Source: Desulfosudis oleivorans (GTDB lineage Bacteria; Desulfobacterota; Desulfobacteria; Desulfobacterales; SURF-7). From it: a stretch of DNA of 64,000 bases. Where the stretch lies: the NCBI GenBank assembly GCA_020723305.1, contig DYJC01000008.1, forward strand, positions 62,001-126,000, read 5' to 3'. Below the pieces are notes generated by a model. The model was given only the letters and a program-made list of their open reading frames with translations. It did not search any database and was not told where the DNA came from. How positions within the stretch are numbered: the first letter of the stretch is position 1; each line of letters starts with the position of its first letter. The position numbers were made by a program, and so were the translations under genes. Of this stretch, positions 1-64,000 are shown piece by piece.

Positions 1-482
1 CCGTAAACCCGTCTCATACAGCCTGGGCTTGTTCGACCTGTCATACAGTGCCTGCATCATGGAGTGATCCGGGGCACATCGATAGTGGAACAGGCGCTGG
101 GATAAATTTTTCCTCAACGGCCGGAAGCAACGCTATCTATAACAGGACAACGGCCACGTGCAAAAGTCTATATTGCCATGGTAACGGAAAAACCGTCAGT
201 AGCAATGTATCCTGGACTTCTTCCACGGCTCTTACTTGCCGATCCTGCCATGGGGATTCTAACAATTCCGGTTCATTGTCCGGCGAACACAGCCAACACA
301 TCTCCGAAGGGGTTACCTGTTCTGCCTGTCATAAAACGGTCGTCAACAGCGCAAACAACATCATCAACAAAACCACCCATATCAACGGAGCAGTTAATGT
401 ATCCCTGACAAGCGGAACTTACAATCCCACGTCCCGATCATGCAGCGGCACGAATTGTCATGGATCGGAAAGCTGGTACTGA
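1..482 (+). CDS. CxxxxCH/CxxCH multihaem cytochrome-like protein, 3' end
   Basis: The open frame runs from the window edge (first full codon at base 3) to a TGA at 480-482, so the gene starts upstream. The roughly 159 visible residues hold alternating haem-binding motifs: CSTCH, CKSLYCH (CxxxxCH), CRSCH, CSACH and a final CSGTNCH (CxxxxCH) close to the end. This alternation of CxxxxCH and CxxCH matches the repeat domain first described in Geobacter sulfurreducens secreted multihaem proteins. Such proteins are exported and can hold covalent haem c on the periplasmic or outer face, where they may take part in extracellular electron transfer. The residues between motifs are rich in Ser, Thr, Asn and Gly, as expected of an exported protein. 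Signal peptide and total haem number cannot be seen. An internal ATG at base 48 is not the real start, because CSTCH lies before it in the same frame. Confidence 0.85.
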   Translation, partial: VNPSHTAWACSTCHTVPASWSDPGHIDSGTGAGINFSSTAGSNAIYNRTTATCKSLYCHGNGKTVSSNVSWTSSTALTCRSCHGDSNNSGSLSGEHSQHISEGVTCSACHKTVVNSANNIINKTTHINGAVNVSLTSGTYNPTSRSCSGTNCHGSESWY

Positions 483-579
483 CAATGGATCAGGAATTCT
501 TCGAGTTTTAATCTCTGCGATTGGTAAGGTGTTTAATATTCATGACACCCCATGGCTTCTTGCATACAAAAAGCTTAAA

Positions 580-746
580 CTCGATGTTCAAGTTTTTTAT
601 GACTGAAAAGAAATAAACCCCGTCATTCCGGGCGGAGCGAAGCAGAGACCCGGACACGCAGTGAAGCTATGCGCTATCCAGGCAAACTATCAAAACCACT
701 GGATTCCGGCTTTCGCCGGAATGACAAAAATAACTTGAACATCGAG
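580..746. repeat. MITE-like inverted-repeat element with CTCGATGTTCAAGTT ends
   Basis: Perfect 15-bp terminal inverted repeats, CTCGATGTTCAAGTT at 580-594 and its complement at 732-746, bracket a 167-bp non-coding element. Inside, GTCATTCCGG near 622 and GGATTCCGGCTTTCGCCGGA at 701-720 form a second nested palindrome of the common CATTCCGGC/GCCGGAATG type. No ORF lies inside. Size, nested palindromes and lack of coding capacity suggest a non-autonomous mobile or REP/BIME-like element. The rest of the interval from 483 to 821 shows nothing else recognisable. Confidence 0.65.
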
Positions 747-821
747 CAAAAGAGGCGATTATCTGTTTTCGTCATATCAATAAAAAAATCAGCATTCTTG
801 CTGATGTGTAAAAACTAAACA

Positions 822-1380
822 AGTGTTGACCAATCAGGCCGCAGTAACCGCCATTGATGCACCCGCGATTCCCGGCGAGGCGGTATCGGACAGCCTGACG
901 ACCGGCGCCGGATGCGGCCTGGAGACTGACCTTGAGATTCTAAATGTTGCGGAAGTGGAATTAGGCGATGTTGGCGGCGGGATATACAAGACGTAGTTCA
1001 CGACCACGATCCGCAATAATGGTCCGACATGTTCGGAGGGATTGGTGATCACTCAAAATTATCCGATCCCGAGCGGAAATCCGGAGGCCATCGTTTCGGG
1101 CGATCCCATAGGCGACCTCCTGATCTGTGAAGACATTCCGGCGCAACACCAGTTTTCGCTGTGAACTGCCTTGGCCCCATAGTTTTGCCGCGGGTACCAG
1201 CGCCACTCTTGTCATGCAAGTCACCCGTTCCGGGGAACTTCAGCGGTATGCCTATGATCACCCTGTCTGCGACTAATGCTGATACGTATCTTCCCAATAA
1301 TGAGTTGATTGCCCCGTCACCAATAGGTTTCCTGCTGCTCGGATTGGCTTGGCTGACCTACTATCGCCTTGTGGGGAAAT
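822..1380 (+). pseudogene. Decayed DUF11-type repeat surface protein
   Basis: No single frame is open, but successive plus-strand frames together spell a DUF11-like repeat. From 822 a frame reads LEILNVAEVELGDVGGGIYK to a stop at 990. The same frame then continues TTIRNNGP, corresponding to the family's YTITVTNNGP core, up to a stop near 1164. A shifted frame reads SFAAGTSATLVMQVTRSG (the usual G-x-SATL-x-V strand). Another gives LSATNADTYLPNNE (the usual VSA-x-x-x-DP-x-x-NN end) and finishes with a hydrophobic stretch and a short basic tail, SPIGFLLLGLAWLTYYRLVGK read as a sorting-type C-terminus, before TAG at 1380. At least two frameshifts and two stops separate the pieces. Intact relatives are secreted or cell-surface proteins. 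This is read as a truncated, inactivated 3' portion. Confidence 0.6.
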
Positions 1381-1593
1381 AGTTGTCACCCATCAGTCTA
1401 CGCATTGGGCATCGACTTGACAAGTCGATGCCATAAACGGGAATTCTTGTTGAAATTCTCAAAGGACCGCCTCCGATGGCTTCAATGGCTCTATGAAGCG
1501 AGAAAACGATACGAACTGAAAATACTAGATTATACGGTGACATCCAATCATAATTGGCAAAGAGAATGCACATTGCTGGAACATAAATCCTGA
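1369..1593 (+). pseudogene. REP-associated (RAYT/IS200-type) transposase remnant
   Basis: The frame reads LTSRCHKREFLLKFSKDR, then RWLQWLYEARKRYELKILDY and TVTSNH. This matches the N-terminal third of the Y1 (HUH) transposase subfamily that mobilises REP palindromes. In those proteins the next residues form the catalytic H-x-H of SNHIHLLV. Here the frame diverges directly after the first His (SNHNWQRECTLLEHKS, stop), so the HUH centre and the downstream catalytic Tyr are missing and the gene cannot be active. No proper start is visible; the 1369 ATG is only the first in the frame. A 25-bp palindrome at 1408-1432 sits inside the remnant where the family's N-terminal HIT-x-R-C-H segment is encoded. 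Confidence 0.7.
1408..1432. repeat. 25-bp perfect palindrome (REP-like) inside the RAYT remnant
   Basis: GGCATCGACTTG, a single A, then the exact complement CAAGTCGATGCC. It is embedded in the transposase remnant and read as part of it (GIDLTSRCH). RAYT proteins act on short palindromes of this kind, so it may be a REP unit that landed in, or recombined with, the transposase gene. Confidence 0.6.
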
Positions 1594-1610
1594 AATATCT
1601 GCCTGCTAAC

Positions 1611-2293
1611 TTGATGCGACCCGGTGCGCCCAAAGTGGCCAACTGCAGCATAACCCTTTATGGCGGAAATTATGATTTCTATATCCGGGAACGTGAGATC
1701 CGGCGGGGGGAGAAGATTGCCGTGGTGGGGGTGAAAGGGGCCGGAAAATCCACGCTTCTGAAAGTCCTGGCTGGAGAAACCCCGGTATCGAGTGGTACGG
1801 TGACCATTGGTGCCACAATGTCGGCATCGGTTATTTCAGCCAGCATGCCATGGACATTCTCGATCCCGGAAAGACCGTTTTTAAAACCGTTCAAGACGCC
1901 ATTCCCGTTTCCAACATCGGGATCGTGAAAAATCTCTGCGCCGCCCTTCTGTTTCCGGGAGACAGCGTTGACAAACGCACCGATATACTTTCCGGAGGCG
2001 AAAAAAGCAGGGTCGTACTCGCCACCCTTCTCGTCCGGCCGGTCAATCTCCTGATCCTGGATGAACACACCAATCACCTGGACATTCCGGCCAGAGAGGT
2101 TCTCCCGGAAGCCCTGAAATCCTTTACCGGCACTGTGGTGATCTTTAGCCATGACCGCTATTTCCTGAAATTCCTGGTCACACGCGTTTTTGCCATCGAT
2201 CATGGCGAGATGATCGCATACGAAGGCCCTTATGAGTATTATCAGAGCAAAATCAAAACACAATCCCAGGACAGGATGGCATCCCTGGCCTGA
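1611..2293 (+). pseudogene. ABC-F ATPase, second half only, frameshifted
   Basis: Two overlapping plus-strand frames together encode the C-terminal ATPase half of an ABC-F protein, the soluble translation-factor or antibiotic-resistance type of ABC ATPase. Frame one (1611 to about 1815) carries EKIAVVG and Walker A GVKGAGKST. Frame two (about 1815-2293) carries the Q-loop region GYFSQHAMDIL, the signature LSGGEKSRV, Walker B LLILDEHTNHLDI and the H-loop IFSHDRYFL. One frameshift near 1815-1845 separates them. The first ABC domain and the inter-domain linker are absent, and the usual DEPTNHLD reads DEHTNHLD. The gene is therefore truncated and inactive. Its 5' junction lies about 30 bases after the transposase remnant. 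Confidence 0.8.
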
Positions 2294-2343
2294 AAAAAAC
2301 TCCCATCACCTCTGTATCCATCATATCCGGTGAGATCGTGAGA

Positions 2344-2745
2344 TCAACTGCAAAACCATCTCACGCGTGACCGCTTCGCGCGCGGAGAAATACATTTTCC
2401 CCCTAAGAGCCAAAAAAGGCGCCTTTTTCCTCCCCATGAGGACGAGCCCCTGGGTGTATGCCGGCCTGTTTTATTGGCCACGCCGGAAATCAAATCCCCA
2501 TCACGGCTTTGGCTGATCATGAGCCCGGGATTGAATTTTGAATAGGTTTTCAAGTGCCGGATAGCGGAGAAAAATTGCTGGTGCCATGTGCAAAGAAGGA
2601 TCGTTTTGTCTGACTTTAACAACGCTTGCCATTTTTCTTCATTAACGACCGTTAAACGAAACGTCAAACTATATATTCGGATAAGATAATAGGCAAAAAA
2701 AATAAAGGGTCGAGTATATATTAAAAATTTTAATTGTTTCAACAT
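2344..2745 (-). pseudogene. Truncated DUF374 (lysophospholipid acyltransferase-like) protein
   Basis: The 133-residue minus-strand frame begins with a hydrophobic N-terminus (KFLIYTRPFIFFAYYLIRIY), then TILLCTWHQQFFSAIRHLKT and MISQSRDGDLISGVANKTG and RGSSSWGGK. This is the DUF374 pattern: a W-H acyltransferase-like motif, SRDG, and RGSS-x-GG. Intact members are about 200-230 residues and continue to a DGPRGP motif. Here the sequence becomes basic and unrelated after GGK (near 2440) and stops, so a frameshift or deletion has removed the 3' half. The family is thought to act in lipid A or phospholipid acyl transfer at the inner membrane. An SD-like AGAGGTG lies just before the ATG at 2745. Confidence 0.65.
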
Positions 2746-2872
2746 GTCACCTCTTAAAGCGGGATCTCCATATTTGCAATAGTGTTATAAGTTTTGTATA
2801 AAGACAAATTCACATAATGAATTATTTTTTTCAAAGATCAAGTTAATATACTGATAATAATAAAATATTTCT

Positions 2873-4453
2873 ATGGAGAGAAACGCTGTGGTGCAAAATG
2901 ATAATAGTCAGCTTGCCCCGCTTACAAAAGAATTCAGAGTTATTCCTGTATTAGCACTTTTATACTCTCTTACACTTGCAATAATAATTTTATACTTAAA
3001 TAGTGATTTCTATCACGATGATGCATATATAACACTCCGATATGCAAGAAACTTTATAGCCGGCTCGGGAATTGTCTGGAATCCTGGTGAATATGTCCAG
3101 GGGTATACTAACTTTCTACATTTGATTCTTATTTCGTTCATTAGCAAGTTCGATGTCAATTTAGTTTTGGCCTCTCGGATAGTTGGCATGACTGCTCTTG
3201 TAAGCCTTTGTGGGGTCTTATTACTAATCAGGAGTGACTGTGATCGATCATTGTACTATTTACCTTTGATACTAGTCATGACCTCAACTCCCTTCCTCGT
3301 TTGGTCTATCGGTGGATTGGAAGGTACTCTATTCAGTTTACTTGTCACGTCCGGGTGTCTTCTTTTTATAATGGACCTTGGGCTTGGAATATCACACTGG
3401 CGTTATGCTTTAAGTGGTATTTGTTTTGGTTTGAGCTTCTTAACACGACCCGATGGTATTGTTTTTATAGCGGTTTCATTTATTTGGCTTTTGTTGCAGA
3501 GAAATACAAAAAAACGTGACATTATTGCTTTTACGATCACAATAGCGATTATTTTGTTACCTTATATCGTCTGGCAAATATGGTATTATGGTGATATTGT
3601 ACCCAACACTTTTTATGCAAAGGCAGGGGCGTTTTCGTATCCCAGACTCCTTTCAGGCGTTAGGTATATCGTAAATTACGCAATATGCCCGCCATTCCTT
3701 CCACTATTTTTTTTTGCTTCCTTTATTTATTTATTAGTGACGCGGAAGTGGGACTTAAAGATTGCCTATCTAACACTATCCATCCTTGCCTACACTATAT
3801 TCATCGTATTTGTTGGCGGGGACCATATGCAGGCGTTTCGTTTTTTACTTCCGCTAATACCTCTTATGAGCATAATGATTACGATGACCTTATCCTTTTT
3901 TACTTTGCAACGCGGAAGGTTGACTATCAACTCCATAACAATAGCCACTTTATTACTTGTGGGTTTTCAATTAGTAAATGGTAAGCTAAATCCACGAAGA
4001 GAAGATTCTGCTTCATTCATAGGGACGATTGTGGGGAAATATATCGCAAAAGCTTGGCCAAATGGTTCCGTGGTTGCCCTCAATACTGCGGGTTCAACGC
4101 CTTATTATGCAGGACAACATTGTTATATTGATATGTTAGGACTAAATGACTCGCATATTGCCAAGCGCCGCATTGATAAGATTGAACTATATTGGCAACG
4201 TATTCCAGGGCATTTGAAGGGAGACGGAAATTATGTTCTTTCAAGGTGCCCTGATTATATAATTGTTGGTCCTTCACAGGGAGCCTTAGTATGGGAACCA
4301 TGGTTTTTATCTGATTTAGAAATGGCTCGGAATCCAAATTTTACGCGTGACTATTTATTGAAACAAATTTTGCTGGATTATTCTGGCCGACCAGTTACAG
4401 GAAAAGGTTTACTTTTTACATATTACGAAAGAATAAAATGTAAGAGCAAGTAA
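2873..4453 (+). CDS. GT-C type membrane glycosyltransferase (ArnT/AftB-like fold)
   Basis: 526 residues with a short cytoplasmic N-terminus and about ten or more hydrophobic segments (first at roughly residues 24-43, then repeatedly from 95 to 370), followed by a soluble C-terminal domain of about 150 residues. After the first membrane helix comes HDDAYITLRYARNF, then VWNPGEYVQGYTNFLHL. This is the acidic first loop and the GxVWNPGE-x-V-x-GYTN motif of polyprenyl-phosphate-sugar-dependent GT-C enzymes. The two adjacent Asp are the expected catalytic/metal site. It probably moves a sugar from a lipid carrier onto an envelope glycan or lipid on the periplasmic side. The acceptor cannot be told, and annotation as AftB would be over-precise. 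It is clearly AT-richer than the defence and metabolic genes to the right, which suggests acquisition. There is no obvious partner gene. Confidence 0.75.
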   Translation: MERNAVVQNDNSQLAPLTKEFRVIPVLALLYSLTLAIIILYLNSDFYHDDAYITLRYARNFIAGSGIVWNPGEYVQGYTNFLHLILISFISKFDVNLVLASRIVGMTALVSLCGVLLLIRSDCDRSLYYLPLILVMTSTPFLVWSIGGLEGTLFSLLVTSGCLLFIMDLGLGISHWRYALSGICFGLSFLTRPDGIVFIAVSFIWLLLQRNTKKRDIIAFTITIAIILLPYIVWQIWYYGDIVPNTFYAKAGAFSYPRLLSGVRYIVNYAICPPFLPLFFFASFIYLLVTRKWDLKIAYLTLSILAYTIFIVFVGGDHMQAFRFLLPLIPLMSIMITMTLSFFTLQRGRLTINSITIATLLLVGFQLVNGKLNPRREDSASFIGTIVGKYIAKAWPNGSVVALNTAGSTPYYAGQHCYIDMLGLNDSHIAKRRIDKIELYWQRIPGHLKGDGNYVLSRCPDYIIVGPSQGALVWEPWFLSDLEMARNPNFTRDYLLKQILLDYSGRPVTGKGLLFTYYERIKCKSK

Positions 4454-4815
4454 AGGTAGTGATTTCATATTTTTAAAACTGATTCCGTAAAATATGGTAA
4501 ACCGATATTACTAAATTTGGTCAACGTCTGAGGTTGGGATTTTTTCCAGACTGATCAACGATTTCAAGGTTTTTGAAACCGGTGATTCTTTTTCAGCAAT
4601 CCTCATCTCAATTTATCTTCTCTCAACCCCTCAATTCCATTGTAATCTCCTCAAGAGATATCACAAGAAAAACAAACAAATCCCGTCCGGACTTTGAACA
4701 AAAAACGGAAAGCTTTTGAAAAATTCATCATTGGTTTTTGAACTATATAGAAAAATTCAGATGCCGGCATGGATCAAGGAGGTGTTGTTTGTATTGCTGT
4801 AACTCACTGATTGAA
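4454..4815. other. Intergenic, nothing recognised
   Basis: 362 bases between the glycosyltransferase and the tRNA. I see no ORF with family resemblance, no clear hairpin terminator and no repeat. It presumably holds the 3' trailer of the tRNA transcript. Confidence 0.5.
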
Positions 4816-4891
4816 TGGTGCCCCCGGCGAGAATCGAACTTGCGGCACATGGATTAGGAATCCATTGCTCTATCCACTGAGCTACGGGGGC
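4816..4891 (-). tRNA. tRNA-Arg (anticodon CCU)
   Basis: On the minus strand the sequence folds as a full cloverleaf. The acceptor arm GCCCCCG pairs with CGGGGGC. The D-arm contains TAGCTCAGTGGATAGAGCA, the anticodon stem ATGGA/TCCAT holds the loop TTCCTAA with anticodon CCT, and the T-arm contains GTTCGATTC. The discriminator base is A and the terminal CCA is encoded (4816-4818 on the plus strand). It reads the rare Arg codon AGG. It stands alone with no neighbouring tRNA. Confidence 0.95.
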
Positions 4892-5079
4892 GTATGCAAA
4901 AAAATCAATATATTATTTGGTGAAAATCCACCTCCTTTTCAGGTATGTACCGGCAGATTTCGCCTTGCATTGCTGAGGAGATTTACACCAATTCCGGCTT
5001 TTATACAAGCCCTTTTCCAGGTCTTTTCAAACGGGCTGCTCCCGATATGGCCATCCGGATTTGTTATTATATAACATAA

Positions 5080-5157
5080 GAGCCAATCTCAAACGATTCA
5101 AAAGCGTCACACCGGCGAAGGCCGGTGTGACGCTTTTGAATCGTTTGAGATTGGCGC
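5080..5157. repeat. Near-perfect hairpin element of the GAGCCAAT family
   Basis: Two arms of about 36 bases (5082-5117 and 5122-5157) are complementary apart from one bulged A, with a 4-base loop. The left arm begins GAGCCAATCTCAAA and contains GCGTCACACCGGC. The same order of motifs occurs at the left end of the elements at 27445 and 54825, so this is a compact member of that dispersed family. It ends just before the hipBA promoter and could also stop upstream transcription. The 188 bases between it and the tRNA show nothing else. Confidence 0.75.
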
Positions 5158-5174
5158 TTGACATTATATTTCAA

Positions 5175-5194
5175 ATGGGTATTATAATACCCAT
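5175..5194. promoter_or_regulatory. hipBA promoter with palindromic operator
   Basis: ATGGGTATTATAATACCCAT is a perfect 20-bp palindrome whose centre contains TATAAT, a consensus -10 hexamer. It ends 23 bases before the hipB ATG. An operator lying over the -10 box of a hip operon is what a HipB-type autorepressor needs. Inference from position and symmetry; no binding data. Confidence 0.7.
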
Positions 5195-5217
5195 TATATC
5201 TATTTAGAGGTAAATTT

Positions 5218-5571
5218 ATGGCTCGATTATCTTTAGGTATTGAAGGGATGCCGAATTCCTTACGGAAGCAGCTCAAAATGCTGGGGGAACAACTATCTCT
5301 GGCCCGAAAGCGACGTGGCTTGACAATGCAGGATATGGCGGAAAGAATGTTTGTTACCCGGAAAACCCTCAAACGGCTTGAGGATGGCGATCCAGGTTGC
5401 AGTATCGGTGTCTTGTCATCAGCACTTATGGTATTGGGGTTGGAAGAGGACCTGAATCATCTTGCTGATCCAGACACCGACCATATGGGGAATGCGATTG
5501 ATCGCTCCAAATATGCAAAAACAAAGCGTGTTAAACCCTTGAAACCTAAACAGGTGGATATGAATTTTTAA
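5218..5571 (+). CDS. hipB: HipB-like antitoxin, XRE-family DNA-binding protein
   Basis: 117 residues. After a short N-terminus comes a helix-turn-helix of the XRE/Cro type at about residues 20-75 (LSLARKRRGLTMQDMAERM, then VTRKTLKRLEDGDP). It is followed by a charged, Lys-rich tail ending KPKQVDMNF, which in HipB proteins can contact the toxin. SD-like TAGAGG lies about 8 bases before the ATG. The stop is 5 bases before hipA, so the two are one operon with antitoxin first. Expected role: neutralise HipA and repress the operon through the palindrome at 5175-5194. Confidence 0.85.
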   Translation: MARLSLGIEGMPNSLRKQLKMLGEQLSLARKRRGLTMQDMAERMFVTRKTLKRLEDGDPGCSIGVLSSALMVLGLEEDLNHLADPDTDHMGNAIDRSKYAKTKRVKPLKPKQVDMNF

Positions 5572-5576
5572 TCGTT

Positions 5577-6824
5577 ATGACCATATCCAATGAAACATAT
5601 GTGTTTATTCATATTGATGGTGAATGGCTGCCTTGTGGATATCTTACGATCCAGGAAGACGGCAGACAGATTGTTTCAACCTTCAGGTATGGACTCAAAT
5701 ATCTGGAGCGGAAGAATGCCATACCAGTTGATCCAGTGCAATTACCGCTCTCAGACGGAATATTTATTTCTTCTAAAAATTCGCCTATTTTTGGGGGTAT
5801 AAGAGATGCTTCACCAGATGGGTGGGGCAGGCATTTGCTCGACAGAGCAGCTGAGCCGAATTCTCCATGCGAATTTGAATACTTGACGGCATTACCCTTG
5901 GAAGACCGTATTGGTGCTCTGGGGTTTGGCAAAAGCATTGAAACGGGCCCAGCTCCAATCATACCAAAATGGAAAATCGATCCTGTTTATGGCGCCGACC
6001 TTTCTATGGAAGATATGATAGAAGCTGCTGATAAAATAGAAAGCCTCACAGATCTATCCCCAAAACACCGCAGGTTTCTGATTCAAGGTTCCTCAATAGG
6101 TGGTGCACAACCCAAGGCGCCTACCTTTTACAATGGGAAACAGTGGATCGTAAAATTCAGTCGGCAATATGATGCATGGCATACATGTCGTATTGAAAAT
6201 GCCAATATGCGCCTTGCCGGTAAATGTGGGATCATTGTTCCTGAAACCCGCACACTGACGATTGCAGGAAGGGATGTTTTGTTGATACTCCGTTTTGATC
6301 GTGAAGATAATGCTGAAAGATTGCATTTTATTTCAGCGGCCACACTGCTTGGAACAGATGACATCACCAGCGGTTCATATCAGGAAATTGCTGTCCAAAT
6401 AAAAAGATATGGCGCTCAAGATCGTGTTAAAAAGGATCTTGAGCAGCTTTTCCGGAGGATGGTTTTTAATATTTTGTGCAATAACACGGATGATCACCTG
6501 CGAAATCACGGGTTTTTATATAAACAGAACCAGGGCTGGGTATTATCGCCGGCTTATGATATGGTTCCTCAACCGGATATGGGATCTGGAGAGAAAAGGC
6601 AGCTTACCCTTGGCGTTGGAATGGACGGCAGCAGAGCCGCGACACTTGAAAATGCAATATCATCCTGCACTGTTTTTGGATTATCTAAAAAAGATGGCAA
6701 AAAAATAGTTGATCAGATGAAAGCAATATTCTTATCAACTTGGGAAACCACTTATCAAGACTGCAATGTATCCCAAAAAGACTTATTGTCCCTGTCTGAA
6801 TCCTTTTCTAATCATCTTCTATAA
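5577..6824 (+). CDS. hipA: HipA-like Ser/Thr kinase toxin
   Basis: 415 residues, near the usual HipA length of about 420-440. The N-terminal part (1-110) is the HipA N-terminal subdomain with FGGIRDASPDGWGRHLL. The kinase core shows GSSIGGAQPKA at 171-181 (glycine-rich P-loop-like segment), IVKF with Lys193 for ATP contact, NTDDHLRNHGF at 303-313 (catalytic Asp loop) and SPAYDMVP at 324-331 (Mg-binding Asp, equivalent of DFG). All key residues are present, so it should be active. In E. coli HipA phosphorylates glutamyl-tRNA synthetase and halts growth; the target here is unknown. Ends 55 bases before the converging sugar transferase gene. Confidence 0.88.
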   Translation: MTISNETYVFIHIDGEWLPCGYLTIQEDGRQIVSTFRYGLKYLERKNAIPVDPVQLPLSDGIFISSKNSPIFGGIRDASPDGWGRHLLDRAAEPNSPCEFEYLTALPLEDRIGALGFGKSIETGPAPIIPKWKIDPVYGADLSMEDMIEAADKIESLTDLSPKHRRFLIQGSSIGGAQPKAPTFYNGKQWIVKFSRQYDAWHTCRIENANMRLAGKCGIIVPETRTLTIAGRDVLLILRFDREDNAERLHFISAATLLGTDDITSGSYQEIAVQIKRYGAQDRVKKDLEQLFRRMVFNILCNNTDDHLRNHGFLYKQNQGWVLSPAYDMVPQPDMGSGEKRQLTLGVGMDGSRAATLENAISSCTVFGLSKKDGKKIVDQMKAIFLSTWETTYQDCNVSQKDLLSLSESFSNHLL

Positions 6825-6879
6825 TTTTCACCTGAGCTTTGATACGGGCTGTCCATTCTGTTTGGAGATGGTCCTCTGT

Positions 6880-7593
6880 TCAGCTTTTATAGTTTTCTTT
6901 TACCGTATCGAAAATGACAAAGGGTGTCAGCAGCAGAATTTTCAGGTCCAGCCGGAAGGATTGTGTACGTATATAATGGATGTCCAGCCGGATCATCTCT
7001 TGATAGGTCAGGTTGTTTTTCCCACTGACCTGCCAGAGACCGGTCAGCCCCGGGACAATGTCAAACCGGTCACGGAACCAGTTTTGATATTGTTCCACTT
7101 CATAGGGTATGGGGGGCCGTGGCCCGATAATACTCATTTCGCCTATAAGTATATTGATGAGTTGAGGCAGTTCGTCCATACTTGTGCATCTTAAAAAGTT
7201 ACCAAAAGGGATTATATGGGAATCGTTTTCGATTTTTTCCATGGTCGTGCAGGTATCGATTCCTTTAAAACAATCCTCGGCATGGATCAGTTCGGACAGA
7301 TATTCTTTATGAATTGATGTATCGGTATTGCTCTTCAAGGTTCGAAACTTGTACATGATAAATCGTTTTCCCCCATACCCTACCCTTTCCTGTTTGAAAA
7401 ATATAGGCCCGTGAGAAACAACTTTGATTAAAATTGAAATGATAACAAACAGGGGAGACAAGAAAAGGAGTCCCATGGAAGCACAAATAATATCAAATGT
7501 ACGCTTCCAGAAAGGCATCTTCCGGATAAACAAAGGATGCAGGTCTGCTATGTCGAAGACCGAATGGTGGACATCTGCGATATCGGATTGCAT
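6880..7593 (-). CDS. Undecaprenyl-phosphate sugar phosphotransferase
   Basis: 237 residues, the size of the short bacterial sugar-transferase core (PF02397, WcaJ/EpsL/PglC type). An N-terminal re-entrant or membrane helix, FDIICASMGLLFLSPLFVII (residues about 30-50), is followed by GPIFFKQERVGYGG, MYKFRTLK, RCTSMDELPQLINILIGEMS and GPRPPIPYEV, the conserved catalytic set, then PGLTGLWQVSGKN. It would transfer a sugar-1-phosphate to undecaprenyl phosphate and so start an exopolysaccharide, O-antigen or glycan unit at the inner membrane. No other polysaccharide genes adjoin it. SD-like AGGGA lies about 10 bases upstream of the ATG. It follows a degenerate GGDEF gene by 13 bases. Confidence 0.9.
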   Translation of the reverse strand: MQSDIADVHHSVFDIADLHPLFIRKMPFWKRTFDIICASMGLLFLSPLFVIISILIKVVSHGPIFFKQERVGYGGKRFIMYKFRTLKSNTDTSIHKEYLSELIHAEDCFKGIDTCTTMEKIENDSHIIPFGNFLRCTSMDELPQLINILIGEMSIIGPRPPIPYEVEQYQNWFRDRFDIVPGLTGLWQVSGKNNLTYQEMIRLDIHYIRTQSFRLDLKILLLTPFVIFDTVKENYKS

Positions 7594-7606
7594 CTGGTTG
7601 TTCCCT

Positions 7607-8020
7607 TTACAATCGTTTGCGCTGAATTCTCTCCGGGTTATCCTTATCCGGAAAATATTTATATATTGTAGATATCACGTCCTTTTTCAGTTCCATGATT
7701 GAGGCCATAATTTTTTGCAAAAAGCCTCTGGCTCCGTTTTCCGATGTGTATGGCATGATAACCCCGATATTCTCCGTATCATATCTGCCGATAATATCAA
7801 TATCCCGGATACGATTATGTATTTTTTTGATCAGTTTTTGTATTTTTTCCTGGTCGGACTGGGATGAATTCATTTTTAATAATATAAGAGAGAACGATTG
7901 TTCATTATAGACGGATCTTCTGCACTCAATTTCCAACTTTTTATGAAACTCTTCTTCAGAACGGCAGATGTTGCCTGTAGGGAGCCCCTTTTTTCTGAAA
8001 AAATTGAAAAATCGATTCAT
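7607..8020 (-). CDS. Degenerate GGDEF-like domain protein
   Basis: 137 residues, no membrane segment. The central part (RSVYNEQSFSLILLKM, later RIRDIDIIGRYDTENIGVIMPYTSENGARGFLQKI) follows the fold pattern of diguanylate cyclase domains, including the R-x-x-D-x-IGRY strand-loop. However, the GGDEF signature is absent: the position of GG(D/E)EF is read as RYDTEN. It therefore cannot be expected to make c-di-GMP and may be a regulatory or scaffolding relic. It sits 13 bases upstream of the sugar phosphotransferase in the same orientation, so the two are probably co-transcribed. Similar inactive GGDEF proteins accompany exopolysaccharide genes in other bacteria. No SD stands out. Confidence 0.55.
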   Translation of the reverse strand: MNRFFNFFRKKGLPTGNICRSEEEFHKKLEIECRRSVYNEQSFSLILLKMNSSQSDQEKIQKLIKKIHNRIRDIDIIGRYDTENIGVIMPYTSENGARGFLQKIMASIMELKKDVISTIYKYFPDKDNPERIQRKRL

Positions 8021-8172
8021 TACATGATACCATTGTGAACATGATTTGTTTTAGAATAATAGCGATCGCAATAATTATGTTGATTTTGCCGCAGAGTCAA
8101 TAATCGATTTACATTTTTTCAGGCTGGAAAAATATTCATTGCTGATGGATCAGGAGGGAGAGAGATTCATGT

Positions 8173-9093
8173 TCATAAGAACAGCGGCGCTCCTTCAGAA
8201 TCAGGAGACGGTGTGAAAAAGGTATTTTTGATTCGGAAATAGTTTCGTAAAAAGAGCAGCACGGGTCTTCTGAATGGGTAGATTTTTTTGGGAAAAAAGG
8301 TCAGCTTGTTGAGCTTGTCAAAGCCATCGATCATGTTGTCCGCACTCCATTGAACGACATTACCGGATTGCTGAAAATTCCATGTGTTGAATCGATCCGC
8401 CAGTTCCTGTGTGCGGAATTCTGTTTCAAAGAGAAGCGGCTTTTTCAGGATGAATGGCTTCATGGCGGCTGCATCCCGGACCGCCTGGGCTGCTTCCTGT
8501 CTTAATTTTTCTCTGCCCTGTATCAGATACTGCCTGCTTTTTTCGCCGGAAGTATAGGTTTCTTTATTTTTATCCACGACAACAGTCTTGATCCAGGGAA
8601 GGGAGGCTTTTGCCTGCTCTACGGCAATCTCTTCTCCGGAAACAAAGCCAACAGGTATCCCAAAATCACCCAGATACCCTCCATACACCTCCATTTCACA
8701 GACATTTTTCCCATTGATTTTTACTTCTGAAAAGATGCCATAGTGTGTATGGGGAAAAAAGGCGTCCGGTGTTCCGGAAGCTGCATGGATCGCGACATAT
8801 AAAACCAGGTCATAGGCCTTGATGTTCCCAAAAAAGGATGGCTGGATAAAGTGGCCGCCCACATAACCGGCTCTGGAATCCAGTTTGCGGATCAGGCAGT
8901 TGAATCCGACTTCATGGGTATCTTTTACCGTAACCTTATCTGCACCGCCGTCAAATGCGCCCTGGATCACGTGGTTTACGTCAGCGGTAAGGCATTCTCG
9001 GCCATACTGCCACTCAGCGGTACCCATTTTGCACTGGCGCATGCGCCAGATTCCAAAACTTCCTTCGATGTCGGCAAATACGCCTATATGCAT
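8173..9093 (-). CDS. M55-family D-aminopeptidase (DppA-like)
   Basis: 306 residues. MHIGVFADIEGSFGI carries the D-x-E zinc ligands typical of family M55. Next come DGGADKVTVKDTHEVGFN (D-x-H ligands) and a conserved stretch with VAIHAASGTPDAFFPHTHYGI, then GIPVGFVSGEEIAVEQAK. DppA of Bacillus is a decameric, zinc-dependent D-aminopeptidase acting on D-Ala dipeptides. This protein has a C-terminal extension of about 30-40 residues (FFPKKIYPFRRPVLLFLRNYFRIKN) beyond the usual 270-residue core. Likely role: peptidoglycan-derived D-peptide recycling. No peptide-permease genes are beside it. It is a single-gene unit facing away from the MarR gene. Confidence 0.85.
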   Translation of the reverse strand: MHIGVFADIEGSFGIWRMRQCKMGTAEWQYGRECLTADVNHVIQGAFDGGADKVTVKDTHEVGFNCLIRKLDSRAGYVGGHFIQPSFFGNIKAYDLVLYVAIHAASGTPDAFFPHTHYGIFSEVKINGKNVCEMEVYGGYLGDFGIPVGFVSGEEIAVEQAKASLPWIKTVVVDKNKETYTSGEKSRQYLIQGREKLRQEAAQAVRDAAAMKPFILKKPLLFETEFRTQELADRFNTWNFQQSGNVVQWSADNMIDGFDKLNKLTFFPKKIYPFRRPVLLFLRNYFRIKNTFFTPSPDSEGAPLFL

Positions 9094-9190
9094 TTTCCCC
9101 CTCTTTTTCCGGTAGTCAAGTGAAAATCCGGCTCGGCCGTGTCTTTATTTTGTGGAAACAGCTTTGGCTGTGAAATCCTGTATCCTGTAT

Positions 9191-9598
9191 TTATTCCAAT
9201 TTTTCCAGCAGATGTTGCAACTGGTTCCACTCTTCTTTGGTAAACCGATTCAGAAAATCCCCGTTGATCTCATGAAATATGGCCATGAATTTTTCCTGAT
9301 TTTCTTTTGCTTTGGAAGAGAGATGAATGCTCAAGGTCCGCCGGTCTCCAAGAACCGGCTTCCTCTCCACCCACCCATCCCTTTCCAGGCGGTCGATCAA
9401 GCCGGTAACTGTAGCACGATCCGAGTCTGTTTTTTCAGCCAGTTGGCTCGGAAGCAATCCCTGAAACTGGAAAACAGCCATGAGCATGAAAAACTGGGAA
9501 TGGGTTAAATTGAATTCCGCAATTTTATCTCTGTATTCCCGGGTGATCTTCCGGCTGAGGCGTCCAAGCTGAAAGCAGATGCAGTTTTCAAATGTCAT
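9191..9598 (-). CDS. MarR-family transcriptional regulator
   Basis: 135 residues from the preferred start. A winged helix with LTHSQFFMLMAVFQFQGLLPSQLAEKTDSDRATVTGLIDRLERDGWVERKP and the wing DRRTLSIHLSSKAKE identify MarR. An earlier in-frame start exists at 9622, but the ATG at 9598 has an AAAGGGG ribosome site 6-7 bases before it and leaves a 13-base gap to the nitroreductase stop, so I prefer it. It is co-transcribed behind the nitroreductase gene and probably controls that pair through palindromes at 10351-10383. Early residues include Cys (ENCICF), a possible redox or electrophile sensor (speculative). Confidence 0.88.
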   Translation of the reverse strand: MTFENCICFQLGRLSRKITREYRDKIAEFNLTHSQFFMLMAVFQFQGLLPSQLAEKTDSDRATVTGLIDRLERDGWVERKPVLGDRRTLSIHLSSKAKENQEKFMAIFHEINGDFLNRFTKEEWNQLQHLLEKLE

Positions 9599-9611
9599 GC
9601 AGACCCCTTTA

Positions 9612-10289
9612 TCAATTGTCAAAACCGACCCATGTTGTCAGATTGTCTGCATCTTCCCGTTTTGTGTGAACCCGGTTGGCCGGGAAATCCGGGTCCGGAT
9701 ATCCGATGGCAATGGAGATGATGATCCGTTTGGTGTCCGGAATACCGGCCATTTCCCGAACAACCTCGGGATACAGAACCCCTTGATCTTCAATACAGGT
9801 GCCGAGGCCGAAATTCAGAGCCGCAAGGCAGATATTCTGCATGACCGCACCCACGTCAAGCAATGGGCCATGCTCTGACAAAGCCCGGTCCGTCAGGATG
9901 ACAATGGCCGCAGGCGCGTCAAAAAATCGAAAACCCCTTTCCAGCCACTGAGCCCGTTTTTCTTTATCCTCCCGCTGGATATCCATGAGTTTGAATAACT
10001 CTTTTGCCAGTTCAACCTGTCTGTCCCGATAAACACTCTCTTTGCTCCAGCCTACGACCAGATGCTCTGGTTTCATGGGCTCCATATTGTGCAGCTTTTC
10101 AACAACGGCGGATCGAATCCGGTCAAGCACTTTCCCTGTGATCACCGCAAATTCCCAGGGCTGGGTGTTCATGGCCGATGGGGCTCGGCAGGCAATATTG
10201 AGAATTTCTTTCATCATCTCTCTGGATATTTTCTGAGAGGTAAATGCGCGAATGCTTCTGCGGGTTTGAATGGCTTTCATCAGTTCCAT
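9612..10289 (-). CDS. Nitroreductase-family FMN oxidoreductase
   Basis: 225 residues. MELMKAIQTRRSIRAFTSQKIS holds the RRSIR FMN-phosphate motif, followed by ACRAPSAMNTQPWEFAVIT (second FMN-binding segment). C-terminal elements are GAVMQNICLAALNFGLGTC and IISIAIGYPDPDFPANR. These soluble homodimeric flavoproteins reduce nitroaromatics, quinones or related substrates with NAD(P)H; the natural substrate is unknown. It is the first gene of a two-gene unit with the MarR regulator, the usual arrangement for an inducible detoxification enzyme. Confidence 0.88.
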   Translation of the reverse strand: MELMKAIQTRRSIRAFTSQKISREMMKEILNIACRAPSAMNTQPWEFAVITGKVLDRIRSAVVEKLHNMEPMKPEHLVVGWSKESVYRDRQVELAKELFKLMDIQREDKEKRAQWLERGFRFFDAPAAIVILTDRALSEHGPLLDVGAVMQNICLAALNFGLGTCIEDQGVLYPEVVREMAGIPDTKRIIISIAIGYPDPDFPANRVHTKREDADNLTTWVGFDN

Positions 10290-10350
10290 TGCCGACTCCT
10301 TTTCTGTTTTTTTAACCTGTTTTTGAAAATGGAATGCTTTGAGGCTTTAT

Positions 10351-10383
10351 AATTTGCACACAAATTATTTAGATGCAAATAAT
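10351..10383. promoter_or_regulatory. Adjacent palindromes, probable MarR operator
   Basis: AATTTG-CACA-CAAATT (10351-10366) and ATTATTT-AGATGC-AAATAAT (10364-10383) overlap by three bases. They lie 62-94 bases upstream of the nitroreductase ATG, the expected place for an autoregulatory site. MarR dimers bind 16-20-bp AT-rich palindromes. Assignment is by position only. Otherwise the 198-base gap to the TetR gene is featureless. Confidence 0.45.
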
Positions 10384-10487
10384 TTTTTAACAGCAGGACT
10401 TAAAATTTCAAAAAAGCCGTGATTTTATCAGCTTGCTGACCGTATCCATCTGTTATGCGGTATCACACTGACAAAACGGTCTGGTTG

Positions 10488-11114
10488 TTACGGGTTGTCC
10501 TGCGGTTCCTGATCATAGGAGGTAAGAATTCCGATGACGCCTCGTTTCAGTGTATCCATGGCCCATTCGGTTGAGTGCTTTTCCGGGGATAAATACCATC
10601 GGGTTGCAATGCCCTGGTAAATCGCTGAGATGGATCGGGCGGTTGAATCCGGATCCATTTTTTGGCTGAATATGTTTTGTTTTTTGCCTTCCATGATCGG
10701 CTGCTTTAAGAGCTCAATCCAGTTGTTGATCCAGTTGATGAAGATTTCCCGGTATTCGTTGTCATGAACCGCAATGGACATGAAATCGAATAATATCGGA
10801 TACCCGAGGGTGGCTTCCGGGTCATTGGCGTCATACAGCCATCCAAAGGACAGGAGCTGATCCAGCGGGTTGCTGTACCCTGCCATGGTTTCTTTTCCCC
10901 GCTGAAAAATCCGTTGAAAAAATTCCTTGAAAACATCCATGAACAGGGCTCTTTTGGATTGATAATAGTGAGCCAGTCCGCCTTTGGACATGCCGGCAGC
11001 GCGGCAGATGTCGGCCATGGTGACATTGCTGCAACCGGACGTGGAAATGGTCTGCAACGCAGTTTCGATAATATGATCTTTTCTGATCTTCTGAAGTTCC
11101 GGGATCGGCGGCAT
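10488..11114 (-). CDS. TetR/AcrR-family transcriptional regulator
   Basis: 208 residues. The N-terminal HTH (IRKDHIIETALQTISTSGCSNVTMADICRAAGMSKGGLAHYYQSKRALFMDVFKEFFQ, about residues 9-65) is typical TetR. The C-terminal ligand domain resembles BetI-like members (PILFDFMSIAVHDNEYREIFINWINNWIELL, then ARSISAIYQGIATRWYL). The ligand is unknown. It is monocistronic, with nothing divergently transcribed next to it: the gene behind its promoter is the 3' end of the defence operon, so its target is probably elsewhere. The 141 bases to the helicase stop show no clear terminator. Confidence 0.88.
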   Translation of the reverse strand: MPPIPELQKIRKDHIIETALQTISTSGCSNVTMADICRAAGMSKGGLAHYYQSKRALFMDVFKEFFQRIFQRGKETMAGYSNPLDQLLSFGWLYDANDPEATLGYPILFDFMSIAVHDNEYREIFINWINNWIELLKQPIMEGKKQNIFSQKMDPDSTARSISAIYQGIATRWYLSPEKHSTEWAMDTLKRGVIGILTSYDQEPQDNP

Positions 11115-11255
11115 GAAAAGAATTCCTCTTGGTTAATAAAATACGCTTTTACACTAAAACTAAAAAAGATGAAAAGATAATTTTCTTTTTTTCGAAAGTT
11201 ACACCTTGTCTGGATTCAGTTCGTGATGGGCTATAAATAAACCATCTTAAAAATT

Positions 11256-13331
11256 TCAATTTTTAAGATCATCCATAAATTCCGAAGCAGGAGCAACGCC
11301 TGTAATCAGGAGTTGATCTCGCGCACGGGTGCAGGCAACGTAAAGAAGATGCCGCTCCGTGTTGTAAACTTCTTCCAGATCCGCATCATCTGAAACAGTC
11401 TCAATTCGTTTCTGGAGCGGGATAATCTCATCATCACACGCCAAGACAGCGACTGCACGAAATTCAAGTCCTTTGGCTAGATGCATGGTGCTGATGGCAA
11501 TTTTTCCGAAAGCCGTGTCAACTTTTTCATCGAGAATGCTCAGTTCAAGTCCTGCGCTTTTAACAGCTTGGCAAGCCCTGTCCAGTTCATTATCAGAACG
11601 GACAAACACGCCCATTTCATGGGGTTGAATCCCTTCAGCGGTTTTTTCTGAAAGCCATTGAACGACTGCCTGTATCTCGTCTTTTTCATTGTCCAGAATC
11701 ATAATCACCGGCTTCGGGCCATTAAACACGGAAATCGTCCCTTTTCTCTGTTCCAGGTTGCCGTCAACATCCGACAATTCCGGACTCAGTAAACGGTCAG
11801 CCTGCATTCTTATCTGGTGCGATGTTCGGTAGTTGACCCTCAAGGTTCTGGATCTTCCTCTGATGTCAACCCCAAGAGCTTTCCATGAAAAAGGCTGCTG
11901 AAAAATTCTCTGCCCAAGATCACCCGCAAAGAAAAGGGTGTTTAAATTATCGGAAGAAAAAAGGGCAGCAAGGAATCGTAACTGCTGAACGCTGATATCC
12001 TGAGCCTCGTCCACCACGGCAAAATCAAATGGTTTTCGTTTGCTTTGAGTAAGATGAGATGCGATTCTGTTGAACATCCCGGATTCGGTGATGCGGTTTT
12101 CTTCCTGAAGGTTGACCCGTACCTGATTGAAGATGGACCAGAGAACGACACGCTGTTTTTCAGGAAGACGGGTTTTTCTGCCAAGGCGTTTTGCATCTCG
12201 ATACTCTTCCCAGGTGCTTATCTGCCATGCATCCACAACGCTTTCCCACTCGGTTAAAAGAAAATGGGATGAAAATTTATGGCCATGGATTTTTTCAGAG
12301 GCATGGTTCAGCAGATTTCTGGTTTCGTCACGGGTGAGGATCTGAATCCGGCCAAAGGTCAACTCATAAAGCCTCTTGCCGATTTCACTCATGGAGTGTA
12401 TTTCCAGACGTTCGCCAAGACGGGGTTCATTGCTGATCAGCCGTCTCAACTTTGTCCGGAGAGCATTGGCCATTGTCCCTGAAAAAGTGGTCAGGAGAAC
12501 CCTGGAATTGGGGTTTGCCCGAGTGAGAAATACAGCCCTGTGAAGTGCCACAATGGTTTTTCCGGTACCTGCTGAACCTGAGATCCGGACTGGACCGCCA
12601 TAATTCTTTTCAACAATCTGTCTTTGATCCGGGTGAAGAAACACCGTCCATTTTTCCCAGGGGTAGTCCAGGGCACGGGCCAGTTCTTCCACATTGCCCA
12701 TGACACGGAATCGTCGCTGGGCGTCCGGATGACTGAACGGGTCAGATCCGGCAACCGCTTTTGATACTGGTTTTGGCTGTGATCCGGTTGCAATGTCAAG
12801 CAATGCTTCAGCCGCTTCTTCAGGTAGATGATCCACCAGATAAAGAAGAGTTTCTTCATTGACCTGATGGACTTCGTTGATCCATTCGTCAGGCACACCA
12901 TACGCCAGCAGCTCGTCATCCGATATGTTTTTAAAAATCAGGGGTTTTTCCTGAACGGATGTTTCAGATTCAACATATCTGGGAATCTTAATTTCCTTTA
13001 CCGTCTCCCGTATTTCTACAATCTGCGCTGCCCCTGTTCTGGGATGGGTTTCGAGCTTCCGTTTTTGAGCCCAGCGGTATGCATCATCATGGTGACCCAC
13101 ATAGCACATCAGAAGACTTTCATCTGTCCGGTGAACAATCAGACGGATATCAAGACTCACCCTGACAGACCAGAAATTCCGGTCCTTGGCTTTGTCCAGC
13201 TTGTGGAACTGAAATCCCGGATTTGCCGGATTCATCTGAAGATCAAAGGCCGTGGTCTTGACCAGCTTTTGTTCCTGATCGGTCAACCGGGCCAGGCTGT
13301 CTATGAATGTACCGGCTATGCGGAATTCCAT
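11256..13331 (-). CDS. UvrD-like helicase with N-terminal RelE-like domain
   Basis: 691 residues, last gene of the defence operon. Residues 1-95 resemble a RelE/HigB-type toxin fold: EFRIAGTFIDSLARLTDQEQ, then DKAKDRNFWSVRVSLDIRLIVHR and CYVGHHDDAYRWAQKRK; VGHHDDAYRWA is a common end of such toxins. After a linker comes a superfamily 1 helicase: Walker A SGSAGTGKT (251-259), Walker B FAVVDEAQD (437-444), GDLGQRIFQQPFSWKA, the motif IV-like VNYRTSHQIR, ISTMHLAKGLEFRAVAVLACDD and the last motif LLYVACTRARDQL. A fused ribonuclease-like module plus helicase suggests sensing or attack of nucleic acids, perhaps on ribosomes or phage replication forks (inference). Its ATG overlaps the protease stop by one base (TAATG), so translation is coupled. 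Confidence 0.85.
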   Translation of the reverse strand: MEFRIAGTFIDSLARLTDQEQKLVKTTAFDLQMNPANPGFQFHKLDKAKDRNFWSVRVSLDIRLIVHRTDESLLMCYVGHHDDAYRWAQKRKLETHPRTGAAQIVEIRETVKEIKIPRYVESETSVQEKPLIFKNISDDELLAYGVPDEWINEVHQVNEETLLYLVDHLPEEAAEALLDIATGSQPKPVSKAVAGSDPFSHPDAQRRFRVMGNVEELARALDYPWEKWTVFLHPDQRQIVEKNYGGPVRISGSAGTGKTIVALHRAVFLTRANPNSRVLLTTFSGTMANALRTKLRRLISNEPRLGERLEIHSMSEIGKRLYELTFGRIQILTRDETRNLLNHASEKIHGHKFSSHFLLTEWESVVDAWQISTWEEYRDAKRLGRKTRLPEKQRVVLWSIFNQVRVNLQEENRITESGMFNRIASHLTQSKRKPFDFAVVDEAQDISVQQLRFLAALFSSDNLNTLFFAGDLGQRIFQQPFSWKALGVDIRGRSRTLRVNYRTSHQIRMQADRLLSPELSDVDGNLEQRKGTISVFNGPKPVIMILDNEKDEIQAVVQWLSEKTAEGIQPHEMGVFVRSDNELDRACQAVKSAGLELSILDEKVDTAFGKIAISTMHLAKGLEFRAVAVLACDDEIIPLQKRIETVSDDADLEEVYNTERHLLYVACTRARDQLLITGVAPASEFMDDLKN

Positions 13332-15841
13332 TATACCCCCACTTGTATAGGTATTTTAATTTGATTGGATATGGCGGTATAAAGATCAATTTTTATCTCG
13401 GGTGCATGTATGGATACTATCAATGAATAACGAGCAGCCTTTTCATAACTCATAAGAGCATGACGAGTTTTCCACCATCCACTAGTAGGAAAAACAGCAA
13501 TAACACCTCTGCTCGCTAGATCCGCAGCACTTCCACGCCAGATATCCGAGTGCAAGGATCCTTTGTGACGATTTTTAGTACCGATCAGCCAGTTGGGATC
13601 ATCTCCTGAGGTAATAGATCCCTCGTCTTCGGCCCTTGCCATAGAATTGATGCGAACACGAAAATTTGTTTCCGATTCCAGGGGGCGTTTTACATCAAAT
13701 CTCAGCCCGTGTGATTCATAGCGGTATCGGGATCTGAAACCACGCTCAGAAGGGTTTGGTTCAATGAAATAGGAAAGGGTAACCCTCATTTCAACCTGTG
13801 TTTCACCCAGAGATTCCAGTTCTGCAAGCGGCCAAGGCAGCTTATGAAGGTTCATGTCCCTTAAGGTTGGCAAACTGTTTCCTTTTCGAATAAAAGGGTA
13901 CAGCGATTCTTCAAGAACCATTGTCAGTGAATTTGACACACTCCACATCGCTCTCTCAAGATCCGGAACCCCGAAACCACAATGGCGAACGAGATTTGAA
14001 TAATCCGACTTTGAGGTCTTTCCATTTTTGGGTAGAAACATCTCTTTCATGTTATCAGTCCATTTGGCGGAATGAACTATCAGCGCTCGAATAGATTCTG
14101 GCCATAAATCCGGATATGCTGCCATAAGGCGGGCTGCCATACGGGAAGCAAGGGCCGTGGCCGCACTGGTTGCATTTATTGTTGTAAACAGGTTCTTTTC
14201 CGGTAAATGATGAGACGTAAGAAGGCTGAGACCGTGCATTGAAAATACCCAAGCCCCATCCTTGGCAACATTACCGCCTTCAAAAACAACATCGGGCTTT
14301 AGTGGCCAAAAAGACTGCCATGTAGCCGAAGTCGTACTGAAAGGGTTGAGACCACCCTGTGCGGCAACCGGTGAATAATGCCCACAATCTGGATCAGTTA
14401 TTTGCGTAAGTTCAGTGTAAGCCCCAACCGTTAAAGCATTCCAGGATTGGCCAGGATCATGAATGCCGTCGGTACTGTTGCTGTGTGGATAACATTTCCA
14501 TGCATCGGTATCTTTAATGTTTCCTGCGGACACGATCATCAAACAGGGATCTGCACCATAGCCATCCACATCGGCAGTCAGTTTATCAACCATCGCGGAC
14601 CATGCCGAAGGCCGCCCACGATCCCTACTATCCTTTGTTGTCACAGCCATCCCAAAAACCCTTTTTCGCATGGGTGCTGTAATTTCAGGTCGAGCGACCG
14701 CTTCAGCCGTTAGATAAGCGTGATGATTCGGGCTGCCTTGATTTGCACCATTCTTGGGCAAGAGTTTGACCGATTCCAGACGATGATCAATTTCAATGAA
14801 CACTTTTGAATCAAGGGCTTCGGTCAGATCACCAAAAAGTGACAGCCCCGCCATTCCTGTACCATGACCCTCACCATCATGTGTTCCCCATGCCGGTTCA
14901 ACCGTATGCATATCAGAATCCGAAAGGGATGGATTGATCAACGGATGACCATTATTGACACCTGTATCCAGTAGACAGACGCTTGGAGTAGCCCTATCAT
15001 CCGGACTTGCAAATCTGCTCCTGCCAAGCAGTTCAGCCACCCATTCCGGCTGCTCCTCAGGTCTCAGCGAATCAAAAAAATCCGCTGTTTCTTTTGCCCG
15101 CCTCAATTCAGCAATGCAGTTAATTGTCATCATGGACTGCTGCATCTGTTTTTTTGTTGCCTTTATCAGGACCACTGTACGTTCAGGGAATTCAACTTTT
15201 CCCGGCGCAACGGCAAAATTCTGTGCTTTTGCCAGTTTATAAAATGTATCCAATGTGGCAATACGGTTTTTTCTTACCGGCAGCCAGACTTCCCACCAGA
15301 AATCCTCTTCATCATTTTTAGGGAAAACAGCGGGATCATCGGTCCAGAGTGCCTTGAGGGTCGCTGCTCTGATTTGGCTTATTGTGTTGATAAGGGCTTT
15401 ATGGTCACGAAGCCCACCTTTTTTATCTCGTTTTTCTTCCAGATAGTCCCTTATCAGGGCCTCGAAATGTTTGAGTTTGCCATCTGGAACAAAAACGGTG
15501 GCAAAAGTCGAATGTTCATCATGCCGCGCATTCAGCAATTCGATCCCATAACTTTCACGGGATAGTCTTTCAAAAGCGAGTTCGATATCCGGAAAGCTTT
15601 CAAACTCTATCTGCAAACCAAACTCGCCATCAAGCCCTGCGTCCTTCTGTGCTTTGCACGCCGAAAACATGACAGGTTTGATTGCAGCAATCTGACCCTG
15701 CAATTCTGTTCCGTGGCTTTTTCTGTCACGATCAGGTAACGGCTTTAATCCGAATCTCGATGCAGGTCGTTTGAATTTTTCTGTATCTGTAAAGCCTTCA
15801 AGTATGAAATGCCTGTTTTTCCCGTTCTCAGAGTTTGTCAT
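13331..15841 (-). CDS. ietS: Subtilisin-like S8 protease, IetS-like defence protein
   Basis: 836 residues, no signal peptide, hence cytoplasmic. A roughly 280-residue N-terminal region without recognised motifs precedes the protease. The catalytic triad is visible: Asp292 in VCLLDTGVNNGHP, His326 in GEGHGTGMAG and Ser559 in NATSAATALASRMAA, with the oxyanion-region MIVSAGN between. The C-terminal about 200 residues form an extra domain. Cytoplasmic S8 proteases encoded next to an AAA ATPase make up the two-gene IetAS antiphage system; this gene follows the AAA gene by 20 bases. The ATPase may gate or deliver substrates to the protease (inference). SD-like AAGGAC lies a little far (about 14 bases) from the ATG. 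Confidence 0.82.
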   Translation of the reverse strand: MTNSENGKNRHFILEGFTDTEKFKRPASRFGLKPLPDRDRKSHGTELQGQIAAIKPVMFSACKAQKDAGLDGEFGLQIEFESFPDIELAFERLSRESYGIELLNARHDEHSTFATVFVPDGKLKHFEALIRDYLEEKRDKKGGLRDHKALINTISQIRAATLKALWTDDPAVFPKNDEEDFWWEVWLPVRKNRIATLDTFYKLAKAQNFAVAPGKVEFPERTVVLIKATKKQMQQSMMTINCIAELRRAKETADFFDSLRPEEQPEWVAELLGRSRFASPDDRATPSVCLLDTGVNNGHPLINPSLSDSDMHTVEPAWGTHDGEGHGTGMAGLSLFGDLTEALDSKVFIEIDHRLESVKLLPKNGANQGSPNHHAYLTAEAVARPEITAPMRKRVFGMAVTTKDSRDRGRPSAWSAMVDKLTADVDGYGADPCLMIVSAGNIKDTDAWKCYPHSNSTDGIHDPGQSWNALTVGAYTELTQITDPDCGHYSPVAAQGGLNPFSTTSATWQSFWPLKPDVVFEGGNVAKDGAWVFSMHGLSLLTSHHLPEKNLFTTINATSAATALASRMAARLMAAYPDLWPESIRALIVHSAKWTDNMKEMFLPKNGKTSKSDYSNLVRHCGFGVPDLERAMWSVSNSLTMVLEESLYPFIRKGNSLPTLRDMNLHKLPWPLAELESLGETQVEMRVTLSYFIEPNPSERGFRSRYRYESHGLRFDVKRPLESETNFRVRINSMARAEDEGSITSGDDPNWLIGTKNRHKGSLHSDIWRGSAADLASRGVIAVFPTSGWWKTRHALMSYEKAARYSLIVSIHAPEIKIDLYTAISNQIKIPIQVGV

Positions 15842-15861
15842 ATTAGAATAATGCCGTCCTT

Positions 15862-16887
15862 TTAAATATTGCTGTTAAGTCGTTGTGCAATATCCTGACG
15901 TTCAATCAACATTTTACGGATATCGGTTTCAGTTATTTTATCGCGTTGCTGAATCAGTATGGCTTTTAAAACTTCATCCGATGCTCTTGTTATTTCTGCA
16001 TAGCTCAAACCCTTGGAGATTCCGGAAAGTTTCTTCCAGGAAACCTTTTTTGAAACACGATGTGCAAGGCGGGTTTTCAACAAAATAGCGATTTGATTTT
16101 CATCCGGCAGAGCAAAGTGTAGGACGTCATCAAAGCGTCGAAACAAAGCGTGATCGAGAATTTCAGGATGATTCGTTGCCGCAACAATCAGGCTGTGAGA
16201 AATATCCTGTTCTATCATTTGAAGGAAGCTATTGAGAACACGGCTGATTTCACCGACATCATTTGCAAGTCCGCGTTGTGAACCGATGGTGTCAAATTCA
16301 TCAAAAAAGTACACCCCTCTTGTCTGACCTGTGGCTTCAAAGATCTGTCTGAGCTTGGCCGCTGTTTCCCCCATATATTTTGTAATCAGACCATCAAGCT
16401 TTACCTGAAGCAAGGGTAGCCCCAGCTCACCGGCCAGTACGGACGCGGACATGGTTTTTCCTGTACCTGGAGGGCCAATCAGCAGCAGCTTCCGTCTTGG
16501 GGCCAATCCATGAGCCAGAATGTTGGAGGCATGACGTTGTTCACGGATTATTCTCTGTAGTTGTCCGGAAAGAATTTTATCCATCACCATCTGCCCAAGA
16601 CGGGATGTTGGATATGAAACCGTCAGAAGATTACCCATCTCCCCCCGTGGCCGACTGATTGGAATCGGTTGGGTTCCTTTATGTTTGGCCTTGCTTTTTG
16701 CGTCATCAATCATTGAGCGTATTTCTTCAGCAAGTTTGCCGTGTCCTAATTTTGCCTCATGTGCAGCGATCTGCATGGCTACGGAATAAAAATGCTGATC
16801 ATCACCTTCCATGTGAGATTTAAGCAAAGCTTTTAATTGATCAGAACTTGTCATGGCTTTAGTCTCCATAATTGATTTTTTTTTCAT
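15862..16887 (-). CDS. ietA: AAA ATPase, IetA-like defence protein
   Basis: 341 residues with a classic AAA core. A helical N-terminus (about 1-85) is followed by GPPGTGKT at 138-145 (Walker A), VYFFDE at 192-197 (Walker B), ATNH with sensor-1 Asn at about 239, the FRRFD arginine-finger region at 249-253 and a C-terminal lid (SYAEITRASDEVLKAIL). Pore-loop-like KYMGE follows at 170-174. Such ATPases remodel protein substrates as hexamers. Its ATG overlaps the mod stop (ATGA, four bases), and it is followed by the S8 protease, the arrangement of the IetAS defence system. A second possible start (MTSSDQ, residue 12) has GGAG eight bases before it. Confidence 0.85.
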   Translation of the reverse strand: MKKKSIMETKAMTSSDQLKALLKSHMEGDDQHFYSVAMQIAAHEAKLGHGKLAEEIRSMIDDAKSKAKHKGTQPIPISRPRGEMGNLLTVSYPTSRLGQMVMDKILSGQLQRIIREQRHASNILAHGLAPRRKLLLIGPPGTGKTMSASVLAGELGLPLLQVKLDGLITKYMGETAAKLRQIFEATGQTRGVYFFDEFDTIGSQRGLANDVGEISRVLNSFLQMIEQDISHSLIVAATNHPEILDHALFRRFDDVLHFALPDENQIAILLKTRLAHRVSKKVSWKKLSGISKGLSYAEITRASDEVLKAILIQQRDKITETDIRKMLIERQDIAQRLNSNI

Positions 16888-19682
16888 ACCCTGAACACCT
16901 TCATCACCTCATCGCCCAAGTGGTTGATGACTTTGACGGCGATTCTGCCGGATGCAGGTTTGTGGAAGGGCCGGGAAGTGTCGCTGTGGAGGGTTTCCCA
17001 GGCATCCTGGTTGATTTCGGCTTTGAGTGTTGTCTTCAGGGATTTGTACGGGTCGTTTGCACCGAGGAAATAGGCGTGGCGGACAAAAAAGCTTTCCTCG
17101 TTGTAATCCGTATCAATGAACCAGCAGGCAATGCCATCGGCTCCGTCGCTGCGGACTTCTCCGGTATTGGGATGAAAGACATCGACACCGTTTATCTTGA
17201 CCTGAATCTTGTCGTTATCTGGTTTACGGATATCAATATCCGGTTCGCCGAAGATAACGAACAGGTTGCCTTTGCCTGTGTTCTTGAGGTCATCGGCCAT
17301 GTGAAGGTCAGCGTTCATCCGGGCTTTGAGGATGGGAATGTTGCCGAGATTTTTAAAATCCGATGAATGGGCATCGTAGTTGAACGCGCAGGTGATTAAG
17401 GCATCAAAACCAGCATCTCCGGCTTCTCTGGCAGCAGCCACCAGATCCGGGCGGGACACGGTTCCGAATTCCGGGCCGATAAAAATCCCGGCGCGTTTTT
17501 CCGCGCCTTTCTGCTCATCGCCTTCCCAGTACCGGCCTTCTGCACAGATATAATGACCCGGCCAGGGCGTGAGGGATGAGAAGGTGATTTTATCGTCCTT
17601 GTGGGCCTGCTGCACACCGGATGTTTTCAGGTTTTCCAGAATCACCTGGACAAAATCGTATTCTCCGCCATAACGGGCCTGGGATTCCGCCACGGTGTCC
17701 AGGATTTCGTCATCCGGCCCTACAGATAGAACCCGGTGAGGGGAAAGGCTTTCCACGGTGAACGGCCCGGCCACCCGGACTTTCTTTTTATCTTCATAGG
17801 GTTTGTCATACAGATATTCGGAATCCGCTTTGGCGGCAATGGATGCATCCATCTCCTTCTGGCGGGCGATGCGTTGTTTCCACCACTCGCCATGATTTTT
17901 TTTTGCTTTTTCCGGCCATGATTTATCCGCGTCACGGGGGATTTCCCACTCTTCCCAGGATCTGCCAAGTGTTGAATTCAGTGATTCACGCAGGGGCTCA
18001 AGGGTTTGCTGGAATTTTTCCCAGATCACGTCGATTTCCGTATTGTTGGCAATGGATTTCAGGGTGATGTGGGGAACGCGCTCGTACACAAACCCCTGAC
18101 GGATATTGCTGTAAACCGGTTTGGTTGACGGTGCTTTTTGTGTGATTTCCCCCTCCTTGACCTGACCTTCCCGGCTGTCTGCCAGAAGATAATAGGGATA
18201 GCGTGCGCCCATGATCCGGGCGCGGGCAAGGGCAAGAGCAACGCGGGATGTGTCGATGGTGATCCATCTGCGGCCCCATTGTTCGGCTACGTAGGCGGTG
18301 GTTCCGGAGCCGCAGGTGGGATCTATGACGAGGTCGCCGGGGTCTGTGGTCATGAGAATACATCGCTGAATGGTTTTTGAGCCAGTCTGGACAATATAGA
18401 CCTTTTCATCTGTAAAACTTCCTGTTCCAGTATCTTCCCAAAAATTTGCTATTGCCATTGCTGGATAGTCAGCAATGTATCTGCGGTATGCAAGTGAAGC
18501 TCCAGAGGCTTGAAGACGATCTGCCCTTAGCAATCGTTCAAAACCTTGTGAAGATGATTTCCAAAACCCCTTTCCAGGTGTAAATTTTCGTCCCTCAAAC
18601 TCGAAGGTGAACCCAGTTGAAGAACTCCCGCTTTGAGATCTCAGGTCACTCAATCTAAAAATCATTAGATTTGGATCAATAGCCTCTGGATGTGTTCGTT
18701 CCTCTTTGGTAAGACGACGCGACACAGAAATGACACGGCGTGCGAATTGATAGGTATCCACTCCGTCTCCACCAAGCTGCTTCTCAATTAATGGCTTTCG
18801 ATATTTTACATTCTCTTTTTTCTTTGCAAACCATATTAAATAGTCGAACGATTCGGGAAGAAGTGCAAGTCCACGACCTGTGGTCTTTGCAAATGCAATC
18901 TCTGTGATGAAGTTCTCGTCCCCAAACACCTCATCCATCAACGCCCTTACCCGATGCACATTCTCATCCCCAATCTGCACAAAGATCGATCCGGAATCCG
19001 TCAACAAGTCACGGGCCACGGTCAACCGGTCACGCAGATACGTCAGATAGGAGTGAATTCCGTCCCGCCAGGTATCCCGGAACGCCTTGACCTGCTCCGG
19101 CTCGCGGGTGATGTGGTCGGTGTTGCCGTCTTTCACATCCCGGCTGGTGGTAGACCACTGGAAATTGGAGTTGAATTTGATGCCATACGGAGGGTCAAAA
19201 TAGATGCACTGAACCTTGCCGCGAAGGCCTTCCCGTTCGGCCAGGGAGGCCATTACCTGGAGGCTGTCTCCCAGGATCATGCGGTTTGTCCAGTTGGCAT
19301 CGTGCTGGTAAAATTCCGTTTTTGCGCCTTCATCGGGAATGCCGTTGAAATCGGAGAAAAGATCAAGCTGTTGAGGCTTTCCTGTCTTTTCCTCTGTTTG
19401 GGTCTGTTTCATCAGGTCGTCGATCAGAACCTTGGGATGGAGTTTTTCCTGAATATAGAGAGGCGGCGCATGGACTACCAGATCCGACCAGTCCTGTTCG
19501 TCTTTTCCCCGCCACACAAGCTGGGGGTCCAGATCCCGGTTCCGGCGCTCATAGGCGATGCGGACAGGGTTCATCTCCTCTTTCCGCATGACCGACTGAA
19601 ATTCCGCCGTGGGGATGTTTTTCCGGGTTGCATCATCGTGCTTGATGGATTCTACAGTCAGCGGTGTCTGCTTTTTGGCCAT
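16884..19682 (-). CDS. mod: Type III restriction-modification DNA methyltransferase (Mod)
   Basis: 932 residues. The N6-adenine beta-class order is seen: the catalytic motif IV DPPY at 163-166 precedes the AdoMet motif DPTCGSGTT at 454-462. The segment between them (about 260-430) is the target-recognition region that sets DNA specificity. A long C-terminal extension of some 400 residues, with VAGPFTVESLSPHRVL and GGEYDFVQVILENL, is typical of the long Mod proteins paired with about 1000-residue Res subunits. DNA encoding 260-430 is AT-richer than its flanks (about 43 % against 57 % GC by hand count), consistent with cassette exchange of specificity. It starts 16 bases after the DUF1016 gene and overlaps the AAA gene. 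Confidence 0.92.
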   Translation of the reverse strand: MAKKQTPLTVESIKHDDATRKNIPTAEFQSVMRKEEMNPVRIAYERRNRDLDPQLVWRGKDEQDWSDLVVHAPPLYIQEKLHPKVLIDDLMKQTQTEEKTGKPQQLDLFSDFNGIPDEGAKTEFYQHDANWTNRMILGDSLQVMASLAEREGLRGKVQCIYFDPPYGIKFNSNFQWSTTSRDVKDGNTDHITREPEQVKAFRDTWRDGIHSYLTYLRDRLTVARDLLTDSGSIFVQIGDENVHRVRALMDEVFGDENFITEIAFAKTTGRGLALLPESFDYLIWFAKKKENVKYRKPLIEKQLGGDGVDTYQFARRVISVSRRLTKEERTHPEAIDPNLMIFRLSDLRSQSGSSSTGFTFEFEGRKFTPGKGFWKSSSQGFERLLRADRLQASGASLAYRRYIADYPAMAIANFWEDTGTGSFTDEKVYIVQTGSKTIQRCILMTTDPGDLVIDPTCGSGTTAYVAEQWGRRWITIDTSRVALALARARIMGARYPYYLLADSREGQVKEGEITQKAPSTKPVYSNIRQGFVYERVPHITLKSIANNTEIDVIWEKFQQTLEPLRESLNSTLGRSWEEWEIPRDADKSWPEKAKKNHGEWWKQRIARQKEMDASIAAKADSEYLYDKPYEDKKKVRVAGPFTVESLSPHRVLSVGPDDEILDTVAESQARYGGEYDFVQVILENLKTSGVQQAHKDDKITFSSLTPWPGHYICAEGRYWEGDEQKGAEKRAGIFIGPEFGTVSRPDLVAAAREAGDAGFDALITCAFNYDAHSSDFKNLGNIPILKARMNADLHMADDLKNTGKGNLFVIFGEPDIDIRKPDNDKIQVKINGVDVFHPNTGEVRSDGADGIACWFIDTDYNEESFFVRHAYFLGANDPYKSLKTTLKAEINQDAWETLHSDTSRPFHKPASGRIAVKVINHLGDEVMKVFRV

Positions 19683-19698
19683 TTTTTCACTCGTAAGG

Positions 19699-20823
19699 TT
19701 AATCGTTCAATTCTTTTTGAATAAACACTTTCAACTCTTCCTCGGTCGGCAAGGCCAGTTTATACTTGGATACAAACACCTGATTGTCCATCCCGGCCGT
19801 TGCAAATTCAACATGCTCGGCATCCTTTGCCGTACACAAGAGGATTCCCACAGGCGGGTTATCGCCTTCCGCCATTTCATATTTTCTGAAATAGTTGAGA
19901 TAAAAGTTAAGCTGGGCCACATGATGATATCTGAATTTTTCGGTTTTCAGCTCAATCAGAACATGGCATTTCAACAGGCGATGGTAAAAAACCAGGTCAA
20001 TGTAAAAATGCTCATGATCCACGGTTATCCGTCTCTGCCTGGATTCAAAACAAAATCCTTTGCCAAGCTCAAGCAGAAACTCCTGAAGATGATCAAGCAA
20101 AGCGTTTTCAAGATTTTTTTCCAGGAGAACTTCGTGAGATGACAGACCGAGAAATTCGAAGATATATGGGTCTTTGATGATCTGCTGTGCTGAAACCATG
20201 ACGGCTTTTTCGTTAGCAACCCGGATCAGTTCGTCCTTATTGCGGGAAAGACCTGTGCGTTCATATAACAGGCTCCCGATCTGCCTCCTCAACTCTCTGA
20301 CAGACCAGTTCCCTTGAACGCATTCTACCTCGTAAAAAAGACGTTTCAAAGGATCATCAAATTGAAGGATTTCAACAAAATGACTGAATGAAAGACGGTT
20401 GATCAGCCGCTTTCTGTGTTTCATAAACTGAGGGTCTGCTGCAACCAATTGGTCCGACAGTGTCGGGCCAATTGAGCTTCTGCCTGTAATAACAGAGTCT
20501 TGTATAATTTTTTGAAAAGAGCTATCGAATTGGTCCGACACTGTCGGACCAATTTCAGGATAGAGGAGATAAAACTGACGGCAAAGTTTCAAGGTTGTTA
20601 CTGAAACCCCTTTTACGCCTCTTTCAGAGAGCGACGCCGAAAGACTCTCTATCAAACGGTCGCCGTATTTGGCTTTATCTTTGCCCTTCTGTTCATACTC
20701 GACAATGAAAACACCAAAACACCAGTTCCTTACCGTCATTGTACGGTTCACGACGGCAATGGCTCTATCCTTAAGATATTCTCCAATCCCTACAAGATTC
20801 TGAAGTAACTGATCAAAGTCCAT
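19699..20823 (-). CDS. DUF1016/YhcG-type PD-(D/E)xK nuclease
   Basis: 374 residues from the preferred start. The N-terminal DUF1016_N domain (VRNWCFGVFIVEYEQKGKDKAKYG, then LIESLSASLSERGVKG and LKLCRQFYLLYPEIG) is followed by LTW-type LSFSHFVEIL. The C-terminal nuclease domain shows FYIDLVFYHRLLKCHVLIELK, where Asp and E-L-K form the PD-(D/E)xK centre. The family is often found inside restriction-modification and defence islands as an accessory nuclease. I chose the ATG at 20823 over 20838 because GAGGGTG lies 5 bases before it; it still overlaps the res stop by 11 bases. Two DNA palindromes are embedded in frame between the domains and read as GPTVSDQF and GPTLSDQL. Confidence 0.87.
   Translation of the reverse strand: MDFDQLLQNLVGIGEYLKDRAIAVVNRTMTVRNWCFGVFIVEYEQKGKDKAKYGDRLIESLSASLSERGVKGVSVTTLKLCRQFYLLYPEIGPTVSDQFDSSFQKIIQDSVITGRSSIGPTLSDQLVAADPQFMKHRKRLINRLSFSHFVEILQFDDPLKRLFYEVECVQGNWSVRELRRQIGSLLYERTGLSRNKDELIRVANEKAVMVSAQQIIKDPYIFEFLGLSSHEVLLEKNLENALLDHLQEFLLELGKGFCFESRQRRITVDHEHFYIDLVFYHRLLKCHVLIELKTEKFRYHHVAQLNFYLNYFRKYEMAEGDNPPVGILLCTAKDAEHVEFATAGMDNQVFVSKYKLALPTEEELKVFIQKELND
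20446..20474. repeat. In-frame palindrome 2 in the DUF1016 gene
   Basis: CAATTGGTCCGACA, a central G, then TGTCGGGCCAATTG: a 29-bp palindrome with one mismatched pair. It is almost the same sequence as the palindrome at 20528-20554, 82 bases away. It is translated on the minus strand as part of SIGPTLSDQLVA. Confidence 0.8.
20528..20554. repeat. In-frame palindrome 1 in the DUF1016 gene
   Basis: AATTGGTCCGACA, central C, TGTCGGACCAATT: a perfect 27-bp palindrome inside coding DNA, translated as IGPTVSDQF. Together with the copy at 20446 it forms a pair of mobile-looking repeats that keep the reading frame. Confidence 0.85.
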
Positions 20824-23800
20824 GATCACCCTCACCATGAACAGTTTTATGGATCATCCGCTCAAATTCCGCTTTCACCTTTTTTCCAAAGTCCGTCTGC
20901 ATTTCAAACACATCGGTAAACTCGGCAAAGGCCCATCTGCCATACTTTTTGTGGTTGTTCATGCCCGGCACCCAGTAGTTTTCCATGGTGGATTTTTTCT
21001 CTTTGGCATCCTCACGCCGGTACCCCTTGATTTCAACAATCAGGTTCAGCGGGTCATCCTGCCCGTCATCCACTTGAACGATAAAATCAGGCAGGTATGT
21101 CCGCATTTCAGATCCATAGCGGTAGGGCACTTCCAGACCCAGGCCGTGATTCTTGACATAAGCCTTTACTTTGGGATGGGCTTCGGCGACACGGCAGAAC
21201 TCGGCTTCCCAGTCACTGTCCAGGACAACATAATTGATATGGCTCTTTCGTGAATCGGTTTGCCACCTGTCGGCTTTGGACGTAAAAAAATTCACATGGA
21301 CAGTTGAGCCGGTGGGGTTGTATGAGTCAAGAACAGCCTTGATGGGGATCTCTCCAATCAGGGAGCGCGTAATTCCGTCTGTAATGCGGCTGCACGCCAT
21401 GTCCGCCAGTTCCTGATACATGAGCTGGGCGGGATATGTGCCGCCTTTGCAGACAAGGCAATGGTCAAGCCACTGTCTGGCAATGCGTTTAAGCTGGCCG
21501 AACAGATGAAGTTTGGGCTCTTCACCTGGGTCACGCCATTTTGTATTGATCAGGTGCTTGGTCAGATGGAAAAGCAGTGTGGATTTCCGAAGGTCTTTTG
21601 TATGAACCAGGCTTAAATCAACATCCTCGCCGATGATTCCCTGATTTTTGGTGATGGAAGGACCGACAAGGTCAGGTGTCAGTTCCAGTACAGAATCCTC
21701 ATTGAATGCGGCTGTCAACTGCTCATGCTGAAGTTCCACTCTGTATCCGGCCACACGCGGAAATCGTATTTCAAGGCTATCACGCTCAGGCCGTACTGCT
21801 TTGACATGGATGGTCTCACGGGGCGGTTTGGGTTTGACGACCACGGGTTTGGCCGTGAAATCAAAAGGGATTCCGAAAACATCGGCATATTCCGCATCAA
21901 ACAAGCCTTCATGGTTCAGCTCATAGGACTGACGGCGAAGCGCCCGTCCAATCACCTGTTCGCACAGAAGCTGGGTTCCAAAAGCCCGGATGCCCAGAAC
22001 ATGGGTTACCGTATTGGCATCCCAACCCTCGGTCAGCATGGCAACGGAAACAACACACCGTATGGATTCGCCCAGGCGGCCAGCCTTTCCTACCGTGTTC
22101 ATGGCTTCACGGAGCAGATCATTGTCCGATATGTTTTCTCCCTGCCGGATGTCTCCGGTTCTTTCAATTATTTCCCGCCGGAATCGGTCAATTTCATCAG
22201 ATGCCATTTTGCGGAAATTGGGATCCAGGGCTTCGCCGGATTCAAGCTGTTCGCTGTCAATCAATAATGTGCGGGGGCGTGCCAGGGGGTTGCCATATTC
22301 ATCATAATTTGAAAACAGATCAAATGTTCCAAGGTATGGCGGCGGTATTACTCCGTCCTCATCGGCAGGTTTTTCAAAGCCTGCAATATAATCATACACC
22401 AGCTTTGACGTTGAGGTGTTGTTGCATACAACAATAAAGCAGGGAGGGGACTTGATCCCGTTCTCATTCCATATATCAAATGTTTTTTTGTAATGACCGT
22501 AAAGCGCTTCCAGGGCGGTCTGCAATTCCACAGGCAGACTGAGCGGATCGAGATTTTTTGCCTTTCCCCTTCCTTTTTTCGGCATCCTCAAACGGATATG
22601 CTCCCACAGATTTCGGAATTTCGGCATTTCTTCGCCGGGGATATTGTCCGCAACCGGCACACGGGGAAGTTTGACAATGCCGCATTCAATGGCATCCATC
22701 AGCGAGAAATCGTTCATCGTCCATGGGAAAAGGGTTCCTTCCACATAACCGGAGCCGCTTAAGAAAAAGGGAGTGGCGGAAAGATCCATTACGCGCGTTA
22801 TCCCAAGCTTTCGGTTCACCGCTTCAAGGCCTGAAATCCATAGGCGGGCTGCTTCATTGTTTTTCTTGGCTTCTTCCTTTTCATCGCCTTTCAGATCATC
22901 ATTTGTTAATGCACCGGGTTTTTCCCTGTAGCAATGATGGGCCTCATCGTTCAGCACCATGATATTCTTAAGCCCCATCAGATCCGGCATGATCCGCTGA
23001 ATCATCTGGCCCTCGGTTTCAAGGGTGTCAAGCGATTCGCCTCTTCCCTGAAGCAGAGATCGGCCACCTTTTGACAAGGGAATGCGCTCCCGGCGTTTGA
23101 ATGCATGGTAATTGGTGATTACGATTTTCGCCCGCTCCAGATCGGGGATCATATCCGCAGGAACAAGCTCCCGGCTTTTATAGTAGCTGTAAGGATCGTT
23201 AGGCTGAAGCACCTGGAGCCTGTCTTTGATTGTCAAGCCAGGGGTGACCACCAGAAAACCACGGGTGAATTTTTTGCTGTTGGGCCTTCTGACGGCGTTT
23301 ACGGTCTGCCAGGCGATCAGCATGGCCATGACCGTTGTTTTTCCGGCTCCTGTGGCCAGTTTCAGGGCAAGTCGCATGAGTTCAGGATTGGCTTCGTGGT
23401 TGGCATCGGCAAGATGTTTAAGAAACCCTTTTCCTGAATTTGTCTGAGGAGCCACCTCTGAAAGCCAGATGGCTGTTTCAACAGCTTCCACCTGGCAGAA
23501 AAACGGCCGGATGCTGTTGAAACGATGATGACGCCAATGTTGAAGAAGACGGGTTGTTTCAGGGGTAACTTTCCAGTCATTGGGATTTTTGAAATTTCTC
23601 CATTGATCCACATCATGACGTATCTTGTTGATTATGGACGTGGGGTCATATTGCTGCTCTTTTGTTGAAACTCCCGGGTCATCATCAAACTGGAGGTCAA
23701 GCTGCCTTTGGGCTGATCTGTTTTTTCGGGGTTTGGGAATGGGGGTGATGAATTTCGCAATACGGCGGCGTTCAATAATTTTTTGTGTCGGCTGCCCATG

Positions 23801-23878
23801 ATCGTCAAGCTCCCAATACCTTGAAGGGTATTCATATGGAGAATTCAGAACCGGTTTTTCAAAAAACGGATTATCCAT
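20813..23878 (-). CDS. res: Type III restriction endonuclease subunit (Res), helicase-nuclease
   Basis: 1021 residues, first gene of the defence operon. Superfamily 2 helicase motifs: LKLATGAGKTTVMAM (Walker A, about 172-186), MVLNDEAHHCYRE (DEAD/H-like box, about 310), VMDLSATPFFLSGSG (motif III) and VVSVAMLTEGWDANTVTHVLGIRAFGTQLLCEQVIGRALRR (motifs V-VI). Near the C-terminus YLPDFIVQVDD and LIVEIKGYR give a PD-(D/E)xK nuclease site (about 930-960). It would cut DNA together with Mod after ATP-driven communication between unmethylated sites. The start has only a weak AGG upstream. The 315 bases 23879-24193 in front of it must contain the operon promoter, but I find no convincing -35/-10 pair there. 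Confidence 0.92.
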   Translation of the reverse strand: MDNPFFEKPVLNSPYEYPSRYWELDDHGQPTQKIIERRRIAKFITPIPKPRKNRSAQRQLDLQFDDDPGVSTKEQQYDPTSIINKIRHDVDQWRNFKNPNDWKVTPETTRLLQHWRHHRFNSIRPFFCQVEAVETAIWLSEVAPQTNSGKGFLKHLADANHEANPELMRLALKLATGAGKTTVMAMLIAWQTVNAVRRPNSKKFTRGFLVVTPGLTIKDRLQVLQPNDPYSYYKSRELVPADMIPDLERAKIVITNYHAFKRRERIPLSKGGRSLLQGRGESLDTLETEGQMIQRIMPDLMGLKNIMVLNDEAHHCYREKPGALTNDDLKGDEKEEAKKNNEAARLWISGLEAVNRKLGITRVMDLSATPFFLSGSGYVEGTLFPWTMNDFSLMDAIECGIVKLPRVPVADNIPGEEMPKFRNLWEHIRLRMPKKGRGKAKNLDPLSLPVELQTALEALYGHYKKTFDIWNENGIKSPPCFIVVCNNTSTSKLVYDYIAGFEKPADEDGVIPPPYLGTFDLFSNYDEYGNPLARPRTLLIDSEQLESGEALDPNFRKMASDEIDRFRREIIERTGDIRQGENISDNDLLREAMNTVGKAGRLGESIRCVVSVAMLTEGWDANTVTHVLGIRAFGTQLLCEQVIGRALRRQSYELNHEGLFDAEYADVFGIPFDFTAKPVVVKPKPPRETIHVKAVRPERDSLEIRFPRVAGYRVELQHEQLTAAFNEDSVLELTPDLVGPSITKNQGIIGEDVDLSLVHTKDLRKSTLLFHLTKHLINTKWRDPGEEPKLHLFGQLKRIARQWLDHCLVCKGGTYPAQLMYQELADMACSRITDGITRSLIGEIPIKAVLDSYNPTGSTVHVNFFTSKADRWQTDSRKSHINYVVLDSDWEAEFCRVAEAHPKVKAYVKNHGLGLEVPYRYGSEMRTYLPDFIVQVDDGQDDPLNLIVEIKGYRREDAKEKKSTMENYWVPGMNNHKKYGRWAFAEFTDVFEMQTDFGKKVKAEFERMIHKTVHGEGDHGL

Positions 23879-24193
23879 GTTTACGAACCTGTATAATTTG
23901 AAAGTAGCAGCAATTTATGGAGCCATTTGTATTACGACATATCTCTTTGTATTGTAATCCTTTTTTTAACCATCCACCTGTGAGAAAAAATCGAAACAGA
24001 TTGAAGCCCTGTAACGTAAACAAACTGATTGCATGTTACCTATCCTGACTGTGGGTGTCAAGGCAGATATGACCTTAACATAATGTATTATTTATTCAAT
24101 ATTAGAGTGTTTTCTGAAAATCCGGATGGAAAAAGGTGGGGCGCCTCTATTGTATTTTGATCAAGATAAGAAATATTGAATAAGAAAATCGTA
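23879..24193. other. Intergenic region upstream of the defence operon
   Basis: 315 bases between the res start and the nspC stop, both on the minus strand. AT-rich, no ORF with family resemblance, no repeat and no strong hairpin. It should carry the promoter of the six-gene defence operon; the best minus-strand candidate (TTACAA, 17 bases, TAATAC near 23930-23960) is weak. Confidence 0.4.
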
Positions 24194-25351
24194 TCAGGAC
24201 AATCGGTTTTTATAGTCCAGGTATCCGAATTTCCGGATCATGGTAAATTCATTCTGATCCGGTTTGTAGATTGCAATGGAAGGGAGCTGGATTCCATTGA
24301 AGGTTGTGGTTTTGACCATGGAATAATGGGCCATATCCAGAAATACAAGTTTGGTTCCGATGGAAAGGGGAGAAGAAAAGGAGTAGTCGCCGATAATATC
24401 TCCGGCCAGGCATGATGGCCCGCCAAGTCGATAGGTATGGGGCAGTTCTCCCGGCAATCGGGCTCCAACAATCTCCGGACGATAGGGCATTTCCAGAACA
24501 TCCGGCATATGCGTGGATGCAGAGGTGTCTAAAATGGCGATATCCATATCATTGTGCACTATATCCAGCACAGATGCCACAAGAACGCCTGCATTCAGCG
24601 CAACAGCTTCACCCGGTTCCAGATACACATCCACACCATATCGATTTTTAAAGTTTGTGATCAGCTCGCATAAAAGGTTGATGTCATAATCTTCCCGTGT
24701 AATGTGGTGGCCGCCGCCGAAATTGATCCAGCTCATTTTGGGAATGATGGTATCAAATTTTTTTTCAAATGCCTGGATTGTTCGCTGAAGGGCGTCCGCG
24801 TTTTTTTCGCATAGGGTGTGGAACAGCAGACCGGTGATTCCGGAAAGAGAATTTTCCTGGAACCGGCTTCGGGTCACACCCAGACGGGAACCTGGACTGC
24901 ATGGGTTGTATATATCGACGGTTACTTCCGAATGCTGGGGATTGACCCGGATGCCGCAGTATATCTTTCGATCCTGCTCCTGTACAAGATTTTTAAAACG
25001 GTTCCATTGTGAAAAGGAATTGAAAACAATATGGTCACAGATCCTGAGAAGTATCTGAATATCAGACTCGCTGAAGGCTGCCGCACATGCATGAACTTCT
25101 CCGCCGAACTCTTCGCGGCCCAGCATGGCTTCGTGGGGAGAACTAGCACAGATTCCTTTCAGTGTAGTGCGGATCAATGGGAAAGTGCTGAACATGGCAA
25201 AACCTTTTAAAGCCAGAAGAATTTTACATCCGGTCCGGCTCTGGACCCTGGATAGTACATCCAGGTTTCTTTTCAAGGCGGATTCATCCAGAACAAAACA
25301 GGGAGTTGGGACAATATTCAGGTCCAGTTTTTCAGGATAGTAATGGTTCAT
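24194..25351 (-). CDS. nspC: Carboxynorspermidine decarboxylase
   Basis: 385 residues, fold type III PLP enzyme of the alanine-racemase/diaminopimelate-decarboxylase group. PTPCFVLDE and LLALKGFAMFSTFPLI carry the PLP-binding Lys. INFGGGHHIT binds the cofactor phosphate, YLEPGEAVALNAG follows, then HMPDVLEMPYRP, and GGPSCLAGDIIGDY with the active-site Cys-x-x-x-Asp. Together these are specific to NspC. It converts carboxy(nor)spermidine to (nor)spermidine, the last step of the alternative triamine route common in marine and anaerobic bacteria. It lies 8 bases after speA, with AAGGAAAAAC before its ATG, so arginine-derived agmatine/putrescine and the final decarboxylation are co-expressed. Carboxyspermidine dehydrogenase is not in the window. 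Confidence 0.93.
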   Translation of the reverse strand: MNHYYPEKLDLNIVPTPCFVLDESALKRNLDVLSRVQSRTGCKILLALKGFAMFSTFPLIRTTLKGICASSPHEAMLGREEFGGEVHACAAAFSESDIQILLRICDHIVFNSFSQWNRFKNLVQEQDRKIYCGIRVNPQHSEVTVDIYNPCSPGSRLGVTRSRFQENSLSGITGLLFHTLCEKNADALQRTIQAFEKKFDTIIPKMSWINFGGGHHITREDYDINLLCELITNFKNRYGVDVYLEPGEAVALNAGVLVASVLDIVHNDMDIAILDTSASTHMPDVLEMPYRPEIVGARLPGELPHTYRLGGPSCLAGDIIGDYSFSSPLSIGTKLVFLDMAHYSMVKTTTFNGIQLPSIAIYKPDQNEFTMIRKFGYLDYKNRLS

Positions 25352-25359
25352 GTTTTTCC

Positions 25360-27300
25360 TTATCTTTCAAAATAGGTGTATCCGCGCATCCCGGAACGGA
25401 AAGCATTCATAATCTTTTTTCGTTCCTTTGGGGTAATCAATCCATTCCGGATAGATTGTTCGGCAAGATTTCGAAATCGGGCAACCATGTCTTTGGTATC
25501 ATACTCTACATAGGATAGAACATCTTCAACAGAGTCACCTTCAATCTCCTTGATAAATTCGAAATCCCCTTCCTTTGAAATTTTGATGCTGACGATATTG
25601 GTATCGCCCAATAGATTATGCAGATCTCCTAAGGTTTCCTGATAGGCCCCAACCAGAAAAATTCCCAGGTAATATTCTTCATCCAATTTCAGATCATGAA
25701 GGGGCAGGGTGTTTTTCACATCGTATTGATCAATAAAACGATCGATTTTTCCATCGCAGTCACAGGTAATATCTGCCAGGATAACGTTCCGGGTAGGGGT
25801 TTCATTCAGCCGGTGAACCGGCATGATCGGGAAGAGATGACCAATGGCCCAGGAATCCGGAACAGATTGAAATACGCTGAAGTTTCCGTAATAAATGTCT
25901 GCAATGGAGGTTTCAATTCCTTCCAGTTCCTGTGGAATGGTTTTCAGTTTTTTTACTTCTTTGATGATCCGTTGAATTACATTCCAGAAAATGTTCTCAC
26001 ACAGTGCTTTTTCCCGCAGCGTGATGCTTCCGTGTTTAAAGAGCTGCCGGATTTCATCCCGGTAGTAAATTGCATCGTTATAGCACTCCTGAAGATTTTT
26101 GATATGCAGCACCTGCATGACATCCAACAGTTTGAACATGAGCTCATGGGATTCTTCCGGAAGTTTTGAGGGTATCGGATAGGTTTCAAAACAGCTTGCA
26201 TCCAGCACATTGAACAGCAGGACAGAGTAATATGCAACTGTTGCGCGACCCGATTCGGTTATGATGGTGGGGTGGGGGATGCCTTTTTCATCAAGGGTGC
26301 CCATGATCACCTCAATGATGTCCGCGCAATACTCGTCCAGTGAATAATTGCGGCTGCTGGTGTAGTTTGTGTGGGAGCCGTCATAATCAACCGCCAGCCC
26401 GCCGCCAAGATCCAGGTATTTCATGGAAGCGCCTTCAAGCACCAGCCCCTCATAAACACGGATTGCCTCTGTAACGGCAAGACGGATATCGCGGATATTG
26501 GGTATCTGAGATCCAAGATGGTAGTGAAGGAGTTGAAGACAATCCAGCATATTCGCATCCCGTAACTGATCCACTACTTGGAGAAGCTGAGTTGTATTCA
26601 ATCCGAAAATGCTTTTGTCTCCACTGGATTCCGTCCAATGCCCGCCTGCCTTGGTAGAGATTTTGATTCGGACGCCGATCAGCGGCTTGATATCAAGCGC
26701 TTTTGCCCGTTCCAGGATCAGGGGAAGCTCACTCGGCATTTCAATGACCAGGCAGCAGATGAATCCCATTTTTTTTGCATACAGCCCCAGGTCAATAAAC
26801 TCTTCATCCTTGTACCCATTGCAGATCAGACAGGCGTCCGGATCTTTCAGAAGGGATATGGCGGCAATCAGCTCGGCCTTGCTGCCTGCTTCCAGTCCGT
26901 GGTGATATCGTGAGCCAAAATGGGTGACTTCTTCAACCACCTGCTGCTGCTGATTGACCTTTATTGGATAGACACCCCTGTAAATTCCCTGATAACCATA
27001 CTCCTGAATGGCATGATTGAAGCTTTCGTGAAGCCGCATAATTCTGGATTGCAGGATATCACCGAATCGGAGAAGCACAGGCATACCCAATCCCCTGTCT
27101 TTAATTCCGGATATGATATCCATCAGGCTGACCGATTTTTTCCCTTTTTTTCCGGTCGGGTGAATGACGACTTCTCCTTTTTTGGAAATATCAAAATAGC
27201 CGGAGCTCCATTTCTGAATACCATAGAGGTCTCTGGCATGATCGATCTGCCATCGTTCCAGGATTGTTTTGTTCACTTTATTCTGTTTGGAATGATTCAT
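25360..27300 (-). CDS. speA: Biosynthetic arginine decarboxylase
   Basis: 646 residues, matching SpeA. WSSGYFDISKKGEVVIHP is followed by YRGVYPIKVNQQQQVVEEV with the PLP Lys. Later features are GSKAELIAAI, YHLGSQIPNIRDI, LDLGGGLAVDYDG, ITESGRATVAYYSVLLFNVL and, near the C-terminus, ITCDCDGKIDRFID, the Cys-x-x-Asp active-site region. It makes agmatine and CO2 from arginine in the cytoplasm, using Mg and PLP, and feeds putrescine and triamine synthesis with nspC downstream. A good sigma-70 promoter is visible at 27364-27392. The leader from 27301 to 27363 is short and shows no riboswitch-like fold. Confidence 0.96.
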   Translation of the reverse strand: MNHSKQNKVNKTILERWQIDHARDLYGIQKWSSGYFDISKKGEVVIHPTGKKGKKSVSLMDIISGIKDRGLGMPVLLRFGDILQSRIMRLHESFNHAIQEYGYQGIYRGVYPIKVNQQQQVVEEVTHFGSRYHHGLEAGSKAELIAAISLLKDPDACLICNGYKDEEFIDLGLYAKKMGFICCLVIEMPSELPLILERAKALDIKPLIGVRIKISTKAGGHWTESSGDKSIFGLNTTQLLQVVDQLRDANMLDCLQLLHYHLGSQIPNIRDIRLAVTEAIRVYEGLVLEGASMKYLDLGGGLAVDYDGSHTNYTSSRNYSLDEYCADIIEVIMGTLDEKGIPHPTIITESGRATVAYYSVLLFNVLDASCFETYPIPSKLPEESHELMFKLLDVMQVLHIKNLQECYNDAIYYRDEIRQLFKHGSITLREKALCENIFWNVIQRIIKEVKKLKTIPQELEGIETSIADIYYGNFSVFQSVPDSWAIGHLFPIMPVHRLNETPTRNVILADITCDCDGKIDRFIDQYDVKNTLPLHDLKLDEEYYLGIFLVGAYQETLGDLHNLLGDTNIVSIKISKEGDFEFIKEIEGDSVEDVLSYVEYDTKDMVARFRNLAEQSIRNGLITPKERKKIMNAFRSGMRGYTYFER

Positions 27301-27363
27301 TTTACTTCTTTCCGGAAATTAGGTTAAACTTTTATTTCATCCTGCTTTTAGACAATCTTTCAT

Positions 27364-27392
27364 ATTATACAGATAAACGATTTGATCTTCAA
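27364..27392 (-). promoter_or_regulatory. sigma-70 promoter of speA-nspC
   Basis: Read on the minus strand: -35 TTGAAG (27387-27392), exactly 17 bases, -10 TATAAT (27364-27369). It points at speA, whose ATG is at 27300, giving a leader of roughly 55 bases. It lies immediately downstream of the MITE-like element at 27445-27586. Confidence 0.7.
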
Positions 27393-27444
27393 CTGAAACC
27401 CTTATTTTTCAAAGGAACTGGTTTTTTTAATAGTTAAGACTGGG

Positions 27445-27586
27445 GAGCCAATTTCAAAACTATCAAAAGGCGTCACACCGGCGAAGGCCGGTGTCCAGAA
27501 AAGAATTGAAAATACTGGATAGCGCTTCACTTCTCTGGATTCCGGCCTTCGCCGGAATGACAACAACAGACTTTTGAAATTGGCTC
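27445..27586. repeat. MITE-like element, GAGCCAATTTCAAA ends
   Basis: 142 bases bounded by inverted repeats: GAGCCAATTTCAAA at 27445 and TTTGAAATTGGCTC ending at 27586. Inside are two smaller palindromes, CACCGGCGAAGGCCGGTG near 27476 and ATTCCGGCCTTCGCCGGAAT near 27539. No coding capacity. It lies between epmA and speA and may separate their transcripts, as the folded RNA would be a strong hairpin. It is the best-preserved copy of the family in this window. Confidence 0.85.
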
Positions 27587-27655
27587 TGGGTGTATGCGGT
27601 CAGTGATTTTGATTATACCGGATATGATTTTCAAAAAGAGAAAATTATACAATGG

Positions 27656-28576
27656 TTAAAGCTCCTCAGGCGTAAAAGTGACAACGTCATCAATTTTTTC
27701 CGCATTGGTCAGCAACATCATCAGTCTGTCCAGGCCAAGGGCATTGCCTGCTGCAGGGGGCATTTCCTCCAGGGATTGGAGAAACCGCTCCGGCATAGGA
27801 TAGACTTTTTTATCCATGGTTTTCCGGGATTCCAACTCTTTCTCAAATCGAGCCCGCTGCTCTTTTGGGTCTGTGAGCTCAGTAAAACAGTTACAAAGTT
27901 CAATTCCATTCATATACAGTTCAAAACGTTCCGCCAATTCTGGCTGAAGCGGTTTTCGTCTGGCCAGTGCTGCACAGGCCGAAGGATAATCATACAGAAA
28001 AACCGGCTTGCCATATCCGAGGCGGGGTTCGATTTCAATACCCATGATTTCATCGAATCGATTTTCTGCAAGTGCTTTTTCAACGGGTAATGAGCCATAT
28101 TGCATAAATGCATCCGAGACTCGGAGCCGATTCCAGGGGGGATGCATATCTGTTTTTTGATTTCTGAAATGGATAAATGGTTCCGGTTGCACGGAACCAA
28201 TAACTTCCGACAACATATTTTCGCATTCCGTCATCAGGTCAAGGTAAGTGGCGTTTGCCTGATACCATTCCAGCATGGTCAGTTCGGGAATATGAAAAGC
28301 ACCTCTTTCTTTCTCCCGGAAACATTTGCAGATCTGGAAAATTTTTTCATAACCGGAAGCCACGAGACGTTTCATGCAGAGTTCAGGCGATGTTTGCAAA
28401 AACCAGGAACCGGATTCCTGGGCATCGATATTGGCCTCTGGTGCAGGAGCAGGAATCCGGACAGGGGTTTCGACCTCAAGATATCCCGAACGGAAAAAAT
28501 AGGAACGGATGGCCTGAATGACTTTTGAACGCAGCACAAGATTGTGTTGTATGCGGGTCTGCCTGGAGTAGTGCAT
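27656..28576 (-). CDS. epmA: EF-P lysine ligase-like protein (EpmA/GenX)
   Basis: 306 residues, a class II lysyl-tRNA-synthetase catalytic core without the anticodon-binding domain. Motif 2 FQICKCFREKERGAFHIPELTMLEWYQA, then FELYMNGIELCNCFTEL and motif 3 GNALGLDRLMMLL are intact. In E. coli EpmA joins (R)-beta-lysine to a conserved Lys of elongation factor P, helping translation of polyproline. Neither efp nor epmB (the lysine aminomutase) is in the window, so the substrate is inferred. It starts 2 bases after the deacetylase-like gene with no clear SD, so translation is probably coupled. Its position in a unit that leads into speA-nspC is notable, since EpmA and polyamine enzymes both handle basic amines. 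Confidence 0.88.
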   Translation of the reverse strand: MHYSRQTRIQHNLVLRSKVIQAIRSYFFRSGYLEVETPVRIPAPAPEANIDAQESGSWFLQTSPELCMKRLVASGYEKIFQICKCFREKERGAFHIPELTMLEWYQANATYLDLMTECENMLSEVIGSVQPEPFIHFRNQKTDMHPPWNRLRVSDAFMQYGSLPVEKALAENRFDEIMGIEIEPRLGYGKPVFLYDYPSACAALARRKPLQPELAERFELYMNGIELCNCFTELTDPKEQRARFEKELESRKTMDKKVYPMPERFLQSLEEMPPAAGNALGLDRLMMLLTNAEKIDDVVTFTPEEL

Positions 28577-28578
28577 GG

Positions 28579-29910
28579 CTATCTGCGTAACAGGTTTTTT
28601 TCAAAAAATTTGTCTTTTGTCCGGTTCTGAAGAAAGGCTTTTTGAAATGGATCAGAACCCGCTTCTTCATACCATTGCTGCCCTTGTTCAATACATTTAT
28701 CACAGGCATCTATCGGGATATGGACAGCAAGAACATGTGAACCCGTGTCTGCCGAAGTGTCGATTCGAATGGCACCCCCACAGTCCCGACAAACCTGGAT
28801 TTTTTCCTTCTGAAGTTCTGTGATTCCATCCGTATCGTAATAGATCCTCCGCATTCTTTCCACAAAACCGTTTTTTGCTGTTTTTTGCAGTTGTTCTCTG
28901 AGTTGTTCCCGGGTACGCCAGGTTGCAAGAACGGTTTTTCCGACCTCTTTGATCTGGGCCGTTACCTGAGGAGACTGCCTGATTTTTTCCGGATTAAAAT
29001 CCGGCTCACGGATTTTGCTGTAATCAAGACCCGCCATTGCCAGAATAATGCCCGTATTCACATACGGAAGCGCACCTTCTATGGAATAGCCTCCCTCCAG
29101 CACAGCAATATCTGCTTTGAGCAATGAGGTCAGTTCTGCATATCCTTTTGCAGAAAAGTTCATGTTGGTGATGGGATCGGAATAGTGATTGTCCTGACCA
29201 GCGGAGTTGATAATCAGTTCCGGTTTGAATTCATCCAGTATCGGCAGTACGACATTTTCAATGGTATATAAAAAACCTTCATCCGACGTATAAGGGGGCA
29301 GGGGAATGTTCAAGGTTGTTCCGGCAGCATTGGGTCCACCGGCTTCATTGGTGAATCCGGAGCCTGGATAGAGGGTTCTGCCATCTTGATGGAGTGAGAT
29401 AAAGAGTGTGTTGGGGTCATGCCAGTAAATATCCTGGGTGCCGTCTCCGTGATGGCAGTCCGTATCAACAATGGCTACCTTTCCAATACCATAGGCGGCT
29501 CTCAGAAATTCGATCATGATGGCTTCAATATTTACATTGCAGAATCCCCTTGCACCATGAACAACGCGCATGGCATGATGGCCGGGTGGACGCACCAGCG
29601 CAAATCCGCATTCCACTTTTTTTTCAAGAACCGCCATTCCGATGGTTTTGGCGCCACCGGCACTGATAAAATGGGATTCGGTCATCACATGCCAACAATC
29701 CGGCACGCAAAAGTGTATTCTGTTGACATCATTGATTGTAACAATGTCGGGTTTATATTCTGTGATGCCTTCTATATCAAAGATCCCTTCTTCTAAAACC
29801 TGATCCTGAGTGTAGAGCAGTCGCTCTTCTCTCTCCGGATGCGTTGGATCAATTGCCCAGTCAAAGGCAGGAAAGAAAACAAGACCTGTTTTTCGTTTGG
29901 CCTGTAGCAT
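28579..29910 (-). CDS. Histone-deacetylase-fold hydrolase with C-terminal zinc ribbon
   Basis: 443 residues. The deacetylase fold is clear: FALVRPPGHHAM (catalytic His pair), VAIVDTDCHHGDGTQDIY (zinc Asp and His), SLHQDGRTLYPGSG, NIPLPPYTSDEGFL and INSAGQDNHYSDPI (second zinc Asp), VLEGGYSIEG. Bacterial members deacetylate acetyl-lysine, acetoin-pathway enzymes or acetylpolyamines. After about residue 340 comes a helical linker and then a four-Cys zinc ribbon (CRDCGG at about 372-377 and CDKC at about 401-404), which ordinary AcuC or acetylpolyamine amidohydrolases lack. Its neighbourhood with speA and nspC makes an acetylpolyamine or acetyl-lysine substrate attractive, but this is inference. 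It starts 45 bases after the hydantoinase-like gene. Confidence 0.88.
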   Translation of the reverse strand: MLQAKRKTGLVFFPAFDWAIDPTHPEREERLLYTQDQVLEEGIFDIEGITEYKPDIVTINDVNRIHFCVPDCWHVMTESHFISAGGAKTIGMAVLEKKVECGFALVRPPGHHAMRVVHGARGFCNVNIEAIMIEFLRAAYGIGKVAIVDTDCHHGDGTQDIYWHDPNTLFISLHQDGRTLYPGSGFTNEAGGPNAAGTTLNIPLPPYTSDEGFLYTIENVVLPILDEFKPELIINSAGQDNHYSDPITNMNFSAKGYAELTSLLKADIAVLEGGYSIEGALPYVNTGIILAMAGLDYSKIREPDFNPEKIRQSPQVTAQIKEVGKTVLATWRTREQLREQLQKTAKNGFVERMRRIYYDTDGITELQKEKIQVCRDCGGAIRIDTSADTGSHVLAVHIPIDACDKCIEQGQQWYEEAGSDPFQKAFLQNRTKDKFFEKNLLRR

Positions 29911-29955
29911 TTACGGCTCCGTTATTGAGTAAAAATCAGTCAGTGTTTCATTGTA

Positions 29956-31638
29956 TTAATCAGAAATTTTTTGCAAAATCGATTGATATCGATGAATCAA
30001 ACCGGGCTTCACCTGTGCCTTTATGCGGATATTCTTGCCGGTTGTGTGAAAGCCCCGTACCATATTGAATTGCTGATCTTCAAGAAGCTCAATCTCAAGA
30101 TCCTCTGAATCAGCACCTGTTTCAACAGCCTTGTGTTTTAACAGATCAAAAGCGATTTTGATTGCTTTTTCCCGGGTAAAGTCAGTACTGATATTTTTTT
30201 TATATTTTTCTTCAGGTGAGGTCAGGATACCTCTTTCGGTGTCGGCAAAGAGGGAGACTTCACAGGTTGTTCGCGCAAGCGCGGCTCCGATTGCGTTGGC
30301 CACTTTCCATCGGGGAACCAGGGTAACCCGATAGTCGGATATTTTTTCAAAGTGTTCGGCAAAATAAGGTGCCGGCCCGCCCAGAACCATAATTTTTTTG
30401 GGTTTAACCTGATATCCTTCCTGAAGCTCATGAACAGTGTAAACCGGCTTGCTGTTTATTTCATTCACCATTTTTTCCGCTTCCGTCAGTATCTTCCGGC
30501 AGGCATGATCAAAAATCATATTGGCTGCTTTTTCCACAGGCACTCCCAGTTTAGAAGCAATGCTCTCAAAACCTTTGAAGGCTTTTTCCGTGTCAACATC
30601 TTCTAATTTGCCCATAATGGCCAACGCATCGGTCGGTGTCGGTTTGTTGCCGCCATATATCATGGCAAAGCCTTCACGATCCGGCCCGACCTGAATCTGT
30701 CCATCGATTATACGGATTACACTGTCCCCGCCAATCCCAAGAGATTTGCTCTTCAATGATCGAATCAGGGTTTTATAGCCCCCGAGTTCGATCCCAAGCG
30801 GATCAAGCAAGGGGACCTGATTGATCAGAATGGCCATGTCCGTGGTGGTGCCGCCAATATCAAAAATAAGGGCATCCTCTTCTTTTGGTGAGAAAGCCAT
30901 CGCTCCCATAATACTGGCAGCCGGTCCGGAAAAAATAGTCTGGCCTGGAAAACCAATGGAAGATTCAAAATTCATGGTTCCGCCATCGGCTTTTAAAATC
31001 TGTATCGGGATGTTCATTCCCTGCTGGTCCAGGGAACGTCGAACCGCCAGGTAAAATCTTTTGTGTACTGGAAAGACTGCCGCATCAAAAAAGGTTGTTG
31101 CGATTCTTCGTTGAAAATTCAGATTTCCGGATACCCGATGACCCAGGAAAAATTCATCAAATTGATTCCGTAAAATACGTCTGATTTCAAGTTCATGACT
31201 CGGGTTTCGTGCTGAAAATTTCCCAACGATTCCAACGTAGCGGACACCCTCGTTCTTCAGTTTCCGGCCAATACTCTGGATTTCATCAGGGTCAATCTTT
31301 TCAATTCGTCGTCCCCTGTGATCAATCGATCCAGCAACCGGATAAAAATGCTTGTTGGTCTGGAAGAGCATGGGATCAATCCCTGGCCCGCTGGAAACAA
31401 TCATTCCTACTTCAGGCGTTTTTCCTTGAATAATGGAATTGGTTGTAAGCGTTGTACTTAAAACAATTCTTTTGATATCTTTCGGATTGATATCCAAGGT
31501 GATTTTTTCAAGGCCGGCCAGAACGGTTTTAAAAAGATTGGTCGCATCCGTGTGAACTTTGATTTCTTTGACAATACCCTGCTTGTCAAGCAGAACGACA
31601 TCCGTATGCGTACCGCCCACATCAAGTCCTATTATCAT
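29956..31638 (-). CDS. Hydantoinase/oxoprolinase family protein, HyuA-like
   Basis: 560 residues from the preferred start. ASKHA-fold ATP-binding features are present: MIIGLDVGGTHTDVVLLD, LSTTLTTNSIIQGKTPEVGM, FSGPAASIMGAMAFS, LIFDIGGTTTDMAIL and, near the C-terminus, MVLGGPAPYFAEHFEK. The family hydrolyses hydantoins or 5-oxoproline with ATP, usually with a HyuB partner, which is absent here; the substrate is therefore unknown. The ATG at 31638 has an AGGAAA ribosome site 6-7 bases before it and begins exactly at the first conserved strand, so I prefer it over an upstream ATG at 31680. First gene of the unit leading to the deacetylase-like protein and EpmA. The 309 bases from 31639 to 31947 hold both divergent promoters; nothing more is recognised. 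Confidence 0.85.
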   Translation of the reverse strand: MIIGLDVGGTHTDVVLLDKQGIVKEIKVHTDATNLFKTVLAGLEKITLDINPKDIKRIVLSTTLTTNSIIQGKTPEVGMIVSSGPGIDPMLFQTNKHFYPVAGSIDHRGRRIEKIDPDEIQSIGRKLKNEGVRYVGIVGKFSARNPSHELEIRRILRNQFDEFFLGHRVSGNLNFQRRIATTFFDAAVFPVHKRFYLAVRRSLDQQGMNIPIQILKADGGTMNFESSIGFPGQTIFSGPAASIMGAMAFSPKEEDALIFDIGGTTTDMAILINQVPLLDPLGIELGGYKTLIRSLKSKSLGIGGDSVIRIIDGQIQVGPDREGFAMIYGGNKPTPTDALAIMGKLEDVDTEKAFKGFESIASKLGVPVEKAANMIFDHACRKILTEAEKMVNEINSKPVYTVHELQEGYQVKPKKIMVLGGPAPYFAEHFEKISDYRVTLVPRWKVANAIGAALARTTCEVSLFADTERGILTSPEEKYKKNISTDFTREKAIKIAFDLLKHKAVETGADSEDLEIELLEDQQFNMVRGFHTTGKNIRIKAQVKPGLIHRYQSILQKISD

Positions 31639-31947
31639 GGTTTTTTCCTGGTTATGATATTGAAAGAATGTATGTGGCAAAAATGCTCATCAAAAAAGAA
31701 TTGTATTTTATTCACATTTAATCTCAATCCGATTCAATCAGAATCATAGGTTTTGATTTTCAAAGCAATAATGGTTGAGTTGACTGAAATAAACATCGTT
31801 TGTCACACAGAACTACCGTAAAAAGTGTAACCTGTCAATAAAGAGTAACGGTGAATTCTACGGACACTGCCTATTGAAAGGTTCAGAAGAATTGAGTAGG
31901 GTCAAACTTATTTATATGATCAAAAGTTTGAAAAGGAAAAATTATTA

Positions 31948-32973
31948 TTGAACGGAGAACTGACCAAATATCTGAATAAAACGATTGTCATCAGGGGAAG
32001 GGAGATCCGCAATCGGCTATTTTTGGCTCCCATGTCCGGTCTTGGACATATTGCTTTTCGGGAATTATTGGAGGCGTATGGCGGATATGGGCTTCTTTTT
32101 TCTGAAATGTGCAGTGCCAGGGCAGTTCCACAGGAAAACAGGCATGTTTCACCGGTTTTCAGTTGGCGGGATCAGGAGCTTGATCGACTGGTCTGCCAGC
32201 TTTTTGGAGCTGATCCAGACACCATGGCCAGTGCTGCCATGCGTGTCGAACAGGAAGGCTTTTACGGGGTGGATATCAATTTTGGCTGTTCGGTGGCGGC
32301 AATCTGCAAACAAAATTGCGGGGCAGCATTGTTGCGGGATCCACAGCTTGCTGCAGGCATTGTGTCGGCTGTTCGGAAAAAAGTCTCTATTCCCCTTTTT
32401 GTTAAATTCCGGATCGGCTGGAAGGATGATCCCGAATATGCAGCCGATCTTTCAGAGAGGTTTGAGGATGCAGGTGCGGACGCACTGACGTTTCATCCCA
32501 GGGTTGCCCCGGACAGACGATCCAGACCACCGAAGTGGGAGTATATCGGATGGGTCAAGGATCGTGTTTCCATACCGGTATTTGGTAATGGAAACATTTT
32601 TGATGAAGAGGATTGCCTGATGATGTTGAAAAAAACAAACTGTGATGGAATTGCAATCGGACGGATTGCCATTGCACGGCCATGGATATTTTCCATGTGG
32701 ACGGAGGGTTTTTCTCCGGATCAGAATATATACAAAGATGTTGCATTACAGATGAGTTTTTTATTGGAAAAATATTATAATCCCACAAGGGCCGTAAAAC
32801 GATTCAAAAAGTTTGCCATCTACTTTGCAGCCAATTTTCGATTCGGCCATTCCATTTATTCAAAACTCTGCAAAGGGGAAACCATGCCGGAGATCCGGGA
32901 CAATATCCAAACTGTTTTTCAGACAGTTCCGGAGGTTGTTGAAAGACCGAATATGAACATGTTTACAAATTAG
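31948..32973 (+). CDS. dus: tRNA-dihydrouridine synthase family protein
   Basis: 341 residues, TIM-barrel FMN enzyme. NRLFLAPMSGLGHIAFRELL and YGLLFSEMCSARAV open the barrel. GVDINFGCSVAAICKQNCGAALLRDP contains the catalytic Cys region, which usually reads GCP-x-x-K-x-x-x-x-x-x-GAAL. PLFVKFRIGWKDD, FHPR, VFGNGNIFDEEDC and GIAIGRIAIARPWIF line the cofactor site. It reduces uridine to dihydrouridine in the tRNA D-loop. The sequence is somewhat divergent (GCS for GCP). The start is TTG with AAGGAAA about 8 bases upstream; no ATG fits. The stop overlaps the converging amidohydrolase stop. Confidence 0.88.
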   Translation: MNGELTKYLNKTIVIRGREIRNRLFLAPMSGLGHIAFRELLEAYGGYGLLFSEMCSARAVPQENRHVSPVFSWRDQELDRLVCQLFGADPDTMASAAMRVEQEGFYGVDINFGCSVAAICKQNCGAALLRDPQLAAGIVSAVRKKVSIPLFVKFRIGWKDDPEYAADLSERFEDAGADALTFHPRVAPDRRSRPPKWEYIGWVKDRVSIPVFGNGNIFDEEDCLMMLKKTNCDGIAIGRIAIARPWIFSMWTEGFSPDQNIYKDVALQMSFLLEKYYNPTRAVKRFKKFAIYFAANFRFGHSIYSKLCKGETMPEIRDNIQTVFQTVPEVVERPNMNMFTN

Positions 32974-33830
32974 GTGAAATGTTTTTCCTGTTCAATGTGT
33001 AACAGCCGTGCAGCGTTATTTCCGAGGATATCCTTTCGTATTTTTGGATCGATGCCCGTGGTATCCAGTTCTTTAAAATACCGGGCAGGGGAAAGCAGCG
33101 GGAAATCACTCCCGAAAAGGATTTTCTCATGCCCGGCTATAGTGCAGGATAATGAGTATATTTCCGGATTGTACAGAAATGGGGATGCGGCTGTATCATA
33201 ATAGACATTTTTCAATACATCCTGAGTCTCTTTTTTTAATAGCCGGTAAAAGAAAATTCCTCCTCCCCAGTGAGCCAGAACAATTTTGTTGTCAGGAAAG
33301 CGCAGCGGAATTTCATAAATCTGCAAAAGAGTATTTGGTGTTTTCCCCGGATATTGGTGTCCGACCGGCTCATTGGTATGAATCAGTATCGGCAGGTTTT
33401 TTTCTTTGCATATCTCCATGATCGGTTGGAGAAGGTCCAGACTGTCCCGGTCAATTCCGGACTGATAAAAGGCGAGTTCTCCAACCCCGGAAAGACCTCC
33501 CTGGATACATCGTTCTGTTTCTTTTGCAGCATCTTCTGTGGATGGGTCAAAACAGGACAATCCTTTGAACCGTTTTGGATATCTGGAAACCACCTCCAGG
33601 ATATAGTCATTGCAGAATTTGCTGGTTTCCATATTTTTCCAGGGAAACCCGAATATGACCGATATGTCAATCTGATTATGATCCATGGAATCCAGGATGG
33701 TTTCCGCAGCCACCAGTTTTGATTTGGGGGAATCGTATAAAAGCCGGAATGCCGGTTCATGGTGAAAATATCTCTCCCGGTTCTGACAGATCGCCTCTGG
33801 AAAAACATGGGTATGAAAATCGATGATCAT
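32970..33830 (-). CDS. Metal-dependent amidohydrolase (TIM-barrel, PF04909 type)
   Basis: 286 residues. Metal and active-site signatures appear in order: MIIDFHTHVFPE (first His pair), LPILIHTNEPVGH, NKIVLAHWGGGIFFY and ILFGSDFPLLSPARYF (final Asp), then NILG-like DILGNNAARLL. These are the features of the amidohydrolase-2/ACMSD-like group, which performs decarboxylation or hydrolysis of small carboxylic or cyclic substrates. The specific substrate is not predictable. It stands between converging dus and the ahcY unit, with 85 bases to ahcY. Confidence 0.85.
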   Translation of the reverse strand: MIIDFHTHVFPEAICQNRERYFHHEPAFRLLYDSPKSKLVAAETILDSMDHNQIDISVIFGFPWKNMETSKFCNDYILEVVSRYPKRFKGLSCFDPSTEDAAKETERCIQGGLSGVGELAFYQSGIDRDSLDLLQPIMEICKEKNLPILIHTNEPVGHQYPGKTPNTLLQIYEIPLRFPDNKIVLAHWGGGIFFYRLLKKETQDVLKNVYYDTAASPFLYNPEIYSLSCTIAGHEKILFGSDFPLLSPARYFKELDTTGIDPKIRKDILGNNAARLLHIEQEKHFT

Positions 33831-33915
33831 GATGACCTTTTTTTACAGTATCCTGTTATTTCTTCCCATCAATTCTGTCTAGGCAGAAAGAATCGATAGG
33901 AAGGATGTATTGGTT

Positions 33916-35352
33916 TTAATACCGGTAGTGATCCGGTTTAAAAGGTCCTTCAACCGGAACGCCAAGGTAATTGGCCTGTTCCTGGGTCAGTTTGGTGAGC
34001 TTTACACCGAGCCGGCCTAGATGAAGTCTGGCCACTTCTTCATCCAGCGTTTTCGGAAGTGTATACACCTTTTTTTCCAGCTTCTTTGTTGCCAGTTCTA
34101 TCTGAGCCAGGCATTGATTGGTAAAGCTGTTGCTCATCACAAAGCTGGGGTGGCCGGTTGCGCATCCCAGGTTGACCAGCCTTCCTTCTGCCAGAATAAC
34201 CAAAGATTTTCCGGATTTGAGATTCCACTTATCGACCTGGGGCTTGATCTGATTTTTTTTGCAATCCGGGGATTTCAGCAGATAGGACATTTCGATTTCA
34301 TTATCAAAATGACCGATATTACAGATGATGGCCTCATTTTTCATTTTTTCCATATGTGCACCGGTGATCACATGATAGCATCCGGTTGCGGTAATAAAAA
34401 TATCTCCCATAGAGGCCGCATCTTCCATGGTCAATACCTGGTAGCCTTCCATGGATGCCTGCAATGCACAGATCGGATCAATCTCCGTGATGATCACCCG
34501 TGCCCCGAATCCGCGCATGGATTGGGCGCACCCTTTACCCACATCTCCATATCCGCAGACAACCACAATTTTACCGGAGATCATGATATCCGTTGCCCGT
34601 TTGATTCCATCTGCAAGGGATTCCCTGCACCCATATAAATTGTCAAATTTCGATTTGGTTACGGAATCATTGACATTGATGGCCGGGAACAAAAGCTCGT
34701 TGTTTTTTGCCAGGTGATAGAGGCGGTGCACACCGGTGGTTGTTTCTTCTGATACGCCAAGAAGTTTTTTCGATACTCTGGTCCAGAAGTTCGGATCTCT
34801 TTTGTAGCCGGCTTTCAGTCGGTCTATCAGGCATTTCATATCCGAACCGTCATAAGTCTTGTCCAGTAAGGATGGATTTTTTTCAATGGCTACACCCTGA
34901 TGAATATAAAGGGTCGCATCTCCGCCATCATCCACAATCAGGTCCGGTCCGGTTCCATCGGGCCATATAAGTGCTTGTTCCGTGCACCACCAGAATTCTT
35001 CAAGAGTTTCCCCTTTCCAGGCAAATACGGCAGCAGATCTGTTTTGGGCAATCGCAGCGGCTGCATGATCCTGGGTTGAAAAAATATTACAGGTGGCCCA
35101 CCTGAGGTCAGCACCTAGTACTTTGAGGGTTTCAATCAGCATGGCTGTTTGAATGGTCATGTGAAGGCTTCCCATTACTTTTAAGCCTTTTAATGGTTTT
35201 ATAGTCCCATATTTTTCCCGGACTGCCATCAGACCCGGCATTTCGTTTTCTGAAAGCTGCATCTCTTTAAAACCGAGATCGGCAAGGGATATATCCGCCA
35301 CCTTATACGGGAGGGAAAGATCGAGTTCTTGAAACATGTTTGAGTCAGTCAT
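33916..35352 (-). CDS. ahcY: S-adenosylhomocysteine hydrolase
   Basis: 478 residues, complete. [61 protein letters not shown] and [31 protein letters not shown] (NAD-binding) are present, followed by VTMEDAAS-like [18 protein letters not shown] and [10 protein letters not shown], and the C-terminal KPDHYRY with the Lys and Tyr that close the NAD site. It splits SAH to adenosine and homocysteine in the cytoplasm and prevents methyltransferase inhibition. Second gene after the SahR-like regulator, 21 bases apart, with SD-like AAGGAG 6-7 bases before the ATG. Confidence 0.97.
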
Positions 35353-35373
35353 TTTTTTCTCCTTATGTTATGT

Positions 35374-36291
35374 TTAATTGATTTTTATGGATTTGAATAT
35401 GTTGATTGAAAGTTGTTGTCTCAGAGGATAGGATTGCTGGGATTGCAATGTAAAACCAGCTGTATGTAAAAAATCGGTTATTTCATCCGGATGAAAACCC
35501 AGCCAACGATCACCATAGGATTTTCTCATGATTTCATCATCATGTTTATTCAGATCTGCGATCAGCAGGGTTCCCCCGGGTTTCAGGATTCTGCAAGCTT
35601 CGGCAATGGCAATGGCGGGAGCGGAAATATGGTGTAAAACCATTGAAATAACGACCAATTCAGCTTCTCCATCACTGAGGGGAAGATGTTCCAACTCCCC
35701 GAGTCTTAGGTCAGGCACCCCATTCTCGGATGGAAATCGTTTTCTGGTTTCTGTAAGCATTTGTGCAGAACTATCCACGCCAATCACTTTTTGAGCTTTT
35801 TGTTTAAGGTGAAAAATCAACTCACCTGTCCCGCATCCAAGGTCTACCGCTGTCGTGCATGGTTCAATTTCCTGTACGATTGCCTGGTTGAGATCAAATC
35901 GGCCCAGAATTTCCTGTTTTAAAAGATCCCAATCGGTTGCAATGGAATTAAAAAATTGTCTGGTTCTGATGTTGCGCTCTTCGATCATATTGGATGCCCG
36001 TACAAGGTCTTTTTCCAGGGCAGGATCTTTTTTGAAAAGATATTGTATGGATTCAACAAACTTTTGGGAGTATGGCTGATCGGATACTGAATAAAATGCC
36101 CAGACACCGTCTCTTCTGCATTTCAGGATTTCCGCATCGGTCAGGATTTTAAGATGCCTGGAGATTCTGGATTGTCCCATGTTCATGAGAGCGACAATTT
36201 CATTGACGCTCAACTCATGATGGATCAGGGTATTTACCAGTCTGATTCGTGTGGCATCTGCAAGTGCTTTGAAGTAGTTTACTGTTTTCAT
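35374..36291 (-). CDS. sahR: ArsR-family regulator fused to SAM-binding methyltransferase domain (SahR-like)
   Basis: 305 residues in two parts. Residues 1-95 form an ArsR winged helix (KALADATRIRLVNTLIHHELSVNEIVALMNMGQSRISRHLKILTDAEIL, then the wing RRDGVWAFYSV). Residues about 135-295 are a class I methyltransferase fold: TAVDLGCGTGELIFHL, VIGVDSSAQMLTETR, VVISMVLHHI, LKPGGTLLIADLNKHDDE. ArsR-methyltransferase fusions next to ahcY are the described SahR regulators of methionine/SAM recycling, in which SAH is the effector. The gene sits directly in front of ahcY, and a perfect inverted repeat covers its start codon, so it should repress itself and ahcY. No SD precedes the ATG. Whether the methyltransferase part is catalytic is unknown. 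Confidence 0.85.
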   Translation of the reverse strand: MKTVNYFKALADATRIRLVNTLIHHELSVNEIVALMNMGQSRISRHLKILTDAEILKCRRDGVWAFYSVSDQPYSQKFVESIQYLFKKDPALEKDLVRASNMIEERNIRTRQFFNSIATDWDLLKQEILGRFDLNQAIVQEIEPCTTAVDLGCGTGELIFHLKQKAQKVIGVDSSAQMLTETRKRFPSENGVPDLRLGELEHLPLSDGEAELVVISMVLHHISAPAIAIAEACRILKPGGTLLIADLNKHDDEIMRKSYGDRWLGFHPDEITDFLHTAGFTLQSQQSYPLRQQLSINIFKSIKIN

Positions 36292-36325
36292 ATTATTATA
36301 TCAAGATTTATTGATATAATAATAT
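36290..36325. promoter_or_regulatory. Probable SahR operator, 15-bp perfect inverted repeat
   Basis: ATATTATTATATCAA (36290-36304), spacer GATTTA, TTGATATAATAATAT (36311-36325): two perfectly complementary 15-base arms. The core ATATCAA-n6-TTGATAT is the size of an ArsR-family dimer site. It overlaps the sahR-like start codon and TATAAT-like sequences, so occupancy would block both transcription and translation initiation. It also faces the Hpt gene 107 bases away. Confidence 0.75.
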
Positions 36326-36431
36326 GGATGGTAATCGGAGTCAACCTGTTTTTTATGTTGACTCAATAACTTGGTTAAATTATTCTTTTAAGTACTTAAT
36401 CGTATTGAATAAAGGATAAGGAGGAGAATGA

Positions 36432-36755
36432 ATGGATTTTAAAGTGTTGGGTGCCAATCTCGGATTGGAGGAGTCTGAATTTATTGAGCTTGTGGAATTG
36501 TTTGTCAGTACGGCAAAGCAGGACCTTCAAAAACTTACTACTGCATATCAATCCAGGGATTTCGAGGCAGTGGCCGAATCCGCTCATTCTCTGAAGGGCT
36601 CTTCCGGAAATCTCGGTTTTATGGAGCTATCAGCACTTTCAAAAAAGGCAGAGGATAAAGGAAAAGTAAATGATTTATCCGGTTTTGCTGAAATTATTGA
36701 TTCCATGAGTCAGCAGATTGGCAAAATCAAGGAGTGTCTTGAACAATCCATCTGA
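36432..36755 (+). CDS. Hpt-domain phosphotransfer protein
   Basis: 107 residues, all helical, a stand-alone histidine phosphotransfer domain. The phosphate-accepting His52 lies in SAHSLKGSSGNLG, the canonical motif. It accepts phosphate from and donates it to response-regulator domains. The SD is strong (AAGGAGGAG about 6 bases before the ATG). The next gene encodes a receiver-phosphatase 48 bases downstream, its most likely partner. Confidence 0.9.
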   Translation: MDFKVLGANLGLEESEFIELVELFVSTAKQDLQKLTTAYQSRDFEAVAESAHSLKGSSGNLGFMELSALSKKAEDKGKVNDLSGFAEIIDSMSQQIGKIKECLEQSI

Positions 36756-36762
36756 TTTTGAA

Positions 36763-36788
36763 CAACAACGGACTGTTGAAATTGGCTC
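36763..36788. repeat. Remnant right end of the GAGCCAAT-family element
   Basis: CAACAACGGACTGTTGAAAT followed by TGGCTC matches the right end of the complete element at 27561-27586 in all but a few positions. The left half is absent. It lies between the Hpt and REC-phosphatase genes, inside one apparent operon. Confidence 0.6.
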
Positions 36789-36803
36789 GGAAGATAATCG
36801 AAT

Positions 36804-37928
36804 ATGAAGATCGCGGATCAATCTCTTCAAATTTTAATTGTGGATGATAATCCACTCAATCTGAAATTACTGGAAACAACGCTTTCCAAAGATGGCTACA
36901 AGGTTCTTTCTGCCGGGAATGGGCCGGTTGCTCGAGAAATGGCAGTTGCAGAAAAACCCGATCTCATTTTGCTTGATATCAAGATGCCGGGAGAAGATGG
37001 TTTTCAGGTTATCCGGCAACTGAAAAAAAATTTGGCGACAACAGCCATACCGGTAATCTTTCTCACAGGAGTAAGCGACATGGATACCAAGCTTCAAGGT
37101 TTTGAACTTGGAGCTGTTGATTATATTATAAAACCGTTTCATCCAAGAGAAGTACTGGCACGCGTACGTCTTCATTTAAAACTATCGATTGCAACAAATT
37201 CACTGATTGCAAGCCAGGCGAATAAATTAAAGCAGATTACCGAAGCACAGACTTCAATGCTTGTAACGCCGGAAATGTATCCACGCGCCCAATTCGGGGT
37301 TTATTATTCAGCCCTGAACGAGGCCGGTGGTGATTTTTATGAAGTGCGGCAGATCTCAGATGATATTTTCGGCTATTTTGTTGCCGATTTTTCAGGGCAT
37401 GATATTAAAACCAGCTTTCTTACCGTATCCATAAAGGCACTTCTTCAGCAGAATTCCGCGCCCGTATATCAAGCTCACGAAAGCATGCAGATGATCAACG
37501 ACGTCCTGGTTGAAATTTTGCCGGAAGGAAAATATTTAACCGCTTGTTATGCAAGATTGAATCGAAAAACCAAGCAGATGACCATTGTTAATGCAGGGCA
37601 CCCCCCAGGGATTTTTGTTCCTTCAGAGGGAAGTGCAACCCGAATTGATATGAAAGGAGATATTCTGGGTATTTTTAAAGAGGTTTATTTTGGATCACAC
37701 ACAATTGACGTCAATCCCGGCGATCGTTTTTATTTGTATTCTGATGGGTTGATCGAATCCTCTGAAGAAAAAATTGTATGGTCTGCCGGTTCGAATAAAT
37801 TAGTGGCTGCATGCGAAGATGCCAAATCCTTTCCGATTCAGGAAGCACCAAAAGAGATTGTACGAAAGTTATTCAATGAGAATGTTTCGATTCATGATGA
37901 TATTGTCTTACTTGGAATAGAGGTATGA
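36804..37928 (+). CDS. Response regulator with PP2C/SpoIIE-type phosphatase output (RsbU-like)
   Basis: 374 residues. The receiver domain (about 8-125) has the acidic pair DD at 14-15, phospho-acceptor Asp58 in LILLDIKMPGEDGF and the switch Lys in DYIIKPFHPREVL. After a short coiled linker comes the PPM phosphatase (about 175-374): AGGDFYEV, YFVADFSGHDIKTSFLT, INDVLVEILPEGKYLTACYARL, VNAGHPPGIF, LYSDGLIESSE and HDDIVLLGIEV, with all metal Asp residues. Such proteins dephosphorylate an anti-sigma-factor antagonist (STAS protein) when their receiver is phosphorylated. The preceding Hpt protein could deliver phosphate. The RsbW-like kinase gene follows at once. Confidence 0.93.
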   Translation: MKIADQSLQILIVDDNPLNLKLLETTLSKDGYKVLSAGNGPVAREMAVAEKPDLILLDIKMPGEDGFQVIRQLKKNLATTAIPVIFLTGVSDMDTKLQGFELGAVDYIIKPFHPREVLARVRLHLKLSIATNSLIASQANKLKQITEAQTSMLVTPEMYPRAQFGVYYSALNEAGGDFYEVRQISDDIFGYFVADFSGHDIKTSFLTVSIKALLQQNSAPVYQAHESMQMINDVLVEILPEGKYLTACYARLNRKTKQMTIVNAGHPPGIFVPSEGSATRIDMKGDILGIFKEVYFGSHTIDVNPGDRFYLYSDGLIESSEEKIVWSAGSNKLVAACEDAKSFPIQEAPKEIVRKLFNENVSIHDDIVLLGIEV

Positions 37929-37977
37929 TTCATCGGGCAATTTTTTTTCAGCTGTTTTGCTGTCGGGGAAAATAAGT

Positions 37978-38406
37978 ATGGCCGGGAATGATGACTTTCA
38001 CATAGTCCATGAAGCGGATCGGCTGACAATATCTTTTCAATCCACAATGGAAAATATTGACCGGGTGGATCAAGAATCCAGATTTTTCTTGGAGAAAGGT
38101 GGACTTCAATCCGAGATATTTTCCGTTTGTTTATGTATGCGTGAAGGACTTACAAATGCAGTGCGGCATGGCCACCAAAACAATGCATCAAAAATTGTGA
38201 AATACTCACTATCCAGAACCGGGCAAGGTTTGATTATGGAGATTGAGGATGAGGGAGATGGTTTTGACTGGAGAGCTATTGAAAAAAGAAAGCCGGATTT
38301 TGATTCCGAACATGGCCGGGGACTTGTTATTATCCGGAAGTATTTTTCAACCTATGCATTTAATGAAAAAGGAAATAAACTTACCCTTGTAAAAATTTTA
38401 TCGTAA
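37978..38406 (+). CDS. RsbW-like anti-sigma-factor Ser/Thr kinase (HATPase_c)
   Basis: 142 residues. GHKL ATPase boxes: CMREGLTNAVRHGHQN (N box), IEDEGDGFDW (G1), HGRGLVIIRKYF (G2). It is close in size to RsbW/SpoIIAB. I chose the ATG at 37978, which has GGGGAA 6-7 bases before it, over a TTG at 37957. It follows the RsbU-like phosphatase by 49 bases, a usual partner-switch pairing. The STAS antagonist and sigma factor are not in the window, so the output is open. Confidence 0.88.
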   Translation: MAGNDDFHIVHEADRLTISFQSTMENIDRVDQESRFFLEKGGLQSEIFSVCLCMREGLTNAVRHGHQNNASKIVKYSLSRTGQGLIMEIEDEGDGFDWRAIEKRKPDFDSEHGRGLVIIRKYFSTYAFNEKGNKLTLVKILS

Positions 38407-38437
38407 ACAGCTCCTTGACCCCGTCGCAGCCTGGATT

Positions 38438-38821
38438 TTAGTTTTTTTCCCACCGCTGAATCTTTTCATAAGCGTCTGTCGCTGCTTTAAATAAGGTTTT
38501 CAGATCCACAGGTTTGGTGAAATAATCTTCAAAACCAACTTTTCGACAATCCGACAATTCATAATGGGATGCATATCCGGTGATTGCGTAGGAAATCGAC
38601 ATTGGATACAACTCTCGTATGGTTTTACACAGATCCATGCCATTCATTCCAGGAAGCTTGAGGTCAAGGAACATCACTTGAGCCTTGAATGTTTGTAATA
38701 TCTCAAGCGCTTCTTCCGCACTTTCTGCGCATATGACTTCATACCCTTCTCTCGTCATAGCAGCTTCCAGCATATTACGGATCATTTTTTCGTCATCCAC
38801 GACAATCATTTTTTTTTTCAT
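38438..38821 (-). CDS. Stand-alone response regulator receiver
   Basis: 127 residues from the preferred start. VVDDEKM holds the acidic pair (9-10), FLDLKLPGMNG the phospho-acceptor Asp53, YAITGYAS the switch Thr region and FEDYFTKPVDLKTL the Lys. There is no output domain, so it acts by protein contact (CheY/Spo0F-like). The ATG at 38821 has GCGGGGA upstream; an earlier GTG at 38854 is less likely. It converges on the RsbW-like gene. Confidence 0.88.
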   Translation of the reverse strand: MKKKMIVVDDEKMIRNMLEAAMTREGYEVICAESAEEALEILQTFKAQVMFLDLKLPGMNGMDLCKTIRELYPMSISYAITGYASHYELSDCRKVGFEDYFTKPVDLKTLFKAATDAYEKIQRWEKN

Positions 38822-38854
38822 GCAATCCCCGCAATCATTCCTGATAGTCCACAC

Positions 38855-39171
38855 TATTTTTTAACCGGAACGTGTATTTTGGTTGCTCAATATCATGTTC
38901 AATATGGCAAGGCCCTTATGCATTTTTCAGGCTAATGGATAAGTAAAGTTAGCATAGGAAAAATATTGAGGCAAGGTAAAAACTGGAAATAATCCCTGTA
39001 ATTCATATGCCCGATCTGCTGGATGCCCATTAATTTACCTGGGTCTCAATTATTCAGAAACCAAGGTCTGTTGTGTTGGTTGACTTTTTGATACGATTGC
39101 TTTACTGTCGCGGGAAATGGATATGTTTCATCTTTTTTTAAAATAATTATAAGCAGCATTCAAACCAATTA
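38855..39171. other. Intergenic region upstream of panC
   Basis: 317 bases between divergent genes. The only candidate signal is TTGACT (39080-39085), 17 bases, TACTGT (39103-39108), a plausible but weak plus-strand promoter for panC. Nothing else recognised. Confidence 0.4.
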
Positions 39172-40035
39172 ATGCTGGAGGAGACGGTTATTAAAATTGT
39201 TACAACCATCAAGGAGATGCAGGCAAGATCTGAATCCATACGGAATCAGCAGAAGAAGATCGCTTTTGTTCCCACCATGGGGTTCCTGCATGATGGTCAT
39301 TGTTCATTGCTCCGAAAAGGGCGTTTATCCTGCGATGATCTTGTTTTGAGTATCTTTGTGAATCCAACGCAGTTCAGCGCAGGTGAAGATTATGATTCAT
39401 ATCCAAGGGATCTGGAAAAAGATCTTCAACTGGCTGAAAAGGAAAGGGTTGATGCTGTTTTTATACCCACCAAAGAGGAGCTTTTTGGTAAAAACTTTCA
39501 GACCGGAATAGCGCTCACAAAATTACCGCGACACCTTTGCGGACTTTCACGACCTACCCATTTTCAGGGTGTTGCACTTGTGGTTACAAAGCTGTTCAAT
39601 ATTGTGAAGCCGCATGTGGCCATTTTTGGTGAAAAAGATTTCCAGCAACTGGCAATCATCCGTCAGATGACTCAAGACCTTGACTTTGATATCCGGATTG
39701 AGGGAGGTGCGATTGTTCGGGAAGCGGACGGACTAGCCATGAGCTCCCGAAATACATACCTGTCTTCGGAGCAGAGGAAAACAGCTCTCTGTCTCTATAA
39801 CACACTGCAAAAATCTAAGAGGATGGTTGAACAGGGGGAAAAAAACAGTTCCCATATTATTCATGAGATGACGCTTTTTATCCATAGCCATAAAGAATCA
39901 GAAATTGATTATATCTCAATTTGTGACCCCGATACCCTGGATGACATTGAAAGCATAACGGGACCAGTGCTGATGGCATTGGCTGTCAAAGTCGGAAAAA
40001 CAAGACTTATTGACAATATGATCCTTTCGCCGTAA
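39172..40035 (+). CDS. panC: Pantoate-beta-alanine ligase
   Basis: 287 residues as drawn. Nucleotidyl-transferase signatures: FVPTMGFLHDGHCSLL (HIGH-like), SIFVNPTQFSAGEDYDSYPRDLEKD, HFQGVALVVTKLFNIVKPHVAIFGEKDFQQL and VREADGLAMSSRN (KMSKS-like). It joins pantoate and beta-alanine with ATP to give pantothenate for coenzyme A. The upstream ATG at 39172 has no ribosome site. GGAGGAG at 39177-39183 instead points, with a 6-base spacer, to an in-frame ATT at 39190. Starting there puts VPTMG at residues 27-31, exactly as in E. coli PanC, so the real start may be this rare ATT codon. It is not linked to panB or panD here. Confidence 0.95.
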   Translation: MLEETVIKIVTTIKEMQARSESIRNQQKKIAFVPTMGFLHDGHCSLLRKGRLSCDDLVLSIFVNPTQFSAGEDYDSYPRDLEKDLQLAEKERVDAVFIPTKEELFGKNFQTGIALTKLPRHLCGLSRPTHFQGVALVVTKLFNIVKPHVAIFGEKDFQQLAIIRQMTQDLDFDIRIEGGAIVREADGLAMSSRNTYLSSEQRKTALCLYNTLQKSKRMVEQGEKNSSHIIHEMTLFIHSHKESEIDYISICDPDTLDDIESITGPVLMALAVKVGKTRLIDNMILSP

Positions 40036-40168
40036 TGATACCATCTTCAGAAAAAATGGATATACATACCATGAAGCAGATTGGGTTGAATGATTTCATA
40101 ATTTTTTGAACAAAAAAAGAGATTAATTTCCACAAACAAGGAGACTTGAATCAAATAAAGGAGCCACC

Positions 40169-41338
40169 ATGAGCGAAGAGAAATATTTTTTTACGTCAGA
40201 GTCTGTAACTGAAGGGCATCCTGACAAAGTTGCGGATGCGATTTCAGATGCAATCCTTGATGCAATTATGGCCCAGGATACAAAATGCCGTGTTGCATGC
40301 GAGACCCTGGTTACTACCGGTATTGCTTTTATTGCCGGTGAAATCACAACAGACTGTTATGTGCATATGCCCCAGATCGTCCGAGATACAATTCGGGAAA
40401 TAGGGTACTCCTCATCCCAGATGGGTTTTGACTGGCAGACATGTTCAGTGATTACAAGCATCGATAAACAGTCCCCGGATATCGCACAAGGTGTTGATGT
40501 AGGGAAGGGCCTTTTCAAGGAGCAGGGTGCCGGTGACCAGGGATTGATGTTTGGATTTGCAACCAATGAAACTGAAGAGATGATGCCGATGCCGATCATG
40601 CTTGCCCATAAATTGACCAAACGGCTGGCAAAGGTTCGGAAGAACAATTCCCTTGATTTCTTGCGTCCGGACGGAAAATCTCAGGTTACGATCGAATATC
40701 AGAATGGTACACCAAAGCGCGTGGATACGGTTGTTCTTTCCGCTCAGCATAAACCTGATGTGAACTATGAAGATCTTAAGGAAGCAATCATTGAAGAAGT
40801 GATCAAGAAAGTGATTCCCGCTCATATGACGGATGGTGATACCCGTTATTTTATCAATCCTACCGGTAAATTTGTTGTGGGCGGTCCCATGGGAGATTGC
40901 GGTCTTACCGGTCGTAAAATAATTGTTGATACCTATGGAGGCCAGGGCAGCCATGGCGGCGGGTGTTTTTCCGGAAAAGATCCGTCCAAGGTGGATCGCA
41001 GTGCTTCGTATATGGGGCGTTATATTGCAAAGAATCTTGTTGCGGCTGGTCTGGCGGATAAATGTGAGATTCAGGTTGCATATGCAATCGGCGTTGCCCA
41101 GCCTGTTTCCGTACTGGTCAATACTATGGGCACAAACAAGATTCCACAAGGAAAAATTGTGGCACTTGTCAATGAAGTTTTTGACCTGAGACCTGCTGCG
41201 ATTATTGAAACCCTTGATCTGTTAAAGCCGATTTATAAAGCGACCTCCGCATATGGCCATTTTGGAAGAAATGAACCGGGATTTACCTGGGAACGGACGG
41301 ATAAAGTGGATATCCTGAGGGATAAGGCAGGTTTATAG
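40169..41338 (+). CDS. metK: S-adenosylmethionine synthetase
   Basis: 389 residues, complete. [57 protein letters not shown], the conserved hexapeptide region [66 protein letters not shown] and the final [12 protein letters not shown]. It makes SAM from methionine and ATP. SD AAAGGAGCC precedes the ATG. No SAM riboswitch and no copy of the SahR-like inverted repeat is seen in the 133-base leader. Confidence 0.98.
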
Positions 41339-41367
41339 CATAGAACAATAGCATATATCATTATGAC

Positions 41368-41398
41368 GCGGGATATGAGAAAACTTCCCATATCCCGC
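41368..41398. terminator. Bidirectional hairpin between converging metK and fecR-like genes
   Basis: GCGGGATATG, an 11-base loop, CATATCCCGC: a perfect 10-bp stem midway in the 79-base gap between two stops. There is no long T-run on either side, so it may act as an mRNA 3'-end stabiliser or a weak terminator. Confidence 0.55.
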
Positions 41399-41417
41399 AT
41401 CGCAATCGGTATTCATT

Positions 41418-42233
41418 TTACTCATCAACCTCCTTGATTTTTTCGTCCCTTCTTTTGTTCCATTGAACCCACTCATCCTCATCTGCTTCAGGCGAGAATT
41501 GGAAAGGTTTGGATGCTGTTCCATCCGGTTTGATAATGATCTGCTGCATGGAGCGAACAATATGGGTCCATTCTTTTAGTGATACGGCATGGGGGCCTGG
41601 TATCGGATGGGGCCCGGATACCGGTTTTGGCCCTTGTATACTATGAGGCCCGCTTTCCTGCTTTGTTGATTTTTCAGTGCTGCTGCTGACAAGGACTTCG
41701 CCATAGTAAACTTTTACAACAGCAGAATTGTCTTCATTCACATTCATTCTGTAGACAGTGCCGCGGACACCGGCAACGGCTGTTCTGGTTGAAATGGCAA
41801 ATCGACCTTTCCCAGCAAACAGTTTTGACGCTTTTGCCCATACCCTGCCGAAAAACATTTTAACGCTGATGTCTCGAATCTTTTTTCTTGAATTCAAGGA
41901 TGCGGATTCAAGGATGAATTGAGTGTTCTCTCCAAACCGGATATAACTGTTATCCGGCAGCAGTATTTCAATCCGTGAGTTTCCGCTGGTTTGAATCTTA
42001 TCACCCTGCTGTAAGAGATCATGAATTTTCAGAGAGTCGTCTTTGGTTATCCCCTTCCTGGTAAGATAAGCTTCTCCTTGCAAGAGGGTTATTTTTGCAT
42101 TTCCGTCATCCATGCCGATGGTTATAATATCTTCTTTTGTGACACCCGATTCAAGGGGATATAATAGAGAAAAAGGGATGATCAGGAAAAAGAGTACAAT
42201 ATAGATTTTTTTCTTATTCATTGGATGGCTCAT
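41418..42233 (-). CDS. FecR-domain exported protein
   Basis: 271 residues. Basic start plus IYIVLFFLIIPFSLLYPLESG is a signal peptide or membrane anchor. The FecR domain follows: ITLLQGEAYLTRKG, LLQQGDKIQTSGNSRIEILLPDNSYIRFGENTQFIL, GRVWAKASKLFAGKGRFAISTRTAVAGVRGTVYRM and VKVYYGEVLV. Next comes a short proline-rich repeat (GPHSIQGPKPVSGPHPIPGPHAV read over residues about 196-218), then an acidic C-terminus. FecR domains of this non-TonB kind occur on periplasmic proteins near cyclase, adhesin or secretion genes. It starts 3 bases after the LPP20-like gene and is the last of a five-gene minus-strand run. Confidence 0.82.
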   Translation of the reverse strand: MSHPMNKKKIYIVLFFLIIPFSLLYPLESGVTKEDIITIGMDDGNAKITLLQGEAYLTRKGITKDDSLKIHDLLQQGDKIQTSGNSRIEILLPDNSYIRFGENTQFILESASLNSRKKIRDISVKMFFGRVWAKASKLFAGKGRFAISTRTAVAGVRGTVYRMNVNEDNSAVVKVYYGEVLVSSSTEKSTKQESGPHSIQGPKPVSGPHPIPGPHAVSLKEWTHIVRSMQQIIIKPDGTASKPFQFSPEADEDEWVQWNKRRDEKIKEVDE

Positions 42234-42236
42234 CGG

Positions 42237-43094
42237 TTAGTCCACAACAATAATGACTCTGCATTGTTTTAAAAAAGAGAGATTTTCAGGGGCGCCTCGC
42301 AGGTTGGAAGCTTCGGTATTGTTTATGATAAAGTCTGTCTTGCCTGGTCCCTCTGTTTTAATCGCTTTAACAATCAGCGGATTTTTGGTTACGCGTTGAT
42401 TTTCTGTTGCTGCGTCTATATTTTTTGAGTAACCGCTCATACCCTGTTGGACAGCATATTCACGACTCACAAAGGCAGCGCCATAAACTTCCTGTCCATT
42501 TTCATCTAGAACCCTTGGACTCATGGCCGGCTTCGCATCCAACCCCCTTGCGTCCACCACAAGTCCTGTATAGGTTGTTGCGGCATTTTTCTGATTTGAC
42601 GGCGTTGGGGAAGATGCAGAATTGCTTTGAATCGGTTCTACCTGTTTAATCTCTTCAGGCAGAACCAGTTGGGCAAAGCCACCCTTCAGGTTCATTTCCA
42701 GTGTGACCTCAACCGTTCCGTCGCTCATGTATTCCTGTTTTGCAACCTGTGCACCCCTGACCATACCGTTTACCTCTGCGCTGATGGAATCATCAGCCAT
42801 CATGAAATTTTTGACTGTTGTGCTGGATTGAATTCGAACCCCTTGAATAACTTCAAGAATATTTCTATATGCATCCATTTTTGCAGCTCGTAAAGCCATA
42901 GGGCGCGCTTCGGGTTTTCCATAATAATTTTCAGGCGGGGCACCAATCCCTACTGCACGTATTAATCCGCTGGTCCAATTGATTGAACCATTACCGACGT
43001 TTTCCAGCAACTCACCCTCTTCCTGGCAGGTTCCAGCGGCCGGAATCAATAATACCAAGGCCGCAATCAATATAAACCGGTTGAAAAATTTCAT
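42237..43094 (-). CDS. LPP20-like exported protein
   Basis: 285 residues. MKFFNRFILIAALVLLIPAAGTCQ is a signal peptide with a Cys after small residues (a possible but imperfect lipobox). The core (INWTSGLIRAVGIGAPPEN, then RPMALRAAKMDAYRNILEVIQGVRI and VRGAQVAKQEYMSDGTVEVTLEM) is the LPP20/FlgP-type domain found in outer-membrane-associated lipoproteins and motility accessory proteins. The second half (GLVVDARGLDAKPAMSPRVLDENGQEVYG) is a conserved extension seen in such proteins of anaerobic deltaproteobacteria. The ATG at 43094 has AAGGAGGAAAC directly upstream, better than the TTG/ATG options before it. Confidence 0.78.
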   Translation of the reverse strand: MKFFNRFILIAALVLLIPAAGTCQEEGELLENVGNGSINWTSGLIRAVGIGAPPENYYGKPEARPMALRAAKMDAYRNILEVIQGVRIQSSTTVKNFMMADDSISAEVNGMVRGAQVAKQEYMSDGTVEVTLEMNLKGGFAQLVLPEEIKQVEPIQSNSASSPTPSNQKNAATTYTGLVVDARGLDAKPAMSPRVLDENGQEVYGAAFVSREYAVQQGMSGYSKNIDAATENQRVTKNPLIVKAIKTEGPGKTDFIINNTEASNLRGAPENLSFLKQCRVIIVVD

Positions 43095-43188
43095 GTTTCC
43101 TCCTTCATTCAAACAGATATTCAAACTTTGAATATCTATATACAGGCTTTTTATCTATTCGCCCGGATCGATTCTTATGGTAACTATT

Positions 43189-43875
43189 TTATGATTGTCG
43201 ATATTTGTTTTTCAATTTGTCAAGATCCAGTATTTGGATTTTATTTTCATTCAGTTTGATTATTTTTTTTTCGCGTAAAATTTTTAACTCTTTGTTGATA
43301 CTTTCCCGTGTTGCGCCGATCATATCACCCAGTTCTTTTTGAGTGAGAGAAAGATTGATGTGAACAATGTCCCCCTCTTTTTGACCATGGGAGGATGCAA
43401 GCTCAGTCAATTTTTTTGCCAATCGAACAGAAATGTTTAAAAAGCATGTATCTTCAAGCAGTTCGTCTGTTGATCTCAGTCTTTTTGATAGCATGGAAAG
43501 GATGGACTCGATGGCATTGATATTGGATTGGAGAAATACAAGAAAGTCGTTCCTCTTTAATACAAAAACTTCAGAAGGTTCAATCGCTATCGCATCTGCA
43601 GATCGCGGCTCTCCATCCAGAAGAGCCATTTCTCCAAAAAAATCTCCGGCGGAAAAAATGGTAACGATAATTTCATCGCCGATTCTTGAGGGCAGTACGA
43701 TTTTTATGGTTCCTTTTGTTACAATATAGAGGGCCGTGCCTTCATCTCCTTTGTGAAAAAGGGCCTGGCCCTGTTTGAGTGATAATCGTCTTAAAGAGGC
43801 TGCCAAGCCTGTGATATCATCACCACTTAACATCTTAAACAGCGGTATCTGTTTAATGAGTGTTGTGATTTCCAT
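43189..43875 (-). CDS. Crp/Fnr-family regulator, cAMP-type
   Basis: 228 residues. The cyclic-nucleotide domain (1-120) includes KGDEGTALYIVTKGTIKIV and the phosphate-binding cassette FFGEMALLDGEPRSADAIA, whose E and RS residues fit cAMP binding. The C-terminal HTH reads LTQKELGDMIGATRESINKELKIL. There are no Cys clusters for an iron-sulfur centre, so it is not an FNR-type oxygen sensor. It lies in the same strand run as a CHASE2-adenylate cyclase, making it a likely receiver of the cAMP produced. It is 33 bases after the SpoIID gene and 94 bases before the LPP20-like gene. Confidence 0.9.
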   Translation of the reverse strand: MEITTLIKQIPLFKMLSGDDITGLAASLRRLSLKQGQALFHKGDEGTALYIVTKGTIKIVLPSRIGDEIIVTIFSAGDFFGEMALLDGEPRSADAIAIEPSEVFVLKRNDFLVFLQSNINAIESILSMLSKRLRSTDELLEDTCFLNISVRLAKKLTELASSHGQKEGDIVHINLSLTQKELGDMIGATRESINKELKILREKKIIKLNENKIQILDLDKLKNKYRQS

Positions 43876-43908
43876 GCCTTTTTTACCTTGGTTGTCTTGG
43901 GGTTACCT

Positions 43909-45507
43909 TCACAGATTTTTGATCTTAATTCCTTTGTAATAAAATTTCAAGATATCTTGATAGGATGACCCTGCCTGGGCCATCCTTCTAGCGCCCCATT
44001 GACTCATGCCGACACCATGTCCAAATCCTTTTCCCTTAAACAGGATTCCACCCTGGCTGGCGTACATATGAAACAAGGTGCTTTTTATCCGGGTCTCTCC
44101 GATGGAGGCCCTGAAATGATTGCTTGATAACTCGGAAACACCTTTATCGGAATAGATCAAGACTTTGGAAAATCGTCCGGATCTGGATCTGTCTTTGACC
44201 TTTATCCGATCCAGTCTGGAAATTCCAAGACCATATTGATTCAGTTGTTTAATGGCATCCCTGTAGGAAAGAAAGAATTCCCATGTTTTTTCCGGTTGTT
44301 CCTGGCTGAATTGATCCGGGATTCCATTGAGATAAGGAATTTTTTCCGTACTCCAGACATTGGAGGGATCCTCTGTGTGCCCACCGCTGTCTGAATGGAA
44401 ATATGAGATAATGAGGCTTCCATCATGGGTCATGACCTGGCCTCTTGTCAGATTAACCGCCTTGGTGGATCGTTCTGATTCGTTATTGATACCTCCATAA
44501 ACCTGGGAAGCGGTTGTTGCTTCCAGATCATAAAAAGGATGATTGCTTTTTTCCCGGATATATAAGGCGTATGTTCTGGCAGCAACTGCCTGAGCCATCA
44601 GGGCATGTTCTTCCCAACTATCCGGCATTTCCTTTGGAACCACCCCGTAAAGGTAGCTTTCAATTTCAACATGGTTGATTGCATAGAGACCATTACCGGG
44701 TTCGGTTGTGATGATAAAAGATCCGCGATAGGGGGTGTTATTCATGTGTAAAACAGAGGATTCTGAAGTGATGCGGTATGTTGAATAGGGTAATGGTTGA
44801 TTGTTTAATCTCATCATTCCATTTCTGGTTATGAATTGAACCGGACCCCAGCCGGAGTATACCATTTTTTGGTCCTTACAATTTGTGACAACGATCAGTT
44901 TTTGTGACTTGAATTGAATCCTATCCATTTCCTTTTTAATCAATACTCTTATCCGGGGAGTAGTCCTTGATACAGGCAACCGATTTTCTGGTTTTTTGCG
45001 GGTTAATGCTTTGTCCTTTATTTTTTGGGAAAGAAATGGTTTTACAATTTGTATCCATATTTCTGCATCCTTTTTATGAATGCCGAATGGATAATCCTCT
45101 ATGTACTTTGAAAACACAATATTTGCTTTTTGATATTCCTGTTTATCAAACAGGAGAATTCCAATTTGAAAAAGAGCCTTAGATGCAGCATTGGTATCCG
45201 GGAATTGATATAGGATTTTAACAAAGCGTTTGAGTGCAGCATCCTGATTGTTTAAATAGGTGTTCTCGGCCTTTGCAATCAGAAACAGAGCGGTCGATTT
45301 AATATTATTGTCGGTTGAATGCGTTGCAATTTCATTCAATAGCCCTATGGATTCAAGATATTTTCCCTGGGCCAGGAGAATCTCTCCTATTGCCAACATA
45401 TGTCGATCGGTTTTGGAACCAAGAGCATGTTGACTGGATCCGGTCAATAGGAATAATACCAATATCAATGACAGGAAGAATTGATATACGGATTTGATTT
45501 GTATCAT
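43909..45507 (-). CDS. SpoIID/LytB-domain protein with N-terminal TPR region
   Basis: 532 residues. A signal peptide (FFLSLILVLFLLTGSSQHALG) is followed by tetratricopeptide-like helices (AIGEILLAQGKYLESIGLLNEI, then ALFQIGILLFDKQEYQKANIVFSKYIEDYP; about 35-150). The SpoIID domain (about 255-520) has VEIESYLYGVVPKEMPDSWEEHALMAQAVAARTYALYI with the catalytic Glu, YFHSDSGGHTEDPSNVW, and near the end GKGFGHGVGMSQWGA. Related proteins are lytic transglycosylases or amidase activators acting on denuded peptidoglycan. It is exported to the periplasm. It sits between the cyclase (27 bases) and the Crp-like gene. Confidence 0.88.
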   Translation of the reverse strand: MIQIKSVYQFFLSLILVLFLLTGSSQHALGSKTDRHMLAIGEILLAQGKYLESIGLLNEIATHSTDNNIKSTALFLIAKAENTYLNNQDAALKRFVKILYQFPDTNAASKALFQIGILLFDKQEYQKANIVFSKYIEDYPFGIHKKDAEIWIQIVKPFLSQKIKDKALTRKKPENRLPVSRTTPRIRVLIKKEMDRIQFKSQKLIVVTNCKDQKMVYSGWGPVQFITRNGMMRLNNQPLPYSTYRITSESSVLHMNNTPYRGSFIITTEPGNGLYAINHVEIESYLYGVVPKEMPDSWEEHALMAQAVAARTYALYIREKSNHPFYDLEATTASQVYGGINNESERSTKAVNLTRGQVMTHDGSLIISYFHSDSGGHTEDPSNVWSTEKIPYLNGIPDQFSQEQPEKTWEFFLSYRDAIKQLNQYGLGISRLDRIKVKDRSRSGRFSKVLIYSDKGVSELSSNHFRASIGETRIKSTLFHMYASQGGILFKGKGFGHGVGMSQWGARRMAQAGSSYQDILKFYYKGIKIKNL

Positions 45508-45534
45508 ACCCTTATTGCTTTCCGAGTATCCTCA

Positions 45535-47784
45535 TCATTTTGTTTTCATAGAGTACGAACCATTCCAGTCTTTTCCCGGAGGGTTTTCCATAAATTCTTT
45601 ACATCGGTGGATCATGGTTTTGCTTGGGCCATCTTCCGGGGTTACTTCAAGTGCTTTGGTGAAAAAGCGGATCGCCTGATCCCAGTTTTGGGATCGGTAG
45701 GAAGATAATCCTTTTGAATAAAATTCAATTGTCTGAATCATGGCTTCATCCACCTGATTGATAAAATCGATGGGCTCATAAATCGTTACCGGCACTTTTT
45801 TTCCGACAACATTGATGGAATCAATTTCCCGTGCCAGAATTTTGTTTTTGACGGCATGATATGTTGTATCCCCGATCAGGGTGTATATTCCGTAAATCTT
45901 ATTTACACCTTCTAGCCTGGATGCTGTGTTTACGGTGTCTCCCATCATGGTATAATCCATACGATTTTTCGAGCCCATATTCCCAACAACCGCAGGGCCG
46001 GAGAAAAGACCGATCCGCATTTTTAATTCCGGTTTCCCCTGTTCTATCCAGATTTTTCTCAATTCAGACATTTTTTTCTGCATATCAAGGCATGCCGCGG
46101 TTGCTGTCTCTGCATGGTTTTCCAGGATATTGGGTGCACCAAAAAAAGCAATAATCGCATCACCTTCGAATTTGTCTACGGTACCTTCATATTTTAATAT
46201 GATATCGGTCATTTCTGTTAAAAAAATATTCAGGAGTTCGACCAGCTCATGTGGGGACAATTTTTCGGAGATGCCGGTGAATCCCTGGAGATCGGAAAAA
46301 AAGGCGGTTATCTCTCTTTGCTCCCCCCCTAGTACGAGTTTTTCCGGAGATTCAATGAGCTGCTTTACCACGGATGGGGCAAGGTATGTGGAGAATGCAT
46401 TTCGAATAAAACGTTTTTGCCCTTCTTCAATAAAGTATTTATACGCTGTAACAGCGATATAGATAAACATCATCAGAAGGATGGGATATACCATGTTCAG
46501 AATTCCTCCCGCATAAATAAAGAGGGAGATGCAGAAAGCGGTGTATCCGCCAATCATGGAAAAAGCAATTAGACTCCCTGAAATCACACCAGCTCTGTTC
46601 AGGAAATGGCCGAGGAGCATGCCTGAAAAAAGAATGACCAGAAGATTTAAAAAATGATAAGCAGAGGGGGGGGCCAGAAAGTCTCTGGCTAATGCGGCAT
46701 CAATAATATTCGCATGGATCTCAAGTCCTGGGAAATTGGGAGAAAGAGGAGTAACGCGCAGATCATAAATACCGACGGCAGTTGCGCCGATCAACACGAT
46801 TTTATCCCGTAATGCAGAATCCGGAATTTTTCCGTTTAGAATATCGGAAATAGAAAAATGCGGAAATGTATGGTCTTTTCCGCGGAAATTGATGAGAATG
46901 GAACCATCCTCATCTGTCGGGATGCACAAGTCATTGCCGATACAGGCTTCGCTTACTTGACCCTCACTTCCGATTTCAAGATGCAGGCGCTGATTAAAAT
47001 AGGCACTCAGGATCATCATGGAGAGGTGGGCATATAATTCATCGTTATATTTTCGTACCGCCCATGTTTGTCTGAAGCTTCCGTCAATATCCGGTCGAAA
47101 GTTGAAAAAACCGGAATACGCCGCCGCATCGGATAGGATCGATATGTTTGGTTCCGGTGCAATTTCATTAATATATGAGAGATTCACATCTACGCTTTCT
47201 TTCGAATGAGTATACTGATACCGGGACTTGTGAATATTGTCTTCATATTCCTGCAGCGTTTTTTTGCTCAGGTGGCCCAGGCTGTCCAGGTTATCGTGGA
47301 AGAACCAACCTAGAACAACTTTTGGTTTTGAATTGATAATGGCATCTGCCAGAATTCGGTCATTATCCGATTCTAGTTTCAGATGATATAAATAGTTGTG
47401 AATATCATTATTTTGGATTTTATATTCGGTTATGGTTTTTTGGATTTTATCAATCGTATTCAGCAAACTTCGATTTTCCGGTTCATGAAATCCAATATCA
47501 AATCCAATGACCTTTGCCCCTGCATCGGAAAGCCGGGTGACCAATTTAGCAAATTTTGAACGAGGCCATACCCATTGCCCTTCCGTATCCAGGCTTTTTT
47601 CATCCACAACAGCCAGAACAACCTCATTGCCCGGTTTTTTCCCCCCCCTTGCAATAAAACGGTAATCAACGGTTTTCAATTCTATGATTTCAAGATAATA
47701 GATTCCGGTCATATAGGCGATAATTGTGATTCCAGTGAACACAGCGGATAAAAGAAATATAGGGTGACGGATGGTTTTTAACAT
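45535..47784 (-). CDS. CHASE2-domain adenylate cyclase
   Basis: 749 residues. An N-terminal membrane helix (about 10-30) leads to a periplasmic CHASE2 sensor (about 35-340: VDEKSLDTEGQWVWPRSKFAKLV, GFDIGFHEPEN, INFRGKDHTFPHFSISDILNGKIP, KIVLIGATAVGIYDLRVTPLSPNFPGLEIHANII). Three more helices (about 365-450) follow, then a class III cyclase domain (about 485-660): ITAFFSDLQGFTGISE (metal Asp), TVDKFEGDAIIAFFGAP (adenine-specifying Lys and second Asp), DYTMMGDTVNTASRLE (purine Asp, transition-state Asn/Arg). The C-terminal ~60 residues include a TPR-like unit. The residues fit ATP rather than GTP. It probably makes cAMP in response to a periplasmic signal and feeds the Crp-like protein at 43189. 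First gene of the run; the 308 bases upstream (47785-48092) show no firm promoter. Confidence 0.92.
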   Translation of the reverse strand: MLKTIRHPIFLLSAVFTGITIIAYMTGIYYLEIIELKTVDYRFIARGGKKPGNEVVLAVVDEKSLDTEGQWVWPRSKFAKLVTRLSDAGAKVIGFDIGFHEPENRSLLNTIDKIQKTITEYKIQNNDIHNYLYHLKLESDNDRILADAIINSKPKVVLGWFFHDNLDSLGHLSKKTLQEYEDNIHKSRYQYTHSKESVDVNLSYINEIAPEPNISILSDAAAYSGFFNFRPDIDGSFRQTWAVRKYNDELYAHLSMMILSAYFNQRLHLEIGSEGQVSEACIGNDLCIPTDEDGSILINFRGKDHTFPHFSISDILNGKIPDSALRDKIVLIGATAVGIYDLRVTPLSPNFPGLEIHANIIDAALARDFLAPPSAYHFLNLLVILFSGMLLGHFLNRAGVISGSLIAFSMIGGYTAFCISLFIYAGGILNMVYPILLMMFIYIAVTAYKYFIEEGQKRFIRNAFSTYLAPSVVKQLIESPEKLVLGGEQREITAFFSDLQGFTGISEKLSPHELVELLNIFLTEMTDIILKYEGTVDKFEGDAIIAFFGAPNILENHAETATAACLDMQKKMSELRKIWIEQGKPELKMRIGLFSGPAVVGNMGSKNRMDYTMMGDTVNTASRLEGVNKIYGIYTLIGDTTYHAVKNKILAREIDSINVVGKKVPVTIYEPIDFINQVDEAMIQTIEFYSKGLSSYRSQNWDQAIRFFTKALEVTPEDGPSKTMIHRCKEFMENPPGKDWNGSYSMKTK

Positions 47785-48092
47785 AAATTAATACAACATG
47801 TTATCTATTAATTGGGGGATGTGCTAATTCTGTTGACCTTGCTGATTTTTATATTGTAAGATCCGGAACAAGTCAACCCAAAGACAAAGAATCAGGTTTC
47901 ATAAAATTATACAAAACCGATATTGGAAAAGTGAAACAGGTTACTCTTTTCGATAAACATCATTGAATATTCCTCGCATGTATTTAAAAAAAATGATAAT
48001 GCGTGGAGACGTTTTTCTCATGATTTTATCTCTTGCGGAATGGATATACTGTCAGTATGAATCGTAAAAATTTTTAGCAGGGGTTGTTTTTT

Positions 48093-48491
48093 ATGACATC
48101 AATGGTAGTTGCGGTAATCATTTCTTTTTTGTTGGGGTCGTTTGGCTATGTTGTCGTTTATTTTTGTATTCGTCCGATTTCAAGGTACCGAACCATACGA
48201 AAACAGGTGATTCAAATTTTAGCTGATTATTTGAACTCCTTTGATCAAGCGGATGAAGGGGAAAACTTTCATGGCATTGTTGACCAAAAAGCAGCGCATA
48301 TTCGTAGCCATTCATCAGATTTAATGGAATGCTATCAAAATATATTGCCGAATTGGTATCAGGCACTTTTACGGGGACGCGGCGAGTATCCTGAGGAAAT
48401 TTCCAAACATTTGATGGCACTATCCAACACCAGGGATTATTATCATGCCCGAAATCGAATGGAGAAGATACGGCAGCTATTCAAAGTTTAA
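48093..48491 (+). CDS. Small membrane-anchored protein of unknown function
   Basis: 132 residues. One N-terminal hydrophobic helix (VVAVIISFLLGSFGYVVVYFCI, about 5-26) is followed by a basic stop (RPISRYRTIRKQ) and a helical cytoplasmic domain with several His, Arg and Asp residues. I recognise no family. The ATG at 48093 has AGGGG 9 bases upstream; a TTG at 48084 is less likely. It stands alone and converges on transketolase. Confidence 0.65.
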   Translation: MTSMVVAVIISFLLGSFGYVVVYFCIRPISRYRTIRKQVIQILADYLNSFDQADEGENFHGIVDQKAAHIRSHSSDLMECYQNILPNWYQALLRGRGEYPEEISKHLMALSNTRDYYHARNRMEKIRQLFKV

Positions 48492-48522
48492 CCGGGAATA
48501 TTCCAGGCCGAAGGATTTTGGG

Positions 48523-48562
48523 ATGATCGCAGGTATGCTTTAATTCGTTTCCCTGCGATCAT
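48523..48562. terminator. Hairpin between converging genes
   Basis: ATGATCGCAGG, an 18-base loop, CCTGCGATCAT: an 11-bp perfect stem in the middle of the 94-base gap between the small membrane protein and transketolase stops. Probably a shared terminator; no clear T-tract. Confidence 0.6.
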
Positions 48563-48585
48563 GGAAATTTTGTTTCAGATTTTGG

Positions 48586-50607
48586 CTATTTCAGAAGATC
48601 CAATGCTTTTTCAACAATTTTTTCTGCAGTAAATCCGAATTTTTTCATATTGGTTGCGCCAGGAGCGGATGAACCAAAATGGTTTATGCCGATAACCATC
48701 CCTTTATCCCCAACATATTTTCTCCATCCGATTGTATGCCCTGCTTCAATGGCAATCCTGCTGGTTATGTTCGGTGGAAGGATGGTTTTTTTATAGCTCT
48801 CCGATCTTTTTTCAAACAACTCCCAACTCGGCATGCTGACAATTCTTGCAGAAATGCCTTTTTCAGCCAGAATATTCCCGGCTTCTATTGCAATATGAAC
48901 TTCCGAACCAGTTGCAATCAGAATAATATCCGGCTGTCCGATACAGTCTTTAATAATATAGGCTCCATTTGACAGGTTATTCGTGTTATCCGCATCGACG
49001 CGATCCAGTATCGGGAGCTTCTGTCTACTCAGAATCAATGCAACCGGTCCATCCGATGTTTTGATAGCCTGACGCCAGGCATCTGCGGTTTCGTTGGCAT
49101 CAGCAGGCCTGATAACCGTGAGATTGGGGATGATGCGGAGAGATGCGATCTGTTCTATGGGTTGATGCGTCGGGCCGTCTTCTCCGACCGCAATACTGTC
49201 ATGTGTGAAAACATAGATGAGCGGGAGCTTCATCAGGCTTGCTACCCGTATGGATGGCCGGATATAATCGGCAAAAACCAGGAATGTACCGCCGTAAGGT
49301 CGCAGACCATTATGAAGAAACATCCCACTCATGATTCCGCCCATTGCGTGCTCTCTTACTCCAAACCGGATATTGCGGCCATCGTAACAGTTTTTTTGAA
49401 ATTCATGGGAAAATTCAAGATAGGTTTTGTTGGATGGCGCAAGGTCGGCTGATCCGCCAATCAGGGTTGGAAGTTTTTTTGCAATTGCATTGAGAACTTT
49501 TCCGGATGCAGCTCGTGTAGCCATGGGCGTATCTTTGGAATAAAAAAGGGGGATCTCGCTGTCCCAGCCTTCCGGCAGAAATCCACTCATAGCATTGACC
49601 CATTGGTCGGTTAACTCCGGGTGGGCTTCTTTGTATTCCTGGAATTTTTTCTTCCATTCATTTTCTGAATTTTTTCCGATTTCCAGGCATTTTCGAAAAT
49701 GGGTCAATGCTTCTTCCGGAACACAAAAGGGGTCTTCATTTTTCCATTGAAGGCATTCTTTAGTCAGGCGGATTTCCTCTGCTCCGAGCGGCGAACCATG
49801 AGCATCGGCCGTATCCTGCTTGTTCGGACTTCCATAAGCAATATGGGTTTTCAAAATAATAAGAGAAGGTTTCCCGGTTTCGGATTTGGCTGCATTCAGA
49901 GTTGAGAGTATGGCATCCGTATCGTTCCCATCTTCAATGGAAAATACCTGCCAGTTATAGGCCTTAAATCGTGTTGCAACATCTTCGGAAAAAGTGATGT
50001 CTGTTTTTCCTTCAATGGAGATGTTATTGTCATCATAGATACAGATCAACCTGCCTAATCCCAGATGTCCGGCAAGAGAGGCTGCTTCAGATGTGATCCC
50101 TTCCATCATATCACCATCGCCACACATGATATAGGTGAAGTGATTGACGATTTCATGTCCGGGATGGTTAAAACGGGATGCCAGGTGGCGTTCCGCCATA
50201 GCCATTCCAACTCCGTTGGCAAAGCCTTGACCCAATGGCCCTGTGGTTGTTTCAACTCCTTGAGTATGTCCGAATTCCGGATGGCCTGGGGTTTTGCTGC
50301 CCCATTGCCGGAAGTTTTTAATATCCTCAAGGCTGAGCGAATAACCGGTGAGATACAGAAGGCTGTATAAAAGCATGGAAGCATGACCTCCGGAAAGAAC
50401 AAACCGATCTCGGTCCAGCCAATCCGGGTTGGCGGGGTTGTGTTTTAATACCTGTGTCCATAACACATATGCTGCAGGTGCAAGTCCCATGGGGGCTCCT
50501 GGATGACCGGAGTTCGCTTTCTGTATTGCATCCATGGACAGGGTACGGATTGTATTGATGCATAGGTTGTCTAGTTTCGCCTGGCTTTCAGAGCGGTTGC
50601 TATTCAT
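48586..50607 (-). CDS. tkt: Transketolase
   Basis: 673 residues from the preferred start, complete. [106 protein letters not shown] (thiamine diphosphate and Mg site), [61 protein letters not shown] and a C-terminal [16 protein letters not shown]. It moves two-carbon units between sugar phosphates in the non-oxidative pentose pathway. The ATG at 50607 has GGAGAA about 8 bases before it, so I prefer it to 50634. Monocistronic. Confidence 0.97.
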
Positions 50608-50719
50608 GATCTGCTTCTCCTTCAAACGTTCCATTTAAAATGGTTTCTTTGTTTTCTCTCAGAATTCCGTTAAGACAAATACCGCACCATGAGAAAAAGG
50701 CTTGGGTGTCCATGGATTC

Positions 50720-51589
50720 TTATAACGCCCTTAAGTATTCTGGTTTCAGGGCTATATTTCCGGATATGGCCTCATCGATCAATGCAAGGGTCGAGTATTT
50801 GTCATGAGGCAGATGTGCTCTGATCGGCAAATAATTGGATGCATGGTTCGCATGGAAAAGGCCATCGGAGAGATTGGTATGGTCGATCATAGTCCTTAAT
50901 TCACGAAGGGTTTCGATTGGTTCCAGAATTGGAAATGTTCCGGATTCATATTCCGTAAAAAGGGGTGTGCCTGGTATCAGCATCAGACTGAGTGCTCCGA
51001 CATAGTCCGGATCGATTGCAGTAAGAACCCGACCAGTCTCTTTTGCGTGTTTTTCTGAATTTTCTCTTCCGGCGATTCCCAGAAGCACGGTAATAGAGAG
51101 TTTAATACCAGCCTGTTTTGCTTTTTGTCCCATCGCGATCATTCGTTCAGAATCGGCGCCTTTGTTGACTGCCTTTAGTGTTTCATCATCACCGGTTTCA
51201 AGGCCCATGTAGGCAATCCCCAGTCCATGCTTTCTGAGCTCAATCAGTTCCTCGATGGTCTTCATTTTTAAACTTTTTGTGTTTGCATAGACCCCTACAC
51301 GGGTTACCCAGGGAAGCTGATTTTCAATTTCCATCAATATGTTTAATAGTCGTTTTTGAGGGATGATCAGTGCATCCCCATCACAGATAAAAAGGCGGTT
51401 CTGGTTTCTGCAGTGTTGGGATGCAAAACGAATGTCTTCCATGATGATATCATCAGGTTTGATTTTAAACCGTTCGCCTTTATATGCACCGCAGAAAGTA
51501 CATTTATTGTGAGAACACCCTACAGTTGCTTGCAGTAAAATACTATAAGCTTCACTGGGTGGTCTGATAACATTGCCTTCGTAATGCAT
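50720..51589 (-). CDS. Radical SAM protein
   Basis: 289 residues. The cluster-binding motif reads GCSHNKCTFCGAYKGERFK, that is C-x4-C-x2-C instead of the classic C-x3-C-x2-C. This spacing is seen in a known subgroup of uncharacterised radical SAM enzymes. FICDGDALIIPQKRLLNILMEI, GVYANTKSLKMKTIEELIELRKHGLGIAYMGLETGDDETLKAVNKGA and LSITVLLGIAGREN follow the Elp3/MiaB-like barrel. No auxiliary cluster Cys set is seen. Substrate unknown. Monocistronic, divergent from the phosphatase gene. Confidence 0.85.
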   Translation of the reverse strand: MHYEGNVIRPPSEAYSILLQATVGCSHNKCTFCGAYKGERFKIKPDDIIMEDIRFASQHCRNQNRLFICDGDALIIPQKRLLNILMEIENQLPWVTRVGVYANTKSLKMKTIEELIELRKHGLGIAYMGLETGDDETLKAVNKGADSERMIAMGQKAKQAGIKLSITVLLGIAGRENSEKHAKETGRVLTAIDPDYVGALSLMLIPGTPLFTEYESGTFPILEPIETLRELRTMIDHTNLSDGLFHANHASNYLPIRAHLPHDKYSTLALIDEAISGNIALKPEYLRAL

Positions 51590-51877
51590 TTTTTTTCTCC
51601 TGCATTGTTCAATATTTTAACCATTACGCTTCATCTGAGCCGAATGCTGGTTTTATTATCTCAATCCATCTGGAATACGCAACAATTTTTCAGTTTGTTT
51701 GTGTATTTTTTCAATCGATTCCAGAGCATGATTCGAAAATCAACAATTTTACGTAAACGTATTCTCGACAGCGTGGATTTGTTTTGTTATAGAGATCGAA
51801 TTGTCAAAGATGATATTGTCAATCAATTGATTTGGAAAAACGGACTGGATGAAAATTGGAAAATGATAGGGTCATAA
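51584..51877 (+). CDS. Doubtful small ORF upstream of the phosphatase gene
   Basis: 97 residues. The first third is hydrophobic, and a basic helical second part reads MIRKSTILRKRILDSVDLFC. It resembles nothing I know. Its start overlaps the divergent radical SAM start and its end overlaps the phosphatase by 22 bases. It may be only an open frame over the 266-base promoter region; an internal ATG at 51731 could begin a 48-residue peptide coupled to the phosphatase. Confidence 0.2.
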   Translation: MHFFSPALFNILTITLHLSRMLVLLSQSIWNTQQFFSLFVYFFNRFQSMIRKSTILRKRILDSVDLFCYRDRIVKDDIVNQLIWKNGLDENWKMIGS

Positions 51878-52509
51878 ATAATATATTTGCGATAGGTGAT
51901 ATCCATGGTTGTATTGATAAACTTAACGCGTTGATGAAGAAAATAGATATCGATTTTCAAACCGACTTACTTGTCTTCCTCGGAGATTATATTGATCGCG
52001 GCCCCTGTTCATATGAGGTTGTTAGTTTTTTGATTGATCTTAAAAAACAACATGAAAATATCATATTTCTCAAAGGAAATCATGAGGAAATGCTTGAAAA
52101 TTATATTGCCGGGGTTGACCGATTCGCATATCTTTCAAACGGGGGACGTCAAACCATCGATAGTTATGTCAAGCATGGTTTTAAACAGGGAAAGGATCTT
52201 ATTCCGATAGATCATATGACTTTTTTTAAAAACCTTGACCTTTTTTATCAGACAGATGATTATATTTTTGTTCACGCAGGGCTGAGTGAGAAGAAGATTC
52301 TTGAAGATCAGTCACAGGATGATCTTCTTTGGATCCGCCAGAAATTTATTAAATCAAAATTTGATTTTGGAAAACGAATAATATTTGGCCACACACCGCT
52401 GGCCTCTCCACTGGTTCAATCCAATAAGATTGGTATTGACACCGGAGCGGTTTATGGCAACACTCTGACGTGTGTGAAGCTGCCGGAACTGATTTTTTAT
52501 CATGCATAA
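51856..52509 (+). CDS. PP2A-like Ser/Thr protein phosphatase
   Basis: 217 residues, the length of bacterial PrpA/lambda-type phosphatases. All PPP signatures are present: FAIGDIHGCIDKL (GDxHG), FLGDYIDRGPCS (GDxxDRG), FLKGNHEEML (GNHE), FVHAGLS and IIFGHTPL. It is a metal-dependent phosphoprotein (or Ap4A-type) phosphatase in the cytoplasm. The start is TTG at 51856 with GGATG just upstream; no ATG fits before the first conserved motif. Confidence 0.87.
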   Translation: MENDRVINNIFAIGDIHGCIDKLNALMKKIDIDFQTDLLVFLGDYIDRGPCSYEVVSFLIDLKKQHENIIFLKGNHEEMLENYIAGVDRFAYLSNGGRQTIDSYVKHGFKQGKDLIPIDHMTFFKNLDLFYQTDDYIFVHAGLSEKKILEDQSQDDLLWIRQKFIKSKFDFGKRIIFGHTPLASPLVQSNKIGIDTGAVYGNTLTCVKLPELIFYHA

Positions 52510-52545
52510 AACAGAAGAGTTTATGCTTTCGAACGGGATGTGAAC

Positions 52546-53019
52546 ATGAGGGTTTTGAAATTATCTGATATATATCGCAACAGGCTGAAATCTCTCCTGT
52601 GCTCATTGATAGCAATCGTAGTTTTGTTACCGAACATAGCTGCCTCATCTGAACGATTGGCTGTAATAGCAGCAAAAGCAAATATTCGATCCGGTCCAGG
52701 CACGAATTATGAAGTGCTGTGGGAGGTTGAAAAATATCATCCGGTAATTATCCTGGAAACAAAAGAAAAATGGTGCCGATTTCGTGATTTTGAGGGCGAT
52801 GAAGGATGGATTCACAGACCTATGCTGGGGGAAATCGATACCGTCATAACGGTGAAGGATAAGTGCAATGTTCGGTCGGAACCGGGAGAAGGAAAACCGA
52901 TTCTTTTTACGACGGAAAAAGGAATCCCACTCAAAGTATTGGAAAAAAATGATGGCTGGCTCCATGTCCAACATTCGGATGGAGATAAAGGATGGGTCCA
53001 TCAATCCTTGGTTTGGTAA
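52546..53019 (+). CDS. Exported protein with two SH3b domains
   Basis: 157 residues. A signal sequence (LLCSLIAIVVLLPNIAASSE, about 17-36) is followed by two bacterial SH3 repeats. The first is VIAAKANIRSGPGTNYEVLWEVEKYHPVIILETKEKWCRFRDFEGDEGWIHRPML. The second is VTVKDKCNVRSEPGEGKPILFTTEKGIPLKVLEKNDGWLHVQHSDGDKGWVHQSL. Such periplasmic proteins (YgiM/YrvJ-like) bind peptidoglycan or peptides. The ATG at 52546 has GGGA eight bases upstream; a GTG at 52540 is the alternative. It lies 24 bases before the PfkB gene. Confidence 0.87.
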   Translation: MRVLKLSDIYRNRLKSLLCSLIAIVVLLPNIAASSERLAVIAAKANIRSGPGTNYEVLWEVEKYHPVIILETKEKWCRFRDFEGDEGWIHRPMLGEIDTVITVKDKCNVRSEPGEGKPILFTTEKGIPLKVLEKNDGWLHVQHSDGDKGWVHQSLVW

Positions 53020-53043
53020 CAGATCTTATGAAAGAGGATTCAG

Positions 53044-54048
53044 ATGAGTTTACAGGCTGTTGTTCCTGTGGGGAAAAAAAGAATTACAGGTCTTGGATCT
53101 GCTCTTGTGGATATTTTGATCAATGAAAGTGATTCTTTTCTGGAAAAGACAGGTGCGGCAAAGGGGGGAATGGAACTTGTTGAAGCGGAAACAATCCAGG
53201 CTGTCCTTGGTCGATCAAAAGCAGAGAGAAAGATTGTTCCAGGCGGGTCCGCATGTAATACAATTATTGGTGTTGCCTGCCTGGGGGGAAAAGGACGTTT
53301 TGTCGGCAAGTGTGGTCAGGATGAATTCGGGTCGTTATTTGTAAATGGCCTTAAAAAAAATCATGTTGAACCGATATTATTTCAATCAACGTCACCAACA
53401 GGACGCGTGTTGTCCATTATTACTCAGGATGCCCAAAGAACGATGCTTACGTATTTAGGGGCTTCTTCTGAAATGTCTCCCCATGAGATAACCAGTGAAC
53501 ATTTTGCCGATTCTGCAATTGTCCATCTTGAAGGGTATTTGCTTTTTAACCGTGACTTAATGACAGCCGCCCTGCAAGCTGCCAAAAAATTGGGCGCTGC
53601 CATATCCCTTGATTTGGCAAGCTTTACGGTTGTCGAGCAGTCAAGAGATTTTCTGATGCGCATTGTGAATGATTATGTGGATATTCTGATCGCCAATGAG
53701 GATGAAGCACAGGCATTTACCGGTTTTTCGAATGAAAGCCGAGCGATATCTGCTCTGTCTGAAAAAACCAAGATTGCGGTACTCAAGGTTGGTAAAAAGG
53801 GCAGTTTTATTGCAGACCATGGAAATATTATGAAGGTTGAAGCGCAGGGAGCAGGTGCCAAGGTCATTGACACCACAGGCGCTGGAGATTTATGGGCTTC
53901 AGGGTTTCTATATGGAATGGTGAATGGATTTTCAGCAGAGAAGTGTGGTCAGTTGGCTTCTGCCTGTGGTTATGAGGTATGTCAGGTGATCGGTGCAGAT
54001 ATTCCAGAAGAAGGGTGGCAGAGGATTCGATCCCTGATTCGAGAATAG
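53044..54048 (+). CDS. PfkB-family carbohydrate kinase, probably adenosine kinase
   Basis: 334 residues. ITGLGSALVDILI and the glycine pair motif VPGGSACNTIIGVACLGGKGRFVGKCGQDEFG open the fold. NEDEAQAFTGF and the catalytic DTTGAGDLWASGFLYG (Asp base, anion hole) close it. The pattern SALVDIL plus GGSACNT is typical of the adenosine kinase-like subgroup of PfkB. An adenosine kinase would remove the adenosine released by AhcY, giving AMP; the presence of ahcY and metK elsewhere in the window supports that, but sugar or nucleoside specificity is not proven. Confidence 0.85.
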   Translation: MSLQAVVPVGKKRITGLGSALVDILINESDSFLEKTGAAKGGMELVEAETIQAVLGRSKAERKIVPGGSACNTIIGVACLGGKGRFVGKCGQDEFGSLFVNGLKKNHVEPILFQSTSPTGRVLSIITQDAQRTMLTYLGASSEMSPHEITSEHFADSAIVHLEGYLLFNRDLMTAALQAAKKLGAAISLDLASFTVVEQSRDFLMRIVNDYVDILIANEDEAQAFTGFSNESRAISALSEKTKIAVLKVGKKGSFIADHGNIMKVEAQGAGAKVIDTTGAGDLWASGFLYGMVNGFSAEKCGQLASACGYEVCQVIGADIPEEGWQRIRSLIRE

Positions 54049-54134
54049 CAAGAGTTCTTTTCGTCTATTACCCAGTGCAATGGCATTGCTTTTGAAAAAA
54101 TAAACAATAATTTATTTAAAAAAGAGAGAATACA

Positions 54135-54848
54135 ATGGCAAGATATAATGAAGTATCCTTATCCCGAAAAAAAGAACTTGAGGAACCGGATGAAGTCACA
54201 GAAAACCTGAGAAAAGTATTTGCGTTCATTTTGAAATATCGGGTTCGGATTGGTATCGGGGTCTGTATATTTTTTGTATTGATCCTTGGGGTTGTTGCAG
54301 TACAATATTTTTCAAATCTATCTGAGAATAAAGCTTCTTCCCTTTTGGATCAGGGGATTACTAAATATAATGAAATGCATAATGATAAAAAACCTGCTGA
54401 GATATGTGATCTGATTGAAGGTGATTTTAAAATAATAATTACCCAATATCCGAGGACAGTTGCCGGAAAATTTGCGATGCTTCAATTGGCAAATGTTTAT
54501 TACTCTGCGGATAAGTATAATGATGCCATTGCTTTATATGAGAAAGCCATAGAATCATTTGAAGGCCGTGTATTGTTTGAAAATCTTATTCAAATGGGAC
54601 TTGGACTTTGTCATGAGGCCAAAGGAGAGCACCAGAAAGCCATTGTATATTTTGAAAAGGTGATTTCCGATCCTAATAGTTTAATGTTGGAACAGGCCCT
54701 ATTTAATGCCGGTCGGATTTATGGGAAGATGGGAGAAGAGAGAAAACGTGTGGATGCATATAAAAAAATAGTATCTGATTTTAATAATTCTCTCTATTCG
54801 GATATTGCAAAAGAGTATATATCGGAGCCAATTTCAAAACGATTATAA
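54135..54848 (+). CDS. Membrane-anchored TPR protein (YfgM-like), C-terminus from a repeat element
   Basis: 237 residues. A charged N-terminus, one membrane helix (IGIGVCIFFVLILGVVAVQYF, about 38-58), then periplasmic tetratricopeptide repeats (AMLQLANVYYSADKYNDAIALYEKAIE, then QMGLGLCHEAKGEHQKAIVYFEKVIS and ALFNAGRIYGKMGEERKRVDAYKKIV). YfgM-like proteins help periplasmic chaperones or secretion. The last residues EPISKRL and the stop are encoded by the first bases of a MITE-like element starting at 54825, so the original C-terminus was replaced by the insertion. Confidence 0.8.
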   Translation: MARYNEVSLSRKKELEEPDEVTENLRKVFAFILKYRVRIGIGVCIFFVLILGVVAVQYFSNLSENKASSLLDQGITKYNEMHNDKKPAEICDLIEGDFKIIITQYPRTVAGKFAMLQLANVYYSADKYNDAIALYEKAIESFEGRVLFENLIQMGLGLCHEAKGEHQKAIVYFEKVISDPNSLMLEQALFNAGRIYGKMGEERKRVDAYKKIVSDFNNSLYSDIAKEYISEPISKRL

Positions 54849-54946
54849 AGCGTAACACCGGCGAAAGTCAGTGCTCAGAAAAGAGCTGAAAATACTGGAT
54901 TTTAGTTTTCGTCGGAACTACAACAAGAGACTTTTGAAATTGGCTC
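54825..54946. repeat. MITE-like element overlapping the end of the TPR gene
   Basis: 122 bases from GAGCCAATTTCAAAAC at 54825 to TTTTGAAATTGGCTC ending at 54946. It has the same ends and internal order (CACCGGCGAA, CTGGAT, CGTCGGAA, CAACAAGAGACT) as the element at 27445, but with decayed inner palindromes. It provides the stop codon of the upstream gene. Confidence 0.82.
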
Positions 54947-55558
54947 ATCGGGATAGAGGATTGTTTTTTCTTTACTGATTGAGAGCTACAAATTTTTCCT
55001 TTTAATAGTGTACTAATTCATTGACACTGACAATACGGACTGGTATTTTAAGCTTATGTGGTGCACGTAAGCAACTTTCTACTGATTTATAGCACCCTGT
55101 GACTATATCCTCTCATAACAAGAACTCACAAAAAAACAAATAGTTTCATAAGCATAGACGTATTCTGATTTTTATTTATAATTATCTATCAATCGGAAAG
55201 AAGGGTATCCTCATTATTGTTAATGATGCTACCATGATTCTTCATTTTTTTTACTGAAAACAGGAAAAAAGGGGGACGTAAAGACGGATTTGAAGAAAAT
55301 CATCAAATTTTTTGTATTTTTTTTAAAAATTGAACTACTATATATAGTATGTATTGTTATATAGGCACTATATAATGTAAATTATATATAATTATATAGG
55401 AATTATATAAAAATTATATAAAAAGTACTTGACTTAGCCATAATCTAGGATAATTTATGTCGCAAAGATGATAATCGATATAAATTTAGGTGACTATTTA
55501 ATCAAAAAGAATGAATTCAGGTCACATTAAACGTCAACTGTAGCAAGGTAAAAGAACT
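54947..55558. other. Long AT-rich non-coding region upstream of the pilus operon
   Basis: 612 bases without a credible ORF. A palindrome TACTATATATAGTA lies at 55336-55349. Four copies of AATTATATA start at 55380, 55390, 55401 and 55412. Directly after them lies TTGACT (55429-55434), a -35-like box for the XRE-pilM operon; the -10 (TAATTT near 55451) is poor. No tRNA or known structured RNA was recognised. Confidence 0.55.
55380..55420. promoter_or_regulatory. Four helically phased AATTATATA repeats before a -35 box
   Basis: AATTATATA occurs at 55380, 55390, 55401 and 55412, spaced 10, 11 and 11 bases, one helical turn each. It is followed within 9 bases by TTGACT. Phased A/T repeats upstream of a promoter can act as UP elements, curve DNA or bind a repeat-recognising regulator such as the XRE protein encoded next. 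Confidence 0.5.
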
Positions 55559-55759
55559 ATGGCTAAGAACAACTCTTTGCATAAAATTAGAGAGTCTCTA
55601 TTGATGAGCAAGGCTGAACTGGCCAGAAAAGCCAATGTTTCTCCCATTACGATTGCACGTATCGAAGAAGGCCAGCCATGTCGAATGGAAACCAAGAGAA
55701 AAATACTTTTGGCGCTCGGGTTTAAGCTTTCTGACAAGAACAAAATTTTTGGCGACTAG
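55559..55759 (+). CDS. Small XRE-type DNA-binding protein heading the pil operon
   Basis: 66 residues, almost wholly a Cro/C1-type helix-turn-helix: KIRESLLMSKAELARKANVSPITIARIEEGQPCRMETKRKILLALGFKLSDK. There is no ligand or effector domain. It ends 9 bases before pilM, so it is co-transcribed with the pilus assembly genes and is a likely local regulator, possibly acting on the repeats at 55380-55420 (inference). Confidence 0.85.
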   Translation: MAKNNSLHKIRESLLMSKAELARKANVSPITIARIEEGQPCRMETKRKILLALGFKLSDKNKIFGD

Positions 55760-55768
55760 GAATAAACC

Positions 55769-56824
55769 ATGCTATTTGGCAAAAAAGATCATCTCGTTGG
55801 ACTGGATATCGGATCCAGAACAATTAAAGTTGGAGAGGTAGAGTCTTCTTCATCGGGGCAAACACTGCTCAAGTTTGGTGCACTGGATATTGCTCCCGGA
55901 ATTATTGAAGAAGACGGCATAAAGAATCCTGAGGGGGCAGCGGACTCCATTCGTCAGCTTTTTAAGCTCTATAATGTGAAAGAGCAGAACGTTGCCATTT
56001 CCGTAGGTGGTTATTCTGTTATTGTGAAGAAAATCAATGTTCAAAGCATGTCCGAAGAACAACTTCAGGAAACAATTCATTTGGAAGCAGAACAGTACAT
56101 ACCTTTTGATATCAATGATGTGAATCTTGATTTCCAGATCCTTGGAGGGAGTGAAAACAATCCAAGCCAAATGAGTGTGCTTCTGGTGGCTGCAAAAAAG
56201 GAGATGGTAAGTGATTATCTGCATGTGATTGAACTCGCAGGACTGAATCCTTGTATAGTTGATGTTGATGCGTTTGCTCTACAAAATATTTTTGAAGCCA
56301 ACTATGAGGCTACTGAAAACTGTGTTGCTTTGATTGATATTGGTGCGAATAAAACGTCATTAAATATCATGAAAAAAAATGCCTCTGTTTTTATGCGGGA
56401 TGTCTCTCTTGGATGCAGCCAGATAAATCATAAAATTGTTTCTCAAATAGACTGTTCAATAGAAGAATCTGAGGAAATCAAGCATAATGAGAATCAAGAC
56501 AGGATCGATCCGGAAGATTTAAATGACATTATATCTACAGTTGTGTCTGGGTGGACGACTGAAATTCGGAGAGCTCTTGATTTCTTTTACTCCACATATC
56601 CGGAGGATCAGATCAGCAAAATCATATTAAGCGGCGGAGGATCAAATATAAAAGAGTTTCGTAAGCTTCTTTCTGTACAAACCTCTACAGATGTATCCAT
56701 CATCAATCCGTTTGAAAAATTTAAAATTAATGAGAATCAGTTAGATATGGCATATTTAAACAAAATGGCACCACAAGCTGCTATTTGTTTGGGGCTTGCA
56801 ATCAGAAGAGTGAATGATAAATGA
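55769..56824 (+). CDS. pilM: Type IV pilus assembly protein PilM
   Basis: 351 residues, actin-like ATPase fold. LVGLDIGSRTIKVGEVE (phosphate 1), ISVGGYSVIVKKI, LHETI-type QETIHLEAEQYIPFDINDVNLDFQIL (hallmark of PilM), VALIDIGANKTSLNIM (phosphate 2) and KIILSGGGSNIKEFRKLL (adenosine motif). It is a cytoplasmic ring component that binds the N-terminus of PilN. It overlaps pilN by four bases (ATGA). Confidence 0.96.
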   Translation: MLFGKKDHLVGLDIGSRTIKVGEVESSSSGQTLLKFGALDIAPGIIEEDGIKNPEGAADSIRQLFKLYNVKEQNVAISVGGYSVIVKKINVQSMSEEQLQETIHLEAEQYIPFDINDVNLDFQILGGSENNPSQMSVLLVAAKKEMVSDYLHVIELAGLNPCIVDVDAFALQNIFEANYEATENCVALIDIGANKTSLNIMKKNASVFMRDVSLGCSQINHKIVSQIDCSIEESEEIKHNENQDRIDPEDLNDIISTVVSGWTTEIRRALDFFYSTYPEDQISKIILSGGGSNIKEFRKLLSVQTSTDVSIINPFEKFKINENQLDMAYLNKMAPQAAICLGLAIRRVNDK

Positions 56825-57396
56825 TACGAATTAACCTACTGCCTTTTCGCGCAGCAAGAAAAAGTGAAAACATTCGTCGTCAGGTCTCTTTATTCCTGTT
56901 GTCATTAGTCTTCGTTGTTCTTGTGATGGGATATCTTCAAATAAGCCTGATCAGCAAGATCGGCAAATTGGAGGATAAAATCAAAACAACATCACTAGAG
57001 CTATCCAAATATACAGAACAGGCAAAAGAAGTCGATGCAATTCAAAAAAGCTTGGATAACTTGGAAAAGCGAACAGAAGTTATGAAGCAATTGGATACAA
57101 ACAGAAGGGGACCTGTTAAGCTGCTTGAATCCATGAGTGATCTTATTGTTCCGAACAGGATGTGGTTGAGCAACCTGACGGCTACTGAAAAATCGATAAA
57201 GCTTATAGGAACAGCGCTTGACAATAAGACAACAGCAGATTTTATGAAAAATCTCGAAAATTCGGGATCTTTTAGCAAGGTGCAGCTTCATTCAATAACG
57301 AATAAAATAGCTCAAAAGCAGAAAATGATGGGGTTTACGATTACATGCATTCTGGCAATACCAAGCCAATCTAACCAAGGCAAGGAAAAGAAATAA
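56821..57396 (+). CDS. pilN: Type IV pilus assembly protein PilN
   Basis: 191 residues. MIRINLLPFRAARK is the conserved N-terminal PilM-binding motif (INLLP). One membrane helix (VSLFLLSLVFVVLVMGYLQIS, about 24-44) and a coiled coil are followed by the periplasmic ferredoxin-like domain (MWLSNLTATEKSIKLIGTALDN). Inner-membrane alignment subcomplex with PilO. Ends one base into pilO (TAATG). Confidence 0.95.
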   Translation: MIRINLLPFRAARKSENIRRQVSLFLLSLVFVVLVMGYLQISLISKIGKLEDKIKTTSLELSKYTEQAKEVDAIQKSLDNLEKRTEVMKQLDTNRRGPVKLLESMSDLIVPNRMWLSNLTATEKSIKLIGTALDNKTTADFMKNLENSGSFSKVQLHSITNKIAQKQKMMGFTITCILAIPSQSNQGKEKK

Positions 57397-58031
57397 TGGA
57401 TAATATAAAAGAATCTTTTCATGCAAAGATTGAGCCTCTGATTGATAAAATTGGAGAATTGACGAGGATTCAACGTTATCTAATATATTGTGGATCTCTT
57501 TTTGTGTTAATTGCTGTTTTTGTTTATACGTTATACTTACCAAATCAGAAAAAAATCAGTGAGTTGAGTGATCAGCATGACAAACTCACTCAGCAATTAC
57601 AGTCGACCAGGAAAAAAGCCCTTCTTCTTCCCGGATTAAAGAAAAAAATGGAAGAAGCAACGGTTCAATTTCAGATTGTTAAAAAAACACTGCCGGAGAA
57701 AGAGGATATTCCATCTTTGTTGACGAGTATCTCTCAGGCAGGCAGAGATTCCGGACTGGACTTTTTATTATTCAAACCCAATGCCGAGATTTATAAGGGA
57801 TTTTATGCGGAAATTCCAGTCTCGATAAAGGTTGTGGGAAATTATCATAACCTTGCAATGTTTTTTGACAAGGTTGCTTCATTTCCCCGAATTGTGAATA
57901 TCCGCGATATTAAATTGTCAAGCGGTAAGAAATCAGAATTGAATATTTCCTGTAATGCGGTTACCTACAGGTTTGTAGAGGCAAAAGAAACAAAGAAAGA
58001 GACCAAGAAAAAAAGAGGAAAAAGACGGTAA
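57396..58031 (+). CDS. pilO: Type IV pilus assembly protein PilO
   Basis: 211 residues. A membrane helix (YLIYCGSLFVLIAVFVYTLYL, about 29-49), coiled coil, then the PilO domain: KKTLPEKEDIPSLLTSISQAGRDSGLDFLLFKPNAE and VPVSIKVVGNYHNLAMFFDKVASFPRIVNI-type region. It has an unusual strongly basic tail (KETKKETKKKRGKRR read over the last 15 residues). Forms the periplasmic heterodimer with PilN and contacts PilP. Confidence 0.95.
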   Translation: MDNIKESFHAKIEPLIDKIGELTRIQRYLIYCGSLFVLIAVFVYTLYLPNQKKISELSDQHDKLTQQLQSTRKKALLLPGLKKKMEEATVQFQIVKKTLPEKEDIPSLLTSISQAGRDSGLDFLLFKPNAEIYKGFYAEIPVSIKVVGNYHNLAMFFDKVASFPRIVNIRDIKLSSGKKSELNISCNAVTYRFVEAKETKKETKKKRGKRR

Positions 58032-58033
58032 CC

Positions 58034-58672
58034 ATGAAAAATAATTTTCTAAAATTTCCGTTTCTTGTTTGTTTATTGTGCCTTATCCCATTGTTGGGTT
58101 CAGGATGTGGCAAGAAGGGAGATGATCAAGAGAAATCTGACCAGGTTGCACAAAAGGCGATTCCAAAAGCAAACAAGATCCCAAGTATCAAAACAACATC
58201 ACCGGATAATAAGATACCTGTTGATGCTTCCGTAAAAAAGGGATCTGAAAAACCGGAAAGTTCTGTCTCAGAGATTGCAGAGAGCGCAATTGCTGTGGAT
58301 CGCTATAATCCTTTGGGAAGAATTGATCCTTTTCAGCCGCTGTTTAAAGAAGAGCAGGCGGCAACTGCAAATATTTCGGAAACAAAAAAGAAGCAGCGGG
58401 CGAACCTAACTCCTTTAGAGAAGGTGGATTTGAGTCAGCTTAGATTGTTAGGTGTTATTCTTGCTCCCAGTGGAAATCGCGCCATGGTTTCAGAAGTGAA
58501 CGGCAAAGGGTATGTCATTACATTGGGAACATATATAGGGATCTCGTCGGGACGAGTTGTTGAGATATTAAAGGACAGGGTGATTGTCGAGGAAGAAGTT
58601 GAAAATTTATTAGGAAAAATATCGCTTCGTAAAAGAGAGCTTACACTTCAGAAACCTGCTGGAGAATATTAA
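58034..58672 (+). CDS. pilP: Type IV pilus lipoprotein PilP
   Basis: 212 residues. Signal with lipobox LLGSGC (Cys about 25), a long Lys/Ser/Pro-rich linker (about 30-95), then the PilP beta-domain: YNPLGRIDPFQPLF, LTPLEKVDLSQLRLLGVIL, NRAMVSEVNGKGYVITLGTYIG and VEILKDRVIVEEEV. It links the PilNO complex to the PilQ secretin. Two bases after pilO and one base before pilQ. Confidence 0.95.
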   Translation: MKNNFLKFPFLVCLLCLIPLLGSGCGKKGDDQEKSDQVAQKAIPKANKIPSIKTTSPDNKIPVDASVKKGSEKPESSVSEIAESAIAVDRYNPLGRIDPFQPLFKEEQAATANISETKKKQRANLTPLEKVDLSQLRLLGVILAPSGNRAMVSEVNGKGYVITLGTYIGISSGRVVEILKDRVIVEEEVENLLGKISLRKRELTLQKPAGEY

Positions 58673-58673
58673 A

Positions 58674-61600
58674 ATGTTCTATCAAGAGAGAAAAAAGCTT
58701 CGGAAAATCATTTCCATCGGACTGGTTGTTTCAGTTTTTATTTTCCTTTCAGCATGCGCTTCGAATAAGGCATCCAAACAGGAAGCCGGTCAAGGGGACA
58801 TGCAAAGTGTTGAAACTGGAAATAAGCTGATTACGGACATAACAATAGAGGATGGAAAAGATCCTGTTACTGTATCCATTAAAGGAAACCAGTTATTGAC
58901 GTATACAGCGGTTAAACAACCGCAGCCATTAGGTTTAGTAATGTATTTTCCTGAGACATCTCTTGGAATTGCCAAGCGAGAATATCAATCTGAAGGAGAT
59001 ATTGTAGCTTCTATAAAAGCTGTAGAGCTGATTGAGAAGGGGCCTTCTAAAGTTACAATTTTTTTAAAATCAGATACTCCATATAAGATTGACCGGACTG
59101 GAAATGGTTTAACAATCTCTTTTGGTCAGAATGGACAGGCGCAGCAGTCGGAAACGACAGCGCAGGCAAATTCCGGAGATCAGCAGCAGCCGGCAAAGGA
59201 AGCAGGATTTGTTGAAGAAAAAGCAACTGCGCCTGATGCCGCTAAATCTGAAAAGAATATTACTGATAGCGCTTCGGAACCGGTTATTGAGGAGATTCCC
59301 GTTGCAGCTTCAACAGTTTCAGAAACTGCGGTTGTTTCAGGTGCTGCGGTGGCAGTTACGCCACAGTCACCAGTTGCTGTTGATTCGGGTGTAAATATAT
59401 TCCGTGAAATTAGTGCTGTTAATGCAGATGACGGAGTCAGTGTTCTGATCCGATCCGATAAAGCGATTCAAAATTATAAAGCTTTTACCCTTGAAAATCC
59501 ACCCAGGATCGTACTAGATCTGAACAACATAAAAAGTGAATTCAAAAAACCGCAAACCATATCCGTGGACAGCAAATGGGTGAAGAAAATTCGTCATTTT
59601 GCTTATCCGGAACGGCTCAGGGTTGTTCTCGATACAGAGAAAAGTTATTTGTCTTCGTATACAGTAGAGCCATCTGAGAATGGCCTGATCGTCATGATTG
59701 CAGATTCTATCGAACCGGAAAAGATAGTTGCTTCCCAGATGAAAGCTGCCGGATCGGAAAATCAAAAAAATCAATCGCAACCAATAGTTGTTGAGGAAAA
59801 ACAATCCCAGGAAAAGGCTTCTGCTGAGTCACAGATTGCAAAAACACCAGAAGTAGCAGTTGCAGAGCCTCTGCCAGCTGCAGGCTCTTCTGCGGTTGAA
59901 GTCAAACCACCCGTTATTGAGCCTAAACCAATTGCTTCTAAAACAGAATCATTTGCGGGTAAATCAAAAGCTATGTCAGCAAAGGCTGCTCTGGTGAATC
60001 GAATCGATTTCCTGAGCGGGGATGAGGGGAAATCAAGTATCATTGTCGGTACTACGAGACCTGTAAGTTATCATCTTGATAAAACAGATGGAATGAAGTT
60101 GTCGTTGGATCTTTTTGATACAAAAATTCTAAGTTATCGTCAGCGTCCTCTGATCACAACCCGTTTTGAAAGTGCTGTAAATCGTATTGTTCCAATTCAA
60201 ACAGCCGGGATGAAAAATAATTCAAAAATTGTAGTTGAATTGAGGGAAGCTGTTCCATTCACTGTTGAACAGAAAGAGAATGAAATTGAAATACTGTTTC
60301 AAGCATCAACCATTAAGCCTAAGCCTTCAGAGACTGCCGGCCTCACACCATTGGAAAAGGTAATGGAGGCGGCTGCCCAAGAGGCAGAAGCAGTGATTGA
60401 AAAATCAGAACAACCTGCTTCAGATTCGTCAGTTATCATTCCTGTAGAAACAGTACCTTCGAATACTGAAGAAGTGGCAGTGAAAGAGGATCGCGCTGTT
60501 TCAGGCACAAAAGAGACATCTGAAGGATCTGTGGCTAAGGCGATCGAACCCGTGCCTGTTGCACCTATAGAGGTTGCATCGGAAGACACAACAGGTGCAA
60601 TTGCAGAGGAAGGCGTGAAAGTGGATGAACAGACACTGCCGGAGCTTGCAGAAGAGGAAGCAGAACCTGTTGTGGAGAAGAAAACCTCCAAAAAACGATA
60701 CACTGGTGAAAAAATTGCTCTGGATTTTTACCAGACGGATATCAAAAATGTATTGCGAATACTTCGTGATGTAAGTGGTAAAAATTTTGCAATTGACAAG
60801 GATGTCTCAGGCAGCGTGACCTTGACCCTTGTGAAGCCGATACCATGGGATCAGGTACTGGATTTAATATTAAAAATGAATCAGCTCGGTCAGATTTCAG
60901 AAGGAGATATCGTCAGGATCGTTACCATCAGCACTTTGCGAAAGGAAGAGAAGATTCGTACCGATGAGTTAAAAGCCGCTCAATCCATTCAGGAACAGCA
61001 AAAAGAACTCGAGCCTTTGGTTACGGAATATATACCTATAAACTATGCAGATGCGAACTCAGATATTAAACCCCGTCTCGATCAGATCAAAACAGCGAAA
61101 AGGGGGCAGGTCGGAGTTGATGGGAGAAATAACCAGATTATCATCACCGATACAGCAGAAAAAATTGCACAAGCCAAAGAAATTATCAAAAGTATTGACA
61201 AGGTGACTCCTCAAGTGGTGATCGAGGCCCGGATTGTAGAGGTCAGTGAGAATTTTTCACGGGATATCGGCACCCAATGGGGTCTGACGGATGGGCCGGT
61301 GATCAATGGCAGTGACAGTCACACTTATACCCTGGCAATGAATCATCCACCGGCAGCCAATTCAGGTTCAATCGGATACCAGTTTTCCAGGCTTGCGGGT
61401 ACAAATTTTTCTCTGAATGCAGAACTTCAGGCAGTAGAAGCAGCCGGAGATGGGAAGATAATTTCTACACCGAAAATCGTTACCCTGGATAATAAACAAG
61501 CTGCCATTTCCCAAGGAATTGAATATCCTTACCTGGAAAGGGATTCTGCCGGGTTGTCTACAACAAAATTTAAGAAAATCGATCTTGAACTAAAAGTTAA

Positions 61601-61916
61601 GCCCCATGTTACACCGGATAACCGGATTAACATGGTTATCAATATTGTGAAGAACGATATCGATTCCATCACAGGCGGGGTTCCCTCACTTTCAACCAAC
61701 GAAGCAAAAACAGAGCTTCTTGTAAATGATGGGGATACAATTGTGATCGGAGGAATCCTGAAGACCAATGTTGCTCAAGGGGAAAGTCGCTTCCCGCTGC
61801 TTTCCAATATACCAATATTTGGATGGTTTTTCAAAAGCAGGAACAATTCAACCCAGAAAAATGAGTTGTTGATTTTCATAACACCGAAAATAGTTCATCT
61901 GGAGTCAAAGATATAA
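58674..61916 (+). CDS. pilQ: Type IV pilus secretin PilQ, long AMIN-type
   Basis: 1080 residues against a usual 600-900. The N-terminal signal has a lipobox (FLSACAS, Cys28), so it may be a lipoprotein. Three AMIN (peptidoglycan-binding) domains lie at about 50-130 (ITDITIEDGKDPVTVSIKGN), 240-345 (FREISAVNADDGVSVLIRSD) and 440-545 (VNRIDFLSGDEGKSSIIVG), joined by long Ala/Val/Pro/Glu/Ser-rich linkers. The secretin N0/STN domain is at about 680-745 (IALDFYQTDIKNVLRILRDVSG), an N1 domain at about 780-840, and the secretin barrel from about 843 (PQVVIEARIVEVSENFSRDIGTQWG) to the end (FGWFFKSRNNSTQKNELLIFITPKIV). It forms the outer-membrane channel through which the pilus emerges. Confidence 0.95.
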   Translation: MFYQERKKLRKIISIGLVVSVFIFLSACASNKASKQEAGQGDMQSVETGNKLITDITIEDGKDPVTVSIKGNQLLTYTAVKQPQPLGLVMYFPETSLGIAKREYQSEGDIVASIKAVELIEKGPSKVTIFLKSDTPYKIDRTGNGLTISFGQNGQAQQSETTAQANSGDQQQPAKEAGFVEEKATAPDAAKSEKNITDSASEPVIEEIPVAASTVSETAVVSGAAVAVTPQSPVAVDSGVNIFREISAVNADDGVSVLIRSDKAIQNYKAFTLENPPRIVLDLNNIKSEFKKPQTISVDSKWVKKIRHFAYPERLRVVLDTEKSYLSSYTVEPSENGLIVMIADSIEPEKIVASQMKAAGSENQKNQSQPIVVEEKQSQEKASAESQIAKTPEVAVAEPLPAAGSSAVEVKPPVIEPKPIASKTESFAGKSKAMSAKAALVNRIDFLSGDEGKSSIIVGTTRPVSYHLDKTDGMKLSLDLFDTKILSYRQRPLITTRFESAVNRIVPIQTAGMKNNSKIVVELREAVPFTVEQKENEIEILFQASTIKPKPSETAGLTPLEKVMEAAAQEAEAVIEKSEQPASDSSVIIPVETVPSNTEEVAVKEDRAVSGTKETSEGSVAKAIEPVPVAPIEVASEDTTGAIAEEGVKVDEQTLPELAEEEAEPVVEKKTSKKRYTGEKIALDFYQTDIKNVLRILRDVSGKNFAIDKDVSGSVTLTLVKPIPWDQVLDLILKMNQLGQISEGDIVRIVTISTLRKEEKIRTDELKAAQSIQEQQKELEPLVTEYIPINYADANSDIKPRLDQIKTAKRGQVGVDGRNNQIIITDTAEKIAQAKEIIKSIDKVTPQVVIEARIVEVSENFSRDIGTQWGLTDGPVINGSDSHTYTLAMNHPPAANSGSIGYQFSRLAGTNFSLNAELQAVEAAGDGKIISTPKIVTLDNKQAAISQGIEYPYLERDSAGLSTTKFKKIDLELKVKPHVTPDNRINMVINIVKNDIDSITGGVPSLSTNEAKTELLVNDGDTIVIGGILKTNVAQGESRFPLLSNIPIFGWFFKSRNNSTQKNELLIFITPKIVHLESKI

Positions 61917-61938
61917 TTGAAAAGATGATGAAGTAAAA

Positions 61939-61988
61939 ACGTTCAGTTGATAAACACAACCTGTCATGTCAACTGGACGTTTTTTTTG
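61939..61988 (+). terminator. Rho-independent terminator after pilQ
   Basis: ACGTTCAGTTGA (61939-61950) and TCAACTGGACGT (61969-61980) form a 12-bp stem with one G-T type mismatch, directly followed by a run of T to 61987. It lies 23 bases after the pilQ stop and closes the XRE-pilMNOPQ operon. Confidence 0.85.
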
Positions 61989-62069
61989 CCCTGATGATAG
62001 TGGATTCTATTCGGAAACATCGTTAATTAAACTAAATACCCAAAAGGAAATGAAGGGGAGAATCAAACT

Positions 62070-64000
62070 ATGAGATCAAAACCGATAGTCTTATTTGTTT
62101 TATTTGTTTTCTGTATGTCATTTGCAGGATGTTTTACAAGCGATAATCCGGCTGACGAGTCAGGAACGGTGACAACGGATACGACAGACAGGGTGTTGGG
62201 AACCGATGTGACTCCAACCGTTATATCACTTTCAGCCAGTCAGGACTCAATCCCGTTCAATTCTACTACACAGGTTATGGCAACTCTATATGATAAAACC
62301 GGAACCCTGATTCCAGGTGCTAAGGTAACATTCAGCATTGATAGGCCTGATCTTGCATCAATAACCACAAGCGCAGTGTCTGGAGAGGCAGGTGTTGCCA
62401 CCGTAAATTTTACCTCACGTGAGATTTCCGGTGAGGTTCAGATTTCAGCTACTGTAGGGACTCTTACTAGCGGAACACCAAAAACAATTGTAATATATGA
62501 CGGGGTTACGCCGCACAGCATCACCGTTTCATCTAATCCCACTGCTGTTGTTTTTGGTGGTACAGCAACAGTCACGGCAACGGTTTTGGATACTTTAGGA
62601 AACAGTGTTACAAATGGAACCCAGGTGGTTTTTGAAATAAACAATTCAAATTTTGGTACAATCACTGGAATTGCAACAACCAATGCAGGCATTGCAACAG
62701 CTACGTTTGAGGCAAGCAATATGCCAGGAGTAGTCTCAATTTCAGCCAGTGCCGGAAGCATAAACAGTTCTGTGGATATAACAATTCTTGATGCACCCGC
62801 TTCATCTATTGAATTTGTTTCCGCAGAACCCAGTGTAATATCACTTGCTGGCAGTGGTGGTAATGAAACATCCATGATTCAGTTTAAGGTAAAAGACAGC
62901 AGTGGTGTTCCGGTAGAAGGTGAGGTTGTTTCTATAATAATGCAAGGCCCCAATGGCGGTGAATATATTGATTCTTCTGGTGATGGAACACCAAAAACAA
63001 TTGTAATTTCTTCGAATGCTTCTGGAATTGCAAAAGTTATATTGAATAGTGGAAGTGTAGCAGGGCCAGTTACTGTCACGGCATCTATTACAGTAGATGA
63101 AAAGACTATGTCTGTGAATTCTTCGGTAGTTTCGATTGGTGGCGGTGTGCCTTCTGCAAAACGGTTTACAGCAGGGATTGAACGTTTAAATGTTCCAGGC
63201 TTTGAATATGTTGGAGCATTGACAAAAATTACGACGTTTATGGCAGATCGTTTTGGAAATTATAATATTTTAAATGGTACTACGGTTTCCTTTGCAACTG
63301 AAACAGGTCTTTCAATAGATACCGCAGATGTAACCACAAATGAAAATGGCGTCGCAAGCGTAATAGCCAGGACTCAAAATGTTCCGGAAGATGTGGCTCC
63401 ACTGGCATGGGAGTCAATATTGCGAGCATATATTTTAGCAAACTTTTTTCCTAGTGGCAATGCACCAACCGGTAATCCAAGAGACGGTCTGAGTTCCATC
63501 TTGATCTACACCAAAGGGGAAGAGCATTTTGATGACAACAATGCCAATGGTATGTTTGACACCGGAGATTCTTTTATTGATTCATTCGATGATCCATTCT
63601 GTGACTATAATGATGATCGGACATATACAGCCTTTACTGGAGTGAGTCCGCCTGCCGATCCTGCTGAATTATATATCGATTCAGAACCAACGAATGGAAT
63701 TTGGGATGGTAAGAACGGCGTTTGGGACTCAAACAAGAATATTTTTTTAAATGTTCCAATTTTAGTAACCGGCGAACCAACATTTATAAGCGCTGATACA
63801 GGGTCATTTGCTGTTCCCGATGGTGGATCTGCTACCATTACATTTTATGTTTCCGATGAGAATATGAATCCACCTGTTGCAGGGACAAGGATTACAGTCT
63901 CATTAACTGAAGGAGATCTTGATGGTGAAATTGAACAAACCTTTAAAGAGATTAATTGGGTGGGACCGGATTGGACCGATCAGCTTGATCAATTAACATA
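62070..64000 (+). CDS. Ig-like-repeat surface lipoprotein, 5' part
   Basis: The frame is open from ATG 62070 (AAGGGGAG about 9 bases upstream) to the window end, 643 residues visible. LFVLFVFCMSFAGCFTSD is a lipoprotein signal with Cys near residue 20. Several bacterial Ig-like (Big-1/invasin type) repeats follow: VISLSASQDSIPFNSTTQVMATLYDKTGTLIPGAKVTF, then SITVSSNPTAVVFGGTATVTATVLDTLGNSVTNGTQVVF and later ADRFGNYNILNGTTVSFAT, each ending in an A/V-T strand. A calcium-type loop segment (FDDNNANGMFDTGDSFIDSF, about residues 490-510) interrupts them. It probably acts as an adhesin or an exported partner of the pilus, being the next gene after pilQ but behind a terminator. The end is not seen. 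Confidence 0.85.
   Translation, partial: MRSKPIVLFVLFVFCMSFAGCFTSDNPADESGTVTTDTTDRVLGTDVTPTVISLSASQDSIPFNSTTQVMATLYDKTGTLIPGAKVTFSIDRPDLASITTSAVSGEAGVATVNFTSREISGEVQISATVGTLTSGTPKTIVIYDGVTPHSITVSSNPTAVVFGGTATVTATVLDTLGNSVTNGTQVVFEINNSNFGTITGIATTNAGIATATFEASNMPGVVSISASAGSINSSVDITILDAPASSIEFVSAEPSVISLAGSGGNETSMIQFKVKDSSGVPVEGEVVSIIMQGPNGGEYIDSSGDGTPKTIVISSNASGIAKVILNSGSVAGPVTVTASITVDEKTMSVNSSVVSIGGGVPSAKRFTAGIERLNVPGFEYVGALTKITTFMADRFGNYNILNGTTVSFATETGLSIDTADVTTNENGVASVIARTQNVPEDVAPLAWESILRAYILANFFPSGNAPTGNPRDGLSSILIYTKGEEHFDDNNANGMFDTGDSFIDSFDDPFCDYNDDRTYTAFTGVSPPADPAELYIDSEPTNGIWDGKNGVWDSNKNIFLNVPILVTGEPTFISADTGSFAVPDGGSATITFYVSDENMNPPVAGTRITVSLTEGDLDGEIEQTFKEINWVGPDWTDQLDQLT

Follow-up and report, generated by a model that had tools for sequence, protein, structure and literature searches.

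A high-copy MITE family in Desulfosudis oleivorans and its candidate partner transposase among IS1182-like elements of Victivallales

Introduction

The window analysed in this work is a stretch of 64,000 nucleotides from the sulfate-reducing bacterium Desulfosudis oleivorans (contig DYJC01000008.1 of assembly GCA_020723305.1, positions 62,001 to 126,000). It exhibits four places where short repeats with similar ends recur. A sequence-only reading of the window had described them as a dispersed MITE-like family that may shape transcription. Two questions arise from this locus, namely whether the repeats are a true family of miniature transposable elements and which transposase multiplied them.

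Copies in the window

The four repeats were confirmed by direct reading of the sequence and their coordinates are listed in Table 1. The two repeats that had been called full copies have perfect 14-bp ends and exact 4-bp target duplications (TGGG and ATCG), and the one that had been called a half copy is a remnant of the right end. The other descriptions in the sequence-only reading stand in part. The internal order said to be shared by the copies is decayed in the 54825 copy, which has CACCGGCGAAAGTCAGTG in place of CACCGGCGAAGGCCGGTG, and the 5080 copy lacks the ATTCCGGC/GCCGGAAT and CAACAA..GACT modules. The latter copy is a hairpin as claimed, but it is a fold-back of the left arm and does not repeat the common layout on a smaller scale. 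Its left ~37 bp are followed by their inverted copy, which gives 35 uninterrupted pairs; the palindrome takes in 72 of the 78 positions, and damage is seen at the right end. Such a copy may have arisen from template switching at the hairpin. The statement that no copy is coding is nearly true, except that a TPR gene ends inside the 54825 copy, from which its stop and final 7 codons come.

Six ends were found in the window at no more than one mismatch, where a uniform expectation is 0.02. The 14-mer alone at up to three mismatches was found 16 times against 15.6 expected, which is the chance level.

Table 1. Features of the MITE family in the window, and loci of a second MITE of the same length class in the order.
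Feature	Position	Strand	Remark
Full MITE copy, 142-bp class	27445..27586	+	GAGCCAATTTCAAA at both termini; other genomic copies are 95-96% identical to it
Target duplication TGGG, left of 27445 copy	27441..27444	.	Direct read
Target duplication TGGG, right of 27445 copy	27587..27590	.	Direct read
Left terminal inverted repeat GAGCCAATTTCAAAA of 27445 copy	27445..27459	+	
Right terminal inverted repeat GAGCCAATTTCAAAA of 27445 copy	27572..27586	-	
Full MITE copy, 122-bp class	54825..54946	+	Overlaps 3' end of ORF 54135-54848 and gives its stop codon
Target duplication ATCG, left of 54825 copy	54821..54824	.	Direct read
Target duplication ATCG, right of 54825 copy	54947..54950	.	Direct read
78-bp fold-back derivative	5080..5157	.	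Left arm and its own inverted copy; without target duplication
Right-end remnant (half copy), 26 bp	36763..36788	+	
Second 142-bp MITE	Loci L316, L321, L322, L344, L371, L377 and others		

Copy number and transposition signature in the home genome

The home genome assembly (5.40 Mb, 47 contigs) was searched with the 14-mer end at no more than one mismatch. The search returned 414 matches (200 forward and 214 reverse) and the reversed control returned 1, i.e., the home genome contains on the order of 200 copies. The outcome that the earlier reading had set against itself, that only the window copies exist, did not occur. Three congeneric genomes exhibit 5, 250, and 140 ends.

From 80 home-genome loci and the window, 61 different elements were obtained in which both ends could be recognised, with half copies left out; the loci were picked by searches and the sample is therefore not random. 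The 122- or 142-bp body of the MITE consists of two inverted hairpin modules with 15-bp terminal inverted repeats (GAGCCAATTTCAAAA) and contains no gene. The lengths cluster at 122 bp (20 elements) and 142-143 bp (27 elements), which leaves no room for a transposase gene. Of the 61 elements, 43 are flanked by an exact 4-bp target duplication, and the flanks are off by one base in 4 and by more in 14. The control at shifted positions matches in 0.3% of cases and a 5-bp duplication was found in only one of the 61 elements. The duplicated tetramers exhibit no fixed motif. Some unpaired ends were also fetched from the home genome and its sisters as candidate ends of insertion sequences (IS); each proved to be a remnant or to belong to a copy whose partner end is damaged.

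Filled and empty sites were compared with a sister genome over few orthologous stretches, with aligned blocks mostly 86-94% identical, and one polymorphic site was identified. A 122-bp element with an AACT duplication (L070) is present in the sister genome and the home genome is uninterrupted at the same point. A relic of ~50 bp with both ends was also observed in the home genome (L028, around 400-475), near this site, which is filled by the full copy in the sister species. The hundreds of ends, the duplications, and the polymorphic site bear out the MITE-like nature proposed from the window, and the repeats are a true MITE family.

The same end in other genomes

The exact 15-mer GAGCCAATTTCAAAA was found in 65 of the 389 genomes of the order (the reversed control gave 7 matches in the same table). 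In the order to which a Victivallales MAG belongs, 59 of 137 genomes also have it, and no control matches were seen there. At no more than one mismatch of the 14-mer, a Treponema MAG exhibits 13 ends and the Victivallales MAG G005 exhibits 454 ends. The elements in both MAGs share these ends and often also the 4-bp duplication, and their interiors are different from those of the home-genome MITE. The 4-bp duplication was found in 11 of 23 end pairs of G005 and in 4 of 10 Treponema elements, including 3 of the 8 that are 37 bp long.

The 37-bp elements of the Treponema MAG (L125, L128, and L137) consist of little beyond the two ends, and some of them have exact 4-bp duplications. Elements of this length are hard to move by ordinary two-ended synapsis and have perhaps shrunk in place. 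One of them adjoins a 58-bp element with ends GAGCCTGTTCCAAAA/GAGGCTGTTCCAAAA (L137, 1439-1537), and ACAT duplications are present on both.

A second 142-bp MITE with another interior was identified in seven families of the order. Its 12 copies are 61-96% identical to each other; three further aligned copies are of other types and one locus yielded none. An element of IS5 type (two ORFs, DUF4096) whose ends, AAGCTATCTCAAAA / AAGCCATCTCAAAA, resemble the MITE end was observed in G001 (L103 / L312, 1347-2275).

Complete insertion sequences with these ends

In several genomes of the Victivallales order, contigs begin or break off 110-140 bp into a repeat that carries this end, as happens with collapsed multi-copy IS. 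The translated stretch just inside the end at one of these loci (L487) resembles the C-terminus of a transposase. The 43-residue L487 peptide was searched in 40 genomes. Matches at E<=10 were found in 17 genomes, and at least one match at E<=6e-8 was found in 8 genomes (G427, G431, G448, G404, G396, G401, G461, and G513), all of which belong to the Victivallales set.

Three complete IS of 1395-1396 bp were identified that are bounded by GAGGTAATTTCAAAA on one side and by GAGCCAATTTCAAAA on the opposite side, and all of them encode an IS1182-like DDE transposase. An exact 4-bp duplication flanks two of these three IS with ...TTTCAAAA ends, namely L511 (1396 bp, ATCC duplication, open frame of 371 codons) and L520 (1395 bp, ATGT duplication, open frame of 380 codons). 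The third (L510) is flanked by a 5-bp repeat. A fourth and more distant IS (L499, 1510 bp) has ...TTGCAAAA ends and is without an exact 4-bp duplication. The end GAGCCAATT[T/G]CAAAA was found in 13 of the 15 fetched transposase loci, which are those of the 21 matches at E<=6e-8 that came with a locus.

Five transposases were scanned with profile models. DUF772 (36-52 bits) and DDE_Tnp_1 (31-57 bits) are above cut-off in all five. NCBIfam IS1182 is the best model for all five (73-100 bits), and its curated cut-off of 270 is not reached. ISUnCu17 itself scores 80 bits against this model, so the cut-off excludes the whole clade, and the elements are therefore named IS1182-like or ISUnCu17-like in this work. 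The R(3)E(6)K arrangement is the signature of the IS4/IS5 superfamily. D147, D279, R323, E327, and K334 are invariant in an alignment of nine transposase proteins, and these residues are consistent with that signature. Three relatives of the transposase were found in viral contigs, all of them cut by contig edges. A sequence search of PDB returned no match, and neither did a search of phages. The 15-mer scan of viral contigs gave no convincing end pair among the matches listed.

Searches for a transposase in the home genome and its relatives

The sequence-only reading had proposed a search for an autonomous transposase with the same ends. Complete IS with an intact transposase exist in another phylum, as described above, but none was found in the home genome. 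Models DUF772, DUF4096, and DDE_Tnp_1_6 have no match in the home genome, and the one match of DDE_Tnp_1 is without these ends. The partner proteins should have been seen with DUF772 and DDE_Tnp_1 if they had been assembled, given their scores with both models. The L487 peptide has only chance-level matches in the home genome (best E 0.28). An ISUnCu17-like transposase was found neither in the sampled Desulfobacterota nor in G005 with its 454 ends, and no IS that combines these ends with a 4-bp duplication is present in 50 contigs of G005 (404 kb).

Transposases of four Pfam families were inspected as candidates. None has matching ends among those with PF01609 (four congeneric and eight other end-rich genomes), PF05598 (40 relatives), PF13340 (six genomes), and PF13751 (12 genomes). 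IS1182 elements of other clades in the relatives have ends that start with GAG, but their flanks share 2, 3, or 5 bp and not 4. The partner was either lost or is unassembled in the home genome, unless transposition there depended on visiting elements.

Origin of the MITE family

The copies are very probably non-autonomous MITEs that owe their multiplication to a DDE transposase acting in trans, from an IS1182-like clade close to ISUnCu17. The transposase clade, end type, and duplication length agree with the MITE, because ISUnCu17 and its Comamonas and Acinetobacter relatives have ends that start with GAG and 4-bp duplications. The transposase would recognise the terminal 15 bp of the MITE and would cut the target with a 4-bp stagger that leaves the 4-bp target duplication. 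A transposase of this clade probably moved the home-genome copies, and it would once have been present in the home lineage or have passed through it. The home-genome family is now apparently orphaned. Only one of the two IS ends is identical to that of the MITE, which has GAGCCAATTTCAAAA on both sides, and no likeness was noticed between MITE and IS beyond the 15 bp.

It is unlikely that the mobilising enzyme was some other DDE transposase of Desulfobacterota, unseen so far, which shares the 15-bp end by coincidence and would make the Victivallales IS a cousin only. Such an enzyme would account for the lack of any ISUnCu17-like transposase in the sampled Desulfobacterota genomes even though 65 of the 389 genomes of the order have the exact end. 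However, the 15-mer is identical and the 4-bp duplication is the same in IS and MITEs, and the end variants GAGGT, GAGGC, and GAGCC match between them as well. Short-read MAGs also often lose multi-copy IS, as at the Victivallales contig ends.

We tentatively suggest, as a possibility that is doubtful at present, that one transposase specificity has been frozen in a common pool of orphan MITEs with GAGCCAATTTCAAAA in Desulfobacterota, Spirochaetota, and the Victivallales group. This pool would be repeatedly re-mobilised by horizontally passing ISUnCu17-like elements and not by a resident transposase, and the MITEs would also travel between families, with 142-bp elements that are 61-96% identical in seven of them.

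Genomic surroundings and folding

The 61 elements were placed with a crude ORF caller. Seven lie inside a called ORF, 12 are unplaceable, and 42 (of the 49 placed) lie between ORFs. The inter-ORF sites are tandem in 29 cases, divergent in 11, and convergent in 2; adjacent ORF pairs in the window are tandem in 40 cases, divergent in 6, and convergent in 6. A gene 3' end lies within 50 bp of the MITE in 19 of 33 cases. In the window, the 27445 copy is flanked by a class-II tRNA-synthetase-like gene and a gene for arginine decarboxylase, the 36763 remnant is flanked by an Hpt gene and a response-regulator/SpoIIE gene, and the 5080 derivative is situated upstream of a helix-turn-helix gene. At the end of the TPR gene, the joined empty site of the 54825 copy would stop one codon past the insertion point.

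The predicted RNA folds are -71.0 kcal/mol for the 27445 copy (z-score -11.5), -38.2 kcal/mol for the 54825 copy (-4.7), and -69.5 kcal/mol for the 5080 derivative (-17.0). An effect of the copies on transcription is possible since these folds are strong and the placement is mostly intergenic. It is improbable that selection maintains the copies, however they arose, in a role as terminators or attenuators of transcription or as hairpins for RNA processing. The inter-ORF placement, the nearby gene 3' ends, the excess of divergent over convergent sites, and the very stable hairpins are in favour of such a role. However, purifying selection alone predicts an intergenic bias, no intrinsic terminator was found at 27300-27700, and the 122-bp copy at 54825 folds much more weakly than the 27445 copy. 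REP/BIME-type palindromes moved as single-stranded hairpins by a RAYT (Y1 transposase) would share the two inverted hairpin modules, the strong folding, and the mostly intergenic placement, but a target duplication is not expected from RAYT/IS200-type insertion, and this origin is strongly disfavoured by the 43 copies with exact 4-bp duplications and by the DDE enzyme encoded in the IS with these ends, which leaves it hardly credible.

Two further observations concern the window copies. TTGACA comes immediately after the 5080 derivative, with TATAAT 19 bases further along (by eye), upstream of the helix-turn-helix gene at 5218. Positions 27453-27582 exhibit an Rfam match to WsnRNA46 (Wolbachia sRNA 46) of 42 bits, which is below the cut-off of 65. 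Membership in WsnRNA46 was rejected, as only the common two-hairpin layout with GTCA...TCCAG arms is shared; WsnRNA46 may itself be MITE-like.

Discussion

The findings in this work describe a MITE burst of about 200 copies, and the one autonomous relative identified for it belongs to another phylum. The surprise lies in the exact end across phyla together with the missing resident transposase. How orphan MITEs keep moving becomes testable, as it can be asked whether the transposase of a distant host accepts these ends. With the end sequence and the duplication length, annotators can also mask these repeats, which number in the hundreds and disrupt short-read assembly in the groups concerned.

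One of the closest known systems is ISUnCu17, an IS1182-like element of an Aeromonas caviae plasmid, whose transposase is 44% identical to that of the Victivallales IS. The plasmid relatives as a whole are 39-45% identical. ISUnCu17 is 1483 bp long with GAGCCTCTTGCAAAA and duplications ATGA/TCCT. The Comamonas relative (1438 bp) has the duplication TGGT and the Acinetobacter relative (1416 bp) has TTAG. These elements are similar to the MITE and the IS in their 15-bp ends that start with GAG and finish in TTGCAAAA and in their 4-bp duplications. Unlike the MITE, they differ at several inner end positions, are autonomous, and live in other hosts. The end sequence GAGCCAATTTCAAAA was not found in the main text of the open papers searched, and neither ISUnCu17 nor a Desulfobacterium MITE was found there.

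MITEs with IS1182 partners have been reported. According to the available part of one paper, a MITE of Methanosarcina acetivorans (160 bp, 14 copies, DR 4) has the partner ISMac2 (IS1182), and it differs from the home-genome MITE in its 26-bp ends, its low copy number, and a partner from the same host (PMC3852290). The same excerpt reports that no likeness between MITE and IS beyond the ends is usual for prokaryotic MITEs (PMC3852290). MITEPye1 of Paracoccus yeei, as described in the accessible portion of its report, is an intergenic hairpin with IS1182-like ends that is thought to be trans-mobilised by IS1182; it differs from the home-genome MITE in its 18-bp ends and its 1-3 copies per chromosome (PMC11578231).

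ERIC, Correia, and similar MITEs, as far as covered by the consulted sections of a review, resemble the home-genome MITE in their up to hundreds of mostly intergenic copies and differ in their ends and in the measured expression effects of several of them (PMC10969869). The copy number found in this work is high but not unique, because ERIC reaches up to 711 copies in the same sections (PMC10969869). IS1182-derived MITEs are thus already in print, and what is unusual here is the copy number and the ends that are common to several phyla.
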